This document shows positions 1 through 64,000 of a DNA stretch of 64,000 bases, piece by piece (within the stretch, counting starts at the first letter, position 1; each line of letters opens with the position of its first letter). This DNA is from Rhodocyclaceae bacterium (GTDB lineage: Bacteria > Pseudomonadota > Gammaproteobacteria > Burkholderiales > Usitatibacteraceae), in assembly GCA_020247545.1 (NCBI GenBank), contig JADCIX010000001.1, forward strand, positions 62,001-126,000, given 5' to 3'. Below the pieces are notes generated by a model. That model ran no database searches, was not told the origin of the DNA, and saw only the letters and a program-made list of their open reading frames with translations. The translations under genes were made by a program, and so were the position numbers.

Positions 1-2
1 AG

Positions 3-440
3 GTGATGGACGCTCTGGCGGAGTCTGCCGAATTGATTCTGCCACGCTCGTTGGTTGAAAATGAGGTGGTGCGGCTACAGGATCAGGCAGTGCAGGATCT
101 GCAAGCCCGTGGCATGACCACCAAGGATTTACAGTTGCCGGCTGAATTATTTGTTGAGCGCGCAGAAAAGCGCGTCAAGTTGGGTCTGATCTTGAGTGAA
201 GTGGTGAAAGCGCATGAACTTCGTGCGAAACCTGAGCAGATCCGTGCCGCGGTTGAAGAGCATGCCGAGAGTTTTGAAGACCCGGCGCAGATGGTGCGTT
301 GGTACTATAGCGATCCGCAGCGTCTGGGTGAAGTCGAAGCGCTGGTGATTGAAGAAAACGTCGTCGCTTGGGCAGAGCAGCAGATGACAGTAACCGCGAC
401 GTCGAAGACGTTTGATGAGTTCATGGAAATTAAGCGCTAG
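3..440 (+). CDS. tig: Trigger factor, C-terminal part (cut by window edge)
   Basis: This is the C-terminal 145 residues of a ribosome-associated chaperone; the gene starts before the window. The segment is rich in charged, helical sequence (LPRSLVENEV, then several E/K-rich stretches), as in the substrate-binding C-terminal arms of trigger factor. Identity rests mainly on context: it lies 33 bp upstream of clpP and clpX, the usual tig-clpP-clpX order. The N-terminal ribosome-binding domain and the PPIase domain are not visible. The reading frame is open to the left edge, so the first in-frame GTG at position 3 is not the true start. Confidence 0.9.
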   Translation: MMDALAESAELILPRSLVENEVVRLQDQAVQDLQARGMTTKDLQLPAELFVERAEKRVKLGLILSEVVKAHELRAKPEQIRAAVEEHAESFEDPAQMVRWYYSDPQRLGEVEALVIEENVVAWAEQQMTVTATSKTFDEFMEIKR

Positions 441-473
441 CGGATTGCCGCCAAGCGTACTTTTGGAGACAAG

Positions 474-1151
474 ATGAAGAGCATGTACGATTTTCAGTCT
501 CGTGCCTACGACCTGACCGGAATGGCGCCGGCACATCCCGACGACTATCGGGCGCAGGGCTTGGGTATGGTTCCGATGGTCATTGAGCAATCGGGGCGGG
601 GCGAGCGGGCATTCGATATCTACTCGCGTCTGTTAAAAGAGCGCGTCATCTTTTTGGTTGGTGAAGTCAACGACGGCACTGCGAATTTGATCGTTGCTCA
701 GCTGTTGTTCCTTGAAAGCGAAAATCCCGATAAGGATATTTCGCTTTACATCAATTCGCCCGGGGGATCGGTTACCGCAGGCTTGGCGATGTATGACACC
801 ATGCAGTTCATCAAGCCGGATGTGTCTACCTTGTGCACTGGCTTTGCCGCGAGTATGGGGGCCTTTCTGCTTGCCGCCGGAGAAAAGGGCAAGCGGCTTT
901 GTCTGCCGAACTCACGCGTCATGATTCACCAGGTATCGGGTGGATTCCGAGGCCAAGCGTCGGATATTGCCATCCACGCCAAAGAAACGTTGTTCCTGAA
1001 AAACCGCTTGAACGAGATCATGGCCAAGCACACCGGGCAGCCGATCGAGGCGGTCGAAAGAGACACTGATCGCGACAATTTTCTCTCAGCGGAAGAAGCG
1101 CAAAAGTACGGTATCATCGACCGCATATTGGAAAACCGCAGCCAGGCGTAA
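474..1151 (+). CDS. clpP: ATP-dependent Clp protease proteolytic subunit
   Basis: Serine peptidase that forms the tetradecameric chamber of ClpXP and degrades unfolded and tagged cytosolic proteins. At 225 residues it has a slightly long N-terminus before the conserved [15 protein letters not shown] segment. Catalytic Ser127 sits in ASMGA, His152 in MIHQ, and the acid is in the DTDRDNF segment near residue 201. The ATG at 474 follows a good TGGAGA ribosome site at about 10 nt. Its partner clpX lies 89 bp downstream, so the two are probably co-transcribed, and tig is directly upstream. Nothing looks broken. Confidence 0.98.
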
Positions 1152-1240
1152 TCTTGGTTTAGGCGGCCCCCAACCGGGTGGCAGAGCCGCCCTCGCGGTA
1201 GAGCGATGTTGCTCATTATTGTTGCGAGCGAAGGTCCAGC

Positions 1241-2506
1241 ATGTCAGAAAAAACCGGCGAAAAACTGCTCTACTGTTCCTTCTGTGGCAAAAGCCAGCAC
1301 GAGGTCCGTAAGTTGATCGCCGGGCCGTCGGTTTTTATCTGTGACGAGTGTATTGACCTCTGTAACGACATCATTCGTGAAGAGGCGCAAGCCGACCCCG
1401 CAATAAAAAATAGCAAGCACGAATTACCGACACCGCAGGAAATCTGTGAGATCCTCGATCAATATGTCATTGATCAGATTCAGGCAAAGAAGATTCTGTC
1501 CGTAGCGGTCTATAACCACTACAAACGGCTTAAGGCCGGACCCAAAGAATCAGAAGTCGAACTGGCCAAGTCCAACATTCTGCTGATCGGACCCACCGGA
1601 TCCGGTAAAACACTGTTGGCACAGACACTGGCGCGCTTGCTGAATGTGCCATTCGTAATTGCCGACGCGACGACATTAACCGAGGCAGGTTACGTCGGTG
1701 AAGACGTGGAGAACATTATTCAGAAGCTGCTGCAAAAGTGTGACTACGATATCGAAAAGGCGCAACGAGGCATTGTCTATATCGACGAAATCGACAAGAT
1801 TTCCCGCAAGTCGGATAACCCGTCAATTACCCGAGACGTTTCCGGTGAAGGTGTACAGCAAGCATTACTCAAGTTGATTGAGGGAACCATTGCTTCGGTG
1901 CCACCACAGGGCGGTCGCAAGCATCCCAATCAAGAGTTTGTCCAGCTCGACACTACCAACATTTTGTTTATCTGTGGCGGGGCCTTTAGCGGTCTCGAAA
2001 AAGTTATTCAAAACCGCACCGACAAAGTGGGAATTGGCTTTGGTGCGGATGTCAGAAGCGGTAAAGATCGCATCGCGAATAATCAGTTATTGCGGGATGT
2101 TGAGCCGGAAGATCTTATCAAATACGGCCTGATCCCAGAGTTTGTCGGACGTTTGCCGGTAGTTGCAACGCTGGAAGAACTTGATGTCAAGGCGTTGGTG
2201 AGAATTCTGACGGAGCCTAAGAATGCGCTCACCAAGCAGTACGAAAAGCTGTTCGCGATGGAAAACGTTACGCTGGAGTTTCGCGAGACCGCGCTTGCCG
2301 CCATTGCCAAGCGCGCGTTAGAGCGTAAGACCGGGGCACGCGGGTTGCGGTCGATCATCGAACACGCACTGCTGGATGTGATGTTTGAGCTGCCGTCTTT
2401 GAGCAACGTCGAAAAAGTCGTGGTCGACGAGGGCACCATTTTGGGCGACCAAAAGCCGATCCTGATGTACTCTGATCATCCAAAAGCGGTTGGTGCAGGC
2501 GGCTAG
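1241..2506 (+). CDS. clpX: ATP-dependent Clp protease ATP-binding subunit ClpX
   Basis: Hexameric AAA+ unfoldase that feeds substrates to ClpP. The N-terminal zinc-binding domain has four cysteines (C12, C15, C34, C37). Walker A is GPTGSGKT near residues 117-124 and Walker B is [10 protein letters not shown] near 178-187. The 421-residue length is normal for the family. It follows clpP and precedes lon, so the three proteolysis genes form one cluster. An ATG start with GAAGG upstream supports position 1241. Confidence 0.98.
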
Positions 2507-2650
2507 GTCGGCGTTTTTAAAGTTTTGCCCCGGAACGTACGCCGTGTCCTCTTGTATCAATCGGGTTTGCTCCCATCTACCTGGCTGGCGGAGATCTTCC
2601 AGCCAAAATAATGACTTCGGTACAAAGACGCCGAAAACTTGGTGAACTCA

Positions 2651-5056
2651 ATGAGCTCAATTTCTGTAGACGCAAACGTCCTTCCACTGCTGCCATTGCG
2701 AGATGTGGTGGTGTTCCCGCACATGGTCATTCCCTTGTTTGTCGGACGCCCCAAGTCGATCAAGGCGCTCGAAGCGGCCATGGAGGAGGGAAAAAACGTT
2801 GTGCTAGTGGCGCAGAAGTCTGCCGCCAACGACGATCCGACGCCCAAAGATCTATATGACGTTGGATCGGTTGCGGCGATTCTGCAGATGTTAAAGCTGC
2901 CGGATGGCACAGTGAAGGTGCTGGTGGAAGGCATGCATCGTGCCCGCATTAACCACGTGTTGTCTGTTAAGGAAAACTACGAAGCCGACATTACGCCCAT
3001 TCATCAATCAGAGGCAGACAACAACGAAGTCGAGGCGATGCGTCGTAGTTTGTTTGGGCAGTTTGACCAGTACGTAAAACTGAACAAGAAGATTCCGCCG
3101 GAGGTCTTGACTTCCCTGGCAGGCATCGAGAGCGCGAGTCGGCTGTCCGACACGATCGCAGCCCATCTGCCCCTCAAACTCGAGCAGAAGCAGCAGATCC
3201 TCGAAAATTTTGACGTACCGTTACGTTTAGAGCAGCTACTTGGCCTGCTCGAAACTGAGATTGACATTCTGCAAGTCGAAAAACGTATTCGTGGGCGTGT
3301 AAAACGCCAGATGGAAAAGTCGCAACGCGAATACTATTTGAACGAGCAGGTAAAGGCGATCCAGAAAGAGCTGGGTGAGACCGAAGAAGGGGCCGAAGTT
3401 GATGAACTGGAGAAAAAAATCAAGGCAGCCCACATGCCGAAAGAGGCGCGTGCGAAGTGTGAAGCTGAATTGAAGAAGCTCAAGCTGATGTCGCCGATGT
3501 CGGCTGAGGCGACCGTGGTCCGCAACTTCATTGATACCGTGGTTGGTTTGCCGTGGAAGAAAAAATCGAAGGTATCGTCAGACCTCGCGAGTGCGGAAAA
3601 GGTTCTCGATGCGGATCACTACGGACTGGAAAAGATCAAAGAGCGGATTGTCGAATATCTTGCGGTTCAGTCACGCGTTGACAAATTGAAGGCACCGATT
3701 CTGTGTTTGGTTGGGCCTCCTGGTGTCGGTAAGACCTCACTCGGCCAATCAATTGCCAAGGCGACAAATCGGAAGTTTGTCCGCATGTCACTTGGCGGTG
3801 TGCGTGACGAATCCGAGATCCGCGGGCATCGTCGGACTTATATCGGCTCGATGCCCGGCAAGATTTTGCAGAATATGGCAAAGGTAGGTGTGCGCAATCC
3901 ATTGTTCTTGCTGGATGAAGTCGACAAGATGGGGATGGACTTCCGAGGCGACCCGGCCAGTGCGTTGCTTGAGGTGCTCGATCCGGAGCAAAACCACACG
4001 TTTCAGGACCATTACGTTGAGGTCGATTTCGATCTTTCCGACGTGATGTTTGTTGCGACCTCAAACTCGTTTAACATTCCGCCCGCACTGTTGGACCGGA
4101 TGGAAGTCATTCGTTTGTCCGGTTACACCGAGGACGAAAAAATTCATATCGCTCGCCAGTATTTGTTGCCGAAGCAGATGAAGGCTAACGGCGTAAAGGA
4201 AGAAGAACTGGCAGTTGCTGATCAAGCGTTGCGCGATATCACGCGCTACTACACGCGAGAGGCCGGCGTGCGCGGCATGGATCGGGAGATCGCGAAGATC
4301 TGTCGCAAAGTGGTAAAGACGCAGATGACAAAGGCCAAAGATGGCAAGTCGCACATCACCGCGAAGAGCCTGGACAAGTACTTAGGCGTGCGTCGGTACA
4401 GTTATGGCATCGCTGAGAAAACCAATCAAGTCGGTCAAGTGACTGGATTGGCGTGGACCGAAGTTGGCGGCGAGTTGTTGACAGTGGAGACAGCCGTGTT
4501 ACCGGGCAAGGGGGTGATAAAGCGCACTGGCAAACTCGGTGATGTGATGCAGGAATCGATTGAGGCCGCCATTTCTGTCGTTCGCGCGCGCGCCAAGTTC
4601 TTGGGCATTGCGAATGATTTTTACGAGAAGAATGATCTTCACGTGCATTTGCCTGAAGGTGGTACGCCTAAAGACGGCCCCTCGGCGGGTATTGCAATTA
4701 CCACTGCCTTAGTCTCGGTGCTGACCGGTATTCCAGTTCGGTGCGACGTGGCGATGACGGGTGAAATCACGCTCCGTGGCGAAGTGCTGCCGATCGGCGG
4801 GCTCAAGGAAAAGCTGCTTGCCGCCGCGCGCGGCGGCATCAAGACAGTATTGATTCCCGAAGAAAATCAAAAGGACTTGGTGGAAATTCCGACCGAAATT
4901 ACGCGGGATTTGAAAATTATTCCAGTACGCTGGATTGATCAAGTGCTCGAAACAGCGCTTGAACGCAAGCCTGTGCCGTTGGTTGAATCCGAGGTGCCGC
5001 CGGCGGCAGCTGTGGTTGCGACCAAGGACGAAAAACCGGTGGTTACCAAGCACTAA
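2651..5056 (+). CDS. lon: Lon protease (endopeptidase La)
   Basis: ATP-dependent cytosolic protease for misfolded and regulatory proteins. It has the Lon N-terminal substrate domain ([15 protein letters not shown] near residue 11), an AAA+ module (Walker A GPPGVGKT near 355-362, Walker B LLDEVDKM) and a C-terminal Ser-Lys protease domain. The catalytic Ser is about 678 in GPSAG and the Lys about 721 in GGLKEK. I chose the ATG at 2651 because [18 protein letters not shown] resembles the usual Lon start; the frame is also open from a TTG at 2639, giving four extra residues. It lies downstream of clpX with a 144-bp gap that may hold its own promoter. I did not identify a clear heat-shock promoter. 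Confidence 0.97.
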
Positions 5057-5154
5057 TTGGGAAATTATGGCCGATGGTGCTGGCAAACCGGTCATGACGC
5101 GTGTGGCGTCAAATGGAAAAATCGCGGTATGGCCTATCTGGCGCGCTTTTTCGC

Positions 5155-5184
5155 TTGACACCCGACGGCGCAAAACGCTATAAA
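5155..5184 (+). promoter_or_regulatory. Sigma-70-type promoter for hupB
   Basis: A consensus -35 TTGACA (5155-5160) and a -10 TATAAA (5179-5184) are separated by 18 bp. This predicts a start near 5191 and a leader of about 185 nt before hupB. The 319-bp lon-hupB spacer holds this promoter and otherwise nothing I can recognise. A strong promoter fits an abundant nucleoid protein. Confidence 0.75.
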
Positions 5185-5375
5185 TTGATTGCTACTTTTG
5201 CGCAGCGAACCGTTGTCAACAATGTGGCGCTATCGTGATTGCTGGCCCCATCTCCTCGACGCCGCCAGACTCACCAGACAAAATCCCAATATCCGCTACG
5301 TTCTAATTCCCACTACGCGCAACACTCTGACGGCCCTTAGAGAGTCGCGCGCCATTTTTACTTGAGAGGTTTCCC

Positions 5376-5648
5376 TTGAATAAGACCGAGATGATCGAAA
5401 CGGTATCCAAATCTGCAGATATTTCCAAAGCAGCGGCTGGGCGAGCAGTTGAGGCAATGATTGGTGCAGTGCGTACCTCGCTGAAGAAAGGTCAGATGGT
5501 TACCATCGTCGGTTTCGGAACTTTTTACGTCGGCAAACGCGCTGCGAGAAGCGGTCGCAATCCGCGCACCGGTGTGGCGATTAAGATCAAGGCTGCCAAG
5601 GTGCCGAAGTTCAGAGCTGGAAAAGCACTCAAAGATGCGTTAAACTAG
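5376..5648 (+). CDS. hupB: DNA-binding protein HU
   Basis: Small histone-like protein that bends and compacts DNA as a dimer. Its 90 residues match the family length, with the N-terminal helical dimerisation part ([11 protein letters not shown]) and the beta-arm motif [11 protein letters not shown] near residues 61-71. The start is a TTG codon preceded by GAGAGG at 7 nt; the first in-frame ATG would remove five conserved residues, so TTG is preferred. It sits downstream of lon behind its own strong promoter, as in many proteobacteria. Confidence 0.97.
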
Positions 5649-5659
5649 CGGACTTTGCA

Positions 5660-5735
5660 GGGTGCTTAGCTCAGCTGGTAGAGCGTCGCCCTTACAAGGC
5701 GAATGTCGGGGGTTCGAGCCCCTCAGCACCCACCA
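5660..5735 (+). tRNA. tRNA-Val (anticodon TAC)
   Basis: This 76-nt cloverleaf has acceptor arms GGGTGCT/AGCACCC, an anticodon stem TCGCC/GGCGA with loop CTTACAA, anticodon TAC at 5693-5695, the T-loop GGTTCGAGCC and an encoded CCA end. It starts 11 bp after hupB and is followed 57 bp later by tRNA-Asp. Confidence 0.97.
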
Positions 5736-5792
5736 GTAAATCTGGAGCTGCTGTTCTCACTGAAATGTTTTTCTTCAGAGAGCGCATCCAAT

Positions 5793-5869
5793 GGAGTGGT
5801 AGTTCAGTTGGTTAGAATACCGGCCTGTCACGCCGGGGGTCGCGGGTTCGAGTCCCGTCCACTCCGCCA
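5793..5869 (+). tRNA. tRNA-Asp (anticodon GTC)
   Basis: This 77-nt tRNA has acceptor GGAGTGG paired with CCACTCC, anticodon GTC at 5827-5829, T-loop GGTTCGAGTC and an encoded CCA. It is probably transcribed with tRNA-Val and ends just before a terminator hairpin. Confidence 0.97.
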
Positions 5870-5876
5870 ACGCATA

Positions 5877-5904
5877 GGGCAGACCTTCCAGGCTGCCCTT
5901 TTTT
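5877..5904 (+). terminator. Rho-independent terminator after the tRNA pair
   Basis: The stem GGGCAG (5877-5882) pairs with CTGCCC (5893-5898) and is followed directly by a run of six T. It ends the hupB-tRNA-Val-tRNA-Asp transcript and lies about 30 bp before ppiD. Confidence 0.85.
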
Positions 5905-5934
5905 ATTGCTATAGATCGTTATGAAACTGCGCCT

Positions 5935-7839
5935 ATGTTAGAACTCATCCGTTCCGCCGCAAAAACCTGGATTGCCAAAGTCATTCTGGCGCTCATTACC
6001 ATCCCATTCGCCTTGTGGGGCGTCGAATCCTACATTCGTACTGCACCCGGCACCAATATCATCGCCAAAGTTGGTGGCGACAAAGTCACCGGACAAGAGT
6101 TTGATAACGCGGTCAGGACGCAACTCGACCAGCTGCGTCAGCGTTTTGGCGGCCAAATTGATGCATCAATTATGGATAACCCCGAGATGCGCAAAGGCGT
6201 ACTCGACCAGTTGATCGACCAGCGCGTGCTCGACAAAACAACCAAGGGCGGCACGATGGCCGTAAGCGACGCGCGCCTGCGTGAATTGATTGTCAACAAC
6301 CCCAATTTCATGGACAACGGCCAGTTCTCTCCAGCACTCTACGAGCGCATCTTGAAGGCACAGGGTTATTCGGCCACGTCGTTTGAAGCTGCATTACGCC
6401 AGGACACCGAGCGTCAGCAGTTCCTCGATAGTGTTTCCAACACCGCCATTGTTTCCAACACCGCCATCAAAGCTTACCTGCAAGCCAGCGAACAGTCTCG
6501 CGAGATCGCAGTGGTGTTTGTCTCCCCGGCGACCTTCCTCGACAAGGTTAAGGTCACTCCGGAGCAGGCGCAGGCGTTCTATGACAAGAACAAAGCGGAG
6601 TTCACCATTCCCGAGCAAGCGCGTGCGGAATACATCGAGTTGTCGGTGGATGCGCTCGCCCCGGCCATCGCCGTCACCGCTGATGAGGTCAAGGCTTACT
6701 ACGAGACAAACAAAACCCGTTACGTCACCAAAGAAGAACGCAAAGCTTCACATATCCTGATTAGCGTCGCAAAAGACGCGAAGGACGCGGACAAAAAAGC
6801 CGCTGAAGAAAAGGCCAACAAGTTGTTCGCACAACTGAAAAATAATCCTAAAGACTTTGCTGACCTGGCGAAGAAAAACTCGCAGGACCCGGGGTCAGCC
6901 GCCAACGGTGGCGACCTCGGGTTCTTCAGCCGCGGCATGATGGTGCCGCAGTTTGACAAAGCGGCGTTCGAGGGCAAGAAGGACGAATTGCTTGGCCCGG
7001 TCCAAACTGACTTCGGCTACCACATCATTCGTGTCACCGACATCAAGCCGGAGAAGGGTAAGTCGCTGGCCGATGTGACACCAGAGATCGAGGGTGAACT
7101 GAAAAAACAGAAGGCCTCGCGCAAATTTGCCGAACTCGCAGAGAAGTTTTCCAACGCCGCGTTTGAGCAACCGTCGTCGCTAAAGGCTGTGGCGGAAGTC
7201 ACAGGACTGCCGATCAAGCAGTCGCCATTTTTTGCCAAAGGGCAGGCGTTTCAGCCGCCGTTCAATAACGCCAAGTTATCGACCGCGTTGTTTAGCGACG
7301 AAGTATTGAAAAACAAGCGCAATACGGAAGCCATCGAAGTTGGTGCCAATACGTTGGTGGTTGCACGTGTGTTGGAATCAAAACCTGCAGTTGTGCGTCC
7401 ATTCTCGGAACTGCAGATTGGTCTGATCCAGCGCTTGGCGCGCGAGGAAGCAACCAAACTTGCCAAGGCCGATGGTGAGGCGAAACTTGCCGCCCTGAAA
7501 GCCGGAAAAGATGAGACTAAGTTTCCGGCTGCGCTTGCCGTAAGTAAGGCAAGCCCGGGTGGACTGCAGTCGGGTGTGATTGAAACGGCCATGCGCGCGA
7601 ACCCAAAGAGCCTGCCGGCTTATGTCGGATACGCGGACCCATCAGGTACCTATGCGTTGATCAAGGTAACAAAGGTGGTCGAGGCAGCGGTACCGGATGA
7701 AGCGAAGCTCACGGCAACCCGCCAACGTTTGCAGCAGACGCTGGGGCAAAAAGAACTCGTGTCGGTGATTGCGCAGCTCCGCAGCGATGTGGGCGTTTCT
7801 ATCTCGCCGGGTGCGACCGATAAGAAGGCTGAAAAGTAA
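5935..7839 (+). CDS. ppiD: Periplasmic folding factor PpiD (SurA N-terminal plus PPIC domain)
   Basis: Inner-membrane-anchored chaperone with a parvulin-type prolyl isomerase domain, facing the periplasm and assisting newly exported proteins. A single membrane segment lies near residues 12-32 (KVILALITIPFALWG). A SurA-like region follows (about 35-200). One PPIC domain spans about 270-371, from KASHILISV to FGYHIIRV. At 634 residues it matches PpiD. The lon-hupB-ppiD order is the classic context. Lys/Ala-rich linkers in the C-terminal half are normal. Confidence 0.95.
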   Translation: MLELIRSAAKTWIAKVILALITIPFALWGVESYIRTAPGTNIIAKVGGDKVTGQEFDNAVRTQLDQLRQRFGGQIDASIMDNPEMRKGVLDQLIDQRVLDKTTKGGTMAVSDARLRELIVNNPNFMDNGQFSPALYERILKAQGYSATSFEAALRQDTERQQFLDSVSNTAIVSNTAIKAYLQASEQSREIAVVFVSPATFLDKVKVTPEQAQAFYDKNKAEFTIPEQARAEYIELSVDALAPAIAVTADEVKAYYETNKTRYVTKEERKASHILISVAKDAKDADKKAAEEKANKLFAQLKNNPKDFADLAKKNSQDPGSAANGGDLGFFSRGMMVPQFDKAAFEGKKDELLGPVQTDFGYHIIRVTDIKPEKGKSLADVTPEIEGELKKQKASRKFAELAEKFSNAAFEQPSSLKAVAEVTGLPIKQSPFFAKGQAFQPPFNNAKLSTALFSDEVLKNKRNTEAIEVGANTLVVARVLESKPAVVRPFSELQIGLIQRLAREEATKLAKADGEAKLAALKAGKDETKFPAALAVSKASPGGLQSGVIETAMRANPKSLPAYVGYADPSGTYALIKVTKVVEAAVPDEAKLTATRQRLQQTLGQKELVSVIAQLRSDVGVSISPGATDKKAEK

Positions 7840-7887
7840 TCCGGGCTGTCGCTCTGCTGCCACGCTGCGCTAGCCGGGCATCTGTTG

Positions 7888-8814
7888 CTACAGCACGGAC
7901 AGGTCCGGGCGCACCGATTGCTTCATGCCAAACGGATCACGCGGGTTGTTCTGCTGTGCGATGTCATCAAGGCGCATTTGCACAGTCGCCATGATCTTTG
8001 GGTGAGTAATGATGTAAAAGCGCTGGTTGCGAATGGCGTCGAAGGTGATGCGTGAGACATCCGCAGCCGTCAACTTGCCGGATGAAACCGCTTTATGTGT
8101 CATGGATTGTGCCAGTTTCATCGACGCGGTCGGACTATCGTCGTTGAGCAATGCCGATGGCCGTACGCGGTGTGATTGGCTGATGCCGGTTGGCACAAAT
8201 GCGGGGCATAACACGCTGCAATCAAGCCGGCGTCCGTGACCTTCGGCGCTGTCCTGTCCTTGTGCCTGGACCGCACCTAGATCATGGTAGAGCGTCTCTG
8301 AGAGTGCCACCACCGCATGTTTGGAAACGTTGTACGCGCCCATGAGTTGTGGGGATAACAGTCCGGCCATCGAGGCGGTGTTGACGATGTGGCCTTCGTA
8401 CTCCGGATCCGCCTTGGCCTGTTCGAGCATGAGTGGGGTGAAGACTCTGACGCCGTGGATCACACCCCAGACATTGACGCCCAGCACCCAATCCCAGTCT
8501 TTGACCGTGTTTTCCCACACCAACCCGCCTGAGCCAACGCCGGCGTTGTTGAAGAGCAGATTAACGCCGCCAAAGGACGAGAGGGCCAACGCGGCGAGGG
8601 ATTCAACATCCGCCGCTTTGCTGACGTCACAAACTGCGGTGACCGCAGTTGCACCTTTCGCTCCGACTAGCTTTTTAGTCTCGTCGAGCGGCCCCGGTTG
8701 AATGTCGGCCAGCACCAAACGCATGCCAAGCCCGGCTGCTGTCAAGGCAAACTCGCGACCAAAGCCAGAACCCGCGCCGGTGATCACCGCAACGCGGTTT
8801 GAAAATACTTGCAT
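7888..8814 (-). CDS. Short-chain dehydrogenase/reductase
   Basis: NAD(P)-dependent oxidoreductase of the classical SDR family; the substrate is unknown. It has the cofactor motif TGAGSGFG (residues 12-19), NNAG in the central strand and a YNVSK catalytic pair near residues 160-164. I placed the start at the ATG at 8814; a TTG four codons upstream (8826) is the alternative. It lies 86 bp downstream of fabI on the same strand, so co-transcription is likely, but that does not prove a role in fatty acid synthesis. The ~308-residue length is long for an SDR, with an extended C-terminal tail. Confidence 0.85.
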   Translation of the reverse strand: MQVFSNRVAVITGAGSGFGREFALTAAGLGMRLVLADIQPGPLDETKKLVGAKGATAVTAVCDVSKAADVESLAALALSSFGGVNLLFNNAGVGSGGLVWENTVKDWDWVLGVNVWGVIHGVRVFTPLMLEQAKADPEYEGHIVNTASMAGLLSPQLMGAYNVSKHAVVALSETLYHDLGAVQAQGQDSAEGHGRRLDCSVLCPAFVPTGISQSHRVRPSALLNDDSPTASMKLAQSMTHKAVSSGKLTAADVSRITFDAIRNQRFYIITHPKIMATVQMRLDDIAQQNNPRDPFGMKQSVRPDLSVL

Positions 8815-8900
8815 ATAAGAACCCAATCTCTAATAGGGACCGGTGTTTCCAGCCAAAAACGACTGAAAAAGCCCGCCAGTAAAGGACTTTTTTAAAAAGA

Positions 8901-9683
8901 CTAGTGCGGCATTCCCGCGACGACGGTGTTAAACCCCGCGTCGACGTATGTGACCTCACCGGTAATGCCACTCGCCAAGTCGCTCATCAGGAACGCGGCG
9001 ACATTGCCGACTTCTTCTTGCGTGACGCCGCGTCGGAGGGGCGCATGTTCTTCGAAGAATCCCAGCATCTCACGAAATCCCGCTATCCCGGCCGCAGCTA
9101 GAGTCTTGATCGGCCCGGCAGAGATGGCGTTGGCGCGAATACCGCGCGGCCCAAGGCTGGCGGCGAGGTAACGGGTGACGGCCTCAAGGCTCGCCTTGGC
9201 GGTGCCCATGGTGTTGTAGTTAGGCACCACCCGCTCCGCACCGAGGTAGGAGAGCGTCAGTAGTGCCGCTGTCGGGTTCATCATCGGCAGTGCGGCTTTG
9301 GCCATCGCCGCGTAGCTGTAGCTGGAGATATCGTGTGCGACACGAAAACTCTCGCGCGACAGGCCTTCCAAAAAGTCGCCCATGATGGCCTCTTTGGGCG
9401 CAAACGCGATGGCGTGGACAAACCCATCGAAGGTTCCCCATTCCGCCTTAAGGCTGTCAAAACACGCTGCAATCTCGTCGTCGCGTGTGACATCACATGG
9501 CAGCACAATTTTGCCGCCGAAATCCGGCACCAGCTTGTGTACCCGGTCTTTGATGCCATCACCTGCGTAGGTGAAGGCCAGTTCGGCGCCTTCGCGATGC
9601 ATCGCCTTGGCGATACCGTAGGCGATCGAGCGGTTGGAAAGGAGGCCGGTGACAAGTATTTTTTTGTTGGCGAGAAAACCCAC
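8901..9683 (-). CDS. fabI: Enoyl-[acyl-carrier-protein] reductase FabI
   Basis: Catalyses the last reduction of each fatty acid elongation cycle (trans-2-enoyl-ACP to acyl-ACP) in the cytosol. The N-terminus [19 protein letters not shown] and the catalytic Tyr/Lys in NYNTMGTAK (about Y155 and K162) are diagnostic of FabI rather than FabL or FabV. I chose the GTG at 9683: GGAG lies 7 nt upstream of it, and it gives the usual M-G-F-L start. The longer frame from an ATG at 9704 adds seven residues that the ribosome site itself overlaps. It heads a short operon with the SDR. Confidence 0.96.
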
Positions 9684-9862
9684 GAGTCCACTCCAGAGAG
9701 ACATAAAATGTGGGAAGAGTTTAGCCTAAGCCACCCCCGAACAAGGAATTCGATGTCGCCAGTAGCAAGTGCGGCCGCAAGACAGATGCCTCCGGCCACA
9801 TCCAATTCGAAAACTGCATGGCTGCTCGTCGTGGCGGTACAATTCTCCACCGAGGCGTCTGA

Positions 9863-10969
9863 ATGAGCCTGACAAATTCGACACGCAGAATTCTGGTGGT
9901 ACGTCGCGAGAATATCGGCGATTTAATCCTCACCACGCCGCTGATACGGCTGCTCAGAGAGCAACTGCCCAACGCGCATATCGCCGCGTTGGTGAACTCG
10001 TATAACGCACCGGTTCTCGACCAGAACAGTGACCTCGATGAGGTGTTCGTCTATACCAAGGGAAAACACGCCGAGTCATGGTGGGGCAGTCTGGTCGCCC
10101 GTTATGAGCTGCTTCGGTTGTTCCTCAAGCTGAGGCGGATGCAGTTTGATGACGTGATTCTCGCCGAGCCGGCGTATACGGCGCGTAACATTCGCCTCGC
10201 GCGTTTTGTTCTCGGTAAGCCGTGGTCTTCGGCGGAACGTCGGGTGATTGGTTTTGAGCACGACGATGGAACCAACGCCGGTCTTGACGTGGTGGTTTCA
10301 AAGGCAGCCATCGACGGCCTGCACCAAGCGCAGATCATGCTACTCATTGCCAACGCTTACGACATCACACCGCCAGTCGGCACGATGCGTGATCTGCCGT
10401 CCTGCCGGGTTGGTCGACCGAAGCCCCCGGCTGTCGTTGGGCTGACAAATCCGCTTCGCATCGGGCTCCATCTCAGCGCACGCAAACCCTCCCAGCGCTG
10501 GCCGGTGGAGTCGTTCGCCGCACTTGCAGGGCAAATCCAACAGGCTGGCGCGGTAAAGTTCAGCGTATTCTGGTCTCCCGGGGCCACTGATAACGCGCTT
10601 CACCCCGGAGATGACGAAAAAGCGCAGGTGCTGAAAACTCTGCTCGCAGGAACACCCATCGACGTCGACTTCGTACAAACCCACGATCTGGCCACGCTTA
10701 TCCGTCGATTGGATGGCGTCGACCTGTTTATCTGTGCCGACGGCGGCGCGATGCATATTGCCGCCGGGCTGGGTAAGCCGATCGTGGCCTTGTTTGGGGA
10801 TTCCGAGCCGATTCGTTGGCGACCTTGGGGCGTGCCGCATCGGCTTCTGCAAGCCGCCTCCCACGACGTCGCAGACCTGTCCGTTGATGAAGTTTCGGTG
10901 GCTTTTGACGAACTCGCCGCGGAATGTGGTTTTCAAGGCAAAATTCGCACCGCCAAGATTGAGATATGA
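9863..10969 (+). CDS. Glycosyltransferase family 9 (heptosyltransferase-like)
   Basis: Probably transfers a sugar, such as heptose from ADP-heptose, onto an LPS core or a related glycan at the inner face of the membrane. Visible marks are the N-terminal RRENIGDLILTTPLIRLL and the donor-site segment CADGGAMHIAAGLGKPIVA in the C-terminal Rossmann half; both fit GT9 (WaaC/WaaF/WaaQ type). At 368 residues the length fits. An ATG follows GAGG at 7 nt. The gene is divergent from fabI across a 179-bp gap. It is not in an LPS cluster, so the acceptor cannot be named. A gmhA gene for heptose synthesis lies 49 kb away. Confidence 0.8.
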   Translation: MSLTNSTRRILVVRRENIGDLILTTPLIRLLREQLPNAHIAALVNSYNAPVLDQNSDLDEVFVYTKGKHAESWWGSLVARYELLRLFLKLRRMQFDDVILAEPAYTARNIRLARFVLGKPWSSAERRVIGFEHDDGTNAGLDVVVSKAAIDGLHQAQIMLLIANAYDITPPVGTMRDLPSCRVGRPKPPAVVGLTNPLRIGLHLSARKPSQRWPVESFAALAGQIQQAGAVKFSVFWSPGATDNALHPGDDEKAQVLKTLLAGTPIDVDFVQTHDLATLIRRLDGVDLFICADGGAMHIAAGLGKPIVALFGDSEPIRWRPWGVPHRLLQAASHDVADLSVDEVSVAFDELAAECGFQGKIRTAKIEI

Positions 10970-11082
10970 CGCCGCCGTGACAGGGTTTTCGGTATAGTTG
11001 CGTGTCGTTTTCGAGCCCCGTTTTGTTGGTGCCGTAGCGACGGATCGCAGGTCGTTACTTCACTCTGTCCTTTGGAGTATTT

Positions 11083-12972
11083 ATGGGGTTGCAGTCACTA
11101 AGCGGTGTATTTGGTCAGCTGACCGCGCTAATTGGTCTGGTGCTGATGGCATCTGGCGCTCACGTGCTGGCGGCATCATCTAATCCCGCCTCCGCTTCCG
11201 CCTCCGCCGCCGCTTCCACCTATGTGCCCGACAAAACCAAAGTGCTGCGCTACGCCTTTGAGGTTGCAGAGTCGAGTATGGATCCGCAGAAGGTTTCGGA
11301 CGTGTACTCCACCATTGTCAACAACGCCATTTTTGATACACCGCTGCGTTATGACTATCTCGCGCGACCGTTGAAGGCCGTTCCGAATACGCTTGTGGCG
11401 ATGCCAGAAGTCACCGACAACCACAAGACCTTCACTATGCGCGTGAAGCCGGGCATCTATTTTGCCGACCATCCGGTGTTTGGCGGCAAGAAGCGCGAAC
11501 TGACCGCCGAAGATTACGTTTTTACCATCAAACGATTGTTTGATCCCAAACTCTCCGCGCCGCTGCTGGCCGAGGTTGAAGGATATGTCGTCGGTTCAGA
11601 TGAGTTGTTAAAGCGAGTCCGCAAAGCCAACAAGATGGATTACGACACGCCGCTTGAGGGGTTACGGGCGCTGGATCGTTATACGTTTCAGATTAAGTTG
11701 ACCGAAACCAAGCCGGATTTCTTCTATGTGCTAACCGATTGCCGTGTGTCGTGTGCGGTCGCCCGAGAAATCGTCGAACACTACGGTACTGACATCGGCT
11801 CCAATCCCGTGGGAACGGGTGCCTACCAACTGACGAGCTGGAAGCGTTCGTCGCGCATGGTGTTTGAATACAACCCAAATTTCCGTGAAGCCTACTTTGA
11901 GGGCGAGCCGTCGCCCGACGACAAAGCAGGCCAGGAAATTTTGGCGCAGATGAAGGGCAAACGGTTGCCGCAAGTGTATCGCGTTGAGGTTGCAATTATC
12001 GAAGAACGGCAGCCGCGTTATTTGTCGTTCATCAACAATGAATTCGATTTGATCTGGCTGTTCCCGGAAGACTTTGCGAATATGAGTTTTCCCAACCGAA
12101 CCCTCGCACCGAACCTGAAAAAGATGGGGATTCAGATGCAGCAAGTCGCCGCGCTGGATCTGACCTACATCTACTTCAATATGGAAGACAAGACCGTCGG
12201 TGGATACAAGCCAGAGAACGTGGCGCTGCGCCGGGCGATCTCTCTGGGTTATAAGACGGAAGACGAAATCAATATCATCCGTAAGGGCCAAGCGATTCCG
12301 GCGCACACCCCGTATGCGCCGGGCGTACAGGGCTGGACACCTGACTTCAGAACGTCAGCCAACGAATACGATCCCGCCAAAGCGAAGGCATTACTCGATC
12401 TGTACGGCTACAAGGACGTTGATGGCGACGGCTATCGCGAGATGCCCGACGGCTCGCCGCTAGTCTTGAGAAACAATTCGACGCCGACCGACCGTGATAA
12501 ACAGTTCGATGAGCTTTGGAAGCGCTCAATGGACGCCATCGGTATTCGTATCGAAGTTACCAAAGGAAAATGGCCAGATTTTCTGAAGGCGTCGGATGCG
12601 GGCAAGCTCATGATGTGGCAATTGGGTGGCTCCGCGTCAACACCAACCGCAGAAACTTGGCTGCAATCTCTCTACGGCCCAAACTCCGGATTCAAGGGGA
12701 ACCGCGCGCGTTTCCAGTTGGAAGCGTATGACGATCTTTTTGCCAAGTCCGAATTACTGCCCGATGGCCCTGAGCGCACCAAGTTGTATCAGGAAATGGC
12801 TCGTCTGGTTGTTGCTTACGCGCCGTGGAAGATCAACACGCATCGCATCCTCACGGATTTGTATTACCCGTATCTGGTGGGTTTTCGACGTCCTGCCGTC
12901 CAGACACAGAGCTGGTGGCGGTTCGTGGATATTGATGTGCCGCTGATGAAGCAATACGAGGCAAAACGCTGA
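11083..12972 (+). CDS. ABC transporter substrate-binding protein, family 5 (copy 1 of 3)
   Basis: Periplasmic binding protein for an oligopeptide/dipeptide-type importer. A signal peptide with a hydrophobic core (about residues 12-30) is followed by a Ser/Ala-rich linker. The mature part carries SBP_bac_5 features shared with the next two genes: YDYLARP, FADHPVFGGKKREL, NPVGTGAYQL and VGGYKPENVALRRAI. At 629 residues it has the size of the YejA/OppA class. GGAG upstream of the ATG supports the start. It overlaps the next binding-protein gene by one base (TGATG), which implies coupled translation. The substrate is unknown. Confidence 0.9.
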   Translation: MGLQSLSGVFGQLTALIGLVLMASGAHVLAASSNPASASASAAASTYVPDKTKVLRYAFEVAESSMDPQKVSDVYSTIVNNAIFDTPLRYDYLARPLKAVPNTLVAMPEVTDNHKTFTMRVKPGIYFADHPVFGGKKRELTAEDYVFTIKRLFDPKLSAPLLAEVEGYVVGSDELLKRVRKANKMDYDTPLEGLRALDRYTFQIKLTETKPDFFYVLTDCRVSCAVAREIVEHYGTDIGSNPVGTGAYQLTSWKRSSRMVFEYNPNFREAYFEGEPSPDDKAGQEILAQMKGKRLPQVYRVEVAIIEERQPRYLSFINNEFDLIWLFPEDFANMSFPNRTLAPNLKKMGIQMQQVAALDLTYIYFNMEDKTVGGYKPENVALRRAISLGYKTEDEINIIRKGQAIPAHTPYAPGVQGWTPDFRTSANEYDPAKAKALLDLYGYKDVDGDGYREMPDGSPLVLRNNSTPTDRDKQFDELWKRSMDAIGIRIEVTKGKWPDFLKASDAGKLMMWQLGGSASTPTAETWLQSLYGPNSGFKGNRARFQLEAYDDLFAKSELLPDGPERTKLYQEMARLVVAYAPWKINTHRILTDLYYPYLVGFRRPAVQTQSWWRFVDIDVPLMKQYEAKR

Positions 12973-14786
12973 TGGCGAGTTTCCGTGTGATGGTTTCGCG
13001 TGTGCTGCTGCTGGTTGCCGCGCTCGTGTCATGGCCGATCCATGCGCAGCCGGATCCCAACAAAGTGCTGCGTTGGGCATTTGAGATCGCGGAGACGGGT
13101 TTTGATCCGCCACAGACCTCAGACTGGTATTCTGCTTACGTCTTCGCCAACATTTTTGATACACCGTTAACCTACGACTACCTGGCGCGTCCGGTTAAGT
13201 TAAAACCCAACGTGCTGGAAGCCATGCCGGACGTCTCGCCGGACGGCTTGGTTTACACGCTCAAGTTTCGCAAAGGCATTTACTTTGCCGATGATGCCGC
13301 CTTCAACGGCCAAAAGCGTGAGCTCGTCGCAGCGGATTTAGCCTATTCGATGAAGCGTTTGTTTGATCCGAAAACGCGCTCACCGAATTTGTCGTATCTC
13401 GACGGCAAGATCGCCGGCATGGAAAAGGTTCGCCAAAGGCAGCGTGACAGCGGCGTCTTTGATTACGACATGCCGGTGGAAGGATTTGAGCTGGTTGATC
13501 GCTACACGTTGCGCATCAAATTGGTGGCACCGGACTACAACTTCCTCTACATCTTGGCCTATAACGGCGCTTGTGCGATTGTTGCGCGTGAGGTTGTTGA
13601 GAAGTACGCCACGGATATCATGGCGCACCCGGTGGGCACGGGACCGTATAAGCTGGAGTCATGGAAACGATCGTCAAAAACGGTTCTGGTTGCCAACCCC
13701 GGGTTTCGGCAAGAGTACTGGGAGGCCGAGCCAAACGTGGACGACGCCAAGGGTCAGGAAATTGCGAAGAAAATGCGCGGCAAACGATTGCCCATGATCG
13801 GTCGGATCGAGTTTTATGTCATCGAAGAAACACAGCCGCGCTGGTTGTCGTTTCGCAACATGCAGCACGACTACATTGATCGGGTGCATCCCGACTTTAT
13901 CAACCAAGCCTACCCGAACAACAAACTCGCCAAGGACTTGGAGAAGCTGGGCGTGCAAGTCAGTCGCACGGCGGCGATGGAAGTTACCTACGCCTATTTT
14001 GCGATGGAGAATCCGGTGGTCGGCGGCTACACACCGGACAAGGTTGCACTGCGCCGCGCTATTGGCATGGGTTACAACGCGCCGGAAGAAATTGCCATCA
14101 ATCGCAAGGGGCAAGCGGTTGCCGTCCATACGCCGATTGGTCCCGGGGCTTTCGGCTACGAGCCTGATTTCCGCTCGCGTGCCACCGAGTACGACCCGGC
14201 AGCTGCAAGAGCGCTGCTGGATGTGTTTGGCTACAAGGACCGCGATGGTGATGGATATCGCGAAAATCCAGATGGGTCGCGCCTTGAGATTCTGATGTCA
14301 TCCACGCCAACGCTGCGCGACCGGCAGCTCGATGAAGGCTGGAAAAAAAGCATGGAAGCTATTGGCATTCGTATCTCGTTTCCGAAGGCGCAATGGCCTG
14401 ATCTATTGAAAGAGTCGCTCGCCGGAAAACTCATGAGCTGGCGGCTTGCGTGGGGCGCGGTATACCCGGACGCCGATGCCTTCTACTTGATGCTGTTCGG
14501 GCCGAACGCTGGTCAGGCCAATCATGCGCGGTTTAAAAACGATGAGTTTGACCGGCTGTATTTGAAGGCGCGCATGACGCCGCCCGGCGAAGAACGTTTG
14601 GCGATGTATCGGCAGATGAATCGTATTTTCCTATCACTGGCACCGTGGCGGCTAGGGGTTGCGCGGATGGACACCGATCTTACGCATGCGTGGATGATTG
14701 GTTATCAGCGGCATCCGACTTTGCGCGGCGTTTGGAAAATGGTCGATATGGATTTGGACGTTCAGCGCAAGGTGCGGAAAGAGTAA
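12972..14786 (+). CDS. ABC transporter substrate-binding protein, family 5 (copy 2 of 3)
   Basis: A 604-residue paralogue of its neighbours, with a signal peptide ending near VSWPIHAQ. It shares YDYLARPVKLKPN, GIYFADDAAFNGQKREL, HPVGTGPYKLESWKRSS and VGGYTPDKVALRRAI with copies 1 and 3, so the three arose by duplication. Its ATG uses the last base of the upstream TGA. The binding-pocket residues that would separate its ligand from those of the others cannot be judged by eye. Confidence 0.9.
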   Translation: MASFRVMVSRVLLLVAALVSWPIHAQPDPNKVLRWAFEIAETGFDPPQTSDWYSAYVFANIFDTPLTYDYLARPVKLKPNVLEAMPDVSPDGLVYTLKFRKGIYFADDAAFNGQKRELVAADLAYSMKRLFDPKTRSPNLSYLDGKIAGMEKVRQRQRDSGVFDYDMPVEGFELVDRYTLRIKLVAPDYNFLYILAYNGACAIVAREVVEKYATDIMAHPVGTGPYKLESWKRSSKTVLVANPGFRQEYWEAEPNVDDAKGQEIAKKMRGKRLPMIGRIEFYVIEETQPRWLSFRNMQHDYIDRVHPDFINQAYPNNKLAKDLEKLGVQVSRTAAMEVTYAYFAMENPVVGGYTPDKVALRRAIGMGYNAPEEIAINRKGQAVAVHTPIGPGAFGYEPDFRSRATEYDPAAARALLDVFGYKDRDGDGYRENPDGSRLEILMSSTPTLRDRQLDEGWKKSMEAIGIRISFPKAQWPDLLKESLAGKLMSWRLAWGAVYPDADAFYLMLFGPNAGQANHARFKNDEFDRLYLKARMTPPGEERLAMYRQMNRIFLSLAPWRLGVARMDTDLTHAWMIGYQRHPTLRGVWKMVDMDLDVQRKVRKE

Positions 14787-14905
14787 AAGTCTAGTGTTGG
14801 CGGGCGTTTTCAGGCATTTATGGCTGAAACAGCAAGCCAGGCGGATAGTTTCAAATTGGTAGTATTGGCGATGTTGGCCATCAGACGTAAAACGAGGAGT
14901 GAGTT

Positions 14906-16816
14906 TTGTCATCGATTGGCACTCAAACTGTCGAGCATCACATGTCAAGAGTGGTGACGGGGATGTCGCGTGTGCCGTTGGCGTTGTGCTTGACATTGCG
15001 GTGGGCTGCATTCTTCGGGGCGATTGTGCTCATCGCGTGTGTATCGACGTTTGCCTCGCCGGTCTTCGCCGCAGACGCGGGGAAAAAGACGATCAAGATT
15101 GCCTTCCGCGCGATTGAAACCGGCTTCGACCCGCAAAAGATCGAAGATCGGTATTCGATCGCCGTGTGTGAGAACTTGTTTGAGTCGTTGCTGACCTACG
15201 ATTGGTTGGCGCGCCCGGTAAAACTGATGCCACAAGTGGTCGAGAAAGTGCCAGAGGGCGAGGAGGGCGGCACACGTTTCACCTTCCGCATTAAGCCAGG
15301 CATCTTGTTTGCGGACGATGCAGCGTTTGGCGGCAAGAAACGTGAACTCGTGGCGCGCGATATGGAGTACGCCATCAAGCGCTTCCGTGACCCCGCTGTC
15401 CGCAGTCCATACTCGTGGCTCTTCGAGGACAAGATCCTTGGCCTCGATGAGTACGTCGAGAGCATCAAAATAAGCGGTGCCAAGTTTGATTACGACAAGA
15501 AAATCGAAGGCATCACCCTTATCGACAAGTACACCATCTCATTCAAGTTACGCTCCCCGGATTACAACTTCATCTACTTTTTTGCGATACCAAACGTTGT
15601 ACCAGTCGCGCGCGAGGTGATAGAGAAATACCGCGATGACACCATGGCGCATCCGGTCGGTACCGGGCCGTATGTCCTCAAAGAATGGGTGCGTGCCTCC
15701 AAGATTGTGCTTGAGCGCAATCCCAACTATCGTGGACACACGCTTAACACCGAGTTTGCCGATGCCAATGACCCTTGGGATCGCGACGCCATCAAGTCGC
15801 TCGCGGGCAAAACGCTACCGCTTATAGACCGAGTTGAGATCACGCCTATTGAACAGGATCAGCCGCGCTTCTTGGCGTTTATGGACAACCAGCACGACTA
15901 CCTTGAAGAAACGCCGCTCTCGTTCGTGTCACAGCTATTCTCGAACGGCCAACTTTCGCCCGCGATGGTAAAGCGCAACGTTCGGGTCTTTCAAGAGACA
16001 CAGCCGGAGATTGTTTGGGACGGGTTCAACCTAGACGATCCGATTGTTGGCGGCTATAAGCCGGAGAATGTCGCGCTACGACGTGCCATCATTCACGCAC
16101 ATGATGTTCAAGCCGAAATTAGCATCGTCCGCAGCGGGCAAGCGGTGCAAATGCACGGGCCGATTAGTCCTGGGGTTGTCGGATACGACCCGACTTTCCG
16201 CACTGCCGAACAACAGTACAACTTGCCTGCCGCCAAAGCGCTGCTGGATTTGTATGGCTACTTGGATAAAAACGGTGACGGTTGGCGCGATATGCCGGAT
16301 GGCCGCCCGTTAACCATCGAATACAAATACCGCGCCAATGAAAGTGATGCGCGCCAGAGTGCGGCGCTGTGGGTGAAGAACATGGCGGCGATTGGCATTA
16401 AGATGACAGCCAAAGAGGTACTGTTTGCGGACTTGCTCAAGGATCGCAAAGTCGGCAAGTTTCAGATGTCCGGTTTTGCGTGGATCGCCGACTATCCCGA
16501 CGCGCAGAATTTTCTGCAGTTGCTTTACGGGCCCAACACGGATATCTCCAACGACTCACGCTTCAAGCTCGCCGCCTACGATCAGCTGTATTCTGCCGCG
16601 CTGAAATTGCCTGACGGGGAAGAGCGCAACCGGTTGTATCGCGAGATGAGTCGCCTCATTGTGGCCTACGCGCCGTGGCGGTTTACCTTACACCGTACGT
16701 TTAGTCACTTCATCAACCCCTGGGTGAAGGGTTACAAGAAGCACCCGATCTATTACACCGCGTTCAAATATCTTGATGTTGATCTCGCCATGCAGCGCAA
16801 GGTGATGCAACACTAA
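14906..16816 (+). CDS. ABC transporter substrate-binding protein, family 5 (copy 3 of 3)
   Basis: A 636-residue family 5 binding protein. The start is a TTG at 14906 with GAGGAG about 6 nt upstream; an ATG at 14942 is an alternative with a weaker ribosome site. An extended N-terminal region precedes a signal sequence core near residues 34-52 (FFGAIVLIACVSTFA), with cleavage probably near VFAADA. Motifs shared with copies 1 and 2 include YDWLARPVKLMP, FADDAAFGGKKREL and HPVGTGPYVLKEW. It is separated from copy 2 by 119 bp and lies 41 bp before the permease gene. Confidence 0.9.
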   Translation: MSSIGTQTVEHHMSRVVTGMSRVPLALCLTLRWAAFFGAIVLIACVSTFASPVFAADAGKKTIKIAFRAIETGFDPQKIEDRYSIAVCENLFESLLTYDWLARPVKLMPQVVEKVPEGEEGGTRFTFRIKPGILFADDAAFGGKKRELVARDMEYAIKRFRDPAVRSPYSWLFEDKILGLDEYVESIKISGAKFDYDKKIEGITLIDKYTISFKLRSPDYNFIYFFAIPNVVPVAREVIEKYRDDTMAHPVGTGPYVLKEWVRASKIVLERNPNYRGHTLNTEFADANDPWDRDAIKSLAGKTLPLIDRVEITPIEQDQPRFLAFMDNQHDYLEETPLSFVSQLFSNGQLSPAMVKRNVRVFQETQPEIVWDGFNLDDPIVGGYKPENVALRRAIIHAHDVQAEISIVRSGQAVQMHGPISPGVVGYDPTFRTAEQQYNLPAAKALLDLYGYLDKNGDGWRDMPDGRPLTIEYKYRANESDARQSAALWVKNMAAIGIKMTAKEVLFADLLKDRKVGKFQMSGFAWIADYPDAQNFLQLLYGPNTDISNDSRFKLAAYDQLYSAALKLPDGEERNRLYREMSRLIVAYAPWRFTLHRTFSHFINPWVKGYKKHPIYYTAFKYLDVDLAMQRKVMQH

Positions 16817-16857
16817 TTTTTTATCCAACGTAACACTGTTTTTTTTGAAGGAGGCCC

Positions 16858-17901
16858 ATGGGTGCCTACATACTAAGAAGAATTGGACAAATGGTGCCGA
16901 CACTCGCCGGCGTGATGTTGCTCATATTCGTATTGTTCAACGCCGTTGGTGGTGACCCTGCGCTGGTGTTGGCAGGGAAAATTACCAACAAAGAACAAAT
17001 TGAGAACATTCGTAAGCAGCTCGGGGTGGATCAGCCTTGGTACGTACAGATGGGCTACTTCGGTTTTGAGGTCGCCACCGGCTTTACGTGCACGTGGCGT
17101 TCCTTTACCGATAAATCAGAGCCACCGAAGAGTGATCCTAAGGCGGACCCCAAGGCTGCGCCGAAGGCTACACCGCCGAGTGGTTGTCAGGCAGTGCGTT
17201 CATGGGCAACCAACGAAGAGGTGCCGAAGATTCTCGCCACGCGCATTGGGCCAACGCTGTCGATCATGATCCCGGTGTTGGTGCTGGAAACCATCATCGC
17301 CATCTTTTTGGCGATCGGTGTGGCGTACGTTCGCGGGACGTTGACCGACCGAATGATCATGATGATCTGTACGGTTGCAATGTCCATTTCGTTTTTGGTG
17401 TACATCATCGTCGCGCAGTACTACTTTGGCTTTAAGTGGGGTGTCTTCCCGGTGCAGGGTTGGAGCGACAACTTCTGGAAAAACATGGCGAACTACGCGC
17501 CGCTGCCGATCATGCTGGCGATTTTTGTCGGCCTGGCACCTGCTTTGCGCCTCTATCGCAGCTTTTTCTTGGACGAAATCAACAGCGACTACGTCCGCAC
17601 GGCCCGCGCAAAGGGGCTTTCGGAAAACAAGGTGTTGCTGAAACACGTCATGCGCAACGCGATGATTCCCATCATCACCAACGTCGGTATTGCGGTGCCG
17701 AGTTTGTTTGTCGGCTCGTTCTTGCTGGAGTCATTCTTCTCGATCCCGGGTCTGGGTCGTGAGATTTTGGTCGCGGTAAACCGCTCGGACTTCCCGGTGA
17801 TCAAGGCGGCAACCGTGTATCTTGCAATGATCACGATGATCATCAACCTGTTGGTGGACATTACCTATAAGGCCATCGATCCACGGGTGACATTCAAATG
17901 A
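16858..17901 (+). CDS. ABC transporter permease, OppB/DppB type
   Basis: First membrane subunit of the importer. The N-terminal MGAYILRRIGQMVPTLAGV is typical of the family, and the cytoplasmic EAA loop reads near YVRTARAKGLSENKVLLKH. Five to six hydrophobic segments are visible. The first periplasmic loop carries a Lys/Pro/Ala-rich insert at about residues 84-104 (KSDPKADPKAAPKATPP) that is not usual in OppB. GGAGG precedes the ATG. Its TGA overlaps an ATG (ATGA at 17898) that opens a 96-codon frame through the repeats downstream. Confidence 0.92.
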   Translation: MGAYILRRIGQMVPTLAGVMLLIFVLFNAVGGDPALVLAGKITNKEQIENIRKQLGVDQPWYVQMGYFGFEVATGFTCTWRSFTDKSEPPKSDPKADPKAAPKATPPSGCQAVRSWATNEEVPKILATRIGPTLSIMIPVLVLETIIAIFLAIGVAYVRGTLTDRMIMMICTVAMSISFLVYIIVAQYYFGFKWGVFPVQGWSDNFWKNMANYAPLPIMLAIFVGLAPALRLYRSFFLDEINSDYVRTARAKGLSENKVLLKHVMRNAMIPIITNVGIAVPSLFVGSFLLESFFSIPGLGREILVAVNRSDFPVIKAATVYLAMITMIINLLVDITYKAIDPRVTFK

Positions 17902-17904
17902 CGC

Positions 17905-18085
17905 ATTCCGCCCAAGAGCCAGAGGCGCAGCCTCGCCGCGATTGGCGAGCGGATGCGTCACCCCCGCGCAGGCGGGGGTCCAATCAATTAAGTTATTCCG
18001 CCCAAGAGCCAGAGGCGCAGCCTCGCCGCGATTGGCGAGCGGATGCGCTTAGTCGCCAAATTGCCCCGCGCAGGCGGGGGTCCAA
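17905..18085 (+). repeat. Duplicated unit with two GCAG-loop palindromes in the permease spacer
   Basis: A 53-bp unit (ATTCCGCCCAAGAGCCAGAG and onward) occurs at 17905-17957 and again at 17995-18047. Each copy is followed by a palindrome with a GCAG loop: 17960-17979 has an 8-bp stem ACCCCCGC/GCGGGGGT, and 18064-18079 has a 6-bp stem. The same palindrome type occurs after soxB. The rest of the 283-bp spacer up to the next ATG holds a second CT-rich imperfect inverted repeat (about 18119-18160). Confidence 0.85.
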
Positions 18086-18184
18086 GTGTTTTTTGTTATC
18101 TGATTGCGTTGCACGTTTTCCCTCTCCCCAACCCCTTTCCGGCAAGTGGCGAGGGGCTAGTCGCTGCGATTCAAGGAGTTCCAT

Positions 18185-19252
18185 ATGAGTGCTGTGCTAA
18201 ATCAACCGCCATCGGCACCTGTTGCCGCACCGCTGCACCAGCCGTCCCCCGGACTTTGGACACTGGCCTGGCGTCGACTCAAGCGCGACAAGATCGGCAT
18301 GACCGCACTCGTGGTCGTGCTGTTCTTTCTGTTGCTCATGGCAGGTTCATACACGGGTCTGGTCGCCAAGAACTGGTCAAAAGAAGTCGGTGTTTCATAC
18401 GCCAACCCGAGTTTTATGGCGGGTGCGGAAAATCTGGAGGCGGCGCAGGCGGCGCAGAAAGACACTTCTGCAAAAGTGCCATTCGTGGATTTGTCCGACA
18501 TTGATCCGCTCGCCCCGAAGTATGAGGAGTGGGCCAAGCGAACCGCAGAAATCAAGATTACCGATACGCCGCGTGCCGATACACTGTTGTTCGGCGGTGA
18601 TAAATGGGGGCGCGACGTTATTCAGAAGGCCATCAAGGGTGCTGAAACATCGATCTTCGTTGGGCTGATTGCGGCCCTGCTGGCCACCATCATCGGTACG
18701 GTCCTAGGTGCCATCTCCGGTTACATGGGCGGCAAGACCGGTGACTTCTTGGAGTGGTTTTACAACGTCTTCACCTCCATCCCGTACATCCTGCTGATCC
18801 TGGCCTTCGCGGCGGTATTCAAACGCGGCCTCGATACCATCATCTTCATTCTGGCTTTCACCGGCTGGACGGGTATCTACCGTTTGGTGCGCGCCGAGTA
18901 CATCAAACACGCCTCACGCGAATACGTCAAAGCCGCGCAAGCCATTGGTGCCTCTCACACTCGCCGTATGTTCGTTCACATCCTGCCAAATGTTTCACAC
19001 GTTTGTTTGGTTCAGCTGTCACAACACGTTGTCCAGTTCATCAAGGCTGAAGTCATCTTGTCCTTTCTGGGCTTGGGTGTGCCGGTCGATTCCGTGTCTT
19101 GGGGCACGATGCTCGCCGAGGCGCAATCGGAGTTGGTGATTGGCAAATGGTGGCAACTGGTCGCCGCGTCAGTCTCGATGGCGCTGTTGGTTACCGCCTT
19201 TTCGATGCTCACGGATTCGTTGCGTGATGCGCTCGATCCGAAAATCAAGTGA
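18185..19252 (+). CDS. ABC transporter permease, OppC/DppC type
   Basis: Second membrane subunit. An N-terminal cytoplasmic tail is followed by a membrane segment (ALVVVLFFLLLMAGS), a long periplasmic loop and the permease core with the EAA motif EYVKAAQAIGASHTRRM. At 355 residues it is normal. AAGGAG lies about 7 nt before the ATG, so the start is well supported. It overlaps the stop of the repeat-derived frame upstream and the start of the ATPase gene downstream. Confidence 0.93.
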   Translation: MSAVLNQPPSAPVAAPLHQPSPGLWTLAWRRLKRDKIGMTALVVVLFFLLLMAGSYTGLVAKNWSKEVGVSYANPSFMAGAENLEAAQAAQKDTSAKVPFVDLSDIDPLAPKYEEWAKRTAEIKITDTPRADTLLFGGDKWGRDVIQKAIKGAETSIFVGLIAALLATIIGTVLGAISGYMGGKTGDFLEWFYNVFTSIPYILLILAFAAVFKRGLDTIIFILAFTGWTGIYRLVRAEYIKHASREYVKAAQAIGASHTRRMFVHILPNVSHVCLVQLSQHVVQFIKAEVILSFLGLGVPVDSVSWGTMLAEAQSELVIGKWWQLVAASVSMALLVTAFSMLTDSLRDALDPKIK

Positions 19253-20967
19253 TGGCCGGGGACAACATGGATAACCTACTCGAAGTACAAAACCTCAACG
19301 TCAAGTTTCGCCTCGACGGCGGCACGATCTTTGATGCCGTCAAAGGTGTTTCGTTTGACGTGCCGCGCAATTCAACCGTCGCCCTCGTCGGTGAATCAGG
19401 TTCCGGCAAATCGGTTTCGGCGATGTCGATTGTGCGGCTGCTACCGCCTGAGCAAGCGATCTTGTCGCCTGACAGCAAGATTCTGTTCAACGACCAGAAT
19501 TTGCTGGCGCTTGACGATGCACCAATGCGCAGCATCCGCGGCAAGGACATCTCGGTGATTTTTCAAGAGCCGATGACGTCTCTGAACCCGGTCTTCACCT
19601 GCGGCGACCAAATCGCCGAGACGCTGCGGCTTCATATGGGAATGACGCGCAGACAGGCATGGAGCCGTGCCGAAGAGTTGATGAATGAAGTCGGCATTCC
19701 GACCCCGAAGTTGCGGATGCATTCGTTCCCGCACGAGATGTCGGGTGGGCAGCAACAGCGCGTCATGATCGCCATGGCGATTGCCTGCGAGCCGCAGTTG
19801 TTGATTGCCGACGAGCCCACCACGGCGCTCGACGTGACCATCCAGAAGCAGATTCTGGATTTGATCGGATCACTCCAGCAGAAACACAAGATGTCGGTGC
19901 TGTTTATCACCCACGATCTGGCGGTGGTCGGTGAGATCGCCGATCACGTCGTCGTGATGCAGCAGGGGGAAATCAAAGAGAAGGGGACGGCAAAGGCAAT
20001 TTTTGAAGCGCCGCAGCACCCGTATACCAAAGCGCTACTGTCGTGCCGTCCGAATGTTGATTCGCGCCCGAAGCGGCTGCCCGTTATCGAAGATTTCCTG
20101 CGACCGGAAGGCTTGCGGTTGGAGAATCTCACGCAGCAAACCCGGGGTTATGCAGATGATGATGAAATCGTGCTCGACGTGCGTAATCTGTCGAAGCGGT
20201 TTCAACTCAAGGATGGACTGTTCAAAAAGCGTGAAGTCGCCGCCGTGCAGGGCGCCTCGTTCAAACTCGCGCGCGGCAAAACGCTCGGCTTGGTGGGGGA
20301 ATCGGGTTCAGGCAAAACCACGGTCGGCCTGACGCTCATGCGTTTGCATAGTGCGTCCGGCGGCGAAGTGCTATTCGACGGCGTCGATCTACTAAAGCTC
20401 TCCGAGAAGCAGATGATGAAGTACAAACGTCGCATCCAGATTGTGTTTCAGAATCCATACGCCTCGTTGAATCCACGCTTTACCGTCGGCCAAATTTTGC
20501 TGGAGCCGATGACCATCCACAAGATTGGTGCCAACGAGCAAGAACGTGTGCAGATGGCAATGGCGTTACTCAAGCGCGTCGGTATGCCAGAGGTATCGTT
20601 CTACAAATATCCGCACGAGTTCTCCGGCGGTCAGCGGCAGCGTATCGCCATCGCGCGATGTTTGACGATGAAGCCGGACGTGCTGATTTGTGATGAGTCG
20701 GTATCGGCACTGGACGTCTCCGTACAGGCACAGGTGCTCAACCTCCTGCAGGACCTGCAAGACGAGTACAAGATGAGTTACATCTTTATCTCGCACGACT
20801 TGGCGGTGGTGAAGTACATTTCCGATCAGGTCATGGTCATGTCCGAGGGGAATGTTATTGAAGTCGCCAACTCTGATGAGATCTATCTCCACCCACAGCA
20901 GGAATACACCAAGAAGTTATTGGGCTCTATTCCCAAGGGATGGCAGGAGGGGAAGCGAGCCGCTTAG
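19252..20967 (+). CDS. ABC transporter ATP-binding protein, two fused ATPase domains (OppDF/YejF type)
   Basis: A single polypeptide carries both nucleotide-binding domains that power the importer. Domain 1 has Walker A GESGSGKS (near residue 46) and signature MSGGQQQRV; domain 2 has GESGSGKT (near 349) and [15 protein letters not shown]. Each domain ends with the oligopeptide-family C-terminal extension. The ATG at 19252 overlaps the oppC-type stop; a GTG one codon earlier and an ATG at 19267 are also possible. Fusion of the two ATPases recalls YejF, and with two permeases and several binding proteins it completes the transporter. No clear terminator follows. Confidence 0.93.
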
Positions 20968-21183
20968 CAACGTGCTTGCGGACGTTATAGCAGCGGCAAA
21001 ACTGGCTCCAGCCCGGCGCAACTCTTCTGCTTGTACGTGCGAGTTGGAGATGACTGAAACGGGTGTCCAGAGTTGGTTGCCGCGTCAATAGACAATAGCA
21101 GTGCCGTTCACGCGAACGCTATATTTGGCGAGCAGTTTCAGCCAAATTTTGCCGAACACACTCGTGCATAAACTAGATGGAAT

Positions 21184-21573
21184 CTACATTGAGCAGAACA
21201 TCTCGCGGGTCAGCGAGATGAGTTTGATGATGCGTGGATCTTCAATCCGGTACAGTATCCTTTTGCCCTCACTTCGGCTGGCGACCATGCCGCTGGCTTT
21301 CAGGATCGCCAAGTGCTGGGATACATTGCCTTGGGTGGTGCCTACCGCCTCGACAATTTCCTGAACGGAAATCTCCCCCGACGAGAGCAGGCATAACACT
21401 TTGATCCGTAGCGGGTGGGACATCGCCTGCATCGCCACAGCGGCTTCTTCAATGTTCTGAGATTTGCCAATCAGGTCAAAAATGTCGGTGTTGGCGTCTG
21501 TAAGGCGCGCGGCACGTCGTTTGAAGGTGCGTTGTGGTGCGCCTGTGTCGATTGTTTTTTTCGCGGTAGCCAT
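21184..21573 (-). CDS. ArsR/SmtB-family regulator with a persulfide-sensor-like cysteine pair
   Basis: Winged-helix DNA-binding repressor. The core helices (MSHPLRIKVLCLLSSGEISV, then GNVSQHLAILKASGMV) are typical ArsR. Cys61 (VLCLL) and Cys127 (REMFCSM) are 66 residues apart. As I recall them, the redox cysteines of the sulfide/persulfide sensors SqrR and BigR have the same spacing and flanks. No CxC metal site is seen. An N-terminal extension of about 45 basic residues is unusual. The gene lies 7.3 kb from the sox genes, separated by the giant lipoprotein gene. A role in controlling sulfur oxidation is inference. Confidence 0.85.
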   Translation of the reverse strand: MATAKKTIDTGAPQRTFKRRAARLTDANTDIFDLIGKSQNIEEAAVAMQAMSHPLRIKVLCLLSSGEISVQEIVEAVGTTQGNVSQHLAILKASGMVASRSEGKRILYRIEDPRIIKLISLTREMFCSM

Positions 21574-21585
21574 TGGTGAACTCTA

Positions 21586-21797
21586 TCTGAATACTTCATA
21601 GGGGTGCGCCTTAAAGTGGGTGAGTGGGCGAGCGATTTTTCGCCTGACCGACCAAAGCATAGGGGGCTATGCTGGGGGAGGAGGGCGCGTGTTTGGCAAA
21701 CTCGGGTCTGTCGAAGCGCCCGAGGGTGAACGTGCAGCCCGCATTCACGGCAAAAGAGGAACGAGCCAAATCGCTTATCCACCCATTCAGATTCAGC
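21586..21797 (+). repeat. Miniature inverted-repeat element, decayed copy
   Basis: About 212 bp that aligns along its length with the copies at 38213-38391 and (reversed) 41521-41766. It starts TCTGAATACTTCAT, contains GCGAGCGATTTTT and an imperfect palindrome around AGCATAGGGGGCTATGCT, and ends with a degenerate CCATTCAGATTCAGC. It lies just upstream of the ArsR-type gene start. The remaining part of the 500-bp spacer (21798-22073) holds nothing I can recognise. Confidence 0.75.
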
Positions 21798-22073
21798 CTC
21801 ATTAGGCGCTCACTGATCAAAGCTACGTAGCGGGATTATTGTGCGGAATCCGCCAAGCCTCGACGAAGAAACTGTTCTGGCCATCTAATGGTCTCGCATC
21901 TTTTGGTAAAGCTCTAATTCTCAAAACCCGTCTGGAATTGCGCGCTGGCAATGACTGCGCGGCGGCGGGAGCCGCCGCAACCGACCCCAATCCGGCCTAC
22001 GATTTGCCCGACAAGCGGTCGTTCAAATGAGCAACAACATTGTTGGGTAGTGGCGTTGCGAGTTTAGCGTCAT

Positions 22074-25000
22074 CTAGGGTTGAACCGGCACAAACCCGGA
22101 TGGACTCGAGCCTGCATTCGCAATCACAGTTGGTGCTGCACCGTTGTCGTTCAGCAACCAAAGAGTAAGCGTCCCATCCGGTCGCTTCCAAACGACGTCC
22201 ATAATGCCGTCTCCGTTGAAGTCGCCTGCTGCGTAGAACTGCCAAGACGGGTCGGCGGTGAGAATCGGCAGTGTCGTTGAAGTGACCTGAAGAGCGCTGC
22301 TAGTACAAGACGCATTTTGGTCGTCCGGTAAGCCGGTGTACGTTGGCAAGCTCAAACCGGAGGCGTTGAGCGCAATCAACGACACAAGTCCCGTGGAGTT
22401 GTCTCGAACTAGGATATCGCCTCTGCCATTGCCCGTGAAGTCTGCCAACTTCAGCGCGGTCAAGTTCGTGGGGATATTCCCGATTAAGACGTTAGCGCAG
22501 GTGCGATTTGCTGTTGCCATCAGCGCCCGCGCCTGATTGGCAGGACTGACATAGACCATATCCGCAGCGCCATCGCCATTTAGGTCGGCTGCGCCGAGAA
22601 GGGTCCAGTTGAGGGGCGCACCACCACGCTTACGTACCTGAGTAACAGCGCTGCCGTTGGTAAACCAGATGTATGATACGCCGGTATCAGGGGAGTCAGT
22701 TACAACGTAACGCCAAACGAGATCGCCAAAGCCGTCGCCATCGAGGTCGCCCCCCGCCTGTACATCCCAGACTTGTTTGACCTGTCGCCAGAAAACTTCA
22801 TTCGATGGCGAAAAACCCCGCCAGATTTTGATGTCACCGAACGTTCCTTGCGTCATATTCTGGAAGGCAAGGTCTGACTTCCCGCTTCGGAAAAAGTCGC
22901 CTACACCAACCAAACGGTAACTTGGGCCTGGGTCCTGAAGTGCGCTAAATTGGAATCGGTTATTAAACAAGCGTGCGACTTGAAGTTGTGCTGAAGCGGA
23001 CCGGACGACGATTGCGCTTTTGCCGTTGCCATCTATGTCAATCCCACCACGCCTAGAAAGCTGAATTGGCCCCGATAACGATCGAATTGTTCGAGTCAGC
23101 GAAAAGTTCGGACAGTTGGTCGTGCTGCTAGCCGCTAAAGACAAGCAGGAGGCCACATTCCAAGAATAGATGCCCGGGCCAAAATTGCTTACCGTAAACC
23201 CAGTTGAAGTTTGGGTAGGCGGCAACGCGGGTGTTAAGACATCGGTGCCAGTTGTTCGGTTAAAGATATAGAACGAGTAGCCTGCCGCACCTTCAACCCT
23301 ACTCCAAGAGAAGTCCACGGAGCCTCCATTAATCACTGCTTGGTCAGCTGGCGAAACCAGAGTCGGTGCTGGCGGAGAGGGAGTTAGCTCGTCAGCGCTA
23401 CCCGGGTAGTAGACCGGGGTCGGTTTTCGGTACAAACCAACTGACGACCCGAGCTGACCCATTGCATTACTACCCCAGCAAACGACGGCATCGCCGACCG
23501 TGGCGCAAGTGTGCGACACGCCTGCCGCGATGGACGCCACCCTGCTACCGGGGGCGATTACGTCAACTGGAGTATTACTAAACGCTATTCCGTTTATACC
23601 CTGTAGGCTTCCCCAACACTTCACCCCCCCGGCAACAATTGCGCAAGTATGATAAGGGCCCACTGCAACTGCAGTAACACTGTTACCCGCCGCAAACACC
23701 TGAACCGGCACTCGGCTGTTGCTGTAAGACCCGTTGCCTAGCTGTCCACTGCTACCGTGGCCCCAACATTGCAGGCCACCGTTGACCACCGCGCAGGTGT
23801 GGAAGGTACCCGCGGAGACACTGGTGGCACCGGTACCAGCCGCGATTGATTGCACCGGCACGTTGGAGTCTGTCGTGCTGTTGTTGCCCAACTGGCCGTA
23901 CTGGTTCCAACCCCAACACCGCACGCCGCCACTGACGACCGCGCAACTATATGAATTTCCGGCGGTAACAGCAACTGCGCCAAGCCCTGCTGCAATTGAC
24001 TGCACCGGTGTATTTGAACCAGAAGTACTCCCGTTACCCAACTGGCCACTTCCTCCATTTCCCCAGCACTGCACGCCGCCGCTGACTACAGCACAAGTAT
24101 GGTATCCGCCCGCAGCAACTTGACCAACATTACCGGTAATGACTTGAACGGGCTGTGATGCGGAGGTCGAACTACCGTTACCAAGTTGACCGAACCTCCC
24201 GTCTCCCCAACAGCGAAGCGCTCCCGCAACCACGGCACAAGCGTGCTGATTGCCCACAGCAATGCTGGTTGCGCCAGAGTTCGCGGCAACCACCGAGACC
24301 GGTGTTGTGCTGTGGTTAGAAACACCATCCCCAAGGCCAAACTCATTAGTTCCCCAGCATGACACGCCTCCGCGTACCAACGCGCACGTCTGGCTCTCGG
24401 ACGAGGCGACTACAGTGGCATTTCCGCCGGCAGCAATTGCGACGGTTGGCGGCAAAGTAGAGGAGCTGCCATCGCCTACTTGGCCGCTCGCATTATTACC
24501 CCAGCACAATGTCTGCCCATTGACGATGGTACAGGTATGCGCAGCTCCGGTCGCTACGATCGTCGCGCCTGACTTGGCCGGGATCGTTTGTAGCGGCACC
24601 GAACTTGGGCTCGCACCACTATTGCCGAGCTGACCACTTGTGTTTAAGCCCATACATCGCACACCGCTGTCAATCACGAAACACGTGTGTCTGGCACCGC
24701 CCGCTACTGCCGTCACCCCACTTCCCGAAGGAACGACCTGCACGGGAACACTGGATTGGCGCGTGCTGCCATTTCCTAGCCTGCCATCTGATCCCTCCCC
24801 CCAGCAGCGCAGCCCGCCGTTAACCACGGCACAACTATGCCATTGACCGGCCGCAACGGAAGTCGCCCCGCTACCCACAGCAATTGCCTGGACTGGGGAA
24901 TTAGCAGAGACGCTACTGTTGTTGCCCAACTGCCCAAAGGCGCCGTTGCCCCAACATTGCACTCCGCCATTGACTGCGGCGCAGGTATGGTAGTCGCCGG

Positions 25001-28000
25001 TGGAAACTGCAGTGACGTTGCTACCCGCTGGGATAACGGATACGGGTACAGACCGGTTTGAGGTGTTGCCGGTGCCAAGTTGCCCGGTGTTGTTGTACCC
25101 CCAACATTGCACGCCCCCGGCTACAACCGCACACGTATGCTGAGAACCTGCCGACACGGCAGTAACGTTGCTGCCGCTGGGAATAGCCTGCACAGGGGTA
25201 TTAGAGTATGCGGTACTATTGTTTCCAAGCTGACCGTATGCACCGTAGCCCCAACACTGTGCACCACCGTTCACCACCGCGCAGGTGTGGTATGTCCCTG
25301 TGGAAATTTCGGTGACGTTGCTACCTGCCGCAATGACTTGAGTTGGCGAAGAGTTGTTCGAGTAATTGCCCGTCCCGAGCTGACCATAAGAATTCCCGCC
25401 CCAGCATTGAACCCCGCCGTTCACGACGATACAGGTGTGAGATCCGCCTGAACTGACGCGCGTCGCCGCTGGTGGCGATAGGCTTGGGCGTGCTCGCACT
25501 TCGATATTTGTGTTCAGCGTTGCCGACTCAATAGAATTGGTATAGCGAATCGAGACCGAATAAGTCCCGGGTTGGGCGCTCGTGCTTCCTGAAATCGTTA
25601 GGTTACCAAGACCATCATAGGTGGCGATCAAACCGGCTGGAAGCCCAGAAACGCTGACTGAATTTGGTGGCTGAGAGCCACCAATCAGCAATCTGCCAAC
25701 GTATGTTTGACCTGCCTGCACGACCGGAAAAGTGGAAGCCACCAGTTGCGCGCTAAAATCCAGAACTTCGATAGTCTGCGTAACCGGCTCGGCGGGTAAG
25801 AAATTACGGTCACCCACTTGAAATGCCTTGAGCTGACAGGATCCGCGCTTTACCAAGGTTACAGTCCTGTCATTCGCCAAACAGACTGATGGCGTCAAGC
25901 TTGTAAAGATTAGCGGTAGGTTTGACGACGCCGAAGCGTTTGGCGTCGTCGTACCGGCAGACACTCTCACTGATTGACCTGCAGGGAAACTGATTGTCTG
26001 CGCCGCGCCGTCCCCAACGATATCGACCGACGGATTGGATGCGCGAAAGACGCCTCTCCCGTACGTCGCAATAAGCAGGGTTCGGTTATCAAACCACTGC
26101 AAGTCTTCAATCGCGACACCCGGCGCAAGTTCTGGCGCCAATTTCCATGAAGCGCCATCGTTCTCGCTTGTGTAAAGCCCAAACTCAGTCCCTGCGTAGA
26201 GCATTGTATTTTTCAGGGGATGTTGCGTCACCGTGTATACATAACGATTACCCAAATTGCCGGTAATGTCCTGCCAGGTCGCTCCGCCATCAATGGTGCG
26301 AAAAATGGATTTGCTTGCCTGGGTGTAGCCAAACGTCGCATAGACTCGATTGGAATCTGACTGGTCAATGAAAAGCCGCGTCCCATACCCCCAAGTTCCG
26401 ATGGGCAATTTAAAGCTCTGCCAACTCGGAGTAGCGTCGAGAGCGTTTGAAGTCTTTTGCACTAGGCCGCCGGCCTGTCTAATCACCCAAACGACGTTCG
26501 CGTTACTTGGCGCAGCCGTTGCCGCGACAATGTTGTTTTTTGCGTCCGTAGGGTCAGGGCCGAGAATTTGCTTTCGTGTTGGTGCCGTGGTCCAAACATC
26601 ATCGCTCGCCCAAAGCGACGTGTTCATCATGTAAACTCGGTTCGGGTTATTTCTGTTTTGTTCGATGTAGGTGAAAAAGGGGTCCGATTCCGAGCCTGAC
26701 CAAATTGTCTTGGAGGTAACCCCTGTCTCGGTCAAATTCACTTGTGAAACTGCACCCTGCTGATAGGTCGTCAAAAACTGAAACGGGTTGTTCGGATTAA
26801 ACGCCGCACGCATGCCGTCGCCGCCGGTCGGCTGCCACCAATTGGCGGCGTCGCCCCGATACATCGTGGTGCCGTTGTCCTGCAGGCCCGTGATGATTGC
26901 GCCTCCCAACCATGCAGAACCATTAACATAGTAGCTCTGGGTGATGCGTAGATCGTTATTCAGGTACGTCAGCGGCCCGACCCTCGTCCTATAGTCTGCG
27001 TATGAAGCAGGATCCACTCGCAGTTGCGTCACATCATCTGCACGCCAAATGCCGCCATCATTGCCAAACCATACCCGCCGATTAGTAGACCCGTTGAAGT
27101 TGGGGTCAGTAAGAATAACGTGGTGATCCGCATGGAGCAATACGTTCAATCCGCCGTTGGCGTAGGCTGGCTCTGGGAACGGCAAGTTGACCGAAGAGAC
27201 CGGTCGGGTCGCATAGTCATTAACCATAGCCCATGTGCTGCCGCCGTCCAACGACTGCAGCACGACAATTTCGCCTAACAGGAGATGGTTGGCGTTTGTG
27301 GGATTTACCCAAAGGACATGGTTGTAGCCACCTTGGGATCGAGCATTAGCCCCCCAAGTTGAAGACGAGGCGCGCGCCAAATACACCCAGTCGTTGCCGC
27401 CGTTATCGGAACGCCAAATTTCATAGCGTTTATTGGCATCGCCAGATTTTGCGGTTATCGAGGCATAGACTCTTCCGGGGATGGATTTCGCATATGCGAA
27501 GTGGATATCGCGAGACTCACTTCTGTCATCACCCGGGAATCCGTTCGCATAACGCCAAGTCAATCCGAAATCACCTGAGACCAAGATGCCTCGATAGTCC
27601 GTATTGGCGATAAGGTTGTTGGCGTTGTTTGGGTCCTGGCGCAGCCATTTGACTCTGGAAAATGACGGGCTGTTGCCAGAAGTTACGCTCGTATTCAGTC
27701 GCTGCTGCCATGTCGCCCCACCATCGCTACTACCCCAAATTCCCTCATAGTCCGCAGAAACCAGCATCAAATTTGACTGCGTTGGGTGAATCACAATACT
27801 CCGTGCCAACGCAAGGGCGGTGCCGGCGCCACCGGCAGGTTTGATCAGGGTCCAACTATTGCCACCGTCTCGAGTGACGATGATTCCAGGACCAGACGAG
27901 TTTGCGTATTCCCCAGTCGTCGCAAAAATCGTATTCGGATTTCCCGGCATCATCGTCAGGCTAAATATGCCGACATAACCCAGCGCATCCGTTGTAGACC

Positions 28001-28598
28001 GCCACGAGTTACCTCCATCCAAGGATTTCCAAACCCCTCCCGTTACCGCGCCCAACCAAACGATGTTGGGGTTCGTTGGGTCTACAAGAATCGAGCGAAT
28101 ACGACCGCCGACATTGCCCGGACCCAGGTTGTCCCAAACCGCCGCGCCCTTTCGATTGAAGCCTGGCTGTGTCGACAACTCGGCAAGCGCCGCTTCTCGC
28201 TCTTCGAATGCTTGTTTCGCAGCGGCAGCGTAGCGTTTTTGATGCCCTTCAATGTCGCCCCCCATCCGCAGCAAGCGAAAGTATTGGTCTGCGCCGCCGG
28301 GGTACTCACCGGTTCGGGCCACCACGCCTTTAGTAAGGTGTCTGATCTTTCTGTCGGCCGAGGCTGCGCAAAAGTCCTTTAGTGAAACCGCCCGGTTTTT
28401 GAGCACCGTTTCAAGGTTTGCGGCCGTGATCTGCAAGCTCGCAGAAACGCTTTCGATTGTTGGCTGTTCAGGGCATGAAACCGTACTCAGCGACTTTTGA
28501 ATAATCGGATTTGAAATTGCATATTCGGGAGCTGGCACTGTCGAACATCCAGTAAGAGCCGTGATCGCCGCTGCAATCAAACCGTTAACTGTTTTCAT
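22074..28598 (-). CDS. Giant repeat lipoprotein: BNR/sortilin-like, RCC1 and FG-GAP repeats
   Basis: A 2174-residue predicted lipoprotein. The signal peptide ends in the lipobox LTGC (Cys18). About residues 150-860 hold BNR/Asp-box propeller repeats (SLDGGNSW, SSDGGATW, TIDGGATW). An Ig-like segment follows (about 955-1040). About 1045-1720 hold fourteen RCC1-type repeats of roughly 45-50 residues, most with an HTC...CWG cysteine pair and GQLGNGS turns. A fibronectin-like stretch (about 1760-1845) and five FG-GAP-like repeats with DxDGDG-type calcium loops (GDLDGDGFGD, ADLNGDGAAD) finish the protein. It is probably displayed on the outer membrane or cell surface. No enzymatic domain is evident. 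Function is unknown; adhesion or binding is only a guess. Confidence 0.9.
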   Translation of the reverse strand: MKTVNGLIAAAITALTGCSTVPAPEYAISNPIIQKSLSTVSCPEQPTIESVSASLQITAANLETVLKNRAVSLKDFCAASADRKIRHLTKGVVARTGEYPGGADQYFRLLRMGGDIEGHQKRYAAAAKQAFEEREAALAELSTQPGFNRKGAAVWDNLGPGNVGGRIRSILVDPTNPNIVWLGAVTGGVWKSLDGGNSWRSTTDALGYVGIFSLTMMPGNPNTIFATTGEYANSSGPGIIVTRDGGNSWTLIKPAGGAGTALALARSIVIHPTQSNLMLVSADYEGIWGSSDGGATWQQRLNTSVTSGNSPSFSRVKWLRQDPNNANNLIANTDYRGILVSGDFGLTWRYANGFPGDDRSESRDIHFAYAKSIPGRVYASITAKSGDANKRYEIWRSDNGGNDWVYLARASSSTWGANARSQGGYNHVLWVNPTNANHLLLGEIVVLQSLDGGSTWAMVNDYATRPVSSVNLPFPEPAYANGGLNVLLHADHHVILTDPNFNGSTNRRVWFGNDGGIWRADDVTQLRVDPASYADYRTRVGPLTYLNNDLRITQSYYVNGSAWLGGAIITGLQDNGTTMYRGDAANWWQPTGGDGMRAAFNPNNPFQFLTTYQQGAVSQVNLTETGVTSKTIWSGSESDPFFTYIEQNRNNPNRVYMMNTSLWASDDVWTTAPTRKQILGPDPTDAKNNIVAATAAPSNANVVWVIRQAGGLVQKTSNALDATPSWQSFKLPIGTWGYGTRLFIDQSDSNRVYATFGYTQASKSIFRTIDGGATWQDITGNLGNRYVYTVTQHPLKNTMLYAGTEFGLYTSENDGASWKLAPELAPGVAIEDLQWFDNRTLLIATYGRGVFRASNPSVDIVGDGAAQTISFPAGQSVRVSAGTTTPNASASSNLPLIFTSLTPSVCLANDRTVTLVKRGSCQLKAFQVGDRNFLPAEPVTQTIEVLDFSAQLVASTFPVVQAGQTYVGRLLIGGSQPPNSVSVSGLPAGLIATYDGLGNLTISGSTSAQPGTYSVSIRYTNSIESATLNTNIEVRARPSLSPPAATRVSSGGSHTCIVVNGGVQCWGGNSYGQLGTGNYSNNSSPTQVIAAGSNVTEISTGTYHTCAVVNGGAQCWGYGAYGQLGNNSTAYSNTPVQAIPSGSNVTAVSAGSQHTCAVVAGGVQCWGYNNTGQLGTGNTSNRSVPVSVIPAGSNVTAVSTGDYHTCAAVNGGVQCWGNGAFGQLGNNSSVSANSPVQAIAVGSGATSVAAGQWHSCAVVNGGLRCWGEGSDGRLGNGSTRQSSVPVQVVPSGSGVTAVAGGARHTCFVIDSGVRCMGLNTSGQLGNSGASPSSVPLQTIPAKSGATIVATGAAHTCTIVNGQTLCWGNNASGQVGDGSSSTLPPTVAIAAGGNATVVASSESQTCALVRGGVSCWGTNEFGLGDGVSNHSTTPVSVVAANSGATSIAVGNQHACAVVAGALRCWGDGRFGQLGNGSSTSASQPVQVITGNVGQVAAGGYHTCAVVSGGVQCWGNGGSGQLGNGSTSGSNTPVQSIAAGLGAVAVTAGNSYSCAVVSGGVRCWGWNQYGQLGNNSTTDSNVPVQSIAAGTGATSVSAGTFHTCAVVNGGLQCWGHGSSGQLGNGSYSNSRVPVQVFAAGNSVTAVAVGPYHTCAIVAGGVKCWGSLQGINGIAFSNTPVDVIAPGSRVASIAAGVSHTCATVGDAVVCWGSNAMGQLGSSVGLYRKPTPVYYPGSADELTPSPPAPTLVSPADQAVINGGSVDFSWSRVEGAAGYSFYIFNRTTGTDVLTPALPPTQTSTGFTVSNFGPGIYSWNVASCLSLAASSTTNCPNFSLTRTIRSLSGPIQLSRRGGIDIDGNGKSAIVVRSASAQLQVARLFNNRFQFSALQDPGPSYRLVGVGDFFRSGKSDLAFQNMTQGTFGDIKIWRGFSPSNEVFWRQVKQVWDVQAGGDLDGDGFGDLVWRYVVTDSPDTGVSYIWFTNGSAVTQVRKRGGAPLNWTLLGAADLNGDGAADMVYVSPANQARALMATANRTCANVLIGNIPTNLTALKLADFTGNGRGDILVRDNSTGLVSLIALNASGLSLPTYTGLPDDQNASCTSSALQVTSTTLPILTADPSWQFYAAGDFNGDGIMDVVWKRPDGTLTLWLLNDNGAAPTVIANAGSSPSGFVPVQP

Positions 28599-28717
28599 CG
28601 TGATCCCACTTTCTTACGTTTTTTTGGTGAGGCTGGTTGTTGTTAATTTATAGATTTATGAAACCAAGTGTTCGCGCCGCTTCAATATTGACCCAGGCTG
28701 CCGATTGAAATTTGATC

Positions 28718-28742
28718 TAGCCTGAATACTTCATGGGTCGCC
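28718..28742 (-). repeat. Solo end of the CTAG-associated miniature element
   Basis: Starting at the TAG of a CTAG (28717-28720), this 25-bp stretch matches the right terminus of the 38213 and 41521 elements (CCTGAATACTTCATGGGTCG). The similarity stops after about 26 bp, so only one end remains. It lies in the 333-bp spacer between the giant lipoprotein gene and soxC; with the 21586 copy it brackets the lipoprotein gene. Confidence 0.7.
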
Positions 28743-28824
28743 TGCCGTTTCGAAGTATGTTAGCTGGTGGCGATGTGCAAAACAATTTGGGTTTACCGTT
28801 TTGTTGCGGTGCAGCGTGACTTCG

Positions 28825-28842
28825 TATTAGATTAGCCTAATA
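28825..28842. promoter_or_regulatory. Inverted repeat upstream of soxC, possible operator
   Basis: TATTAG (28825-28830) and CTAATA (28837-28842) form a perfect 6-bp inverted repeat with a 6-bp centre, about 90 bp before soxC. AT-rich dyads of this size are used by ArsR-type repressors. That the nearby ArsR-type protein binds here is inference. No convincing -35/-10 pair was fixed around it. Confidence 0.35.
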
Positions 28843-28931
28843 TTAGCCGAACCTTATATCATCATATCCACTACACCCCACCACGCCCCACTACGCCGCG
28901 TTTATGCTGCGGGCTAATCGGAACCAGCAAT

Positions 28932-30275
28932 ATGGCAGAGCAACCTAGCAGCGGACGGATCACCAAGGCACCGGAAAATTTTCTCTCGCCGGCAATGATT
29001 GCCGACGTTCAACGCGGACGCCGTGACTTTCTACGCGGGGCCTTCGCCGGTGCCTTGAGCGGCGCGGGTGCGGTCGTTGCAAGCGGTGCCGCCGCACAGA
29101 CGCCATTGCTTGGCGACCCGAACATTCTTGAGTTGCCCGAACACACCAAGGGCTTGGGCCAACCGGTTGCCGCCACACCCTACGGCATGCCGTCTAAATA
29201 TGAAGCGAATCTACAGCGACGCGAAAGCCCGGGATTGACCCGTGTCTCCGCCGCGTCAGTGTCATTTTGCCCGCTACAGGGACTGTTTGGCATCATCACG
29301 CCTAGCGGGTTGCACTTTGAACGACACCACCAAGGCTGGTGGGACATTGATCCGACCAAACATCGTTTTATGATTAACGGCTTGGTGAAAAATGCCAAGG
29401 TCTATACGATGGATGATCTGATGCGGCTACCTTCGGTATCGCGCATGCACTTTATCGAGTGTGGTGCAAACACCGGCATGGAGTGGGGCAATGTCGCGGT
29501 GCCAACCGTCCAATATACCCACGGCATGTTGAGTTGTTGTGAATTCACCGGTGTACCGCTTTCCGTTCTGCTGGAAGACTGCGGCTTCGATAAGTTGAAA
29601 GGCAAATACATTCTTGCTGAAGGGGCGGATGGCTCAAGCATGACGCGCAGCATCTCGATTGAGCGCGCGCTGGATGATTGTTTTGTGGCGTATGCCATGA
29701 ACGGCGAGATGTTGCGCCCTGAGAACGGCTACCCGCTGCGACTGGTGGCACCGGGCATTCAAGGCGTGAGCTGGGTGAAATGGTTGCGTCGTTTGGAAGT
29801 CGGCGATAAACCCTACGCCACCAAAGACGAAACCGTGCATTACATCGACTTGATGCCCGATGGCACCCATCGGCAGTACACCAGTATTCAAGAGTGCAAG
29901 AGTGTCATCACTACCCCGTCAGGCGGCCAAACACTAATGGACAAGGGCTTTTACAACGTCAGTGGGCTGGCCTGGTCGGGTCGCGGCAAGGTTAAACGCG
30001 TCGATGTTTCTTTCGACGGTGGCCGCAACTGGCGGACGGCCAAGTTAGACAGCCCGGTTCTCTCAAAATGTCTGACAAGATTCAGCATCGGATTTAACTG
30101 GGATGGCAGCCCGGCGATTTTGCAAAGCCGTGCGATCGACGAAACCGGCTACGTGCAGCCGCAAATGCGCCAACTTCGTCAGGTGCGGGGGACACGTTCG
30201 ATCTATCACAACAATGCCATTCAAAGCTGGAAGTTGGATACCAATGGCGAAGTGTCTAACGTACATGTGGGTTAG
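28932..30275 (+). CDS. soxC: Sulfite dehydrogenase/sulfane dehydrogenase molybdenum subunit SoxC
   Basis: Molybdopterin subunit of SoxCD, which oxidises the sulfane sulfur held on SoxYZ in the periplasm. A Tat signal with twin arginine (RRDFLRGAF, residues 30-38) precedes an Ala/Gly-rich core. The cysteine expected to bind Mo lies in HFIECGANTGMEWGN (Cys177). C-terminal SRIDG-like features include VDVSFDGGRNW. At 447 residues it is normal for SoxC. The 3' end overlaps the start of soxD, and the pair heads this Sox cluster. Confidence 0.95.
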   Translation: MAEQPSSGRITKAPENFLSPAMIADVQRGRRDFLRGAFAGALSGAGAVVASGAAAQTPLLGDPNILELPEHTKGLGQPVAATPYGMPSKYEANLQRRESPGLTRVSAASVSFCPLQGLFGIITPSGLHFERHHQGWWDIDPTKHRFMINGLVKNAKVYTMDDLMRLPSVSRMHFIECGANTGMEWGNVAVPTVQYTHGMLSCCEFTGVPLSVLLEDCGFDKLKGKYILAEGADGSSMTRSISIERALDDCFVAYAMNGEMLRPENGYPLRLVAPGIQGVSWVKWLRRLEVGDKPYATKDETVHYIDLMPDGTHRQYTSIQECKSVITTPSGGQTLMDKGFYNVSGLAWSGRGKVKRVDVSFDGGRNWRTAKLDSPVLSKCLTRFSIGFNWDGSPAILQSRAIDETGYVQPQMRQLRQVRGTRSIYHNNAIQSWKLDTNGEVSNVHVG

Positions 30276-31338
30276 GCGCGCCGTGAGTCGTCTGCACAAG
30301 CCATTCTTGGTCGCCACAGCGTTGCTGGTCGGCACAAGCGCACTCGCGCAACAGAAGTACCCCGGCATTGGTCGTGCGGTAACGCCTGCAGAAGTCAAGG
30401 CTTGGGATATTGACGTTCGGCCAGACTTCAAGGGGCTTCCGCCAGGTTCTGGTTCAGTGGCAATTGGCCAACAAATCTGGGAGGCCAAGTGTGAGTCCTG
30501 CCACGGTACGTTTGGTGAATCCAACGAGGTCTTCACACCGATTGCAGGCGGAACGACCAAGCAGGACATGGAAACCGGGCGTGTCGCTAGCCTAAGGCGG
30601 TCGGATTTCCCGCAGCGCAGCACCCTGATGAAACTTTCGCAGCTCTCGTCCTTATGGGATTACATCAATCGCGCCATGCCTTGGAATGCGCCGAAATCGC
30701 TGACAACGGACCAGGTGTATGCGGTAACCGCGTACATCCTGAATCTGGGGGATATCATTCCGTCTGATTTTGTACTCTCTGACAAAAACATCGCCGAGGT
30801 GCAGTCACGGTTGCCGAATCGCAATGGGCTGGTTACCTTTATGCCGATGTGGGACGTGCGCGGCAAAGGCGATGTGACGAATACGGCGTGCATGGCCAAT
30901 TGCGCCAGGGAGGTAACACTGTCGTCAACCATGCCGGATCATGCGCGTAATGCACACGGCAATATCGCCGAGCAGAATCGGCTTGTTGGCGCGGTGCGCG
31001 GGGCCGACACCACCAAACCACCACCGCCGGTCATGGCGTCCACTCGCGAGGTGCCGATGGCTGCACCCGCCCCGTCGAAGGCGGTGACGGGCGCAGAGTT
31101 GGCGCGCAAAAGTACCTGTGTCGCCTGCCATGTCGCAAACCGGAAACTGGTCGGGCCAAGTTATGCCGATATTGCCAAGAGATATGCCGGTGACAGCTCA
31201 GCCGTTGCCAAATTGATGGACAAGGTACGCAAGGGAGGATCCGGCGTATGGGGTGTCATCCCAATGCCACCGCATCCGGAGCTGACAGACGCCGATATCA
31301 AAATGCTGGTGGAGTGGAGTTTGCAGGGTGGTAAGTAG
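30265..31338 (+). CDS. soxD: Diheme cytochrome c subunit SoxD
   Basis: Electron-accepting cytochrome of SoxCD. It has a signal peptide (PFLVATALLVGTSALAQ) and two heme c sites, CESCH at residues 76-80 and CVACH at 285-289, as in diheme SoxD. I placed the start at the ATG at 30265, overlapping soxC by 11 bp; a GTG at 30283 just after the soxC stop would give a shorter signal peptide and is equally possible. A much longer open frame runs back into soxC but is only its shadow. Confidence 0.93.
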   Translation: MWVRRAVSRLHKPFLVATALLVGTSALAQQKYPGIGRAVTPAEVKAWDIDVRPDFKGLPPGSGSVAIGQQIWEAKCESCHGTFGESNEVFTPIAGGTTKQDMETGRVASLRRSDFPQRSTLMKLSQLSSLWDYINRAMPWNAPKSLTTDQVYAVTAYILNLGDIIPSDFVLSDKNIAEVQSRLPNRNGLVTFMPMWDVRGKGDVTNTACMANCAREVTLSSTMPDHARNAHGNIAEQNRLVGAVRGADTTKPPPPVMASTREVPMAAPAPSKAVTGAELARKSTCVACHVANRKLVGPSYADIAKRYAGDSSAVAKLMDKVRKGGSGVWGVIPMPPHPELTDADIKMLVEWSLQGGK

Positions 31339-31463
31339 TCATTGTGCGTTTTTGGGGTTGATCTGCAGCAAGGATTGTTTGGCAGATCAATGTGCGAAGT
31401 CTTGTATATTCTTCAGCTTGCCTCAAGTAAAAGTACGTTTCTTTAGATTGCAAAGGGATAAAC

Positions 31464-31931
31464 ATGAATAGACGCGAAGTACTAAAGGCTGGCAGCAGCA
31501 GCACCGTCATGGCATTGATGATGAGTGCCGGACTACTCAGAGCAGGTGATGTCGCGGCGCAAGAGTGGAACAAAAATGCGTTTGAAGCCAAAAACCTTAA
31601 CGATACGGTGAAGGCGCTCGGTGGAACAGCTGCCACCGAATCCAGGGATATCACGTTTGTGAATGCCCCCGATATTGCGGAAAACGGTGCCGTTGTGCCG
31701 GTTGGCGTGCAAAGCAAAATTCCGAAGACGGAAATGATCGCGATTTTGGTGGAGAAGAATCCGAACTCGCTTTCAGCGGCGTTTACGATTCCAGAAGGTA
31801 CCGAGGCCACCGTTTCGACTCGTGTGAAGATGGGACAGACATCCAATGTACACGCCGTGGTGAAGGCGGACGGGAAGTTCTATTACGCGACGAAGGAGAT
31901 CAAGGTAACCCTGGGTGGATGTGGCGGCTAG
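31464..31931 (+). CDS. soxY: Sulfur carrier protein SoxY
   Basis: Periplasmic carrier whose C-terminal cysteine holds the sulfur substrate during Sox oxidation. The protein ends in the diagnostic GGCGG (Cys153), immediately followed by the stop. A Tat-type signal begins NRREVLKAG. At 155 residues it is normal. An AAGGGA ribosome site precedes the ATG. Its TAG stop is part of the CTAG that begins a 127-bp hairpin element separating it from soxZ. Confidence 0.96.
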   Translation: MNRREVLKAGSSSTVMALMMSAGLLRAGDVAAQEWNKNAFEAKNLNDTVKALGGTAATESRDITFVNAPDIAENGAVVPVGVQSKIPKTEMIAILVEKNPNSLSAAFTIPEGTEATVSTRVKMGQTSNVHAVVKADGKFYYATKEIKVTLGGCGG

Positions 31932-32054
31932 AAGCGGCGTCTTTCGATGTGATGCGGCGTTGCTTCCTCGTTTTGTTCGCTCATGTATAACCCATACATG
32001 TCGCTCACAAAGCCTTCGTCGCGCCTTGCCTGACATCGAAATACTTGCTTCTAG
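31928..32054. repeat. 127-bp imperfect palindromic element between soxY and soxZ
   Basis: The element begins and ends with CTAG (31928-31931 and 32051-32054). The outer arms CTAGAAGC...TTTCGATGT and ACATCGAAA...GCTTCTAG pair, and the tip around TGTATAACCCATACA closes the hairpin. Transcribed, it would make a large hairpin in the soxYZ message. It looks like a mobile or once-mobile miniature element inserted at a CTAG that includes the soxY stop codon. Confidence 0.85.
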
Positions 32055-32112
32055 TTTTGCAACGATCGCCCACACAACGAAAAAAACGATACGTAGGAAT
32101 TAGGAGAAATTC

Positions 32113-32424
32113 ATGGCAGATCCGATGAGAATTCGCGCCCAGATGGCGGGCAATATGGTTGAAGTACGTGTCTTAATGGCACATGAAATGGAAACCGGTC
32201 AGCGGCGCGATGCGGCCGGCAAAACGGTCCCAGCATGGTTCATCCAAAGCGTGACGGCAACGTGCAACGGTAAGACGGTGCTGTCCGCCCAGTGGGGCCC
32301 GGCAGTGTCGAAGAATCCGTTTCTCTCCTTCCGCTTTAGTGGTGCCAAGGCGGGTGACAAAGTGATTGTCACTTGGACGGACAATAAAGGTGACAAGCGG
32401 ACCGACGAAGCGGTGATCTCGTAA
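32113..32424 (+). CDS. soxZ: Thiosulfate oxidation carrier partner SoxZ
   Basis: A small protein that forms the SoxYZ heterodimer and presents the SoxY cysteine to the Sox enzymes. At 103 residues it has the SoxZ fold features PMRIRAQ at the start and SFRFSGAKAGDKV near the end. There is no signal peptide, as usual, since it is exported with SoxY. AGGAG lies just before the ATG. Its stop overlaps the next gene (TAATG). Confidence 0.95.
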   Translation: MADPMRIRAQMAGNMVEVRVLMAHEMETGQRRDAAGKTVPAWFIQSVTATCNGKTVLSAQWGPAVSKNPFLSFRFSGAKAGDKVIVTWTDNKGDKRTDEAVIS

Positions 32425-32891
32425 TGAACGCGCCACGCTTGGCAGCAGCAGGGCTGGCGGCGACCATTATGGTCGCCTCAGGTTGTGCAGTGGTGGTCGG
32501 CAACGAGACCACCAAGCCTGCTCAGGTATCGACCGCACCGGTAAAGGTGATTTATCACGTCAGCGAAGGCAGTGACCAAGCGACCAATGCGCTGCGCAAT
32601 ATTCGCAACCATCTGTCGGCTGATCCCACGGCGAAGATTTCCGTGGTGACACATGCAAACGGAATTGATTTTCTGCTGGACGGTGCAAAAGACAAGAACG
32701 GCAACGACTACATGTCGAACGTGCAGGAACTGGTCAAGCGTGGGGTGGATTTCCGCGTATGCCGTCTGACACTCGAGCGGCGCAACATTGACGCAAAAAA
32801 GGTAATTGAGGAAGCCCGTTTGGTGCCGAGCGGTGTTGCCGAGGTTGCCCGGTTGCAGGCGCGAGAAGGGTACGTGTATCTGAAGCCTTGA
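32424..32891 (+). CDS. DsrE-like lipoprotein in the Sox cluster
   Basis: A 155-residue protein with a lipoprotein signal (lipobox ASGC, Cys21), then a DsrE/DsrF-like domain. Its conserved cysteine lies in VDFRVCRLTLERRNID (Cys113), as in the COG1416-type DsrE family. DsrE proteins bind or transfer sulfane sulfur, so a sulfur-handling role at the periplasmic face is plausible but not shown. It is coupled to soxZ by a one-base overlap. The lipid anchor is uncommon for this family, most members of which are cytosolic. Confidence 0.8.
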   Translation: MNAPRLAAAGLAATIMVASGCAVVVGNETTKPAQVSTAPVKVIYHVSEGSDQATNALRNIRNHLSADPTAKISVVTHANGIDFLLDGAKDKNGNDYMSNVQELVKRGVDFRVCRLTLERRNIDAKKVIEEARLVPSGVAEVARLQAREGYVYLKP

Positions 32892-33003
32892 TGTTGGTAG
32901 CCATCAGTTTTTGAAGTATGAAGTAATGCAGCAAAGAATTTTTCATGCGCCGAAGAGCGCAGATCGCAGATCACATATGCAGTTCCAATACTTGGAGGAC
33001 GAC

Positions 33004-33912
33004 ATGTATCGAACCATAAAACCCACCGCCGTAAAGTGGCTGGCAGCGGTAGCTGCCTTTGGTCTTATCGCAGCCGGCACCGCCGGCGCCCAGGCACCCG
33101 CCCCCAAAGCAGCAGCCAAACCCGCAGCGGCGAGCAAAGCGGTCGCCGCCCCTGTAACTCCTGCAAAAAGTACCGACGCCACCGTTCGCGAGATCGAGAA
33201 GTACCGCGAGGCGCTGGCCGACGGCAACCCCGCAGACCTTTGGGAAGCACGTGGTGAAGATCTCTGGAAACAGAAGCGCGGCCCCAAGAACGCGTCTTTC
33301 GAAAAATGCGACCTCGGCCTCGGTGAAGGTGTGGTGAAGGGTGCGTACGCCAAGTTACCACGTTACTTTGAAGACACAGATCGTGTGCAAGACCTCGAGT
33401 CGCGTTTGGTCACCTGTATGGTGATGCTGCAGGGCTTCAAGTATGACCAAGCCAAACGCGCGCCGTTTGGCTCAGCAGAAAATAAGTCCAACATGGAAGC
33501 ACTGGTGGCCTACGTTACCGCGAATTCCCGCGGTGCAAAGATGAACGTCTCACTCAGTCACGCGAAAGAAAAAGAAGCCTACGCCATTGGCAAGAAGATG
33601 TTCTTCCATCGCGGTGGGCCGCATGACTTTTCATGTGCAACCTGCCATGCGCAGGACAACATTCGTATTCGTTTGCAGGATCTGCCGAATCTGACCAAGC
33701 AAGAGCCTGCCCAGCGCGCCTATACCAGCTGGCCGGCCTACCGGGTGAGCCAGGGCGAACTTCGTTCGTTCCAGTGGCGTCTGTTTGATTGTTTCCGTCA
33801 ACAACGCTTCCCAGAACTTGATTTCACCTCCGAAGGTTCTGTGGCTTTAACCACCTACCTTGCTCGTAATGCGAATGGGGGCATTTTTAACGCACCCGCA
33901 ATCAAGCGCTAA
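33004..33912 (+). CDS. soxA: L-cysteine S-thiosulfotransferase subunit SoxA (monoheme)
   Basis: Catalytic subunit of SoxAX, which couples thiosulfate to the SoxY cysteine. It has a signal peptide (WLAAVAAFGLIAAGTAGAQA) and an Ala/Lys-rich linker. The N-terminal heme site is replaced by Cys102 and Cys138, which probably form a disulfide. One heme site CATCH is at 211-215, and the active-site cysteine lies in DCFRQQRF (Cys263). This makes it a monoheme SoxA. The ATG at 33004 has GGAGGA upstream; the longer frame from 32911 has no signal peptide at its start and is rejected. Confidence 0.95.
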   Translation: MYRTIKPTAVKWLAAVAAFGLIAAGTAGAQAPAPKAAAKPAAASKAVAAPVTPAKSTDATVREIEKYREALADGNPADLWEARGEDLWKQKRGPKNASFEKCDLGLGEGVVKGAYAKLPRYFEDTDRVQDLESRLVTCMVMLQGFKYDQAKRAPFGSAENKSNMEALVAYVTANSRGAKMNVSLSHAKEKEAYAIGKKMFFHRGGPHDFSCATCHAQDNIRIRLQDLPNLTKQEPAQRAYTSWPAYRVSQGELRSFQWRLFDCFRQQRFPELDFTSEGSVALTTYLARNANGGIFNAPAIKR

Positions 33913-33922
33913 GGGGATAGAC

Positions 33923-34537
33923 ATGAAGACAACTTATTTGATGGCAACCCTCGCGCTGGTCGCCGCGACCAGTGCTCAGGCACAAACCAAGGCACCCGCG
34001 CCAGACCGCGCTACTGAAGTCATGAAAGCCGCATTTAAAGAGCGCGGGCAAGCCAAGCTTGATCGGCTCAATCAAGACAAGGCAATGGAGTTGTGTACCA
34101 AGTACACCGTCACGCCGATCCCAAGAAAACTTGCGGCAGAGATCGAAGCCGAGAATGTAAAGACGATTCCGTTCCCTGCTGATGGCAAATACCTTGGCGA
34201 CTGGAAAGCCGGTGAGCGCATCGCGCAGTCCGGCGTCGGCATGCAATTTACTGACAACCCGGCGAACCCAAGTGGAGCCAACTGTTATGCCTGCCATAAG
34301 CTTGCGCCGCAGGAATTGTCATACGGCACCATCGGGTCGAGCTTGTATCAATTCGGTAAGCTTCGCGGTTATTCACCAGACATTGCCAAGTATGCCTACG
34401 GCAAGATCTACAACTCACAGGCTTACGCTGCTTGTTCGAATATGCCGCGCTTTGGGCACAATAAAATCCTGACCGAAACGCAGATCAAGGATTTGGTTGC
34501 GTTGCTGATGGATCCAGAATCACCCGTCAACAAGTGA
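33923..34537 (+). CDS. soxX: Cytochrome c subunit SoxX
   Basis: Small electron-accepting subunit of SoxAX. Its signal peptide is TLALVAATSAQAQ; one heme site, CYACH, is at residues 121-125, and the axial Met is probably in NMPRFGH near the C-terminus. The ATG at 33923 is preceded by AGGGGAT and lies 10 bp after soxA. The 204-residue protein has a longer region before the heme than small SoxX proteins. Confidence 0.94.
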   Translation: MKTTYLMATLALVAATSAQAQTKAPAPDRATEVMKAAFKERGQAKLDRLNQDKAMELCTKYTVTPIPRKLAAEIEAENVKTIPFPADGKYLGDWKAGERIAQSGVGMQFTDNPANPSGANCYACHKLAPQELSYGTIGSSLYQFGKLRGYSPDIAKYAYGKIYNSQAYAACSNMPRFGHNKILTETQIKDLVALLMDPESPVNK

Positions 34538-34538
34538 C

Positions 34539-34582
34539 CGATTTTCTATAAAAATTTTGGTGAAATTTTTTCTAGAAAATCG
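34539..34582 (+). terminator. Long A/T-rich stem-loop after soxX
   Basis: CGATTTTCTA (34539-34548) pairs exactly with TAGAAAATCG (34573-34582), and the inside pairs further (AAAAATTT with AAATTTTT around GGTG). It begins directly after the soxX stop. The T-run lies inside the 3' arm rather than after the stem, so it may end or only protect the soxAX message. Confidence 0.5.
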
Positions 34583-34776
34583 TCATCCCGGGCGAAGTCA
34601 AGGGATCTGCTCTTGAAGCGACGAACAGCAGATTCCTCCACTTTCCCCGGACCAAGTCCGGGGTTCGGTCGGAATGACAGTGTGGTTGGTTAAGTGAAAT
34701 CGTAGCAGCCCAATTGCCCGGGTGACCCTGTTCACAAAAGTCCCTGTCATCCCGAGCGAAGTCGAGGGATCTGCTT
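34582..34776 (+). repeat. GTCATCCCG-type dispersed elements upstream of the HbpS-like gene
   Basis: A 97-bp element spans 34582-34678. It begins GTCATCCCGGGCGAAGTC, contains the hairpin CCCCGGACC/AAGTCCGGGG and ends GGTCGGAATGAC, the partial reverse complement of its start. A second start, GTCATCCCGAGCGAAGTCGA, is at 34746-34776. The same family makes the 133-bp array and flanks the GIY-YIG gene near 60 kb. With the stem-loop, these fill the 262-bp gap after soxX. Confidence 0.85.
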
Positions 34777-34799
34777 TTAACGACGATCAAGGAGGCAAC

Positions 34800-35312
34800 A
34801 TGAAAGAACTATCTTGCATCATTACCGCCGCAATGCTGTTAGGCGCAAACGCCACTGCGGCACACGCCGCCCCCGCAGCGCCAGCGACCTTTTCACTCAA
34901 ACAACTCACTCTTGAAACCGCCCAGCGCGCAGCACAAGCAGCACTTGATAAGTGCCGCAAGGATGGCGCACAAGTGGCCGTTGCGGTGGTTGATCGAGGC
35001 GGGAATACCCAGGTGATGTTGCGGGACCGTTTTGCCGGAGCGCATACGCCGGACACTGCCGTGAACAAAGCCTGGACGTCTGTCAGCTTCAAGATCAGCA
35101 CCACGGAGCTTGGCAAAGAGACGGAGCCCAACAAACCTTCCAGCGGCATCCGTCACATCGCGCGCGTCGTGACTGTCGGTGGCGGCCTGATGATCGAGGC
35201 GGGTGGGGCGCTACTCGGTGGCATCGGTGTCTCGGGTGCGCCGGGTGGTGCGATGGATGAGGCTTGCGCACAAGCGGGCATTAAGGCTATCGCGGACGAT
35301 CTCGAGTTTTAA
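34800..35312 (+). CDS. HbpS/GlcG-family exported protein (DUF336)
   Basis: A 170-residue exported protein with signal peptide ITAAMLLGANATAAHA. The mature part has family features: LTLETAQRAAQAALDKCRK, QVAVAVVDRGGN and the C-terminal GGIGVSGAPGGAMDEACAQ. Some members bind heme or cobalamin; a ligand cannot be assigned here. The ATG at 34800 has a strong AAGGAGG 6 nt upstream. It lies between soxX and soxB, suggesting co-expression with sulfur oxidation. Related proteins do occur in some sox clusters. Confidence 0.85.
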   Translation: MKELSCIITAAMLLGANATAAHAAPAAPATFSLKQLTLETAQRAAQAALDKCRKDGAQVAVAVVDRGGNTQVMLRDRFAGAHTPDTAVNKAWTSVSFKISTTELGKETEPNKPSSGIRHIARVVTVGGGLMIEAGGALLGGIGVSGAPGGAMDEACAQAGIKAIADDLEF

Positions 35313-35416
35313 TGCGCGGGCCGGCACAACTTGTAATGATTGGCCACTGAGCTCCCCCGTCCCCGCGAACAACCACAAGGGTTTCGCCGGGCGGGGACCC
35401 AAGTTAGGAAAACAAC

Positions 35417-37156
35417 ATGAGCAGCATGAATCGACGCGAGTTTCTCAACGTCCTAGCAATCGCCTCTGCGGGAGGCTTGGCATTGGATCAAAGCTCGGCA
35501 CTTGCCGCACAACCTGCCGGTGGCGCTGGTGCCATGTACGATTTGCCGAAGTTCGGCAACGTACACCTGTTGCACATGACCGATTGCCACGCGCAGCTCA
35601 AACCTATTTACTTTCGTGAACCAAACGTAAACTTAGGCCTCGCCGGTGCAAGCGGCAAAGCACCGCATCTTGTTGGTGAAAAACTTCTCAAGCAGTTTGG
35701 GTTGCGCCCCGGCACACGCGAGGCTCACGCGTTTACGTATTTGAATTTTGAAGCTGCGGCAAAAACTTACGGCAAGGTGGGTGGGTTTGCGCATCTTTCC
35801 ACACTTGTGAAGCGCTTGAAGGCGAGCCGCCCCGGTGCGCTGCTGCTTGATGGCGGTGACACCTGGCAGGGTAGTGCAACGGCGTTATGGACCAACGGTC
35901 AGGACATGGTGGATGCGTGTTTGGCGCTAGGCGTGGACGTGATGACGGCCCACTGGGAAATGACGCTGGGCGACAAACGCGTCAAAGAAATCATCGAAAA
36001 GGATTTCAAAGGCAAGGTGGATTTTGTTGCGCAGAACATCAACACCACCGACTTTGGCGATCCGGTATTTGCGCCGTTCACGATGAAAGAAATGAACGGT
36101 ATCAAAGTCGCCATTATTGGTCAGGCGTTTCCGTACACGCCGGTGGCAAATCCACGTTACTTCACGCCGGAGTGGACGTTTGGTATCAAAGAAATGGAAA
36201 TGCAAAAGACCGTCGATGATGCGCGCGCCAAGGGCGCACAGGTGGTTGTCGTGTTGTCACATAACGGTATGGACGTCGACCTCAAGATGGCCTCACGTGT
36301 GACGGGTATCGACGCCATCATGGGCGGCCATACACATGACGGCTTGCCTGCGCCAACCATCGTCGAAAACAAATCCGGCAAGACACTCGTCACCAATGCA
36401 GGCTCTAACGGCAAATTTTTAGGTGTGCTTGACCTCAACGTAAAGGCAGGCAAGGTGGTGGAATTCCGCTACAAGTTGCTGCCCGTGTTCTCGAACTTGT
36501 TGCCCGCCGACGCGGCGATGGACAAACTCATCACCAGCATTCGCGCGCCGTATGAGGCAAAGCTTGCAGAGAAGTTGGCGACGACCAAAGGGTTGTTATA
36601 TCGGCGCGGTAACTTCAACGGTACCTTTGATCAACTCATTCTTGATGCATTGATGGAAGTGCAGGGCGCCGAAATCGCGTTCTCGCCGGGCTTTAGATGG
36701 GGCACGTCGATCCTGCCAAACCAGGCGATCACGTTTGAACACGTCATGGACCAGACGGCCATCACATATCCATTCACGACACTGACTGAGATGAAGGGTG
36801 AATTCATCAAGACCGTCCTTGAAGATGTGGCCGACAATTTGTTTAACCCCGACCCATACCTGCAACAAGGCGGCGACATGGTGCGTGTCGGTGGCCTACA
36901 GTACACCATCGCGCCTAACGAAAAAATGGGCAATCGTATTTCGGCAATGACGCTCAACGGCAAGCCAATCGATGCAAACAAAAACTACAAAGTGGCCGGC
37001 TGGGCACCTGTGGCGGAAGCCGCGCGCGAATCCAAATCGCCACCGATTTGGGACGTGGTGGCGGGTTACCTGCGCGACAAAAAGACCATACAACCGAAGG
37101 CACTCAATCTGCCCAAGCTCGTCGGGGTGGAAGGTAATGCGGGCATTGCCTCGTAG
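35417..37156 (+). CDS. soxB: Thiosulfohydrolase SoxB
   Basis: A periplasmic dimanganese enzyme that hydrolyses sulfate from the SoxY-bound cysteine S-thiosulfonate. It has a Tat-type start (MNRREFLNVL). The metallophosphatase motif MTDCHAQLKPIYFREP lies near residue 53, DGGDTWQGS in the middle, and GGHTHDG further on. At 579 residues it matches SoxB. An AGGA site precedes the ATG. It closes the core Sox set; soxCDYZAXB are all present. Confidence 0.97.
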   Translation: MSSMNRREFLNVLAIASAGGLALDQSSALAAQPAGGAGAMYDLPKFGNVHLLHMTDCHAQLKPIYFREPNVNLGLAGASGKAPHLVGEKLLKQFGLRPGTREAHAFTYLNFEAAAKTYGKVGGFAHLSTLVKRLKASRPGALLLDGGDTWQGSATALWTNGQDMVDACLALGVDVMTAHWEMTLGDKRVKEIIEKDFKGKVDFVAQNINTTDFGDPVFAPFTMKEMNGIKVAIIGQAFPYTPVANPRYFTPEWTFGIKEMEMQKTVDDARAKGAQVVVVLSHNGMDVDLKMASRVTGIDAIMGGHTHDGLPAPTIVENKSGKTLVTNAGSNGKFLGVLDLNVKAGKVVEFRYKLLPVFSNLLPADAAMDKLITSIRAPYEAKLAEKLATTKGLLYRRGNFNGTFDQLILDALMEVQGAEIAFSPGFRWGTSILPNQAITFEHVMDQTAITYPFTTLTEMKGEFIKTVLEDVADNLFNPDPYLQQGGDMVRVGGLQYTIAPNEKMGNRISAMTLNGKPIDANKNYKVAGWAPVAEAARESKSPPIWDVVAGYLRDKKTIQPKALNLPKLVGVEGNAGIAS

Positions 37157-37162
37157 CATCCC

Positions 37163-37237
37163 GCTCCCGCGCAGGCGGGAGCCTAATTCCGTGTTGATTC
37201 CATTTGGAGCGAATTGGGCTCCCGCCTGCGCGGGAGC
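37163..37237. repeat. Inverted pair of palindromes between soxB and the thioredoxin-like gene
   Basis: GCTCCCGC-GCAG-GCGGGAGC (37163-37182) is followed by its exact reverse complement (37218-37237). The flanks GAGCCTAATTC and GAATTGGGCTC also pair, so the two palindromes can form one larger hairpin with about 28-bp arms. It begins 7 bp after the soxB stop. The only usable start codon of the next gene lies in the loop. Confidence 0.85.
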
Positions 37238-37721
37238 AGGGCGGTTTATAAAGAGGGTTGCTGCCGTTTTCCTCTTCACCATCAGCACATTGGTATTCGC
37301 TGAATCAACCCTGACCAAGGCCACGGATCTACATTCTGACGCCGCTGCCGCGCACAAGGCCGGGGTGCCGATTCTGGTGCTCTACAGCCTACCCGGCTGC
37401 CCCTACTGCGAAGCCATACGGCGCAGTCACCTCGCTCCGATGGCGGCCGAAGTTCCACCCAAAGCCATCATCCGACAGATTGACTTGCAATCGGCCGCCG
37501 CCTTGCGTGGTTTCGACGGCAAACCCACCACCCATGCCGAGTTTGTGCGGGCGCGTGGCATCAAGTTCGCGCCGGTCGTGAGCTTCTTCGGTAGCGACGG
37601 GCGGTCGGTCGGCGAATCGCTGGTGGGGAGCATGCTGCCCGATTTCTACGCGGCCTATCTGGCAGATGGCTTGCAAGCCGCGACAGCCAAGGTACGCGGT
37701 CCAGTACCCTCCCGCCAGTAG
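37191..37721 (+). CDS. Periplasmic thioredoxin-like protein (SoxW-type)
   Basis: A thioredoxin-fold protein with redox site CPYC (Cys70/Cys73) in YSLPGCPYCEAIRRSHLAP, a hydrophobic export signal (VAAVFLFTISTLVFAES) and a conserved cis-Pro segment KFAPVVSFF. It probably reduces or protects Sox components such as the SoxY cysteine, as described for SoxW. The start is uncertain. No ATG lies between the soxB stop and the signal peptide; GTG 37191 is the best in-frame choice. The residues before the signal core (WAPACAGAG) are encoded by the palindromic repeat, which seems to have disturbed the original start. Confidence 0.75.
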   Translation: MLIPFGANWAPACAGAGRFIKRVAAVFLFTISTLVFAESTLTKATDLHSDAAAAHKAGVPILVLYSLPGCPYCEAIRRSHLAPMAAEVPPKAIIRQIDLQSAAALRGFDGKPTTHAEFVRARGIKFAPVVSFFGSDGRSVGESLVGSMLPDFYAAYLADGLQAATAKVRGPVPSRQ

Positions 37722-37972
37722 AGCGAGTTCTGATTTAGTCGATGGACAGGGTGATTTATAGGGCCAATGGGATTTCAGTCTGGTTGAATTTTTTTACCCA
37801 TTCGGTTGGTACTGATTGTTTATCTCGGCGGGCTGTCTGAGTCGGTGGTGGAAGACTGAGAAACATCCAAAGACGACCCGCCTCGCTCCGACTGAGCTTG
37901 CGGTCCTGTCGCTGAAAGTCGCGGTACGTCGAGCAGCGATACTTACACCCAGCCGACGATCTCAAAGCTACA

Positions 37973-38134
37973 TCAGTCCTCGATCATCGCCAGAATTGGC
38001 CAGCCCTCATCGGCCAGACTGTTGGTGATATCAGCCACCCAGGTCTGATTCGGGGCGTTCAGTGCGCATTGCCGGTTGAGTGGACTCTTGGCCACTGGCA
38101 ACTGATGCTTGGGATCTTTCGTGACGCGGAACTT
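37973..38134 (-). pseudogene. Relic of an IS3-family transposase (OrfB)
   Basis: Read on the minus strand, 53 codons encode KFRVTKDPKHQLPVAKSPLN and, further on, NAPNQTWVADITNSLADEGW, the start of the integrase core of IS3-family transposases (usual form APNQVWVADITY..TDEGW). A stop precedes it and a TGA ends it soon after the first catalytic Asp. No inverted ends or OrfA remain. The surrounding 755-bp spacer holds this relic, a miniature element (38213-38391) and otherwise nothing clear. Confidence 0.8.
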
Positions 38135-38212
38135 CTAAAGTAACAGCAACTTAGCCCTCCACAATTTCGGACCCCGTTCATGCAATTGCGATGAGTCATA
38201 CGCATGGCCTAG

Positions 38213-38391
38213 TCTGAATATTTCATGGGGGCGCGTTCGAAAGCGGGCGAGTAGGTGAACAAGCGAGCGGTTTTTTGCCTGACCGACCATAGCATAGCGG
38301 GCTATGCTTCGGCAGCAAGGCGCAAAATTGCCGTCCAATCGCCCAGAGGCAACGTCCTTCTAAGCAACCGGCGACCCATGAAGTATTCAGG
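38213..38391 (+). repeat. Miniature inverted-repeat element, short copy, flanked by CTAG
   Basis: This 179-bp element has ends TCTGAATATTTCATGGGGGC and CGACCCATGAAGTATTCAGG, flanked by CTAG at 38209-38212 and 38392-38395. Inside it has the palindrome AGCATAGCGGGCTATGCT. Compared with the 41521 copy it lacks about 65 bp internally. It has no coding capacity. Confidence 0.85.
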
Positions 38392-38476
38392 CTAGAATAC
38401 GGCGCGTTGATTCCGCTGTCCTAATTTGTGATTGTTCGAGCGTTTTCTTGGGTTGGATTTAGAGAGGAAAAATTTC

Positions 38477-39898
38477 ATGAAGCTGCGTCAGCTCGTTGTT
38501 TTGTGTTGCGCTTGTCAGCTCACGCTGGCCGTCGCACAGCAGTCTCCCGCCCCCGCCCTCGAATGGAAATCCGGCGACTTAACATTGCGCGGCGGGGTGG
38601 ACGCGCATGCGGCTTATTATTCGATGAGTGGTGCCTGGTGGAATCTGGCGGCCAGCGCTGCGCCGACTTATAACACCGACCGCAGCTTTGGCGAGCTGTG
38701 GTTACACCCTAAGCTGAATGGCCGCTACGATTTGGCTGCAGAACGGCAGTTGTATGGAGCGCTTTCAATGGGTCTAACTAAAACACTCGGTGCGGATGCT
38801 TTTGATAATCGCAATAAGGGGGCTGTGCGCCTTGAAAATGCGCACATCGGGATTCGTGGGAAATTTGACAAGGCTTGGTATTACGATTTTTCTGCGGGAC
38901 GCCAGCCATTCACACTTGGTACGGGCATGTTGCTCGCTGCTGGATCGAGCAACGGCACATCTTGGGGCGCGGCCGCTTCGACCCCACGCAAAGCTTGGGA
39001 GCAAACGGTCATCGCCCGCCTGGGGAGTGACGCTTTTAGCGGACAATTGTTTTATCTGGAACCTGCCGAAACACCGGAAACCCGCACCAATACTAGGTTG
39101 CATGGGGCTTCGCTGGAGTGGGCGAAGAATGAAAATGGCAAGGCAGGCTTAGCCTGGCTGGAAGTTCCCAAATCTACAGCAGTCTACCCGGGCAATCTGG
39201 CACCACTGGTATTCATTGAAAATGGCCGCGCTGGATTGAAAACCTGGCACGGTTGGCTGGACTTGAACGATGTTGTACCTGGGCTGAAAAACGTCGGGTT
39301 ACGTGCAGAATTTGCCGTTCAGCGCAACGATATCAAACGCGCCAATGGCCGTATTGACCCGATGAAAGCCAATGCCTGGCTGCTCGGCGCAAGTTATTGG
39401 GCGCAGACGCTACCATTTGCACCGCGCTTTAGTTATCACCGCGCGCGTTTTTCGGGCGATAAACCCGACACGCAGACCTACGAGCGTTTCGATCCGCTAT
39501 TTTGGGGCAATGGCCTCAACAACTGGTGGTTTGGTGCCAATGGCTCATACGCTTGGATCAATTCGAACCTGCAGGTACAGCGCTTCATCATTGATGCCTA
39601 CGCATCTGCCCGCGATATTCTGCAATTTCAGTATGTACGTACCTCCGCCGACGAACTCAATAGCGCGATTCAATACGGCCAAGGTGCCCGATTCGGCCCA
39701 CAGGGCCTGTTGGTTGGCGTACCCAAAAGGGAACTCTCTGATGAATATTACTTACAGTATGTACGGGTGTTTTCGTCAGCGTTGACTGGCGTGATTTTTG
39801 TTTCCCACAATACCCCCGGCGCGGGCTTGAAAGCGGTAGCGCCGCAAGGCGTGCGCAACTGGACGACCTTAGGCTTTCTTTTCTCTGCGAGTTTCTGA
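38477..39898 (+). CDS. Outer-membrane beta-barrel protein (alginate-export/porin-like)
   Basis: A 473-residue exported protein with signal peptide LVVLCCACQLTLAVAQQ. The mature part alternates aromatic and small residues in short strands typical of a beta-barrel, and ends in ...LGFLFSASF with a terminal Phe, the outer-membrane insertion signal. Segments such as ENAHIGIRGKFDKAWYYDF and AGRQPFTLGTGM suggest the alginate-export-like barrel family. The substrate is unknown. The start at 38477 follows a weak GAGAGGAAA site; the frame is open 15 codons further upstream. Confidence 0.75.
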   Translation: MKLRQLVVLCCACQLTLAVAQQSPAPALEWKSGDLTLRGGVDAHAAYYSMSGAWWNLAASAAPTYNTDRSFGELWLHPKLNGRYDLAAERQLYGALSMGLTKTLGADAFDNRNKGAVRLENAHIGIRGKFDKAWYYDFSAGRQPFTLGTGMLLAAGSSNGTSWGAAASTPRKAWEQTVIARLGSDAFSGQLFYLEPAETPETRTNTRLHGASLEWAKNENGKAGLAWLEVPKSTAVYPGNLAPLVFIENGRAGLKTWHGWLDLNDVVPGLKNVGLRAEFAVQRNDIKRANGRIDPMKANAWLLGASYWAQTLPFAPRFSYHRARFSGDKPDTQTYERFDPLFWGNGLNNWWFGANGSYAWINSNLQVQRFIIDAYASARDILQFQYVRTSADELNSAIQYGQGARFGPQGLLVGVPKRELSDEYYLQYVRVFSSALTGVIFVSHNTPGAGLKAVAPQGVRNWTTLGFLFSASF

Positions 39899-40286
39899 CT
39901 GAATAGTGAGAACTTCCGCCAGTACAACGCACGCAGCCCTCCCGACGCACTGCGCCGAGCCAATCAGTCTGCTCCCGGCCTTGCAGCAGGCCAACACAAT
40001 CGCGTTCATGTAATGGCGAAATCGGCGGAATCGTCATGCAATTCAGACGGTGCATACCGTTTGTCGTGGCATCAAGGTGAATTGCTCGTCACTCGACGTT
40101 GACGATAGCGGGCTGACGGAGCATGACAGGCACGTGGGCGAACCACTGAAACTGCTCGAGGACCTGAAAATCGCCAAGAACCCGACTGTCGTCTAAATCA
40201 TCGACCACGCTACAGCCACCGCCCTTCGTCAGGTGCGAAGGCGGAACTCTAGCGATTGAATCGGTGCTTTCCTCGTCGGCGCTTTG
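39899..40286. other. 388-bp spacer between convergent outer-membrane genes, no gene seen
   Basis: This spacer lies between the ends of two convergent barrel genes. Open frames on both strands are short and interrupted, and I recognise no RNA, repeat or terminator hairpin. It may contain decayed coding sequence, but no family could be identified. Confidence 0.5.
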
Positions 40287-41024
40287 CTAGAAAAAATGTT
40301 TTAGCGCTAGCGAAAACGCCCCTTGATCTTTTCGGTCGCCAAAATCGCGGCTATATGAAAGTGAGCTTGCCCATTGTGCGCTGAACTGTTTATTGGCAAC
40401 GATTTCCGCCCGCTGCCAAGTCTTATTGCCGCCCCTGTGTTCCCAAGTCTGGCGCAGCTCCCCAGTCACTGCCCACCCCTGGCTCAATATGACAACCGGG
40501 ACGAGGCGAACTTCCGTATTGCTGAAGCTTGGCCGCTTAGTGTCCCCGCCAACCGAGGAAGTCTGTCTAACAACACCCGCCAAAATAAAACTCGGCGAAG
40601 CTGCATACACGGCCAAGCCCGCAACGTTAGCTTGGTAGCGTCCCGTCCCCAATGCGTCTTTACTGGCTGCGGGTAATACCGTTTCAGCCGAGGCACCGTA
40701 AGTCCATGCCCCGGCGGGGGCGATCCAGCGGGCACGGGCAAAGAAGTCGCCATTGCCAGTCGCCGACAATACGGGCGTGGACAGGCGCGTGTAGGTCGGC
40801 AACTCAAAATTCAAACCCCAGTTACTGTTGAGCTTGTAGTCATACTTCAGCGTGAGGCTGTTGGTTCTGCCACTGCCATCTAGTTCAATGGTTTTGGCAA
40901 TGACATCAAACCGGCTGTCAATCTCGGCAGGGTTCACGCCGCGCACTTGCTGGCCGTGGGCGGCTGTTGCGCATAAACCGAGCCCGAACAAGATTGAGGG
41001 AAGATGCTGGAATTTGTTTTGCAT
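40287..41024 (-). CDS. Outer-membrane protein, phenol-degradation MetA-like
   Basis: A 245-residue predicted outer-membrane protein with signal peptide LPSILFGLGLCATAAHGQQ, a strand-rich mature part (SLTLKYDYKLNSNWGLNFELP, GDFFARARWIAP) and C-terminal ...LALKHFF ending in Phe. The pattern resembles the family annotated as 'MetA-pathway of phenol degradation', small barrels of uncertain role. I placed the start at 41024, where the signal peptide begins. The frame stays open 141 codons further upstream, but that part does not look like this family. It converges with the alginate-export-like gene. Confidence 0.7.
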   Translation of the reverse strand: MQNKFQHLPSILFGLGLCATAAHGQQVRGVNPAEIDSRFDVIAKTIELDGSGRTNSLTLKYDYKLNSNWGLNFELPTYTRLSTPVLSATGNGDFFARARWIAPAGAWTYGASAETVLPAASKDALGTGRYQANVAGLAVYAASPSFILAGVVRQTSSVGGDTKRPSFSNTEVRLVPVVILSQGWAVTGELRQTWEHRGGNKTWQRAEIVANKQFSAQWASSLSYSRDFGDRKDQGAFSLALKHFF

Positions 41025-41516
41025 AACAAAGGCCTTATGAGTGGCGGAAAATCCGGATCCGTGGACACTTACTATTTTGCAGAGCCTGCCCGACGACGGC
41101 TCAGGCTGCATCGACCAGCATCCCGAACTGAGTGGCGTTTGCGCCGGGCTTTGAGAAACACACCCTTCTGTTCTATACCTTGCCTTCGGCTTGCCCGATA
41201 AAAACTCGGCGACCCGATCCGCACAACGCATTCGTTGAAGTAAAGCAAAATCTTCACAGGCAGAAAAATGGTACTCACGCGTGACTGCATTGTCAATGGC
41301 AATAAACCGTTCATACAACGGTTCACGCGCAACATAAGAGTCTAACGAGACGCGTTGTTGGAAATTGAGGGCTGGTTCCTGACACATCTTGGGGATTATC
41401 GCTACAGCTTGCCAGCGACACGGCATGGACCTGCCGTGAAGGCGCATCGTCGTTGCCTCAACGTTCCAAGCTCACTCCGGCGATGCAAGCCAGACAGAAC
41501 TCCTAGTAGGCCAAAC
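41025..41516. other. Unassigned stretch with an open minus-strand frame
   Basis: From 41447 down to 41025 the minus-strand frame of the MetA-like gene has no stop for 141 codons. The encoded sequence has many Arg, Cys and Ser residues and matches no family I recognise. It could be remnant coding sequence fused by chance or by deletion to the frame of the downstream gene. No terminator or RNA is evident. Confidence 0.35.
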
Positions 41517-41520
41517 CTAG

Positions 41521-41766
41521 CCTGAACATTTCATGGGTCGCCGGTTGCGTAGAAGGAGGTTGCCTCTGGGCGATTGGCAAACCAATTCGGCTCGTTTCTG
41601 TATTGCTCTGGATGCGGGCTGCAGGTTCGCTCTCGGGCGAATGGACGGCAATGTTCCGCCTTCCTGCCGAAGCATAGCCCGCTATGCTGTGGTCGGTCCG
41701 GCAAAAAATCGCTCGCCTGTTCACCCACTCGCCCGCTTTCGAACGCACCCCCATGAAATGTTCAGG
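41521..41766 (-). repeat. Miniature inverted-repeat element, long copy, flanked by CTAG
   Basis: This is the longest copy seen (246 bp), with ends CCTGAACATTTCATGGGTCG and CCCATGAAATGTTCAGG and CTAG on both sides (41517-41520, 41767-41770). On the minus strand it aligns with the 21586 and 38213 copies, including GCGAGCGATTTTTTGC and the AGCATAGCGGGCTATGCT palindrome. It has no transposase. It sits about 110 bp after the antiporter gene stop. Confidence 0.88.
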
Positions 41767-41879
41767 CTAGTGGCCGAATTGGCAATTGACAGGCAGAGCG
41801 CCATGCAACCAATGAACACGATGGCGATGCTCTTCCCCGAATCGAAGAGGTTCGAATAGCTTTCGGCAGAAAGCCGTAG

Positions 41880-43133
41880 TCACGATTGTTCGCGTGCGAC
41901 TACATCTGCTGGCTTGGGCTTGCCCAACATCACGCCATACAGCGCCTGCACCGGACGGGCGGAGAAACTCATTATCAATACCGCGCAAAGGGAGATACTC
42001 ACCAACACTACCATGTATGCTGTATCACGAATCAGCGCGCCTTCGGCCACGCCATATTGCAGCGGCAGGCTGGCCAGCACTGCCGCTGCGAGTCCCTTGG
42101 GGGCAAGCATTGAGGCAATCGCCGAATCCCGCAGTGAGAAGGATTCCCCGGCGAAGGCAAAGCGGGCGAGTGCGATCCGCGTCAGGAACACCAGAACCAT
42201 CATCGCCAGCGCCACCAGCAGCAGAACAGGTTCGCTGAATTGGATCGAAATGCCTAGATAGATAAAGAAATACGTCTTGAGTAGGAATACCGCCTCGCGG
42301 AAAAAGGTGATGTCCATTGGGGTCAGCGCCTCGATCCTGTGCTCCAAGCCGCGGAATCGTTTCAGCCAGCGCGAGTCGAAATTGGTCAGGGTCAGGCCCA
42401 GAGTCATCGCCGCGATGGCCCCTGAAAAGCCGAGAAATTCGCTCAGCCCATAGATTAGGAAGGCGTAGGCGATAGTGGCCGAGATCGTATTTGGAAAGTC
42501 GCGTACCTTGCCCAAGATCAGCAACCAGCCGATGCCGCCGAGAATGCCGATGACCGCCGCGAAGATAAGCGCTGAGAGTACGCTGCCGATCAGTTTGCCG
42601 GGTTCAACGCTACCGCTGGTAACTAGTTGCAGCAATGCAAATACGCCGACGATGCAGAGCACGTCGGTCAATGCCGACTCGAGCACCAGCGTGGTTGCCG
42701 CACCCTCTTGTAGACGCAATGACTCGACCATCGGAATCACCACTGCCGACGAGGTTCCAGCGAGGATTACCCCCAGCAAGAGTGCCGACAGCATCGGCAT
42801 TCCCAGAACAAGCATGGCCACTGTCGTGACGATTACGCCGGTAGCGATGAAGCAGCCGAACGTGAGCTTGCCGGTCGTGCTCATGGCTTTGCCCATCACG
42901 TAAAGGCGCAGGGAGGTGCCGCTTTCGAACAAGATGACCACCAGCGCAATGGTAGCGATCACCGGCCCGACCTTGCCGAAATCCGCCGCACTGACCCACC
43001 CCATCAGCGGCCCGGCCACCAACCCGATCAGCATGAGTACCAGCACATCAGGAATATTGGTGCGCCGGAACAGGATAGCGAGGAAGTGTGAAACAAAGAT
43101 CATCAGGCCGATGATCAGGATAATGGTCGACAT
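41880..43133 (-). CDS. Cation:proton antiporter (CPA family)
   Basis: An integral membrane exchanger of Na+ or K+ for H+. At 417 residues it is almost wholly hydrophobic, with about 12 membrane segments. Family signatures include a charged residue in a membrane segment (LVVILFESGTSLRL) and the discontinuous-helix region with GTSSAVVIPMV and ESALTDVLCIV. There is no C-terminal RCK/TrkA-N domain, so regulation by nucleotide is not expected. The ATG start has no strong ribosome site. The gene stands alone between the miniature element and tRNA-Asn. Confidence 0.88.
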   Translation of the reverse strand: MSTIILIIGLMIFVSHFLAILFRRTNIPDVLVLMLIGLVAGPLMGWVSAADFGKVGPVIATIALVVILFESGTSLRLYVMGKAMSTTGKLTFGCFIATGVIVTTVAMLVLGMPMLSALLLGVILAGTSSAVVIPMVESLRLQEGAATTLVLESALTDVLCIVGVFALLQLVTSGSVEPGKLIGSVLSALIFAAVIGILGGIGWLLILGKVRDFPNTISATIAYAFLIYGLSEFLGFSGAIAAMTLGLTLTNFDSRWLKRFRGLEHRIEALTPMDITFFREAVFLLKTYFFIYLGISIQFSEPVLLLVALAMMVLVFLTRIALARFAFAGESFSLRDSAIASMLAPKGLAAAVLASLPLQYGVAEGALIRDTAYMVVLVSISLCAVLIMSFSARPVQALYGVMLGKPKPADVVAREQS

Positions 43134-43291
43134 GATTTAGTGAGCCCTGATTTGATAAAAGGAGTCTCAAAAGTATAAGACCAATTGCATTTCAGTCCGG
43201 TTGCATTGTGTTGCCCCCCCCCACCGTTTCGCACCCTTTGAACTCACATACAGCGGTGAAATGCGATGGCAATTTTCCCGTTTAGTGGGGT

Positions 43292-43321
43292 TTGACCATC
43301 GAGCCAAAAAACCGCTAAAAT
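43292..43321 (+). promoter_or_regulatory. Promoter of tRNA-Asn
   Basis: TTGACC (43292-43297) and TAAAAT (43316-43321) are 18 bp apart. The predicted start near 43328 is about 26 bp before the mature tRNA 5' end, a normal leader for a stable RNA. Confidence 0.65.
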
Positions 43322-43353
43322 ATCGGACCTCGATCGTTTAAACACGCGTCGAT

Positions 43354-43429
43354 TCCCTGATAGCTCAGCCGGTAGAGCGACGGACTGTTAATCCGCAGGT
43401 CCCTGGTTCGAGTCCAGGTCGGGGAGCCA
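43354..43429 (+). tRNA. tRNA-Asn (anticodon GTT)
   Basis: This 76-nt cloverleaf has acceptor TCCCTGA pairing with TCGGGGA, anticodon GTT at 43387-43389, T-loop GGTTCGAGTCC and an encoded CCA end. It has its own promoter and is followed by a terminator hairpin. No second gene is on the transcript. Confidence 0.97.
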
Positions 43430-43440
43430 GTTACCACCGC

Positions 43441-43470
43441 AAATGGGCACTCGTTTGAGAGTGCCCATTT
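43441..43470 (+). terminator. Terminator hairpin after tRNA-Asn
   Basis: A perfect 12-bp stem, AAATGGGCACTC (43441-43452) with GAGTGCCCATTT (43459-43470), has a 6-nt loop and is followed by CTTTTG. The T-run is short, but the position after the tRNA fits a terminator. Confidence 0.75.
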
Positions 43471-44253
43471 CTTTTGTATAGCGAAGATCGCGAGATTGGC
43501 GTATGTGCCCCTTATATCAGCCGTTTTCGCTTCGATACGGACTTCATTGGCAAGCAAGCGGTATTGTTTGGCAAAGGGGCGGTTGACCTTCAATTACGCC
43601 GCCAATGCGTTCGAGACCGTCGCAGCGCTTGTTGTGCTGAGAGTCATTATCTGTCGCCCCTACGCAGGTCTGGGCCCAAGCGACGTCGAGCGTCTAGGCA
43701 ATGGCCTCGGGTACCGGCCTTCGCCGGTACGACATAAAGAGCTTGGGTGACCAATGCGCAACCGGCGCGGTAGTGTACCGGTTAACGCTCTGAGTTTTGA
43801 AGCCAATATTAGAAACTCTAGCTATGACAGGCATCTTCAGTCATTGTTGTCCGCAAACGCCCGCCAGCATTAGGGTTGGGCTTTTTGTTCCGAATTTTGC
43901 CTAGGCGGCGCGGTCGCGCAGCGCTGAAACATGCATAAGAACCACCGGTTTCTTTGGACGTGGCCTTTGAGGTGTATACAAAACGCCGTTTTCTATACAG
44001 CTTATAGGGACGAGTGCATTGGTAATGGCGTGTAAACGCGGGAAATGTTCCCTATTAGAAAGCACCCACGAACAGCAGCTCGGTCCAAATATACGCGCTT
44101 CCCCACAGCTCACAAATTCCTTTCGAACGCTCACAAGAAAAACGTTACGGCCAAGTATGCAGGCCAGTGCTTGGGCAGGAAGTCTCTGGACTTTTCGGGT
44201 AGCGTAAGTAAAATGAAGGCAAATTATCGTCAATTAGCCTAAAGGAAGTTCCC
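43471..44253. other. 783-bp region without a recognisable gene
   Basis: This region lies between the tRNA-Asn terminator and the next exported-protein gene. It contains a small palindrome around GTACCGGCCTTCGCCGGTAC (43711-43730) and short frames on both strands that match nothing I know. The last part presumably carries the promoter of the downstream gene, which I could not place. Confidence 0.45.
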
Positions 44254-45894
44254 ATGAAATTTCTAGACAAATATACAGTGCGCGGCCAGTCGTTGGCCTT
44301 TCATCTGATGTTTCTGTCTACGGCCTTGATCGTCAGTAGCGCAAGTGCACAACAGCGCGCTGAACGTAATCCGTTCTTGTCGGCCGATATCTATGGCGTC
44401 ACGCATATCAATCCAGCCAAGGAAAACAGCATTCCTTACCGTATTCCCCTAAAGACGCAGCGCGTAAATCTGGATTCTCTGGTTCCGGTCTGGGGTGGCC
44501 CGGTTAACAACGCGACTTATGCTTCGGCGATTCCCGGTTATTTCTGGTCGGTCTCGACGGACCGCGTAGCTTTGATTGATGCACGCGGCAAAAACTGGAA
44601 AAAGGTCTCGGACATTGATCTCCCCGGCGCAAAGCGTAGATCGCTTGATGCGCTGAAAAAGATCGTCAAATACAGCTATAGCGACATGAAGAGTTCAGAG
44701 GCACACCTTAAGGGTATCTTGGGTGAGTCTCCGGGTAGTGTTTTACCAGCCGGTATTTATGCTTTAGTTTCCAACAAGGACTTTGTGTACGCAAACGCGG
44801 GAACGATTGTTTCGGCCATCGGACGCGTGGACCCTAAAGACCCTACCAAAGGTCTTGAAGTCAAGGCTCAGTTCGACACCGCCACCATCATCCCCCCAAC
44901 CAGCGTCTTTGGTGAGACGCCAAGAGTGGGGCTGGTGGGAATGAATATGACTTACGACGGACATGTTGTTATAGGGGCGTTAAACGGTATTGCGGTTGTG
45001 GATAGTGCCCTCAAGAAAGGTCAATTTCACGCCTTTGGTGATGACAATCAGATGTCCACCAACTCGCTGGCCATTGACAAGAAGGGTGGCATTTATGTCG
45101 CAACGGGGTCGAAAAAGCCGCGTTTGCCGGGCGTGATGCATAAGCTAGTTTGGACCGGGAGCAAGATCTCTGATGATCCCAAAGATGGCGCATGGAAAGC
45201 GCAATATGAAGGGGGAGACTGGCCACCAGCGATTAAGGCAGGTACGGGTACCGGTTCGACACCGACACTGATGGGGTTTGGTGAGAACGAGGACAAGCTG
45301 GTACTGATTACGGATGGCGCAAATCGTATGAAACTGGTTGCCTTCTGGCGTGATGAGATCCCAGCTGATGCGCGTAAAGTCGAAGGGGCGCTTTCGCCTC
45401 GTATTGCTGACCAGAAGCCAGTGAGCGCAGGTATATCTGAACAACGTCGCTGGCTTCAATCAGAGCAAACGATTATCTCCTCAGGCTACGGAGCATTTGT
45501 CGTGAATAATCTGATCGAGGAGGGCCACCCTGACCGGATTATTGATGTCATGACGGTCGGCCCCGTGCATCGTCCGCCGCGCGGTGTTGAGAAGATAGTC
45601 TGGAACGAAAAGGAAAACCGTTTCTATTCGGCCTGGACGCGTGGCGATGTCGTTTCGGTAAGCATGGTGCCCTTGGCAAGTTCAGGTGCCGGGGCGGTTT
45701 TTGTAAACGGATACTCCGAGAAAGATGGTTGGGAAGTGACTGGCCTCGATTGGGAAACCGGTGCAACTGTCTCACGAACGATATTCGGTCATAACAACAA
45801 GGGTAACGGGGCCTACGCCATCCTGCAATTTCTTGAGGACGGCGACATGCTATTTAATTCCGTTATTGGACCGTATCGTATTCCATTGAAGTAG
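44254..45894 (+). CDS. Exported protein of unknown function, beta-propeller-like
   Basis: A 546-residue protein with a signal peptide (LMFLSTALIVSSASAQQ). I do not recognise the family. The mature part has repeated beta-rich blocks with Gly-Gly-His/Asn turns (MTYDGHVVIGALNGIAVVD, LAIDKKGGIYVATGSKKP, DNQMSTNSLA) that suggest a propeller of the SMP-30 or PQQ-like type, but no metal or cofactor set is certain. AAAGGAAG precedes the ATG, and the gene stands alone. A periplasmic enzyme or binding role is possible; no function is claimed. Confidence 0.8.
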   Translation: MKFLDKYTVRGQSLAFHLMFLSTALIVSSASAQQRAERNPFLSADIYGVTHINPAKENSIPYRIPLKTQRVNLDSLVPVWGGPVNNATYASAIPGYFWSVSTDRVALIDARGKNWKKVSDIDLPGAKRRSLDALKKIVKYSYSDMKSSEAHLKGILGESPGSVLPAGIYALVSNKDFVYANAGTIVSAIGRVDPKDPTKGLEVKAQFDTATIIPPTSVFGETPRVGLVGMNMTYDGHVVIGALNGIAVVDSALKKGQFHAFGDDNQMSTNSLAIDKKGGIYVATGSKKPRLPGVMHKLVWTGSKISDDPKDGAWKAQYEGGDWPPAIKAGTGTGSTPTLMGFGENEDKLVLITDGANRMKLVAFWRDEIPADARKVEGALSPRIADQKPVSAGISEQRRWLQSEQTIISSGYGAFVVNNLIEEGHPDRIIDVMTVGPVHRPPRGVEKIVWNEKENRFYSAWTRGDVVSVSMVPLASSGAGAVFVNGYSEKDGWEVTGLDWETGATVSRTIFGHNNKGNGAYAILQFLEDGDMLFNSVIGPYRIPLK

Positions 45895-45939
45895 AGTGTG
45901 CTGTCGCTTTCGCCCTTGCTAGTATACTGAAATAGTGAT

Positions 45940-45964
45940 CTCGCACCCCGCACTGGGGTGCGAG
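45940..45964. terminator. Stem-loop after the exported-protein gene
   Basis: CTCGCACCCC (45940-45949) and GGGGTGCGAG (45955-45964) form a perfect 10-bp stem with a 5-nt loop, 46 bp after the gene stop. No T-run follows, so termination is only a likely role. Confidence 0.45.
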
Positions 45965-46044
45965 GAATAAATGTACTTCAGTTAGACTGAACTAGCGGAC
46001 AGTAGGGTCGCATCCAGCAGACCGTATTCACGGTAAGTCTCCTG

Positions 46045-46776
46045 TTGCAGTGGAGCAGAAACAGCTCTCGCGTAATTGTTACCCTAGTATTTTGGGTGTT
46101 GCTACCGGGGCACGTAGCCCGCATATGTCCCCGTCGTCCCGATATTTTCCTGAATCGGGGCGCTACCAGCGAGCCGCTCGTGGAGGCGATTCGCATGGGG
46201 ATTTCCTCGGCGACGTGGCCGTTGTTTGGATTGGTGTGGCCGTCCGGCCTACAGCTCGCCGCTGAGGTGGCGGCGCGCGGGCTGAAGCCCGGTGAGCGGG
46301 TGCTGGAGATCGGCTGCGGTTTGGCGCTCGCAAGCATGGTGGCGCATCGCCACGGCGCGGATGTGACGGCGAGTGATTGTCACCCGCTGGCGTCGAGTTT
46401 CTTGAAGGCGAACTTGCGGCTGAATGGCTTAGGGCCGATGAAGTATCGGCACGGGAACTGGGGCAGCTTGTTGTTACCCCAAGCGCGTAACAGTGAATCA
46501 TTGCTACGGACCGTGGTGGGGTGTTATGACTTCATTATCGGTAGTGACATCTTGTATGAACGCGACGACGAGGCACTGTTATCCCTTTTTATCCAGCGCC
46601 ATGCGAGCCCGGCGGCAGAGGTATGGGTGGTTGATCCGGATCGTTCCAACCGCGCGGCGTTTAATCGTCAGATGGCGGGGCAGGGCTTTAGTGTGAGTGA
46701 GCGGCGGTTGGATCGTATTGCCATGCCGGGTCTGCCCGCGTACAAGGGGCGGTTGCTGGCGTATCGGCGCGGATAG
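46045..46776 (+). CDS. Class I SAM-dependent methyltransferase
   Basis: A 243-residue frame with a SAM-binding Rossmann fold: motif I VLEIGCGLALASMVA (about residues 85-99), the acidic end of strand 2 ASDCHPLA, and a post-II block CYDFIIGSDILYE. The segment GISSATWPLFGLVWPSG is typical of a small methyltransferase family related to protein N-methyltransferases. The first 40 residues are Arg/Pro-rich and do not look like that family, so the true start may be later or the 5' end may be altered. The target is unknown. It converges with the ABC-F gene 8 bp downstream. Confidence 0.7.
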   Translation: MQWSRNSSRVIVTLVFWVLLPGHVARICPRRPDIFLNRGATSEPLVEAIRMGISSATWPLFGLVWPSGLQLAAEVAARGLKPGERVLEIGCGLALASMVAHRHGADVTASDCHPLASSFLKANLRLNGLGPMKYRHGNWGSLLLPQARNSESLLRTVVGCYDFIIGSDILYERDDEALLSLFIQRHASPAAEVWVVDPDRSNRAAFNRQMAGQGFSVSERRLDRIAMPGLPAYKGRLLAYRRG

Positions 46777-46784
46777 CCGACCCG

Positions 46785-48623
46785 TTACCCGGCGGGCCCG
46801 GTACGTTTCGTTTCCAGCAGCTCCCAGCGGTTCATCGCCGCTTCGATTTCACTCGCCACCACTTCGAGTCTCGTGCTCATGTTTGCTGCGGTATCTGGCG
46901 ATTTCACGAACAAGCTGCCGTCGGCCAGTGCTTCGGTTAAGTTGGCTTGCTCTTTCTCTAGCGCCTCGATCTTGCGGGGTAGCTGTTCGAGTTCACGTGT
47001 TTCGTTGAACGACATCTTTACCTTGCGCACGGGAGTGGCAGGGCCAGGGGGGACAGAAGCGGCACCAGAAAATGAAACCCCCGCATTGGCGGGCGTCTTC
47101 GCGGCATTTGCCCACGAAGTGTCCGTCTTTGCTTGACTTTGCCATTCGGCATAGCCACCGACGTACTCTCGGATTCTCCCGCCGCCTTCAAAGGCAAACA
47201 CCTGCGTGACGACGTTATCCAAGAAGGCACGATCGTGGCTCACCAGAATGACGGTGCCGGCGTACTCCTGCAACATCGATTCGAGCAACTCCAGCGTCTC
47301 GATATCCAAATCGTTGGTCGGCTCATCTAGCACCAGCACGTTGGCGGGTTTGGCAAACAAACGCGCGAGCAAGAGCCGATTGCGCTCACCACCGGAGAGC
47401 GATTTCACCTTGGCGCGGGCGCGCTGCGGCGGAAACAGGAAATCACCGAGGTAGGAAATGACGTGCTTTCTCGCGCCGCCGATCTCCACAAACTCGGAAC
47501 CGGGCGAAATCACGTCGGAAAGTGTGGCGTTGTCGTCGAGCGCTTCGCGGAATTGGTCGAAGTACGCCACCTGCAACTGGGTGCCGCGTTTCACGTTGCC
47601 GCTATCGGCTTCCAAATCCGCCAGCATGAGTTTGATCAGCGTGGTTTTGCCAGCACCATTGGGGCCGATCAGCCCGATACGGTCACCACGCTGCAAGATG
47701 GCGGAGAAGTCGCGAATGATGACTTTGTCGCCGAAATTCTTGCTGACATTCACCAGCTCAGCCACGATCTTGCCCGAGCGCTCACCGGCATCAAGCGAAA
47801 GTTTGACCAGCCCGGCGACGTCCCGCCGCGCGGCGCGCACCCGGCGCAATTCTTCCAAGCGCCGGACTCGGCCTTCGTTACGCGTGCGGCGGGCTTCGAC
47901 GCCCTTGCGAATCCAGACTTCCTCTTCTTTAAGCAGCTTGTCGAAACGCGCGTTGGCGAGTGACTCCGAGTTCAGCATTTCGGCTTTGCGGCGTTGATAT
48001 TCTGCGAACGAACCCGGATAGCTGAAGAGTGTGCCGCGATCGAGTTCGACGATCCGTGTGGCAAAAGACTCCAGAAAGCGCCGATCGTGGCTGATGGTCA
48101 GCACAGCGCCGCTGAACGCCTTGAGCGTGTCTTCCAGCCAGGCAATGCCGTCGAAATCGAGGTGGTTGGTCGGCTCGTCGAGGAACAACAAATCCGGTGC
48201 GCCGGCAATCGCTCGGGCGAGGGCGACGCGTTTTTTCATACCGCCAGACAGGGTGGAGACGAGCAGGCTGCCGTCCATGCCCAGCCGCGACAAGACCTCG
48301 GCGACACGTACCGTCACATGCCAATCCTCGTCACCTTCGTGTTCGTTGATCGCGCCCGCGGTAACGGCTTCTTCGATCGTGATACCGTCGGCGAAGGTCG
48401 GCTCTTGCGGAACGTTGGCAAAACGCACACCCTTTTCCCGCACCACTTCGCCGTCGTCTGGCGCAATTTCGCCCGCCAAGATACGAATCAGGCTGGATTT
48501 ACCCGCGCCATTACGGCCGATGAGGGCGATACGTTCCCGGCGGTCAATGGCGAACTCAACGTGATCAAGCAGGGCGACATCGCCAAAAGCCAGCGAGAGA
48601 GACTTACAGTGAATCAGCGGCAT
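46785..48623 (-). CDS. uup: ABC-F family ATPase (Uup-like)
   Basis: A soluble protein with two ABC ATPase domains and no membrane part. ABC-F proteins act on the ribosome, and Uup is linked to ribosome or DNA stability. Walker A motifs are GRNGAGKSS (near residue 37) and GPNGAGKTT (near 325), with signatures LSGGMKKRVALARA and LSGGERNRLLLARL. A charged linker lies between the domains. A C-terminal coiled-coil stretch (LEQLPRKIEALEKEQANL) follows an Ala/Pro-rich linker; this fits Uup rather than EttA. At 612 residues it is close to the usual Uup length. Confidence 0.9.
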   Translation of the reverse strand: MPLIHCKSLSLAFGDVALLDHVEFAIDRRERIALIGRNGAGKSSLIRILAGEIAPDDGEVVREKGVRFANVPQEPTFADGITIEEAVTAGAINEHEGDEDWHVTVRVAEVLSRLGMDGSLLVSTLSGGMKKRVALARAIAGAPDLLFLDEPTNHLDFDGIAWLEDTLKAFSGAVLTISHDRRFLESFATRIVELDRGTLFSYPGSFAEYQRRKAEMLNSESLANARFDKLLKEEEVWIRKGVEARRTRNEGRVRRLEELRRVRAARRDVAGLVKLSLDAGERSGKIVAELVNVSKNFGDKVIIRDFSAILQRGDRIGLIGPNGAGKTTLIKLMLADLEADSGNVKRGTQLQVAYFDQFREALDDNATLSDVISPGSEFVEIGGARKHVISYLGDFLFPPQRARAKVKSLSGGERNRLLLARLFAKPANVLVLDEPTNDLDIETLELLESMLQEYAGTVILVSHDRAFLDNVVTQVFAFEGGGRIREYVGGYAEWQSQAKTDTSWANAAKTPANAGVSFSGAASVPPGPATPVRKVKMSFNETRELEQLPRKIEALEKEQANLTEALADGSLFVKSPDTAANMSTRLEVVASEIEAAMNRWELLETKRTGPAG

Positions 48624-48766
48624 GCGGAGGGAGACTTTCAGGGGAGGCGGAAGGAATCGGAGCGGCTTGTGGCGGATTGTGGCGGATTGGCGCTTGGCCA
48701 GGCGCTATTTTCGCCTACAAACACTGTTACATCTTGAACACACTTTCTACAAATTGTCGGCGTAAC

Positions 48767-48787
48767 CTATCTATATGCGATAGATAG
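48767..48787. promoter_or_regulatory. Inverted repeat upstream of the small exported-protein gene
   Basis: CTATCTA (48767-48773) and TAGATAG (48781-48787) form a perfect 7-bp dyad with a 7-bp centre, about 70 bp before the ATG at 48859. It could be an operator or part of the leader. No regulator is assigned. Confidence 0.35.
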
Positions 48788-48858
48788 CTGCGTTTGGTGT
48801 TCTTTTCCCTCTCGATGGCTTACGAATTGCTGCCCCTCTACAACCTTAGGAGACGTAA

Positions 48859-49143
48859 ATGAAAAGACTCTTTGGAATTACCACCGCATTACTGTTGAGC
48901 GCCGGTGCTGCGGTCGCCTTCGCACAAACCCCGCCAGAGCCGCCGAAAGACGGTAAAGGGATGGGCCCCGGCGGCGGTATGCGTGACTGCTCGAAAATGG
49001 AGGATGCCGATAAACGTGGGATGTGTGAGAAGCGCCAGGCAGCCATGAAGACGGCTTGGGAAAAGTGTAAAGACAAAGCCGAAGGCCCGGATCGCCGTAA
49101 CTGTATGCGCGAAAACATGCCGAAGCCACCAGAGAAAAAGTAA
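48859..49143 (+). CDS. Small exported protein with four cysteines
   Basis: A 94-residue protein with a clear signal peptide (GITTALLLSAGAAVAFAQ), a Pro/Gly-rich linker and a charged C-terminal part with four cysteines spaced as two pairs (RDCSKM...GMCEKR and WEKCKD...RNCMRE). The paired arrangement suggests two disulfide-linked helical hairpins. The family is not recognised; it resembles PsiF-type small periplasmic proteins only vaguely. TTAGGAG precedes the ATG, and a strong terminator follows, so it is a one-gene unit. Confidence 0.8.
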   Translation: MKRLFGITTALLLSAGAAVAFAQTPPEPPKDGKGMGPGGGMRDCSKMEDADKRGMCEKRQAAMKTAWEKCKDKAEGPDRRNCMRENMPKPPEKK

Positions 49144-49164
49144 TCCGTAGTTGATCGCAATAGG

Positions 49165-49196
49165 AAGCCCCGCCGGGAAACCAGCGGGGCTTTTTT
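49165..49196 (+). terminator. Rho-independent terminator
   Basis: GCCCCGC (49167-49173) pairs with GCGGGGC (49184-49190), with AA/TT extending the stem, followed by six T (49191-49196). It ends the small exported-protein gene. The rest of the spacer up to the TRAP gene (49197-49517) shows nothing further. Confidence 0.9.
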
Positions 49197-49517
49197 ACGC
49201 TGCTGCTAACTCATCTTCAGCATGGCGCCAAAGGCGATGCGCTTGGTCGAGATATCGGTCACCGAGGAAGGTGGAGCAAAAACAGGCACCAATCCGGCGC
49301 ACAGGCTTGTTCAAAACGGTGCGTAATTGCGGCGGTAGCAATGGCGGCACCGGGAGAAGTGGCCCGCTCGCACAGCTCGATGAACGGTTATCGCTGGTGT
49401 TTGGGGTTGTCGCAAACATTCATATTCTGAATGTGGCAATGGCGCAGCGTTATGGACTCGCAATTGCTTAGTGGTACGAGGGGCATTCATCCAGACCACT
49501 CAACCAAAGAGGCGAAC

Positions 49518-50612
49518 ATGACTACATCACGCAGAAAGTTTCTCTCCGCCGGCACGGCAGCAGCCGTTGGCGCCGGCTCACTCGGCTTCCCGATGGTCGC
49601 GAAGGCGCAGCAAACGTTCAATTGGAAGATGACGAGTGCATATCCGAAGGGCTCGCCTTTCTATATGGATGGTCCGGGAAGTGCCACCGATCTGGCAAAG
49701 CGTATCGAAGTGATGTCCGGCGGTCGCTTGAAGATCCAGGTGTATGGCGCGGGTGAGTTGATTCCCGCGCTGGAAGGCTTTGACGCCGTGCGCGCCGGCA
49801 CAGTGGAGATGAACCACGCCAACAGCTATTTTTGGACAGGCAAGACGTTTGCTGCGCAGTATTTTTGCGCAGTGCCGTTCGGCCTGAACTTCCAAGGCGT
49901 CAACGGCTGGTTCTACGACGGTGGCGGTATCAATCTGTGGCATGAGGTCTATGCGCCGTTCGGCATGGTTGCGTTTCCATGCGGCAACACCGGGGTACAG
50001 ATGACCGGCTGGTTCAAGAAAGAAATCAAGTCCGTCGCCGACTTCAAAGGCCTCAAGATGCGCATTCCTGGGCTGGCGGGAAAGGTATACGCGACGCTGG
50101 GTGTCGACGTGAAGCTCCTGCCGGGTGGCGAAATTTTCCCCGCGCTTGAGCGCGGCGTGATCGACGCGGCCGAATTTGTCGGGCCGTTCCAAGATCGCCG
50201 ACTTGGTTTGCAAAAGGCCGCCAAGTTTTACCACACCACCGGCTGGCACGAGCCTGCAACGGTCTCCGAGCTGCTCATCAACAAAGCGGCGTGGGACAAA
50301 CTGCCGGCAGATCTGAAGGCCGTTGTTGAAAATGCGGCAGCCGCCTGTAATGTGATCAGCGAAGGCTGGTGCCAAAAGACCAATGCGGAAGCGATGGAAG
50401 ACCTGATCAAGAATCAGGGTGTGGTGGCCAAGCCGCTACCTGATGCGGTGGTCAAGGCACTACGCGAGGCGACTGACAAGGTCCTTGCAGAGGCCATTGC
50501 AAAGGATCCGGTGACCAAGAAAGTCCACGATTCATACATGGCCTACAAGAAGAAATTTGATTCGTGGTCCGGCTACAGTGAATCGGTCTATCACAGCAAG
50601 ATCATCGTCTAG
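49518..50612 (+). CDS. dctP: TRAP transporter solute-binding protein (DctP family)
   Basis: Periplasmic receptor of a tripartite ATP-independent importer driven by an ion gradient. A Tat-like signal (TSRRKFLSAGTAAAVGAGS) precedes a mature part with DctP features: AYPKGSPFYMDGP, SGGRLKIQVYGAGELIPALEGFDAV and LKMRIPGLAGKVYATLG. The pattern fits receptors for 2-oxo acids and related carboxylates, but the ligand is not certain. I chose the ATG at 49518 with AGAGGCG upstream; the longer frame from 49431 lacks a signal peptide at its start. It lies 2 bp before dctQ. Confidence 0.92.
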   Translation: MTTSRRKFLSAGTAAAVGAGSLGFPMVAKAQQTFNWKMTSAYPKGSPFYMDGPGSATDLAKRIEVMSGGRLKIQVYGAGELIPALEGFDAVRAGTVEMNHANSYFWTGKTFAAQYFCAVPFGLNFQGVNGWFYDGGGINLWHEVYAPFGMVAFPCGNTGVQMTGWFKKEIKSVADFKGLKMRIPGLAGKVYATLGVDVKLLPGGEIFPALERGVIDAAEFVGPFQDRRLGLQKAAKFYHTTGWHEPATVSELLINKAAWDKLPADLKAVVENAAAACNVISEGWCQKTNAEAMEDLIKNQGVVAKPLPDAVVKALREATDKVLAEAIAKDPVTKKVHDSYMAYKKKFDSWSGYSESVYHSKIIV

Positions 50613-50614
50613 TC

Positions 50615-51112
50615 ATGCAAAAGACCATTGAACGCGCGGTCGATTTGATCGGCCGCGCGACGTCTTGGCTCGCGTTGGTGATCATCGTCTTGATGGCCAC
50701 CAACGTCGTACTGCGCTATTTATTCAGTTACGGCTCAGTCTGGGCACAAGAACTCGAATGGCACCTGCTGGCACCACTCATCCTGTTTGGCATGAGTTAC
50801 GCACTGCTGCACGGTGAACACGTGCGTGTGGATGTGTTGTATGCCAATTTCAGTGCGCGCACCAAGCTGATCGTTGATGTGATCTCGCAGGTGCTGTGCA
50901 TTTTGATCTCGCTGATCATCGTCTGGCTATCGGTCAAATATGTGTCGCAATCCTATCTGGTCGGTGAAACCTCGGCTGATCCGGGTGGGCTGCCCTATCG
51001 ATGGATACTCAAGGCGCTGATTCCGATTGGCTTCATTCTGCTTATGTTGCAGAGCTTTGCGTTGTTGCTTGGTGCGATCGGGCAGCTCAAATCACCCAAG
51101 GAATCATCATGA
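50615..51112 (+). CDS. dctQ: TRAP transporter small permease (DctQ)
   Basis: A 165-residue four-helix membrane subunit that joins the receptor to the large permease. Hydrophobic segments are visible at about residues 16-36, 50-65, 87-110 and 130-155. The motif VWAQELEWHLLAPLILFGMSY is typical of the family. It starts 2 bp after dctP and overlaps dctM by four bases (ATGA), so the three are one operon. Confidence 0.9.
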   Translation: MQKTIERAVDLIGRATSWLALVIIVLMATNVVLRYLFSYGSVWAQELEWHLLAPLILFGMSYALLHGEHVRVDVLYANFSARTKLIVDVISQVLCILISLIIVWLSVKYVSQSYLVGETSADPGGLPYRWILKALIPIGFILLMLQSFALLLGAIGQLKSPKESS

Positions 51113-52434
51113 CGGGCATGGAGTGGTTGGCAATCCTGATGCTGGTAACTTTTTTCGGTCTGCTCATGGCCGGAGTACCGGTGGCGCTCACGTTGGCGAC
51201 GACGGGCTTTGTGTTTGGTGTGATTGGTTTTGGCCCTGTGCTGTTCAACTTGTTGCCGGCACGCATCTACGGCGTCGTCGCGAACTACCAATGGCTCGCC
51301 ATCCCGTTATTTGTGTTTATGGGTGTCATGCTGGAAAAGTCGCGATTGGCTGACGATCTTTTAGACGTGATGGGCCATCTGGCGGGCGGGCTGCGTGGCG
51401 GCATGGGTATTGGCATCATCCTGGTCGGTGTACTGATGGGAGCGACTACCGGTATTGTTGGCGCGACTGTTGTAACGCTCGGATTGTTGACGCTGCCGAC
51501 CTTGCTCAAGCGTGGCTACAGTCCATCGATTGCTTGTGGAGCCATCTGTGCATCCGGCACGCTCGGCCAAATTATTCCGCCATCGTTGATCTTGATTTTG
51601 CTGGCGGACATCATGCAGTTATCGGTCGGAACGTTGTTTGCCGCCGCTGTGATGCCGGGCTTGATGCTCGCTGGTATCTATTGCCTGTATTTCATTGTTA
51701 TCGGAATCGTCAAGCCGGAGCTGGTGCCGCCGGTTCCACAATTGGAACGTGATGGCGTCTCGCGCCGTCAACTGTGGGTGCGCTTCTTCAAAGTGGTCGT
51801 GCCGCCGGTGGTACTAGTGTTTTCCGTGTTGGGTTCGATCATCGGTGGTGTCGCAGCACCGACTGAGGCCGCGTCGATGGGCGCATTGGGTGCGATTCTC
51901 GTAACTGCGTTTGCCGGTCGCATGAGCTGGCAGGTGCTGCGCGACACTGTTCAATCCACCACCAAGATCACCGCAATGATGATGTTTATTCTCATCTGTG
52001 CGCAGGTGTTTGCCCTGGCGTTCCGCGGCTTGCACGGTGAAGACCTCATCACCAAGATGTTTGACTTTCTGCCGGGTGGTGTGGCGGCCGACATCTGGTT
52101 CATGATGCTGATTATTTTTGTGCTCGGTTTCTTTATCGAGTGGATTGAAATCAGTTACATCGCGGTACCGCTATTCCTGCCGGTGTTTGTCAGCCAGGGC
52201 GTGGATCTGGTGTGGCTTGCCATGCTGATCTGTGTAAATCTGCAAACGTCGTTCTTGACACCGCCGTTTGGTTGGGCGCTATTTTTTCTGAAGGGGGTGG
52301 CGCCACCCGAGGTGACGACCCGGCATATTTATCTCGGCGTGATTCCGTTCATCATGATGCAGGTACTGGCCGTCGTACTGGTGTTCTTTTTCCCGGCAAT
52401 CGCGCTCTGGCTTCCCAAGGTGATTGGCTGGTAG
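51109..52434 (+). CDS. dctM: TRAP transporter large permease (DctM)
   Basis: A 441-residue multi-pass membrane protein that forms the transport path. Family features include FMGVMLEKSRLADDLLDVMG and GAICASGTLGQIIPPSLILI, with about 12 hydrophobic segments. I placed the start at 51109, overlapping the dctQ stop (ATGA); the upstream extension of the frame lies inside dctQ. The gamma-glutamyltransferase gene follows 35 bp later. Confidence 0.93.
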   Translation: MTGMEWLAILMLVTFFGLLMAGVPVALTLATTGFVFGVIGFGPVLFNLLPARIYGVVANYQWLAIPLFVFMGVMLEKSRLADDLLDVMGHLAGGLRGGMGIGIILVGVLMGATTGIVGATVVTLGLLTLPTLLKRGYSPSIACGAICASGTLGQIIPPSLILILLADIMQLSVGTLFAAAVMPGLMLAGIYCLYFIVIGIVKPELVPPVPQLERDGVSRRQLWVRFFKVVVPPVVLVFSVLGSIIGGVAAPTEAASMGALGAILVTAFAGRMSWQVLRDTVQSTTKITAMMMFILICAQVFALAFRGLHGEDLITKMFDFLPGGVAADIWFMMLIIFVLGFFIEWIEISYIAVPLFLPVFVSQGVDLVWLAMLICVNLQTSFLTPPFGWALFFLKGVAPPEVTTRHIYLGVIPFIMMQVLAVVLVFFFPAIALWLPKVIGW

Positions 52435-52469
52435 CATCAGACGCGGCATCATCACCTCGGGAAACCAGA

Positions 52470-54071
52470 ATGATTGAATCAATTCGCGCGCGGCGCGGCA
52501 TGGCGGTGGCACCTCACGCTCTTGCCGCGCAGTCAGCGCTCGGCGTGTTGCGCGAGGGCGGCAATGCGGTGGAGGCGATGGTCTCGGCGGCCGCCACCAT
52601 CGCCATCGTTTACCCGCATATGAATTCGATCGGCGGTGACAGCTTTTGGTTAATCGCCGAGCCGGGCCAACAACCAGTGGCAATCGAGGCGTGTGGTGCC
52701 GCGGCGGCTTCGGCGAGTATCGATTGGTATCGTGAGCGCGGCATTACCGGTGCGATTCCGTTTCGCGGCGGTGTGGCGGCAAATACGGTCGCCGGCACCT
52801 TGTCAGGATGGCAGGCGGCGTGCGCGTTTTCGCGACGGCAGTTGGACGGACGCCTGCCTCTTTCGCGGCTGCTTGCCGATGCGATCAGCTATGCCGAAGA
52901 GGGGATTGCGGTCACGCGCAGTCAGGCGGTTTGTACAGCAGGAAAAATTGCCGAACTTGCACCACAACCGGGTTTTGCCGATACGTTTTTACAAAGCGGT
53001 GCGGCACCGATGGCGGGGAGCGTGTTTCGTCAGCCACTGCTGGCCGCGACACTGCGCCACCTTGCAAACAGGGGTATCGACGATGCTTACCGCGGCGAAC
53101 TCGCCGCGGGTATTGCAGCAGATTTGGTCTCAGTCGGCAGCCCCCTTGCCGCGGCCGATCTTGCCAACCACCATGCGCATTTAGTCAAGCCGCTTTCGCT
53201 GGCGCATTCACGTGGCACTGTTTTCAACATGACACCGCCGACACAGGGCGTGGTGTCGCTGATAATTCTGGGCATTCTGGATGCCATCGGTATCGACGGC
53301 ATGGACCCGCTGGGTGCCGACTACGTGCATCACTGCGTTGAGGCGACCAAACAGGCGTTCGCCGTGCGTGACCGGCACGTGACCGACCCGGCCTACATGA
53401 CGCTCCCCGCGCAGACGTTACTTGGCGCCACCGCGCTGAAGGCCATGGCGGACAAGGTTGACTCTCGGCGCGCAGCACCTTGGGGCAAGGGTAAAGGTCC
53501 GGGAGATACCGTATGGATGGGCGTCATCGATGGTGATGGTGTGATGGTGTCGTTTATTCAAAGCATCTACCATGAGTTTGGCGCGGGTATTGTGCTGCCG
53601 GGTTCGGGTATCAACTGGCAAAACCGCGGTACCAGCTTTGCCTTGAATGAAGCGGCGTTGAATGTGTTGCGACCGGGACGTAAGCCGTTCCATACGCTGA
53701 ACCCTGCGATGGCGCGTTTGAAAGATGGCCGTTCGATGGTCTACGGCACCATGGGTGGTGACGGGCAACCACAAACCCAATGCGCGGTGTTCACCCGTCA
53801 GGTCATCGGCGGCATGCATCCGCAAGCCGCGATCAACGCCCCTCGCTGGCTGCTCGGGCGCACTTGGGGCCAGCCGAGTGAAACCCTGAAGCTCGAAGCG
53901 CGGTTTGCCGATTCGGTCGTGGCTGATCTCGCCGCGCGTGGTCACGATGTCGAAGTGCTGGGGGAGTGGGATGAATCGATGGGCCACGCTGGCAGCATCG
54001 TGAGACATGCCAACGGCGTGCTCGAAGGCGGCGCGGATCCACGCAGCGACGGCGGGGTGGCGGCATTCTGA
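52470..54071 (+). CDS. ggt: Gamma-glutamyltransferase family protein
   Basis: An Ntn hydrolase of the gamma-glutamyltransferase family, which cleaves gamma-glutamyl amide bonds and self-processes at a Thr. The family start GMAVAPHALAAQSALGVLREGGNAVEA is clear. The probable nucleophile Thr lies in GPGDTVWMGVIDGDG near residue 347, followed by the SFIQSIYHEFG and GSGINWQNRG loops. There is no signal peptide, so this member is probably cytosolic. It follows the TRAP genes by 35 bp and precedes aguB, suggesting use of an imported gamma-glutamyl compound. Confidence 0.88.
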   Translation: MIESIRARRGMAVAPHALAAQSALGVLREGGNAVEAMVSAAATIAIVYPHMNSIGGDSFWLIAEPGQQPVAIEACGAAAASASIDWYRERGITGAIPFRGGVAANTVAGTLSGWQAACAFSRRQLDGRLPLSRLLADAISYAEEGIAVTRSQAVCTAGKIAELAPQPGFADTFLQSGAAPMAGSVFRQPLLAATLRHLANRGIDDAYRGELAAGIAADLVSVGSPLAAADLANHHAHLVKPLSLAHSRGTVFNMTPPTQGVVSLIILGILDAIGIDGMDPLGADYVHHCVEATKQAFAVRDRHVTDPAYMTLPAQTLLGATALKAMADKVDSRRAAPWGKGKGPGDTVWMGVIDGDGVMVSFIQSIYHEFGAGIVLPGSGINWQNRGTSFALNEAALNVLRPGRKPFHTLNPAMARLKDGRSMVYGTMGGDGQPQTQCAVFTRQVIGGMHPQAAINAPRWLLGRTWGQPSETLKLEARFADSVVADLAARGHDVEVLGEWDESMGHAGSIVRHANGVLEGGADPRSDGGVAAF

Positions 54072-54241
54072 CATTCAAAGTCCTTATTGCACGGGCGTTT
54101 CGAGGCAAAACTGTCTGAAAATGACCGTCAATAAACGAGTTTGAAATTTAAAGGGCGGTGAGACACCGAGGCCAAAGCGCCGTATAGGAACGATAGCGAT
54201 ACAATCAGCGCCTGCGTTTTCAAACAATAAGGCGTTAATGC

Positions 54242-55126
54242 ATGCGTAACGTGACGGTAGCCGCAACTCAGATGGCGTGTGATTGGAATGTCGAGGGCAA
54301 TATTGCGCGCGCCGACCGCTTGGTGCGCGAGGCTGCCGCCAAGGGTGCCCAGATCATCCTCATCCAAGAGTTGTTTGAGCGGTGTTACTTCTGCCAAAAA
54401 CAAGTTCCGGCTTATTTGGAATTCGCGACCCCGGTGGCTGAAAATCCTGCCGTCCAACATTTTCAAAACGTCGCGGCCGAGTTGGGGGTGGTCTTGCCGG
54501 TCAGTTTCTACGAGCGCGCCAACAATACGCTGTACAACAGTGTGGCCATCATCGACGCCGACGGGGGCAATCTCGGTGTTTATCGAAAAAGCCATATCCC
54601 GGATGGGCCGGGCTACTCGGAAAAGTATTACTTCTCGCCGGGCGATACCGGTTTTCGGGTGTGGAATACGCGATTCGCCAAAATCGGCGTCGCGATCTGC
54701 TGGGACCAATGGTTTCCGGAATGTGCGCGCAGCATGGCGCTACAGGGTGCGGAGTTGCTGTTCTACCCGACCGCAATCGGCAGCGAGCCGCATGACGCCA
54801 CGATTGACTCAAGCGCACATTGGCAGCGTACCCAGCAAGGCCACGCAGCCGCTAACGTCGTGCCGGTGATCGCGTCGAACCGTGTTGGTCGTGAGACCGA
54901 GCAGGAATCCGCCATCACCTTTTACGGCGCGTCGTTCATCATGGACGAGTCGGGAGATATCGTGGCCGAGGCCGACGCATCCTCTGAAACTGTACTTACC
55001 CATACGTTTGATCTCGACACGATTGCCACCAAACGTCGTGCGTGGGGCCTGTTTCGCGATCGGCGTCCCGAACTCTATGGAGCCGTGGTCACAAAAGATG
55101 GTGTGACCGCGCCAAGCGGAAGTTAG
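54242..55126 (+). CDS. aguB: N-carbamoylputrescine amidase AguB
   Basis: A nitrilase-family enzyme that hydrolyses N-carbamoylputrescine to putrescine, CO2 and ammonia. The catalytic triad is visible: Glu43 in [10 protein letters not shown], Lys in [12 protein letters not shown], and Cys153 in [10 protein letters not shown]. At 294 residues it matches AguB. The neighbouring agmatine deiminase gene supplies its substrate, which settles the assignment within the broad nitrilase family. The ATG start lies 170 bp after the ggt-type gene. Confidence 0.93.
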
Positions 55127-55133
55127 GGCGGCT

Positions 55134-56327
55134 GTGAGTCTTGTTCCATCACGTGCAACGCCGCGGGCGGATGGCTTTCGTATGCCTGCAGAGTGGGAGC
55201 CGCACACACAAACATGGATGGTGTGGCCGGAGCGCCCTGACAATTGGCGGCTCGGTGGCCGGCCCGCACAAGCGGCCTTTGCGACGGTGGCGCGGGCAAT
55301 TGCGGCCTTTGAGCCGGTGGTGGTTTGTGCCAGTGCCGAACAATTTGCACGTGCAACCGAGACATTGTGCACCCAACCCACCAAACATCCGATTCGTGTG
55401 GTCGAAATCGCCAACGACGATGCGTGGTGCCGGGATACAGGACCGACCTTCGTCGTGAATGATACCGAGGTGCGTGGTATTGATTGGACGTTCAACGCGT
55501 GGGGCGGGCAGAACGGCGGTCTATACACGAGTTGGGATCGTGACGACGCGGTCGCTGGAAAGATCCTGGCGATCGAAAAACTCTCGCGTTACCGTACCGA
55601 GGGTTTTGTGATGGAAGGCGGGGCGATCCATGTTGACGGCGAAGGCACGCTGCTGGTTACCGAGGCGTGTTTACTCAATGCCAATCGCAACCCACATCTT
55701 GGGCGTACGCAGATAGAGGCAATGTTGCGCGAACATCTTGCCGTCGAAAAAATCATCTGGCTTCCGCGCGGCATTGTGAATGACGAAACGGATGAGCACG
55801 TCGACAATATGTGTTGCTTCTGTGCGCCGGGTGAGGTGCTGCTCGCGTGGACCGATGACCAAAATGATCCGCAATATGCGTTTTCGATGGCCGCCCTCAA
55901 GGTGCTCGAAACATCGGTTGACGCAAAGGCGAGGGCACTCAAGGTTCACAAACTGCCGCTGCCAGCGGTCATGCACGCCACTGCCGAGGAGCGCGCAACT
56001 GTTGCCGATGGTAGCGCCGTCGCAAGGATCACTGATGACCGCCTCGCGGGTTCTTACATCAATTTCTATCTGTGCAACGGTGGGGTGATCGTACCGAAAT
56101 TTGACGACCCAAATGACGATGTCGCGGCACGAATTTTGGCCGAGCGATTCCCCGATCGGCGGGTCGTGCAAGTACCCGGCCGCGAAATCTTGTTAGGCGG
56201 CGGGAACATACACTGCATAACGCAGCAGCAGCCTGCGGTCTTTCCATCACAGCAGCAACCGACGCCGCGCAGCGGCGAAGGGATGTCTGCGGTCAACGTG
56301 CGGCAGCAGCAACCAAGGGTGGGCTGA
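55134..56327 (+). CDS. aguA: Agmatine deiminase AguA
   Basis: Converts agmatine to N-carbamoylputrescine and ammonia. It has the guanidine-modifying-enzyme fold with [20 protein letters not shown] at the start, [12 protein letters not shown] in the middle and the catalytic Cys361 in [13 protein letters not shown]. The start is a GTG 7 bp after aguB. About 28 residues follow the normal end of the family ([13 protein letters not shown]); this Gln/Pro-rich tail is unusual. With AguB it completes the agmatine-to-putrescine route. Confidence 0.95.
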
Positions 56328-56507
56328 AAGCACGGTCGCAGTTCCGGCAGGTTGGCGCTTGGTGCCCGGAAAAGCGCGGCGCGCAGCGCAAATTGTCGGG
56401 TTGACGCCGCATTCGAGAGTTTTACCTTTCCAGACAGTGGCGATTCTGTCTTTGAGGCGGGGCGGTCGGCTAAAATAGCCGTTCATTCCACCTTCATTGT
56501 CACCGCT

Positions 56508-59147
56508 ATGTCCGCCGCAGGTTCTATACAAAACGTCCCGTCCGTTTCTGAGATTCGCCAGGCATTTATTAGCTTCTTTGAGTCCAAGGGCCATACCCAC
56601 CTTGCCTCCAGCTCGCTGGTGCCGCACGACGATCCGACCCTGCTCTTTACCAACGCGGGGATGAACCAGTTCAAGGATGTATTTCTGGGCTACGAGAAAC
56701 GCGACTATGTGAGGGCCGTGACATCGCAGCGTTGTGTACGCGCCGGCGGCAAACACAACGATTTGGAAAACGTCGGTTATACGGCCCGTCACCATACCTT
56801 TTTTGAAATGCTGGGCAACTTCAGCTTCGGTGATTACTTCAAGCGTGATGCCATTAAATACGCATGGGAGCTGCTAACTGTCGCCTACAAGTTGCCGAAA
56901 GAAAAGCTGCTTGTCACGGTTTATGCCGACGACGACGAGGCCTACAACATTTGGGCTGACGAGATCGGTGTACCGAAGGACAGAATCGTTCGCATCGGCG
57001 ACAACAAAGGTGGCAAGTACGCCTCGGATAATTTCTGGATGATGGGTGATACGGGACCATGCGGCCCGTGCTCAGAAATCTTCTACGACCATGGTGCACA
57101 CATCGCCGGTGGCCCGCCGGGATCACCCGAAGAAGACGGCGACCGCTTTATCGAGATCTGGAACCTCGTGTTTATGCAGTTCAACCGCGAGGTCAAAGAC
57201 GGCCCGATGATTCCGCTGCCCAAGCCTTCGGTTGATACCGGCATGGGCTTGGAGCGTTTATCCGCTGTTTTGCAACATGTTCACGCGAACTATGAGATTG
57301 ACCTGTTCCAAGCGCTGATCAAAGCGGGTATGCGTGAAACGGGTGAGAAAGACATTACCAACCCGAGCTTGCGTGTGATCGCGGACCACATCCGCGCCTG
57401 CGGCTTCTTGGTGTGTGACGGTGTCATTCCGGAAAACGCCGGTCGCGGCTATGTGCTGCGACGCATTGCGCGCCGCGCAATGCGCCATGGCTACAAACTC
57501 GGTCAGAAGAAACCTTTCTTCTACAAGTTGGTGGACGACCTCGCGGCCGTGATGGGTGGCGCTTTCCCGGAGATTGCCGAGCACAAGGAGCGTGTGAAGG
57601 CGGTTCTTCGTCAGGAAGAGGAGCGATTTGGCGAGACACTTGAGAACGGCATGTCGATTCTTGACGCCGCGCTGACGACCAATCCGAAACGCCTCGATGG
57701 TGAGACCGCGTTCAAGCTCTACGATACGTTTGGATTCCCGATTGATCTGACGGCGGACATTGGACGTGAGCGCGGTTTTGAAGTCGACATGGCCGGCTTC
57801 GACAAGGCGATGGCTGCGCAACAAGAGCGTTCAAGAGGCGCGGGCAAGTTCGCTGCCAAAGAAAAGCTCACGTATGACGGCGCGAAGACCAACTTCAAAG
57901 GTTACGACGTGATGGAGGCGACGGGCAGTGTATTGGCGCTCTATCGTGAAGGTGCCGCTGTTAAAGAATTGAAGGCGGGTGAGGCGGGGGTCGTGGTACT
58001 TGATACCACGCCGTTTTATGCCGAGTCCGGCGGGCAGGTGGGGGATGTTGGTGTGCTGGCAACGTCGAGCGCCACGTTCGAGGTTGGTGATACGCAAAAG
58101 GTTCAGGCGGATGTGTTTGGCCATCACGGCAAGATGGTGACCGGCGCATTAAAAGTTGGCGACAGCGTAAAGGCGAGTGTGAATTTGGACGTACGTCATC
58201 GCACCATGCGGCACCATTCGGTCACCCACCTGATGCACAAGGCGCTGCGCGAAGTCTTGGGAGGCCACGTGCAGCAGAAGGGTTCCTTGGTTGACGCAGA
58301 CAAGACACGTTTTGACTTTGCCCACAATGCGCCGGTGACTTCCGCCGAGATCACGCAGATCGAGGCGATTGTGAATGCCGAGATCATCCGCAACGAAGCC
58401 ACCAGTGCGAAGGTGATGGCGCTCGAAGCCGCGCAGAAGACGGGCGCGATGATGCTGTTCGGCGAAAAATATGGCGACGAAGTGCGCGTACTCGAAATTG
58501 GTTCTTCAAAAGAACTTTGTGGCGGCACACATGTATCGCGGACCGGCGACATCGGGCTTTTTAAGATTGTCAGCGAAGGTGGTGTTGCGGCGGGTGTGAG
58601 GCGTGTCGAGGCCGTTGCGGGATCGGTCGCTTTCGACTACGTTCAGCAGATGAATCGCTCGATGGAAAATGCCGCGGCAATGTTGAAAGCGCAGCCTTCG
58701 GAACTCGAAGTCAAGATTGGCCAGACACTCGACCATGTGAAATCGCTGGAAAAACAGCTGGCGCAACTCAAGTCAAAACTTGCAGCGTCAGCCGGTGACG
58801 ATTTGCTCGGCCAAGCCAAGGAAGTGAATGGTACCAAGGTTCTCGCGGCAAAGTTGGAAGGCATCGACGCAAAAGGCCTGCGCGAAACGATGGATCAACT
58901 GAAGTCGAAGTTGAAGTCCGGCGTGATTGTGCTGGCGGTTATCGAAGGCGACAAAGTACAGATTGCAGCCGGTGTAACGGCTGATCTTGTCGCGAGATTC
59001 AAAGCTGGTGAATTGGTGAACCACGTTGCGCAGCAAGTTGGCGGCAAGGGCGGTGGCCGGCCAGACTTTGCAATGGCGGGCGGCAATGACGCTTCGAACC
59101 TGACGAGCGCTTTAGCGTCCGTCACCGAATTCGTGGCGGCAAAGTGA
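56508..59147 (+). CDS. alaS: Alanyl-tRNA synthetase
   Basis: Class II synthetase that charges tRNA-Ala and edits mischarged Ser/Gly. The N-terminal catalytic part has [20 protein letters not shown] and [16 protein letters not shown]. The editing domain has the zinc-binding HxxxH (HHSVTHLMH) and [11 protein letters not shown]. The C-terminal domain ends with [15 protein letters not shown]. At 879 residues from the ATG at 56508 the length is normal; the frame is open 52 codons upstream without family similarity. The gene ends 183 bp before gmhA. Confidence 0.97.
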
Positions 59148-59330
59148 GCGGACATCAGGTCTGGCCGCTAGGCCCGCATCGGCTCGGCGCATCCCCAGAG
59201 GGGCCCCTGCTTTCGGCCTCTCGTGCCTATCCCTCAATGGCGACGCTAGGCGGTACGAACCCAGCCGCGATCGGTGCCGCGCTGGAATCTGTGGCCGCGT
59301 GGGTGTCTTCAAAGTAACCAAGGAATTGTC

Positions 59331-59933
59331 ATGACCACGCCGCTCGATATTGTTCAAGCCAACCTCAAACAATCGAAAGAAGCGCTTGAGAATTTATTGG
59401 CCAATCCTGCTGCGTTAGCCAATGTCGCCGCCGCAGCGGAATTGATTGGTGCTGCGTTTGACAACGGCGGGCGCGTTTTCTCCTGTGGCAACGGCGGCAG
59501 CATGTGTGATGCCATGCATTTTGCCGAAGAGCTTTCTGGCCGGTATCGCAACGACCGCAAGGCGCTGCCGGCGGTGTCGATCAGCGATCCTTCGCATATT
59601 TCTTGTGTCGGCAACGACTACGGTTACAACTTCATTTTTTCGCGTTACCTTGAAGCGCATGCGCACGCGGGCGATGTGTTGCTGGGCATCAGCACGAGTG
59701 GCAAGAGCGCCAACGTCATCAAGGCGGCCGAGTATGCAAATGCGCACGGCATTCATGTTGTGACACTAACCGGAAAACCCGATAGTGTGCTCGGAAAAAT
59801 CGCGACCATTGACATCGTCACGCCGGGTAATAGCGGTTATGCGGACCGCGTTCAAGAGCTCCATATCAAAGTTATTCATATCCTGATTGAACTCGTCGAG
59901 CGACGCTTTTTTCCGGAGAATTACGAGCAATAG
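59331..59933 (+). CDS. gmhA: Phosphoheptose isomerase (sedoheptulose 7-phosphate isomerase)
   Basis: An SIS-domain enzyme that makes D-glycero-D-manno-heptose 7-phosphate, the first step to ADP-heptose for LPS core. The sequence follows E. coli GmhA closely: SCGNGGSMCDAMHFAEELSG, ISDPSHISCVGNDYGYNFIF, and LGISTSGKSANVIKA. The ATG at 59331 has AAGGAA upstream. At 200 residues it is a little longer than E. coli GmhA. DiaA, a related SIS protein, is less likely given the AEELSGRYR segment. Confidence 0.9.
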   Translation: MTTPLDIVQANLKQSKEALENLLANPAALANVAAAAELIGAAFDNGGRVFSCGNGGSMCDAMHFAEELSGRYRNDRKALPAVSISDPSHISCVGNDYGYNFIFSRYLEAHAHAGDVLLGISTSGKSANVIKAAEYANAHGIHVVTLTGKPDSVLGKIATIDIVTPGNSGYADRVQELHIKVIHILIELVERRFFPENYEQ

Positions 59934-59953
59934 CTTGGCGCTTCTTTGTTTTA

Positions 59954-60478
59954 GGGGATGAGATTCCTCACCAAAAGCGGTTCGGAATGACAGTGGTTTT
60001 GAAGTCATCACTTCCAAATTTGTCATCCCGAGCGAAGCCGAGGGATCTCATCGGTTGGTATTGAGAAGAAAGTAGTGAGTTGTTTAGCGGTTGACAACTT
60101 TCCCCAAAAGCGGTTCGGAGTGACGGCGGTTTTGAAGTCATCACTTCCAAATTTGTCATCCCGAGCGCAGCCGAGGGATCTCATCGGTTGGTATTGAGAA
60201 GAAAGTAGTGAGTTGTTTAGCGGTTGACAACTTTCCCCAAAAGCGGTTCGGAGTGACGGCGGTTTTGAGGTCATCACTTCCAAATTTGTCACCCTGAGCG
60301 AAGCCGAGGGATCTCATCGGTTTGTGTTGAGAAGAAGGTAGTGAGTTTTACGAGGGATGAGATTCCTCGCCGAAAGCCGTTCGGAATGACGTTGGTTTTG
60401 TGGTCACCAATTCCAAATTTGTCATCCCGAGCGCAGCCGAGGGATCTCATCGGGCTGTGTTGAGAAGAAGGTAACAGA
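59954..60478 (+). repeat. 133-bp tandem repeat array of GTCATCCCG-type elements
   Basis: Starts of the conserved core lie at 60022, 60155, 60288 and 60421, exactly 133 bp apart. Each unit has a 103-bp element (core GTCATCCCGAGCGAAGCCGA, interior GTTGACAACTTTCCCC, end GCGGTTCGGAGTGAC) plus a ~30-bp linker containing CATCACTTCCAAATTT. The first two full units are almost identical; the third and fourth have diverged or lost parts. The array fills the gmhA to GIY-YIG spacer. Confidence 0.93.
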
Positions 60479-60484
60479 TGTGAA

Positions 60485-60775
60485 ATGTCTAGAACCTACT
60501 ATGTCTACATTGTCGCTTCGATCAGCCGGGTTGTTTACATCGGTGTCACTAACAATTTGGTTCGTAGGGTCCACGAACACAAGCAGGGCTTGGTTGCAGG
60601 CTTTACAAAGCGTTACCAGGCAGATCGACTGGTGTACTTTGAGGAAACAACCGACGTGCGAGTCGCGATTGAACGAGAAAAACAGTTGAAGACCTGGCGG
60701 AGGGAAAAGAAATTGGCGCTTATTGAGATCGCAAATCCTTCATGGAAAGACCTGTACCTTGACTTCACCGGATGA
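60485..60775 (+). CDS. GIY-YIG nuclease-domain protein between inverted repeat copies
   Basis: A 96-residue single-domain protein of the GIY-YIG family. The two signature strands read YYVYIVAS and VVYIGVTNNLVRR (residues 5-26), with the conserved Arg/His segment RVHEHKQ and the catalytic Glu probably in AIEREKQLKTWRREKK. Stand-alone proteins of this size (UPF0213 type) have unknown roles. The upstream repeat copy (60421-60451) ends 33 bp before the ATG. The downstream copy is inverted and contains the stop codon (TGA at 60773-60775). The ORF is therefore framed by inverted repeats. Confidence 0.9.
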   Translation: MSRTYYVYIVASISRVVYIGVTNNLVRRVHEHKQGLVAGFTKRYQADRLVYFEETTDVRVAIEREKQLKTWRREKKLALIEIANPSWKDLYLDFTG

Positions 60776-60899
60776 GATCCCTCGGCTTCGCTCGGGATGT
60801 CAAAATTGAGGTAACAGCGATTCTTCTCGGAGATCTCACGCTTCAGCAGCCATATTTGATTGTTCGATGTCATCCCGAGCGCAGCCGAGGGATCCCATC
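60771..60899. repeat. Inverted and direct copies of the GTCATCCCG core after the GIY-YIG gene
   Basis: An inverted core copy (GATGAGATCCCTCGGCTTCG and onward, 60771-60801) is followed by a direct copy (60869-60899), together making a second inverted-repeat pair about 129 bp long. The inverted copy matches the reverse complement of 60421-60451 at 29 of 31 positions. The Nudix gene starts 27 bp later. Confidence 0.85.
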
Positions 60900-60925
60900 C
60901 TAACGTAAGAAAGTAACTCGATTCA

Positions 60926-61468
60926 ATGTCATTCAGCTTCTGCCCAAAATGTGCCACACCGCTCGCAAAACGCGCGTTTGAAGAAGACGGTGGTGCCGCG
61001 ACACGGATTGCTTGTCCAGACGACGCCTGCGGATTTATCCACTACGACAACCCGACGCCTGCCGTCGGTGTGTTGATCGAACACCAGGGCGACATCGTGC
61101 TGGCGCGCGGTGCCGGGTGGCCAGAAGGTTTTTTTGCACTGGTGACCGGGTACCTTGAAAAAAACGAGGATCCGCTCAAAGGTGTGGCACGCGAAGTTAA
61201 AGAAGAGACCAATCTGGATGTGGTGGAAACCGAGATCATCGGCAACTACATCTTTGAACGCAAGAACGAAGTCATGCTGTGTTATTTCGCCAAGTGCGAA
61301 GGCGAGATTCGGCTCTCACCCGAGCTTGCGGAGATTAAGCGTTACCAGCCACACGAATTAAGGCCATGGCCACGGGCCACGGGGTTTGCCGTTGCTGACT
61401 GGATGCGATCACGCGGTCTTGAAGTCAAGTTTATTGAACGGCCGCCTATTATTGTCGAGAAGAAATGA
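60926..61468 (+). CDS. Nudix hydrolase with N-terminal zinc ribbon
   Basis: A 180-residue hydrolase of nucleoside diphosphate-linked compounds. A zinc ribbon (C6, C9, C30, C35) precedes a Nudix domain; the Nudix box runs from G75 to L97, with E81 and REVKEETNL at 89-97. Asn replaces the usual Gly after EET. The zinc ribbon plus Nudix order is like NudC/ADP-ribose-type enzymes, but the NudC-specific motif after the box is not evident. The next gene overlaps its stop by four bases (ATGA). Confidence 0.88.
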   Translation: MSFSFCPKCATPLAKRAFEEDGGAATRIACPDDACGFIHYDNPTPAVGVLIEHQGDIVLARGAGWPEGFFALVTGYLEKNEDPLKGVAREVKEETNLDVVETEIIGNYIFERKNEVMLCYFAKCEGEIRLSPELAEIKRYQPHELRPWPRATGFAVADWMRSRGLEVKFIERPPIIVEKK

Positions 61469-62160
61469 TGAAGAAATTGGTAGTTGTATTTGCTCTTTCA
61501 AGCGCATTGGTGCATGTGACATATGCACAGGATAATGCAAAGGTCGTAGAAATTGGTGCTGCAGCTTTGAATGTCGAGTTACGCGCAAAGCTACGTGCGG
61601 AGCTTGAGACGATTTTTGATACGGATCAGTCGGGTCGTAAGGCAATAAACGCTGCAAAGACAAAAGATGAGAAAGATGCGCTTTGGGAGAAACAAGCACT
61701 AATCGACACCGCCAATCAATTGCGTGTCGAGGCCATCATTAGGCAGTATGGATGGCCTAGGCAAACTGAATTTGGCGTAAAGGCGTCCCAGGCTGCGTTC
61801 TTGGTGCTACAACACGCACCGATCGAGATAATGAAGCGTAATTTCTTGACCCTCAAAACGGCGATGGAGACGGGTGAACTGAAAAAAGAAAGTTTTGCCC
61901 TATTTGAGGATCGAATCAGAATGTACGAAGGGCGCCCACAAATCTATGGCTCACAAGTTGCGATTGACGAAAAAACAGGCAAGCCTTTTATTTGGATGAT
62001 CGAGGATGAAGCAAATGTTGATAAACGGCGAGCGTCAATGGGTATGCCACCTCTTTCAAACTATGCAAAGTTTTTCGGCATTGATTATTTATCGCCAGCC
62101 GCGCGCAAAGAGACGGCTGGAAGTGCTGTCGAGCCAAAGAGCGTTGAGCCAAAAAAATGA
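61465..62160 (+). CDS. Exported protein, DUF6624-like
   Basis: A 231-residue protein with signal peptide LVVVFALSSALVHVTYAQ and a helical mature part containing YGWPRQTEFGVKASQAAFLVLQHAP, a pattern I associate with DUF6624. The function of the family is unknown. It overlaps the Nudix gene (ATGATG) and the PLP-enzyme gene (ATGA), so it is translated in one string with cytosolic enzymes, which is odd for an exported protein. A Pro/Ser/Lys tail ends it. Confidence 0.75.
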   Translation: MMKKLVVVFALSSALVHVTYAQDNAKVVEIGAAALNVELRAKLRAELETIFDTDQSGRKAINAAKTKDEKDALWEKQALIDTANQLRVEAIIRQYGWPRQTEFGVKASQAAFLVLQHAPIEIMKRNFLTLKTAMETGELKKESFALFEDRIRMYEGRPQIYGSQVAIDEKTGKPFIWMIEDEANVDKRRASMGMPPLSNYAKFFGIDYLSPAARKETAGSAVEPKSVEPKK

Positions 62161-63302
62161 AAATGCAAAAACCCGAGAGCATTGCCGCACAGGCGCTTGG
62201 TTGGATTGACGAGAGCACCAGGGAAATCGTCGGACAAATTCATACCTCGACGACGTATATCCGCGACGAGGACAATCAATATCGTAATGGCCGCGTGTAT
62301 GCGCGCGACCACAACCCGACCTTCGAGCAGGCCGAAGCGGTCTTGAACGCGCTTGAGGGCGGCTACGAGACGCGACTGTTTGCCTCGGGCATGGCAGCCG
62401 CCACAGCCGTGTTCCAAGCGCTGAATCCGGGTGATCACGTGATTGCGCCAAAGGTCATGTACTGGTCGCTGCGTAATTGGTTAAAGACGTTTGCAACCCG
62501 CTGGGGGCTGCATATTGAGTTTGTTGATGCGACCGACCTCGACGCAGTGCGGGCGGCCATTCAGCCCGGTAAAACCAAATTGATTTGGATCGAAACACCG
62601 GCCAATCCGCTGTGGCACATTACCGATATTGCGGCGATGTGCGAGATTGCGCACGCTGCAGGCGCGCTGGTGGCGGTGGATTCGACTTGTGCGACACCAG
62701 TTCTCACAAGGCCGATTGAACACGGCGCGGATATTGTCATGCACGCGGCGACCAAATATTTGAATGGCCACTCTGACGTCGTGGCGGGTACGCTCACAGC
62801 GGCGCGTGACTTCGAAACGTGGCAACGCATTCGCAGCATCCGCGCGCAAATAGGTGGTGTTGCCGGGCCGTTTGAGGCGTGGCTGTTGACGCGCGGCATG
62901 CGTACGCTGTTTCCCCGTGTTCGAACAGCCTGCGCCGGTGCACAGCGTATTGCGGAACACTTCTCGCAACACCCGCTGGTGGAAGAAGTGTTGTATCCAG
63001 GCTTGCCGGAATTTGTCGGGCACCAGATTGCGGCCAAACAAATGCACGGCGGCTTCGGCGGCATGATGTCTATTCGAGTCAAGCATGGTGAGGCGGCAGC
63101 GATTGCCGTTGCGGCCAATACACAACTCTGGAAGCGGGCAACATCGCTCGGCGGCGTTGAGAGTCTGATCGAGCATCGTAGCAGCGTCGAGGGTGAGGGT
63201 ACGCCGGCTCCCAAAGATCTGCTGCGGATGTCTGTGGGCATCGAAGCGACGCAGGATTTGATTGATGATTTTGAGCAGGCGCTGACTGCGGCGAGCCGGT
63301 AG
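62157..63302 (+). CDS. PLP-dependent Cys/Met metabolism enzyme (cystathionine gamma-synthase type)
   Basis: A 381-residue fold-type I PLP enzyme of the trans-sulfuration family. It has RLFASGMAAATAVFQAL near the N-terminus, the Asp segment VAVDSTCATPVLTRP and the Schiff-base Lys in MHAATKYLNGHSDVVAG. A later GGVESLIEHRSSVEGEG fits the family. Whether it is a cystathionine synthase, a lyase or an O-acylhomoserine sulfhydrylase cannot be told by eye. It overlaps the upstream gene by four bases, and the GAF gene starts 3 bp later. Confidence 0.9.
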   Translation: MKMQKPESIAAQALGWIDESTREIVGQIHTSTTYIRDEDNQYRNGRVYARDHNPTFEQAEAVLNALEGGYETRLFASGMAAATAVFQALNPGDHVIAPKVMYWSLRNWLKTFATRWGLHIEFVDATDLDAVRAAIQPGKTKLIWIETPANPLWHITDIAAMCEIAHAAGALVAVDSTCATPVLTRPIEHGADIVMHAATKYLNGHSDVVAGTLTAARDFETWQRIRSIRAQIGGVAGPFEAWLLTRGMRTLFPRVRTACAGAQRIAEHFSQHPLVEEVLYPGLPEFVGHQIAAKQMHGGFGGMMSIRVKHGEAAAIAVAANTQLWKRATSLGGVESLIEHRSSVEGEGTPAPKDLLRMSVGIEATQDLIDDFEQALTAASR

Positions 63303-63305
63303 ACC

Positions 63306-64000
63306 ATGCAAGACATTAATACGCGCATTCAAACTTATTTGGTTCGCGCCGATCTTGACCGCTACCTCGTCGAGACACCCGTTATTGCTAAATGTATTCG
63401 CGGCATCATGGATGTGATGGGTGAGCTGCCGCCAAACTTTAACCAAGACACGTTGTACACCTATCCCGTGCCGATGATGTCCGAAGACGGTAGCTGCTCA
63501 TTGATCGAAGAGCTGGCACCCGCGCCGTATGACCTTACCGCAATCTTGGGTGGACGTAACGAGTCGACCACGCGAAAACTACTGTTGCTAAACCAGGTGG
63601 TTGAGCACGTCACGCAAATGTGTGGCGCCGATTGGTTGGGAATTTATCAGGCAAGAGACACGGCGATGCAACATCGCGTGTTGGTCAAACTCGCGTATCG
63701 CGGCAGGCCGTCGCGTGCAGAATTTCCGTTGACGCCTGAGTTTGCGAAGGGCTCGACGAACAGCACGGTCGGCCTTGAAGGTTCTGCGCGGGTGATCGAT
63801 GACGTGGCCGCCTATACCGCGGAGGGTGGCGGCTTCTACGTCTGTGACGACAAGGTGCAATCTGAGGCGTGTTTGCCGATGTTCGACGAGGCTGGTGTGA
63901 TCGTCGGTATCATTGATGCTGAGGCCGAGCCTAAACAGTTTTTTAAGCCCGACCGGATCGCGGCAGTTGTTGCCCTGGCGATGGTCACACCCGCACTGCT
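63306..64000 (+). CDS. GAF-domain protein (partial at window end)
   Basis: An open frame starts at the ATG at 63306, 3 bp after the PLP-enzyme stop, and runs off the window (231 residues so far). The first part reads MQDINTRIQTYLVRADLDRY. Later stretches, such as CLPMFDEAGVIVGIIDAEAE followed by FFKPDRIAAVVALAM, look like the end of a GAF domain as found in small GAF proteins of the methionine-sulfoxide-reductase type. The C-terminus and any partner domain are outside the window. It probably belongs to the Nudix-DUF6624-PLP string. Confidence 0.75.
   Translation, partial: MQDINTRIQTYLVRADLDRYLVETPVIAKCIRGIMDVMGELPPNFNQDTLYTYPVPMMSEDGSCSLIEELAPAPYDLTAILGGRNESTTRKLLLLNQVVEHVTQMCGADWLGIYQARDTAMQHRVLVKLAYRGRPSRAEFPLTPEFAKGSTNSTVGLEGSARVIDDVAAYTAEGGGFYVCDDKVQSEACLPMFDEAGVIVGIIDAEAEPKQFFKPDRIAAVVALAMVTPAL

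Follow-up and report, generated by a model that had tools for sequence, protein, structure and literature searches.

The seven-bladed RCC1 propeller fold is shared by UVR8, by the eukaryotic RCC1-like domains of RPGR, HERC1/2 and RCC1 and, as judged from a model, by the protein described here. Unlike those proteins, ours has tandem propellers with a Cys pair in each blade, in a larger lipoprotein that is predicted to be exported. Most highly repetitive RCC1/BLIP-II propellers are found in bacteria (PMC9218822), and RCC1_2 matches are frequent in this bacterial family (23 of the 61 genomes of relatives searched), so the eukaryotic association to which the original prediction drew attention is uninformative. 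Outer membrane vesicles of Myxococcus are also reported to contain a protein with RCC1 repeats (PMC4158809). Repetitive RCC1 blades, 7 or 14 of them in congeners, are common to our protein and the bacterial propellers, but BLIP-II is a small, free secreted inhibitor, whereas the present array forms part of a lipobox protein together with BNR and FG-GAP modules. GH74 xyloglucanases and Vps10 propellers have BNR/Asp-box repeats over about 740 residues in common with it, but its own BNR region lacks the aligned catalytic Asp. In fold, the model of the C-terminal FG-GAP module is close to the lectin propeller of UmbA4, from Streptomyces umbrella particles, a propeller that binds teichuronic acid (PMC13274773), but identity is 17%, a trypsin-like domain is absent and there is no sign of a toxin particle. 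Congeneric proteins have two of its modules each, either 14 RCC1 repeats with FG-GAP (L113, L114) or, in lipoproteins, BNR with FG-GAP (L065, L097).

The gene is a single open frame of 2174 aa on the minus strand, running from 28598 to 22074 of the window (the whole 64,000-nucleotide stretch analysed), according to the open reading frame list and its translation. The original prediction had the frame right but was silent on its strand. It lies between a regulator gene and soxC, with the following features:

21184..21573, minus strand: ArsR-family regulator, divergent neighbour of soxC in relatives (Pfam HTH_5, synteny)
21586..21803, minus strand: degenerate miniature element (MITE), outer end at the arsR-side junction (nhmmer 1.9e-37, copies)
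22074..28598, minus strand: multi-propeller lipoprotein gene, 2174 aa (ORF list, translation, Pfam)
22077..23078, minus strand: FG-GAP propeller module, residues 1841-2174, common to about 16 proteins of the genome (Pfam, copies, model)
23109..23369, minus strand: Fn3-like domain, residues 1744-1830 (alignment with L021; weak match to 3mpc, E 0.04)
23433..24446, minus strand: predicted RCC1 propeller 2, repeats 8-14, residues 1385-1722 (AlphaFold model)
24447..25472, minus strand: predicted RCC1 propeller 1, repeats 1-7, residues 1043-1384 (AlphaFold model; UVR8 match)
25473..25922, minus strand: Ig-like linker, residues 893-1042 (sequence reading; without a Pfam match)
25923..28163, minus strand: BNR/Asp-box region, residues 146-892, related to GH74 and Vps10 propellers, aligned catalytic Asp absent (Pfam Sortilin-Vps10, phmmer)
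28545..28598, minus strand: signal peptide with lipobox LTG/C18, then Ser (translation; lipoboxes in most BNR relatives too)
28717..28809, plus strand: truncated MITE at the soxC-side junction (nhmmer 7.9e-15)
28825..28858, no strand: palindromic operator-like site on the soxC side (inverted repeat; present in close relatives' undivided intergenic regions)
28932..30275, plus strand: soxC-type molybdopterin oxidoreductase (Pfam, synteny)

The predicted lipobox is borne out by the translation. Under the usual sorting rule a Ser after the lipobox Cys fits outer-membrane sorting, and the outer membrane is thus the likely location of this lipoprotein. From the lipobox onwards the domain order is a GH74-like BNR region, an Ig-like linker, 14 RCC1 repeats, an Fn3-like domain and a C-terminal FG-GAP propeller, and Pfam matches to WD40_RLD (6e-117), RCC1 (2e-90), RCC1_2 (1.5e-53), Sortilin-Vps10 (1.7e-14) and FG-GAP (1.4e-10) were all above their cut-offs. 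Base composition gave no clue to a foreign origin: the gene has a GC of 0.555, and its GC3 of 0.573 is below that of most neighbours and equal to that of one. Promoters and terminators sought by consensus gave none clearly over chance, and a search for a full-length relative on plasmids gave no match spanning 80% of the query.

The regular expression C-x8-C-[W/M]-G finds exactly 14 RCC1 units, spaced by about 50 aa, and their family membership is clear (PF00415 297.6 bits and PF13540 177.8 bits, against curated cut-offs of 21.7 and 22). An AlphaFold model of the repeats, built on an alignment of eight sequences, has two seven-bladed propellers with a pLDDT of 86.8 over both, joined by a low-confidence linker between repeats 7 and 8 (model residues 339-350, protein residues 1381-1392). 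With a pTM of 0.55, the model does not fix the mutual position of the two rings. In a fold search the first half aligned with UVR8 (4dnv; Z 51.5, rmsd 1.9 over 342 residues, 30% identity) and the second with seven-bladed WD40-type propellers (Z about 18). Complete arrays in relatives mostly have 7 or 14 blades, with exceptions among truncated or divergent proteins, and in one public protein the spacing of 35 paired blades reads 14+14+7. The 14 repeats are therefore predicted to form two closed seven-bladed propellers, as the original prediction had thought possible from their number; 14 WRAP blades forming two seven-bladed propellers are a comparable case (PMC9218822). A duplicated seven-repeat block was considered as the source of the array and found unsupported: repeats 1-7 are no closer to repeats 8-14 than at other offsets (offset-7 identity 49.6%), so a single block duplication is not its clear origin.

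Each of the 14 repeats also carries the Cys pair, where the original prediction, right about the pair itself, had credited it only to most of them. Among 695 scored blades, both Cys are present in 503, neither in 191 and a single one in 1 (split 0 and 1); these blades are not independent of each other, and the public loci were partly retrieved with Cys-containing peptide patterns, while the family set was retrieved with a Pfam profile and takes in whole Cys-less arrays. In all 14 modelled blades the two Cys are equidistant from a two-residue turn and directly opposite each other on the hairpin. This placement and the all-or-none co-occurrence support one intrablade disulfide per blade, as had been suggested, which we regard as well supported but unproven. 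Nothing relevant on disulfides in RCC1 blades was found in the open literature. The pair is absent from many bacterial RCC1 propellers and hence dispensable for folding. Family members L119-L126 have 14 RCC1 repeats entirely without it, and the chain of a second RCC1 protein of this genome (L064:4662-10727, ending at a contig edge) has both seven Cys-less blades and at least six with the pair.

The C-terminal module has FG-GAP repeats above cut-off (PF01839, PF13517) with DxDGDG loops, in agreement with the calcium type originally assigned. It is matched 16 times in this genome and as many as 23 times in congeners, at about 40-77% identity, and is joined to BNR proteins and to proteins that are subtilase-, C10 peptidase-, cyclophilin- or cytochrome c-like, the latter names being sequence readings and not profile tests. 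Its carriers include L102 (subtilase-like, module 77% identical), L086 (cyclophilin-like), L089 (cytochrome c-like) and L093 (C10-peptidase-like). Its distribution suggests a surface-binding module common to this genus. Its predicted fold, from a model built on three sequences only (pLDDT 66.4), is a propeller like the UmbA4 lectin (Z 25.2 over 297 residues; next fold 15.9), and glycan binding by this propeller may be proposed on that basis. A PDB sequence search with the module gave no match, none to UmbA. Congeners pair BNR with FG-GAP and RCC1 with FG-GAP, and among the open reading frames examined only the window protein has all three. The family is ordinary and its modules are common in the genus; the three-module combination was not seen elsewhere in the searches made. 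What is informative about the protein is that its Cys pairs are all-or-none and that blades are counted as 7 or 14.

The locus was read in eight congeners, and in every one of them arsR and soxC are divergently transcribed neighbours separated by about 140-350 bp, and the gene is absent; here 7.2 kb is inserted between them. The left edge of the insert is a miniature-element end, at a CTAG present in close relatives, and the right edge is formed by the initial third of a further copy. With a profile made from the window copy at about 38.2 kb and 13 others of this genome, both flanking pieces were recovered at the E-values listed above, so the bracketing elements of the original prediction are real. 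The family has terminal inverted repeats and copies of about 181-271 bp, and its end has about 78 matches in this genome (with up to 3 mismatches) vs 0 for a reversed control pattern. Two more copies lie in the window, at 41517-41770 and 38209-38395, one of full length and one shortened. The flanking TGAATACTTCAT sites were also considered as ArsR operators, which is ruled out, since this motif is found throughout the genome as the terminus of the 181-271-bp element. A related end, CTAGCCTGAATATTTCACCA, occurs in L133 (1934), L134 (1614), L135 (142) and L136 (354), near contig ends in three of the four; a search for an autonomous partner through these ends identified no transposase, and they may come from an insertion sequence that is missing from the assembly and mobilises the MITEs. 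Empty sites together with MITE pieces at both edges make a lineage-specific insertion the simplest reading and support the acquisition originally suspected. The MITE pieces may have carried the gene or may only mark breakpoints. The insert divides the divergent arsR-soxC promoter: only about 12 bp of native DNA (21574-21586) is left between arsR and the miniature element upstream of it, and the native promoter of arsR may be lost, while soxC retains the palindromic operator-like site at 28825-28858.

The genome is in 95 contigs and both edges of the insert are copies of a multi-copy repeat, so the gene might belong elsewhere and have been joined here at repeated MITE sequence. But the degenerate state of the flanking copies speaks against misassembly as well as against a very recent event; the longest exact words that these copies share with 18 other compared copies are 23 and 27 bases, short for a misjoin, and the left side corresponds gene for gene to congener G008, with the right side matching also. 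We consider such an artefact very unlikely. That the place beside soxC was selected, with the protein binding sulfur particles at the surface or partnering a Sox protein, is scarcely more probable. It would account for the position between arsR and soxC, and on the opposite side of arsR, at a distance of about 3 kb, congener G011 has another FG-GAP protein, but that protein consists of Fn3 repeats and FG-GAP, without BNR or RCC1. The eight congeners have the sox genes without this gene at the locus, its transcription is directed away from soxC, and mobile-element pieces lie at both edges. Membership of the sox system is not supported, and entry as a MITE-bounded insert makes the link to sulfur oxidation positional.

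The BNR region raises another alternative, a secreted or surface enzyme in which this GH74/Vps10-like part hydrolyses polysaccharide and the other propellers are carbohydrate-binding accessories. Its top PDB sequence matches are indeed GH74 xyloglucanases (residues 146-892 against 6p2m, E 1.8e-12, phmmer), and NCBIfam weakly indicates a BNR glycosylhydrolase family, below cut-off. However, pairwise alignment places Val against the Asp in the TDIGG motif of GH74 enzymes, an Asp that we take to be the catalytic residue, and paralogue P0002 has Ala at the same position, so catalysis by this region is unlikely and it may be a dead GH74-like pair of propellers. An enzymatic role is thus improbable, if a little less so than a sox partnership. 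Most BNR relatives have a lipobox, and the closest BNR match elsewhere in the 61 searched genomes is at 38%.

We prefer, and think rather more probable than its alternatives taken together, a surface lipoprotein of chained propellers that serves as a binding scaffold, was shuffled from existing modules and arrived in a MITE-bounded insert whose link to sox is one of position. Its architecture and fold suggest a scaffold with a putative glycan-binding tip, and the most likely role would be that of an adhesin or a scaffold for glycan binding at the outer membrane, with no relation to sulfur oxidation. A lipid anchor would hold the protein at the outer membrane, with the dead GH74-like pair at the anchored end, followed by two RCC1 propellers of seven blades, each blade stapled by a hairpin disulfide, and the lectin-like FG-GAP propeller would form the far end. 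Such a chain could keep the C-terminal propeller off the cell, for binding glycans or proteins on surfaces or other cells. The protein would have been assembled by shuffling of modules already in the genus, and the 7.2-kb insert, bounded by MITE pieces, would have entered the arsR-soxC gap in this lineage.

A broader reading is attractive, although we hold it more tentatively: exported bacterial RCC1 propellers could be a distinct disulfide-stapled class with a hairpin disulfide in every blade, gained or lost as a pair of Cys, the genus could have a toolkit that places one lectin-like FG-GAP propeller on many heads, three of whose modules are joined in the window protein, and a MITE-bounded insertion could have cut ArsR from the promoter that it shared with sox. 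Whatever becomes of this reading, what seemed a eukaryote-like oddity gives way to a testable picture in which modular propeller proteins of the cell surface are shuffled inside a single bacterial genus, their RCC1 arrays coming in sevens and probably having one disulfide per blade. The occurrence of the FG-GAP module on protease-, cyclophilin- and cytochrome c-like proteins as well as on lipoproteins points to a common binding tip, whose ligand can be searched for, and the insertion is a natural experiment on the way in which a mobile-element event splits a divergent regulator-sox promoter.
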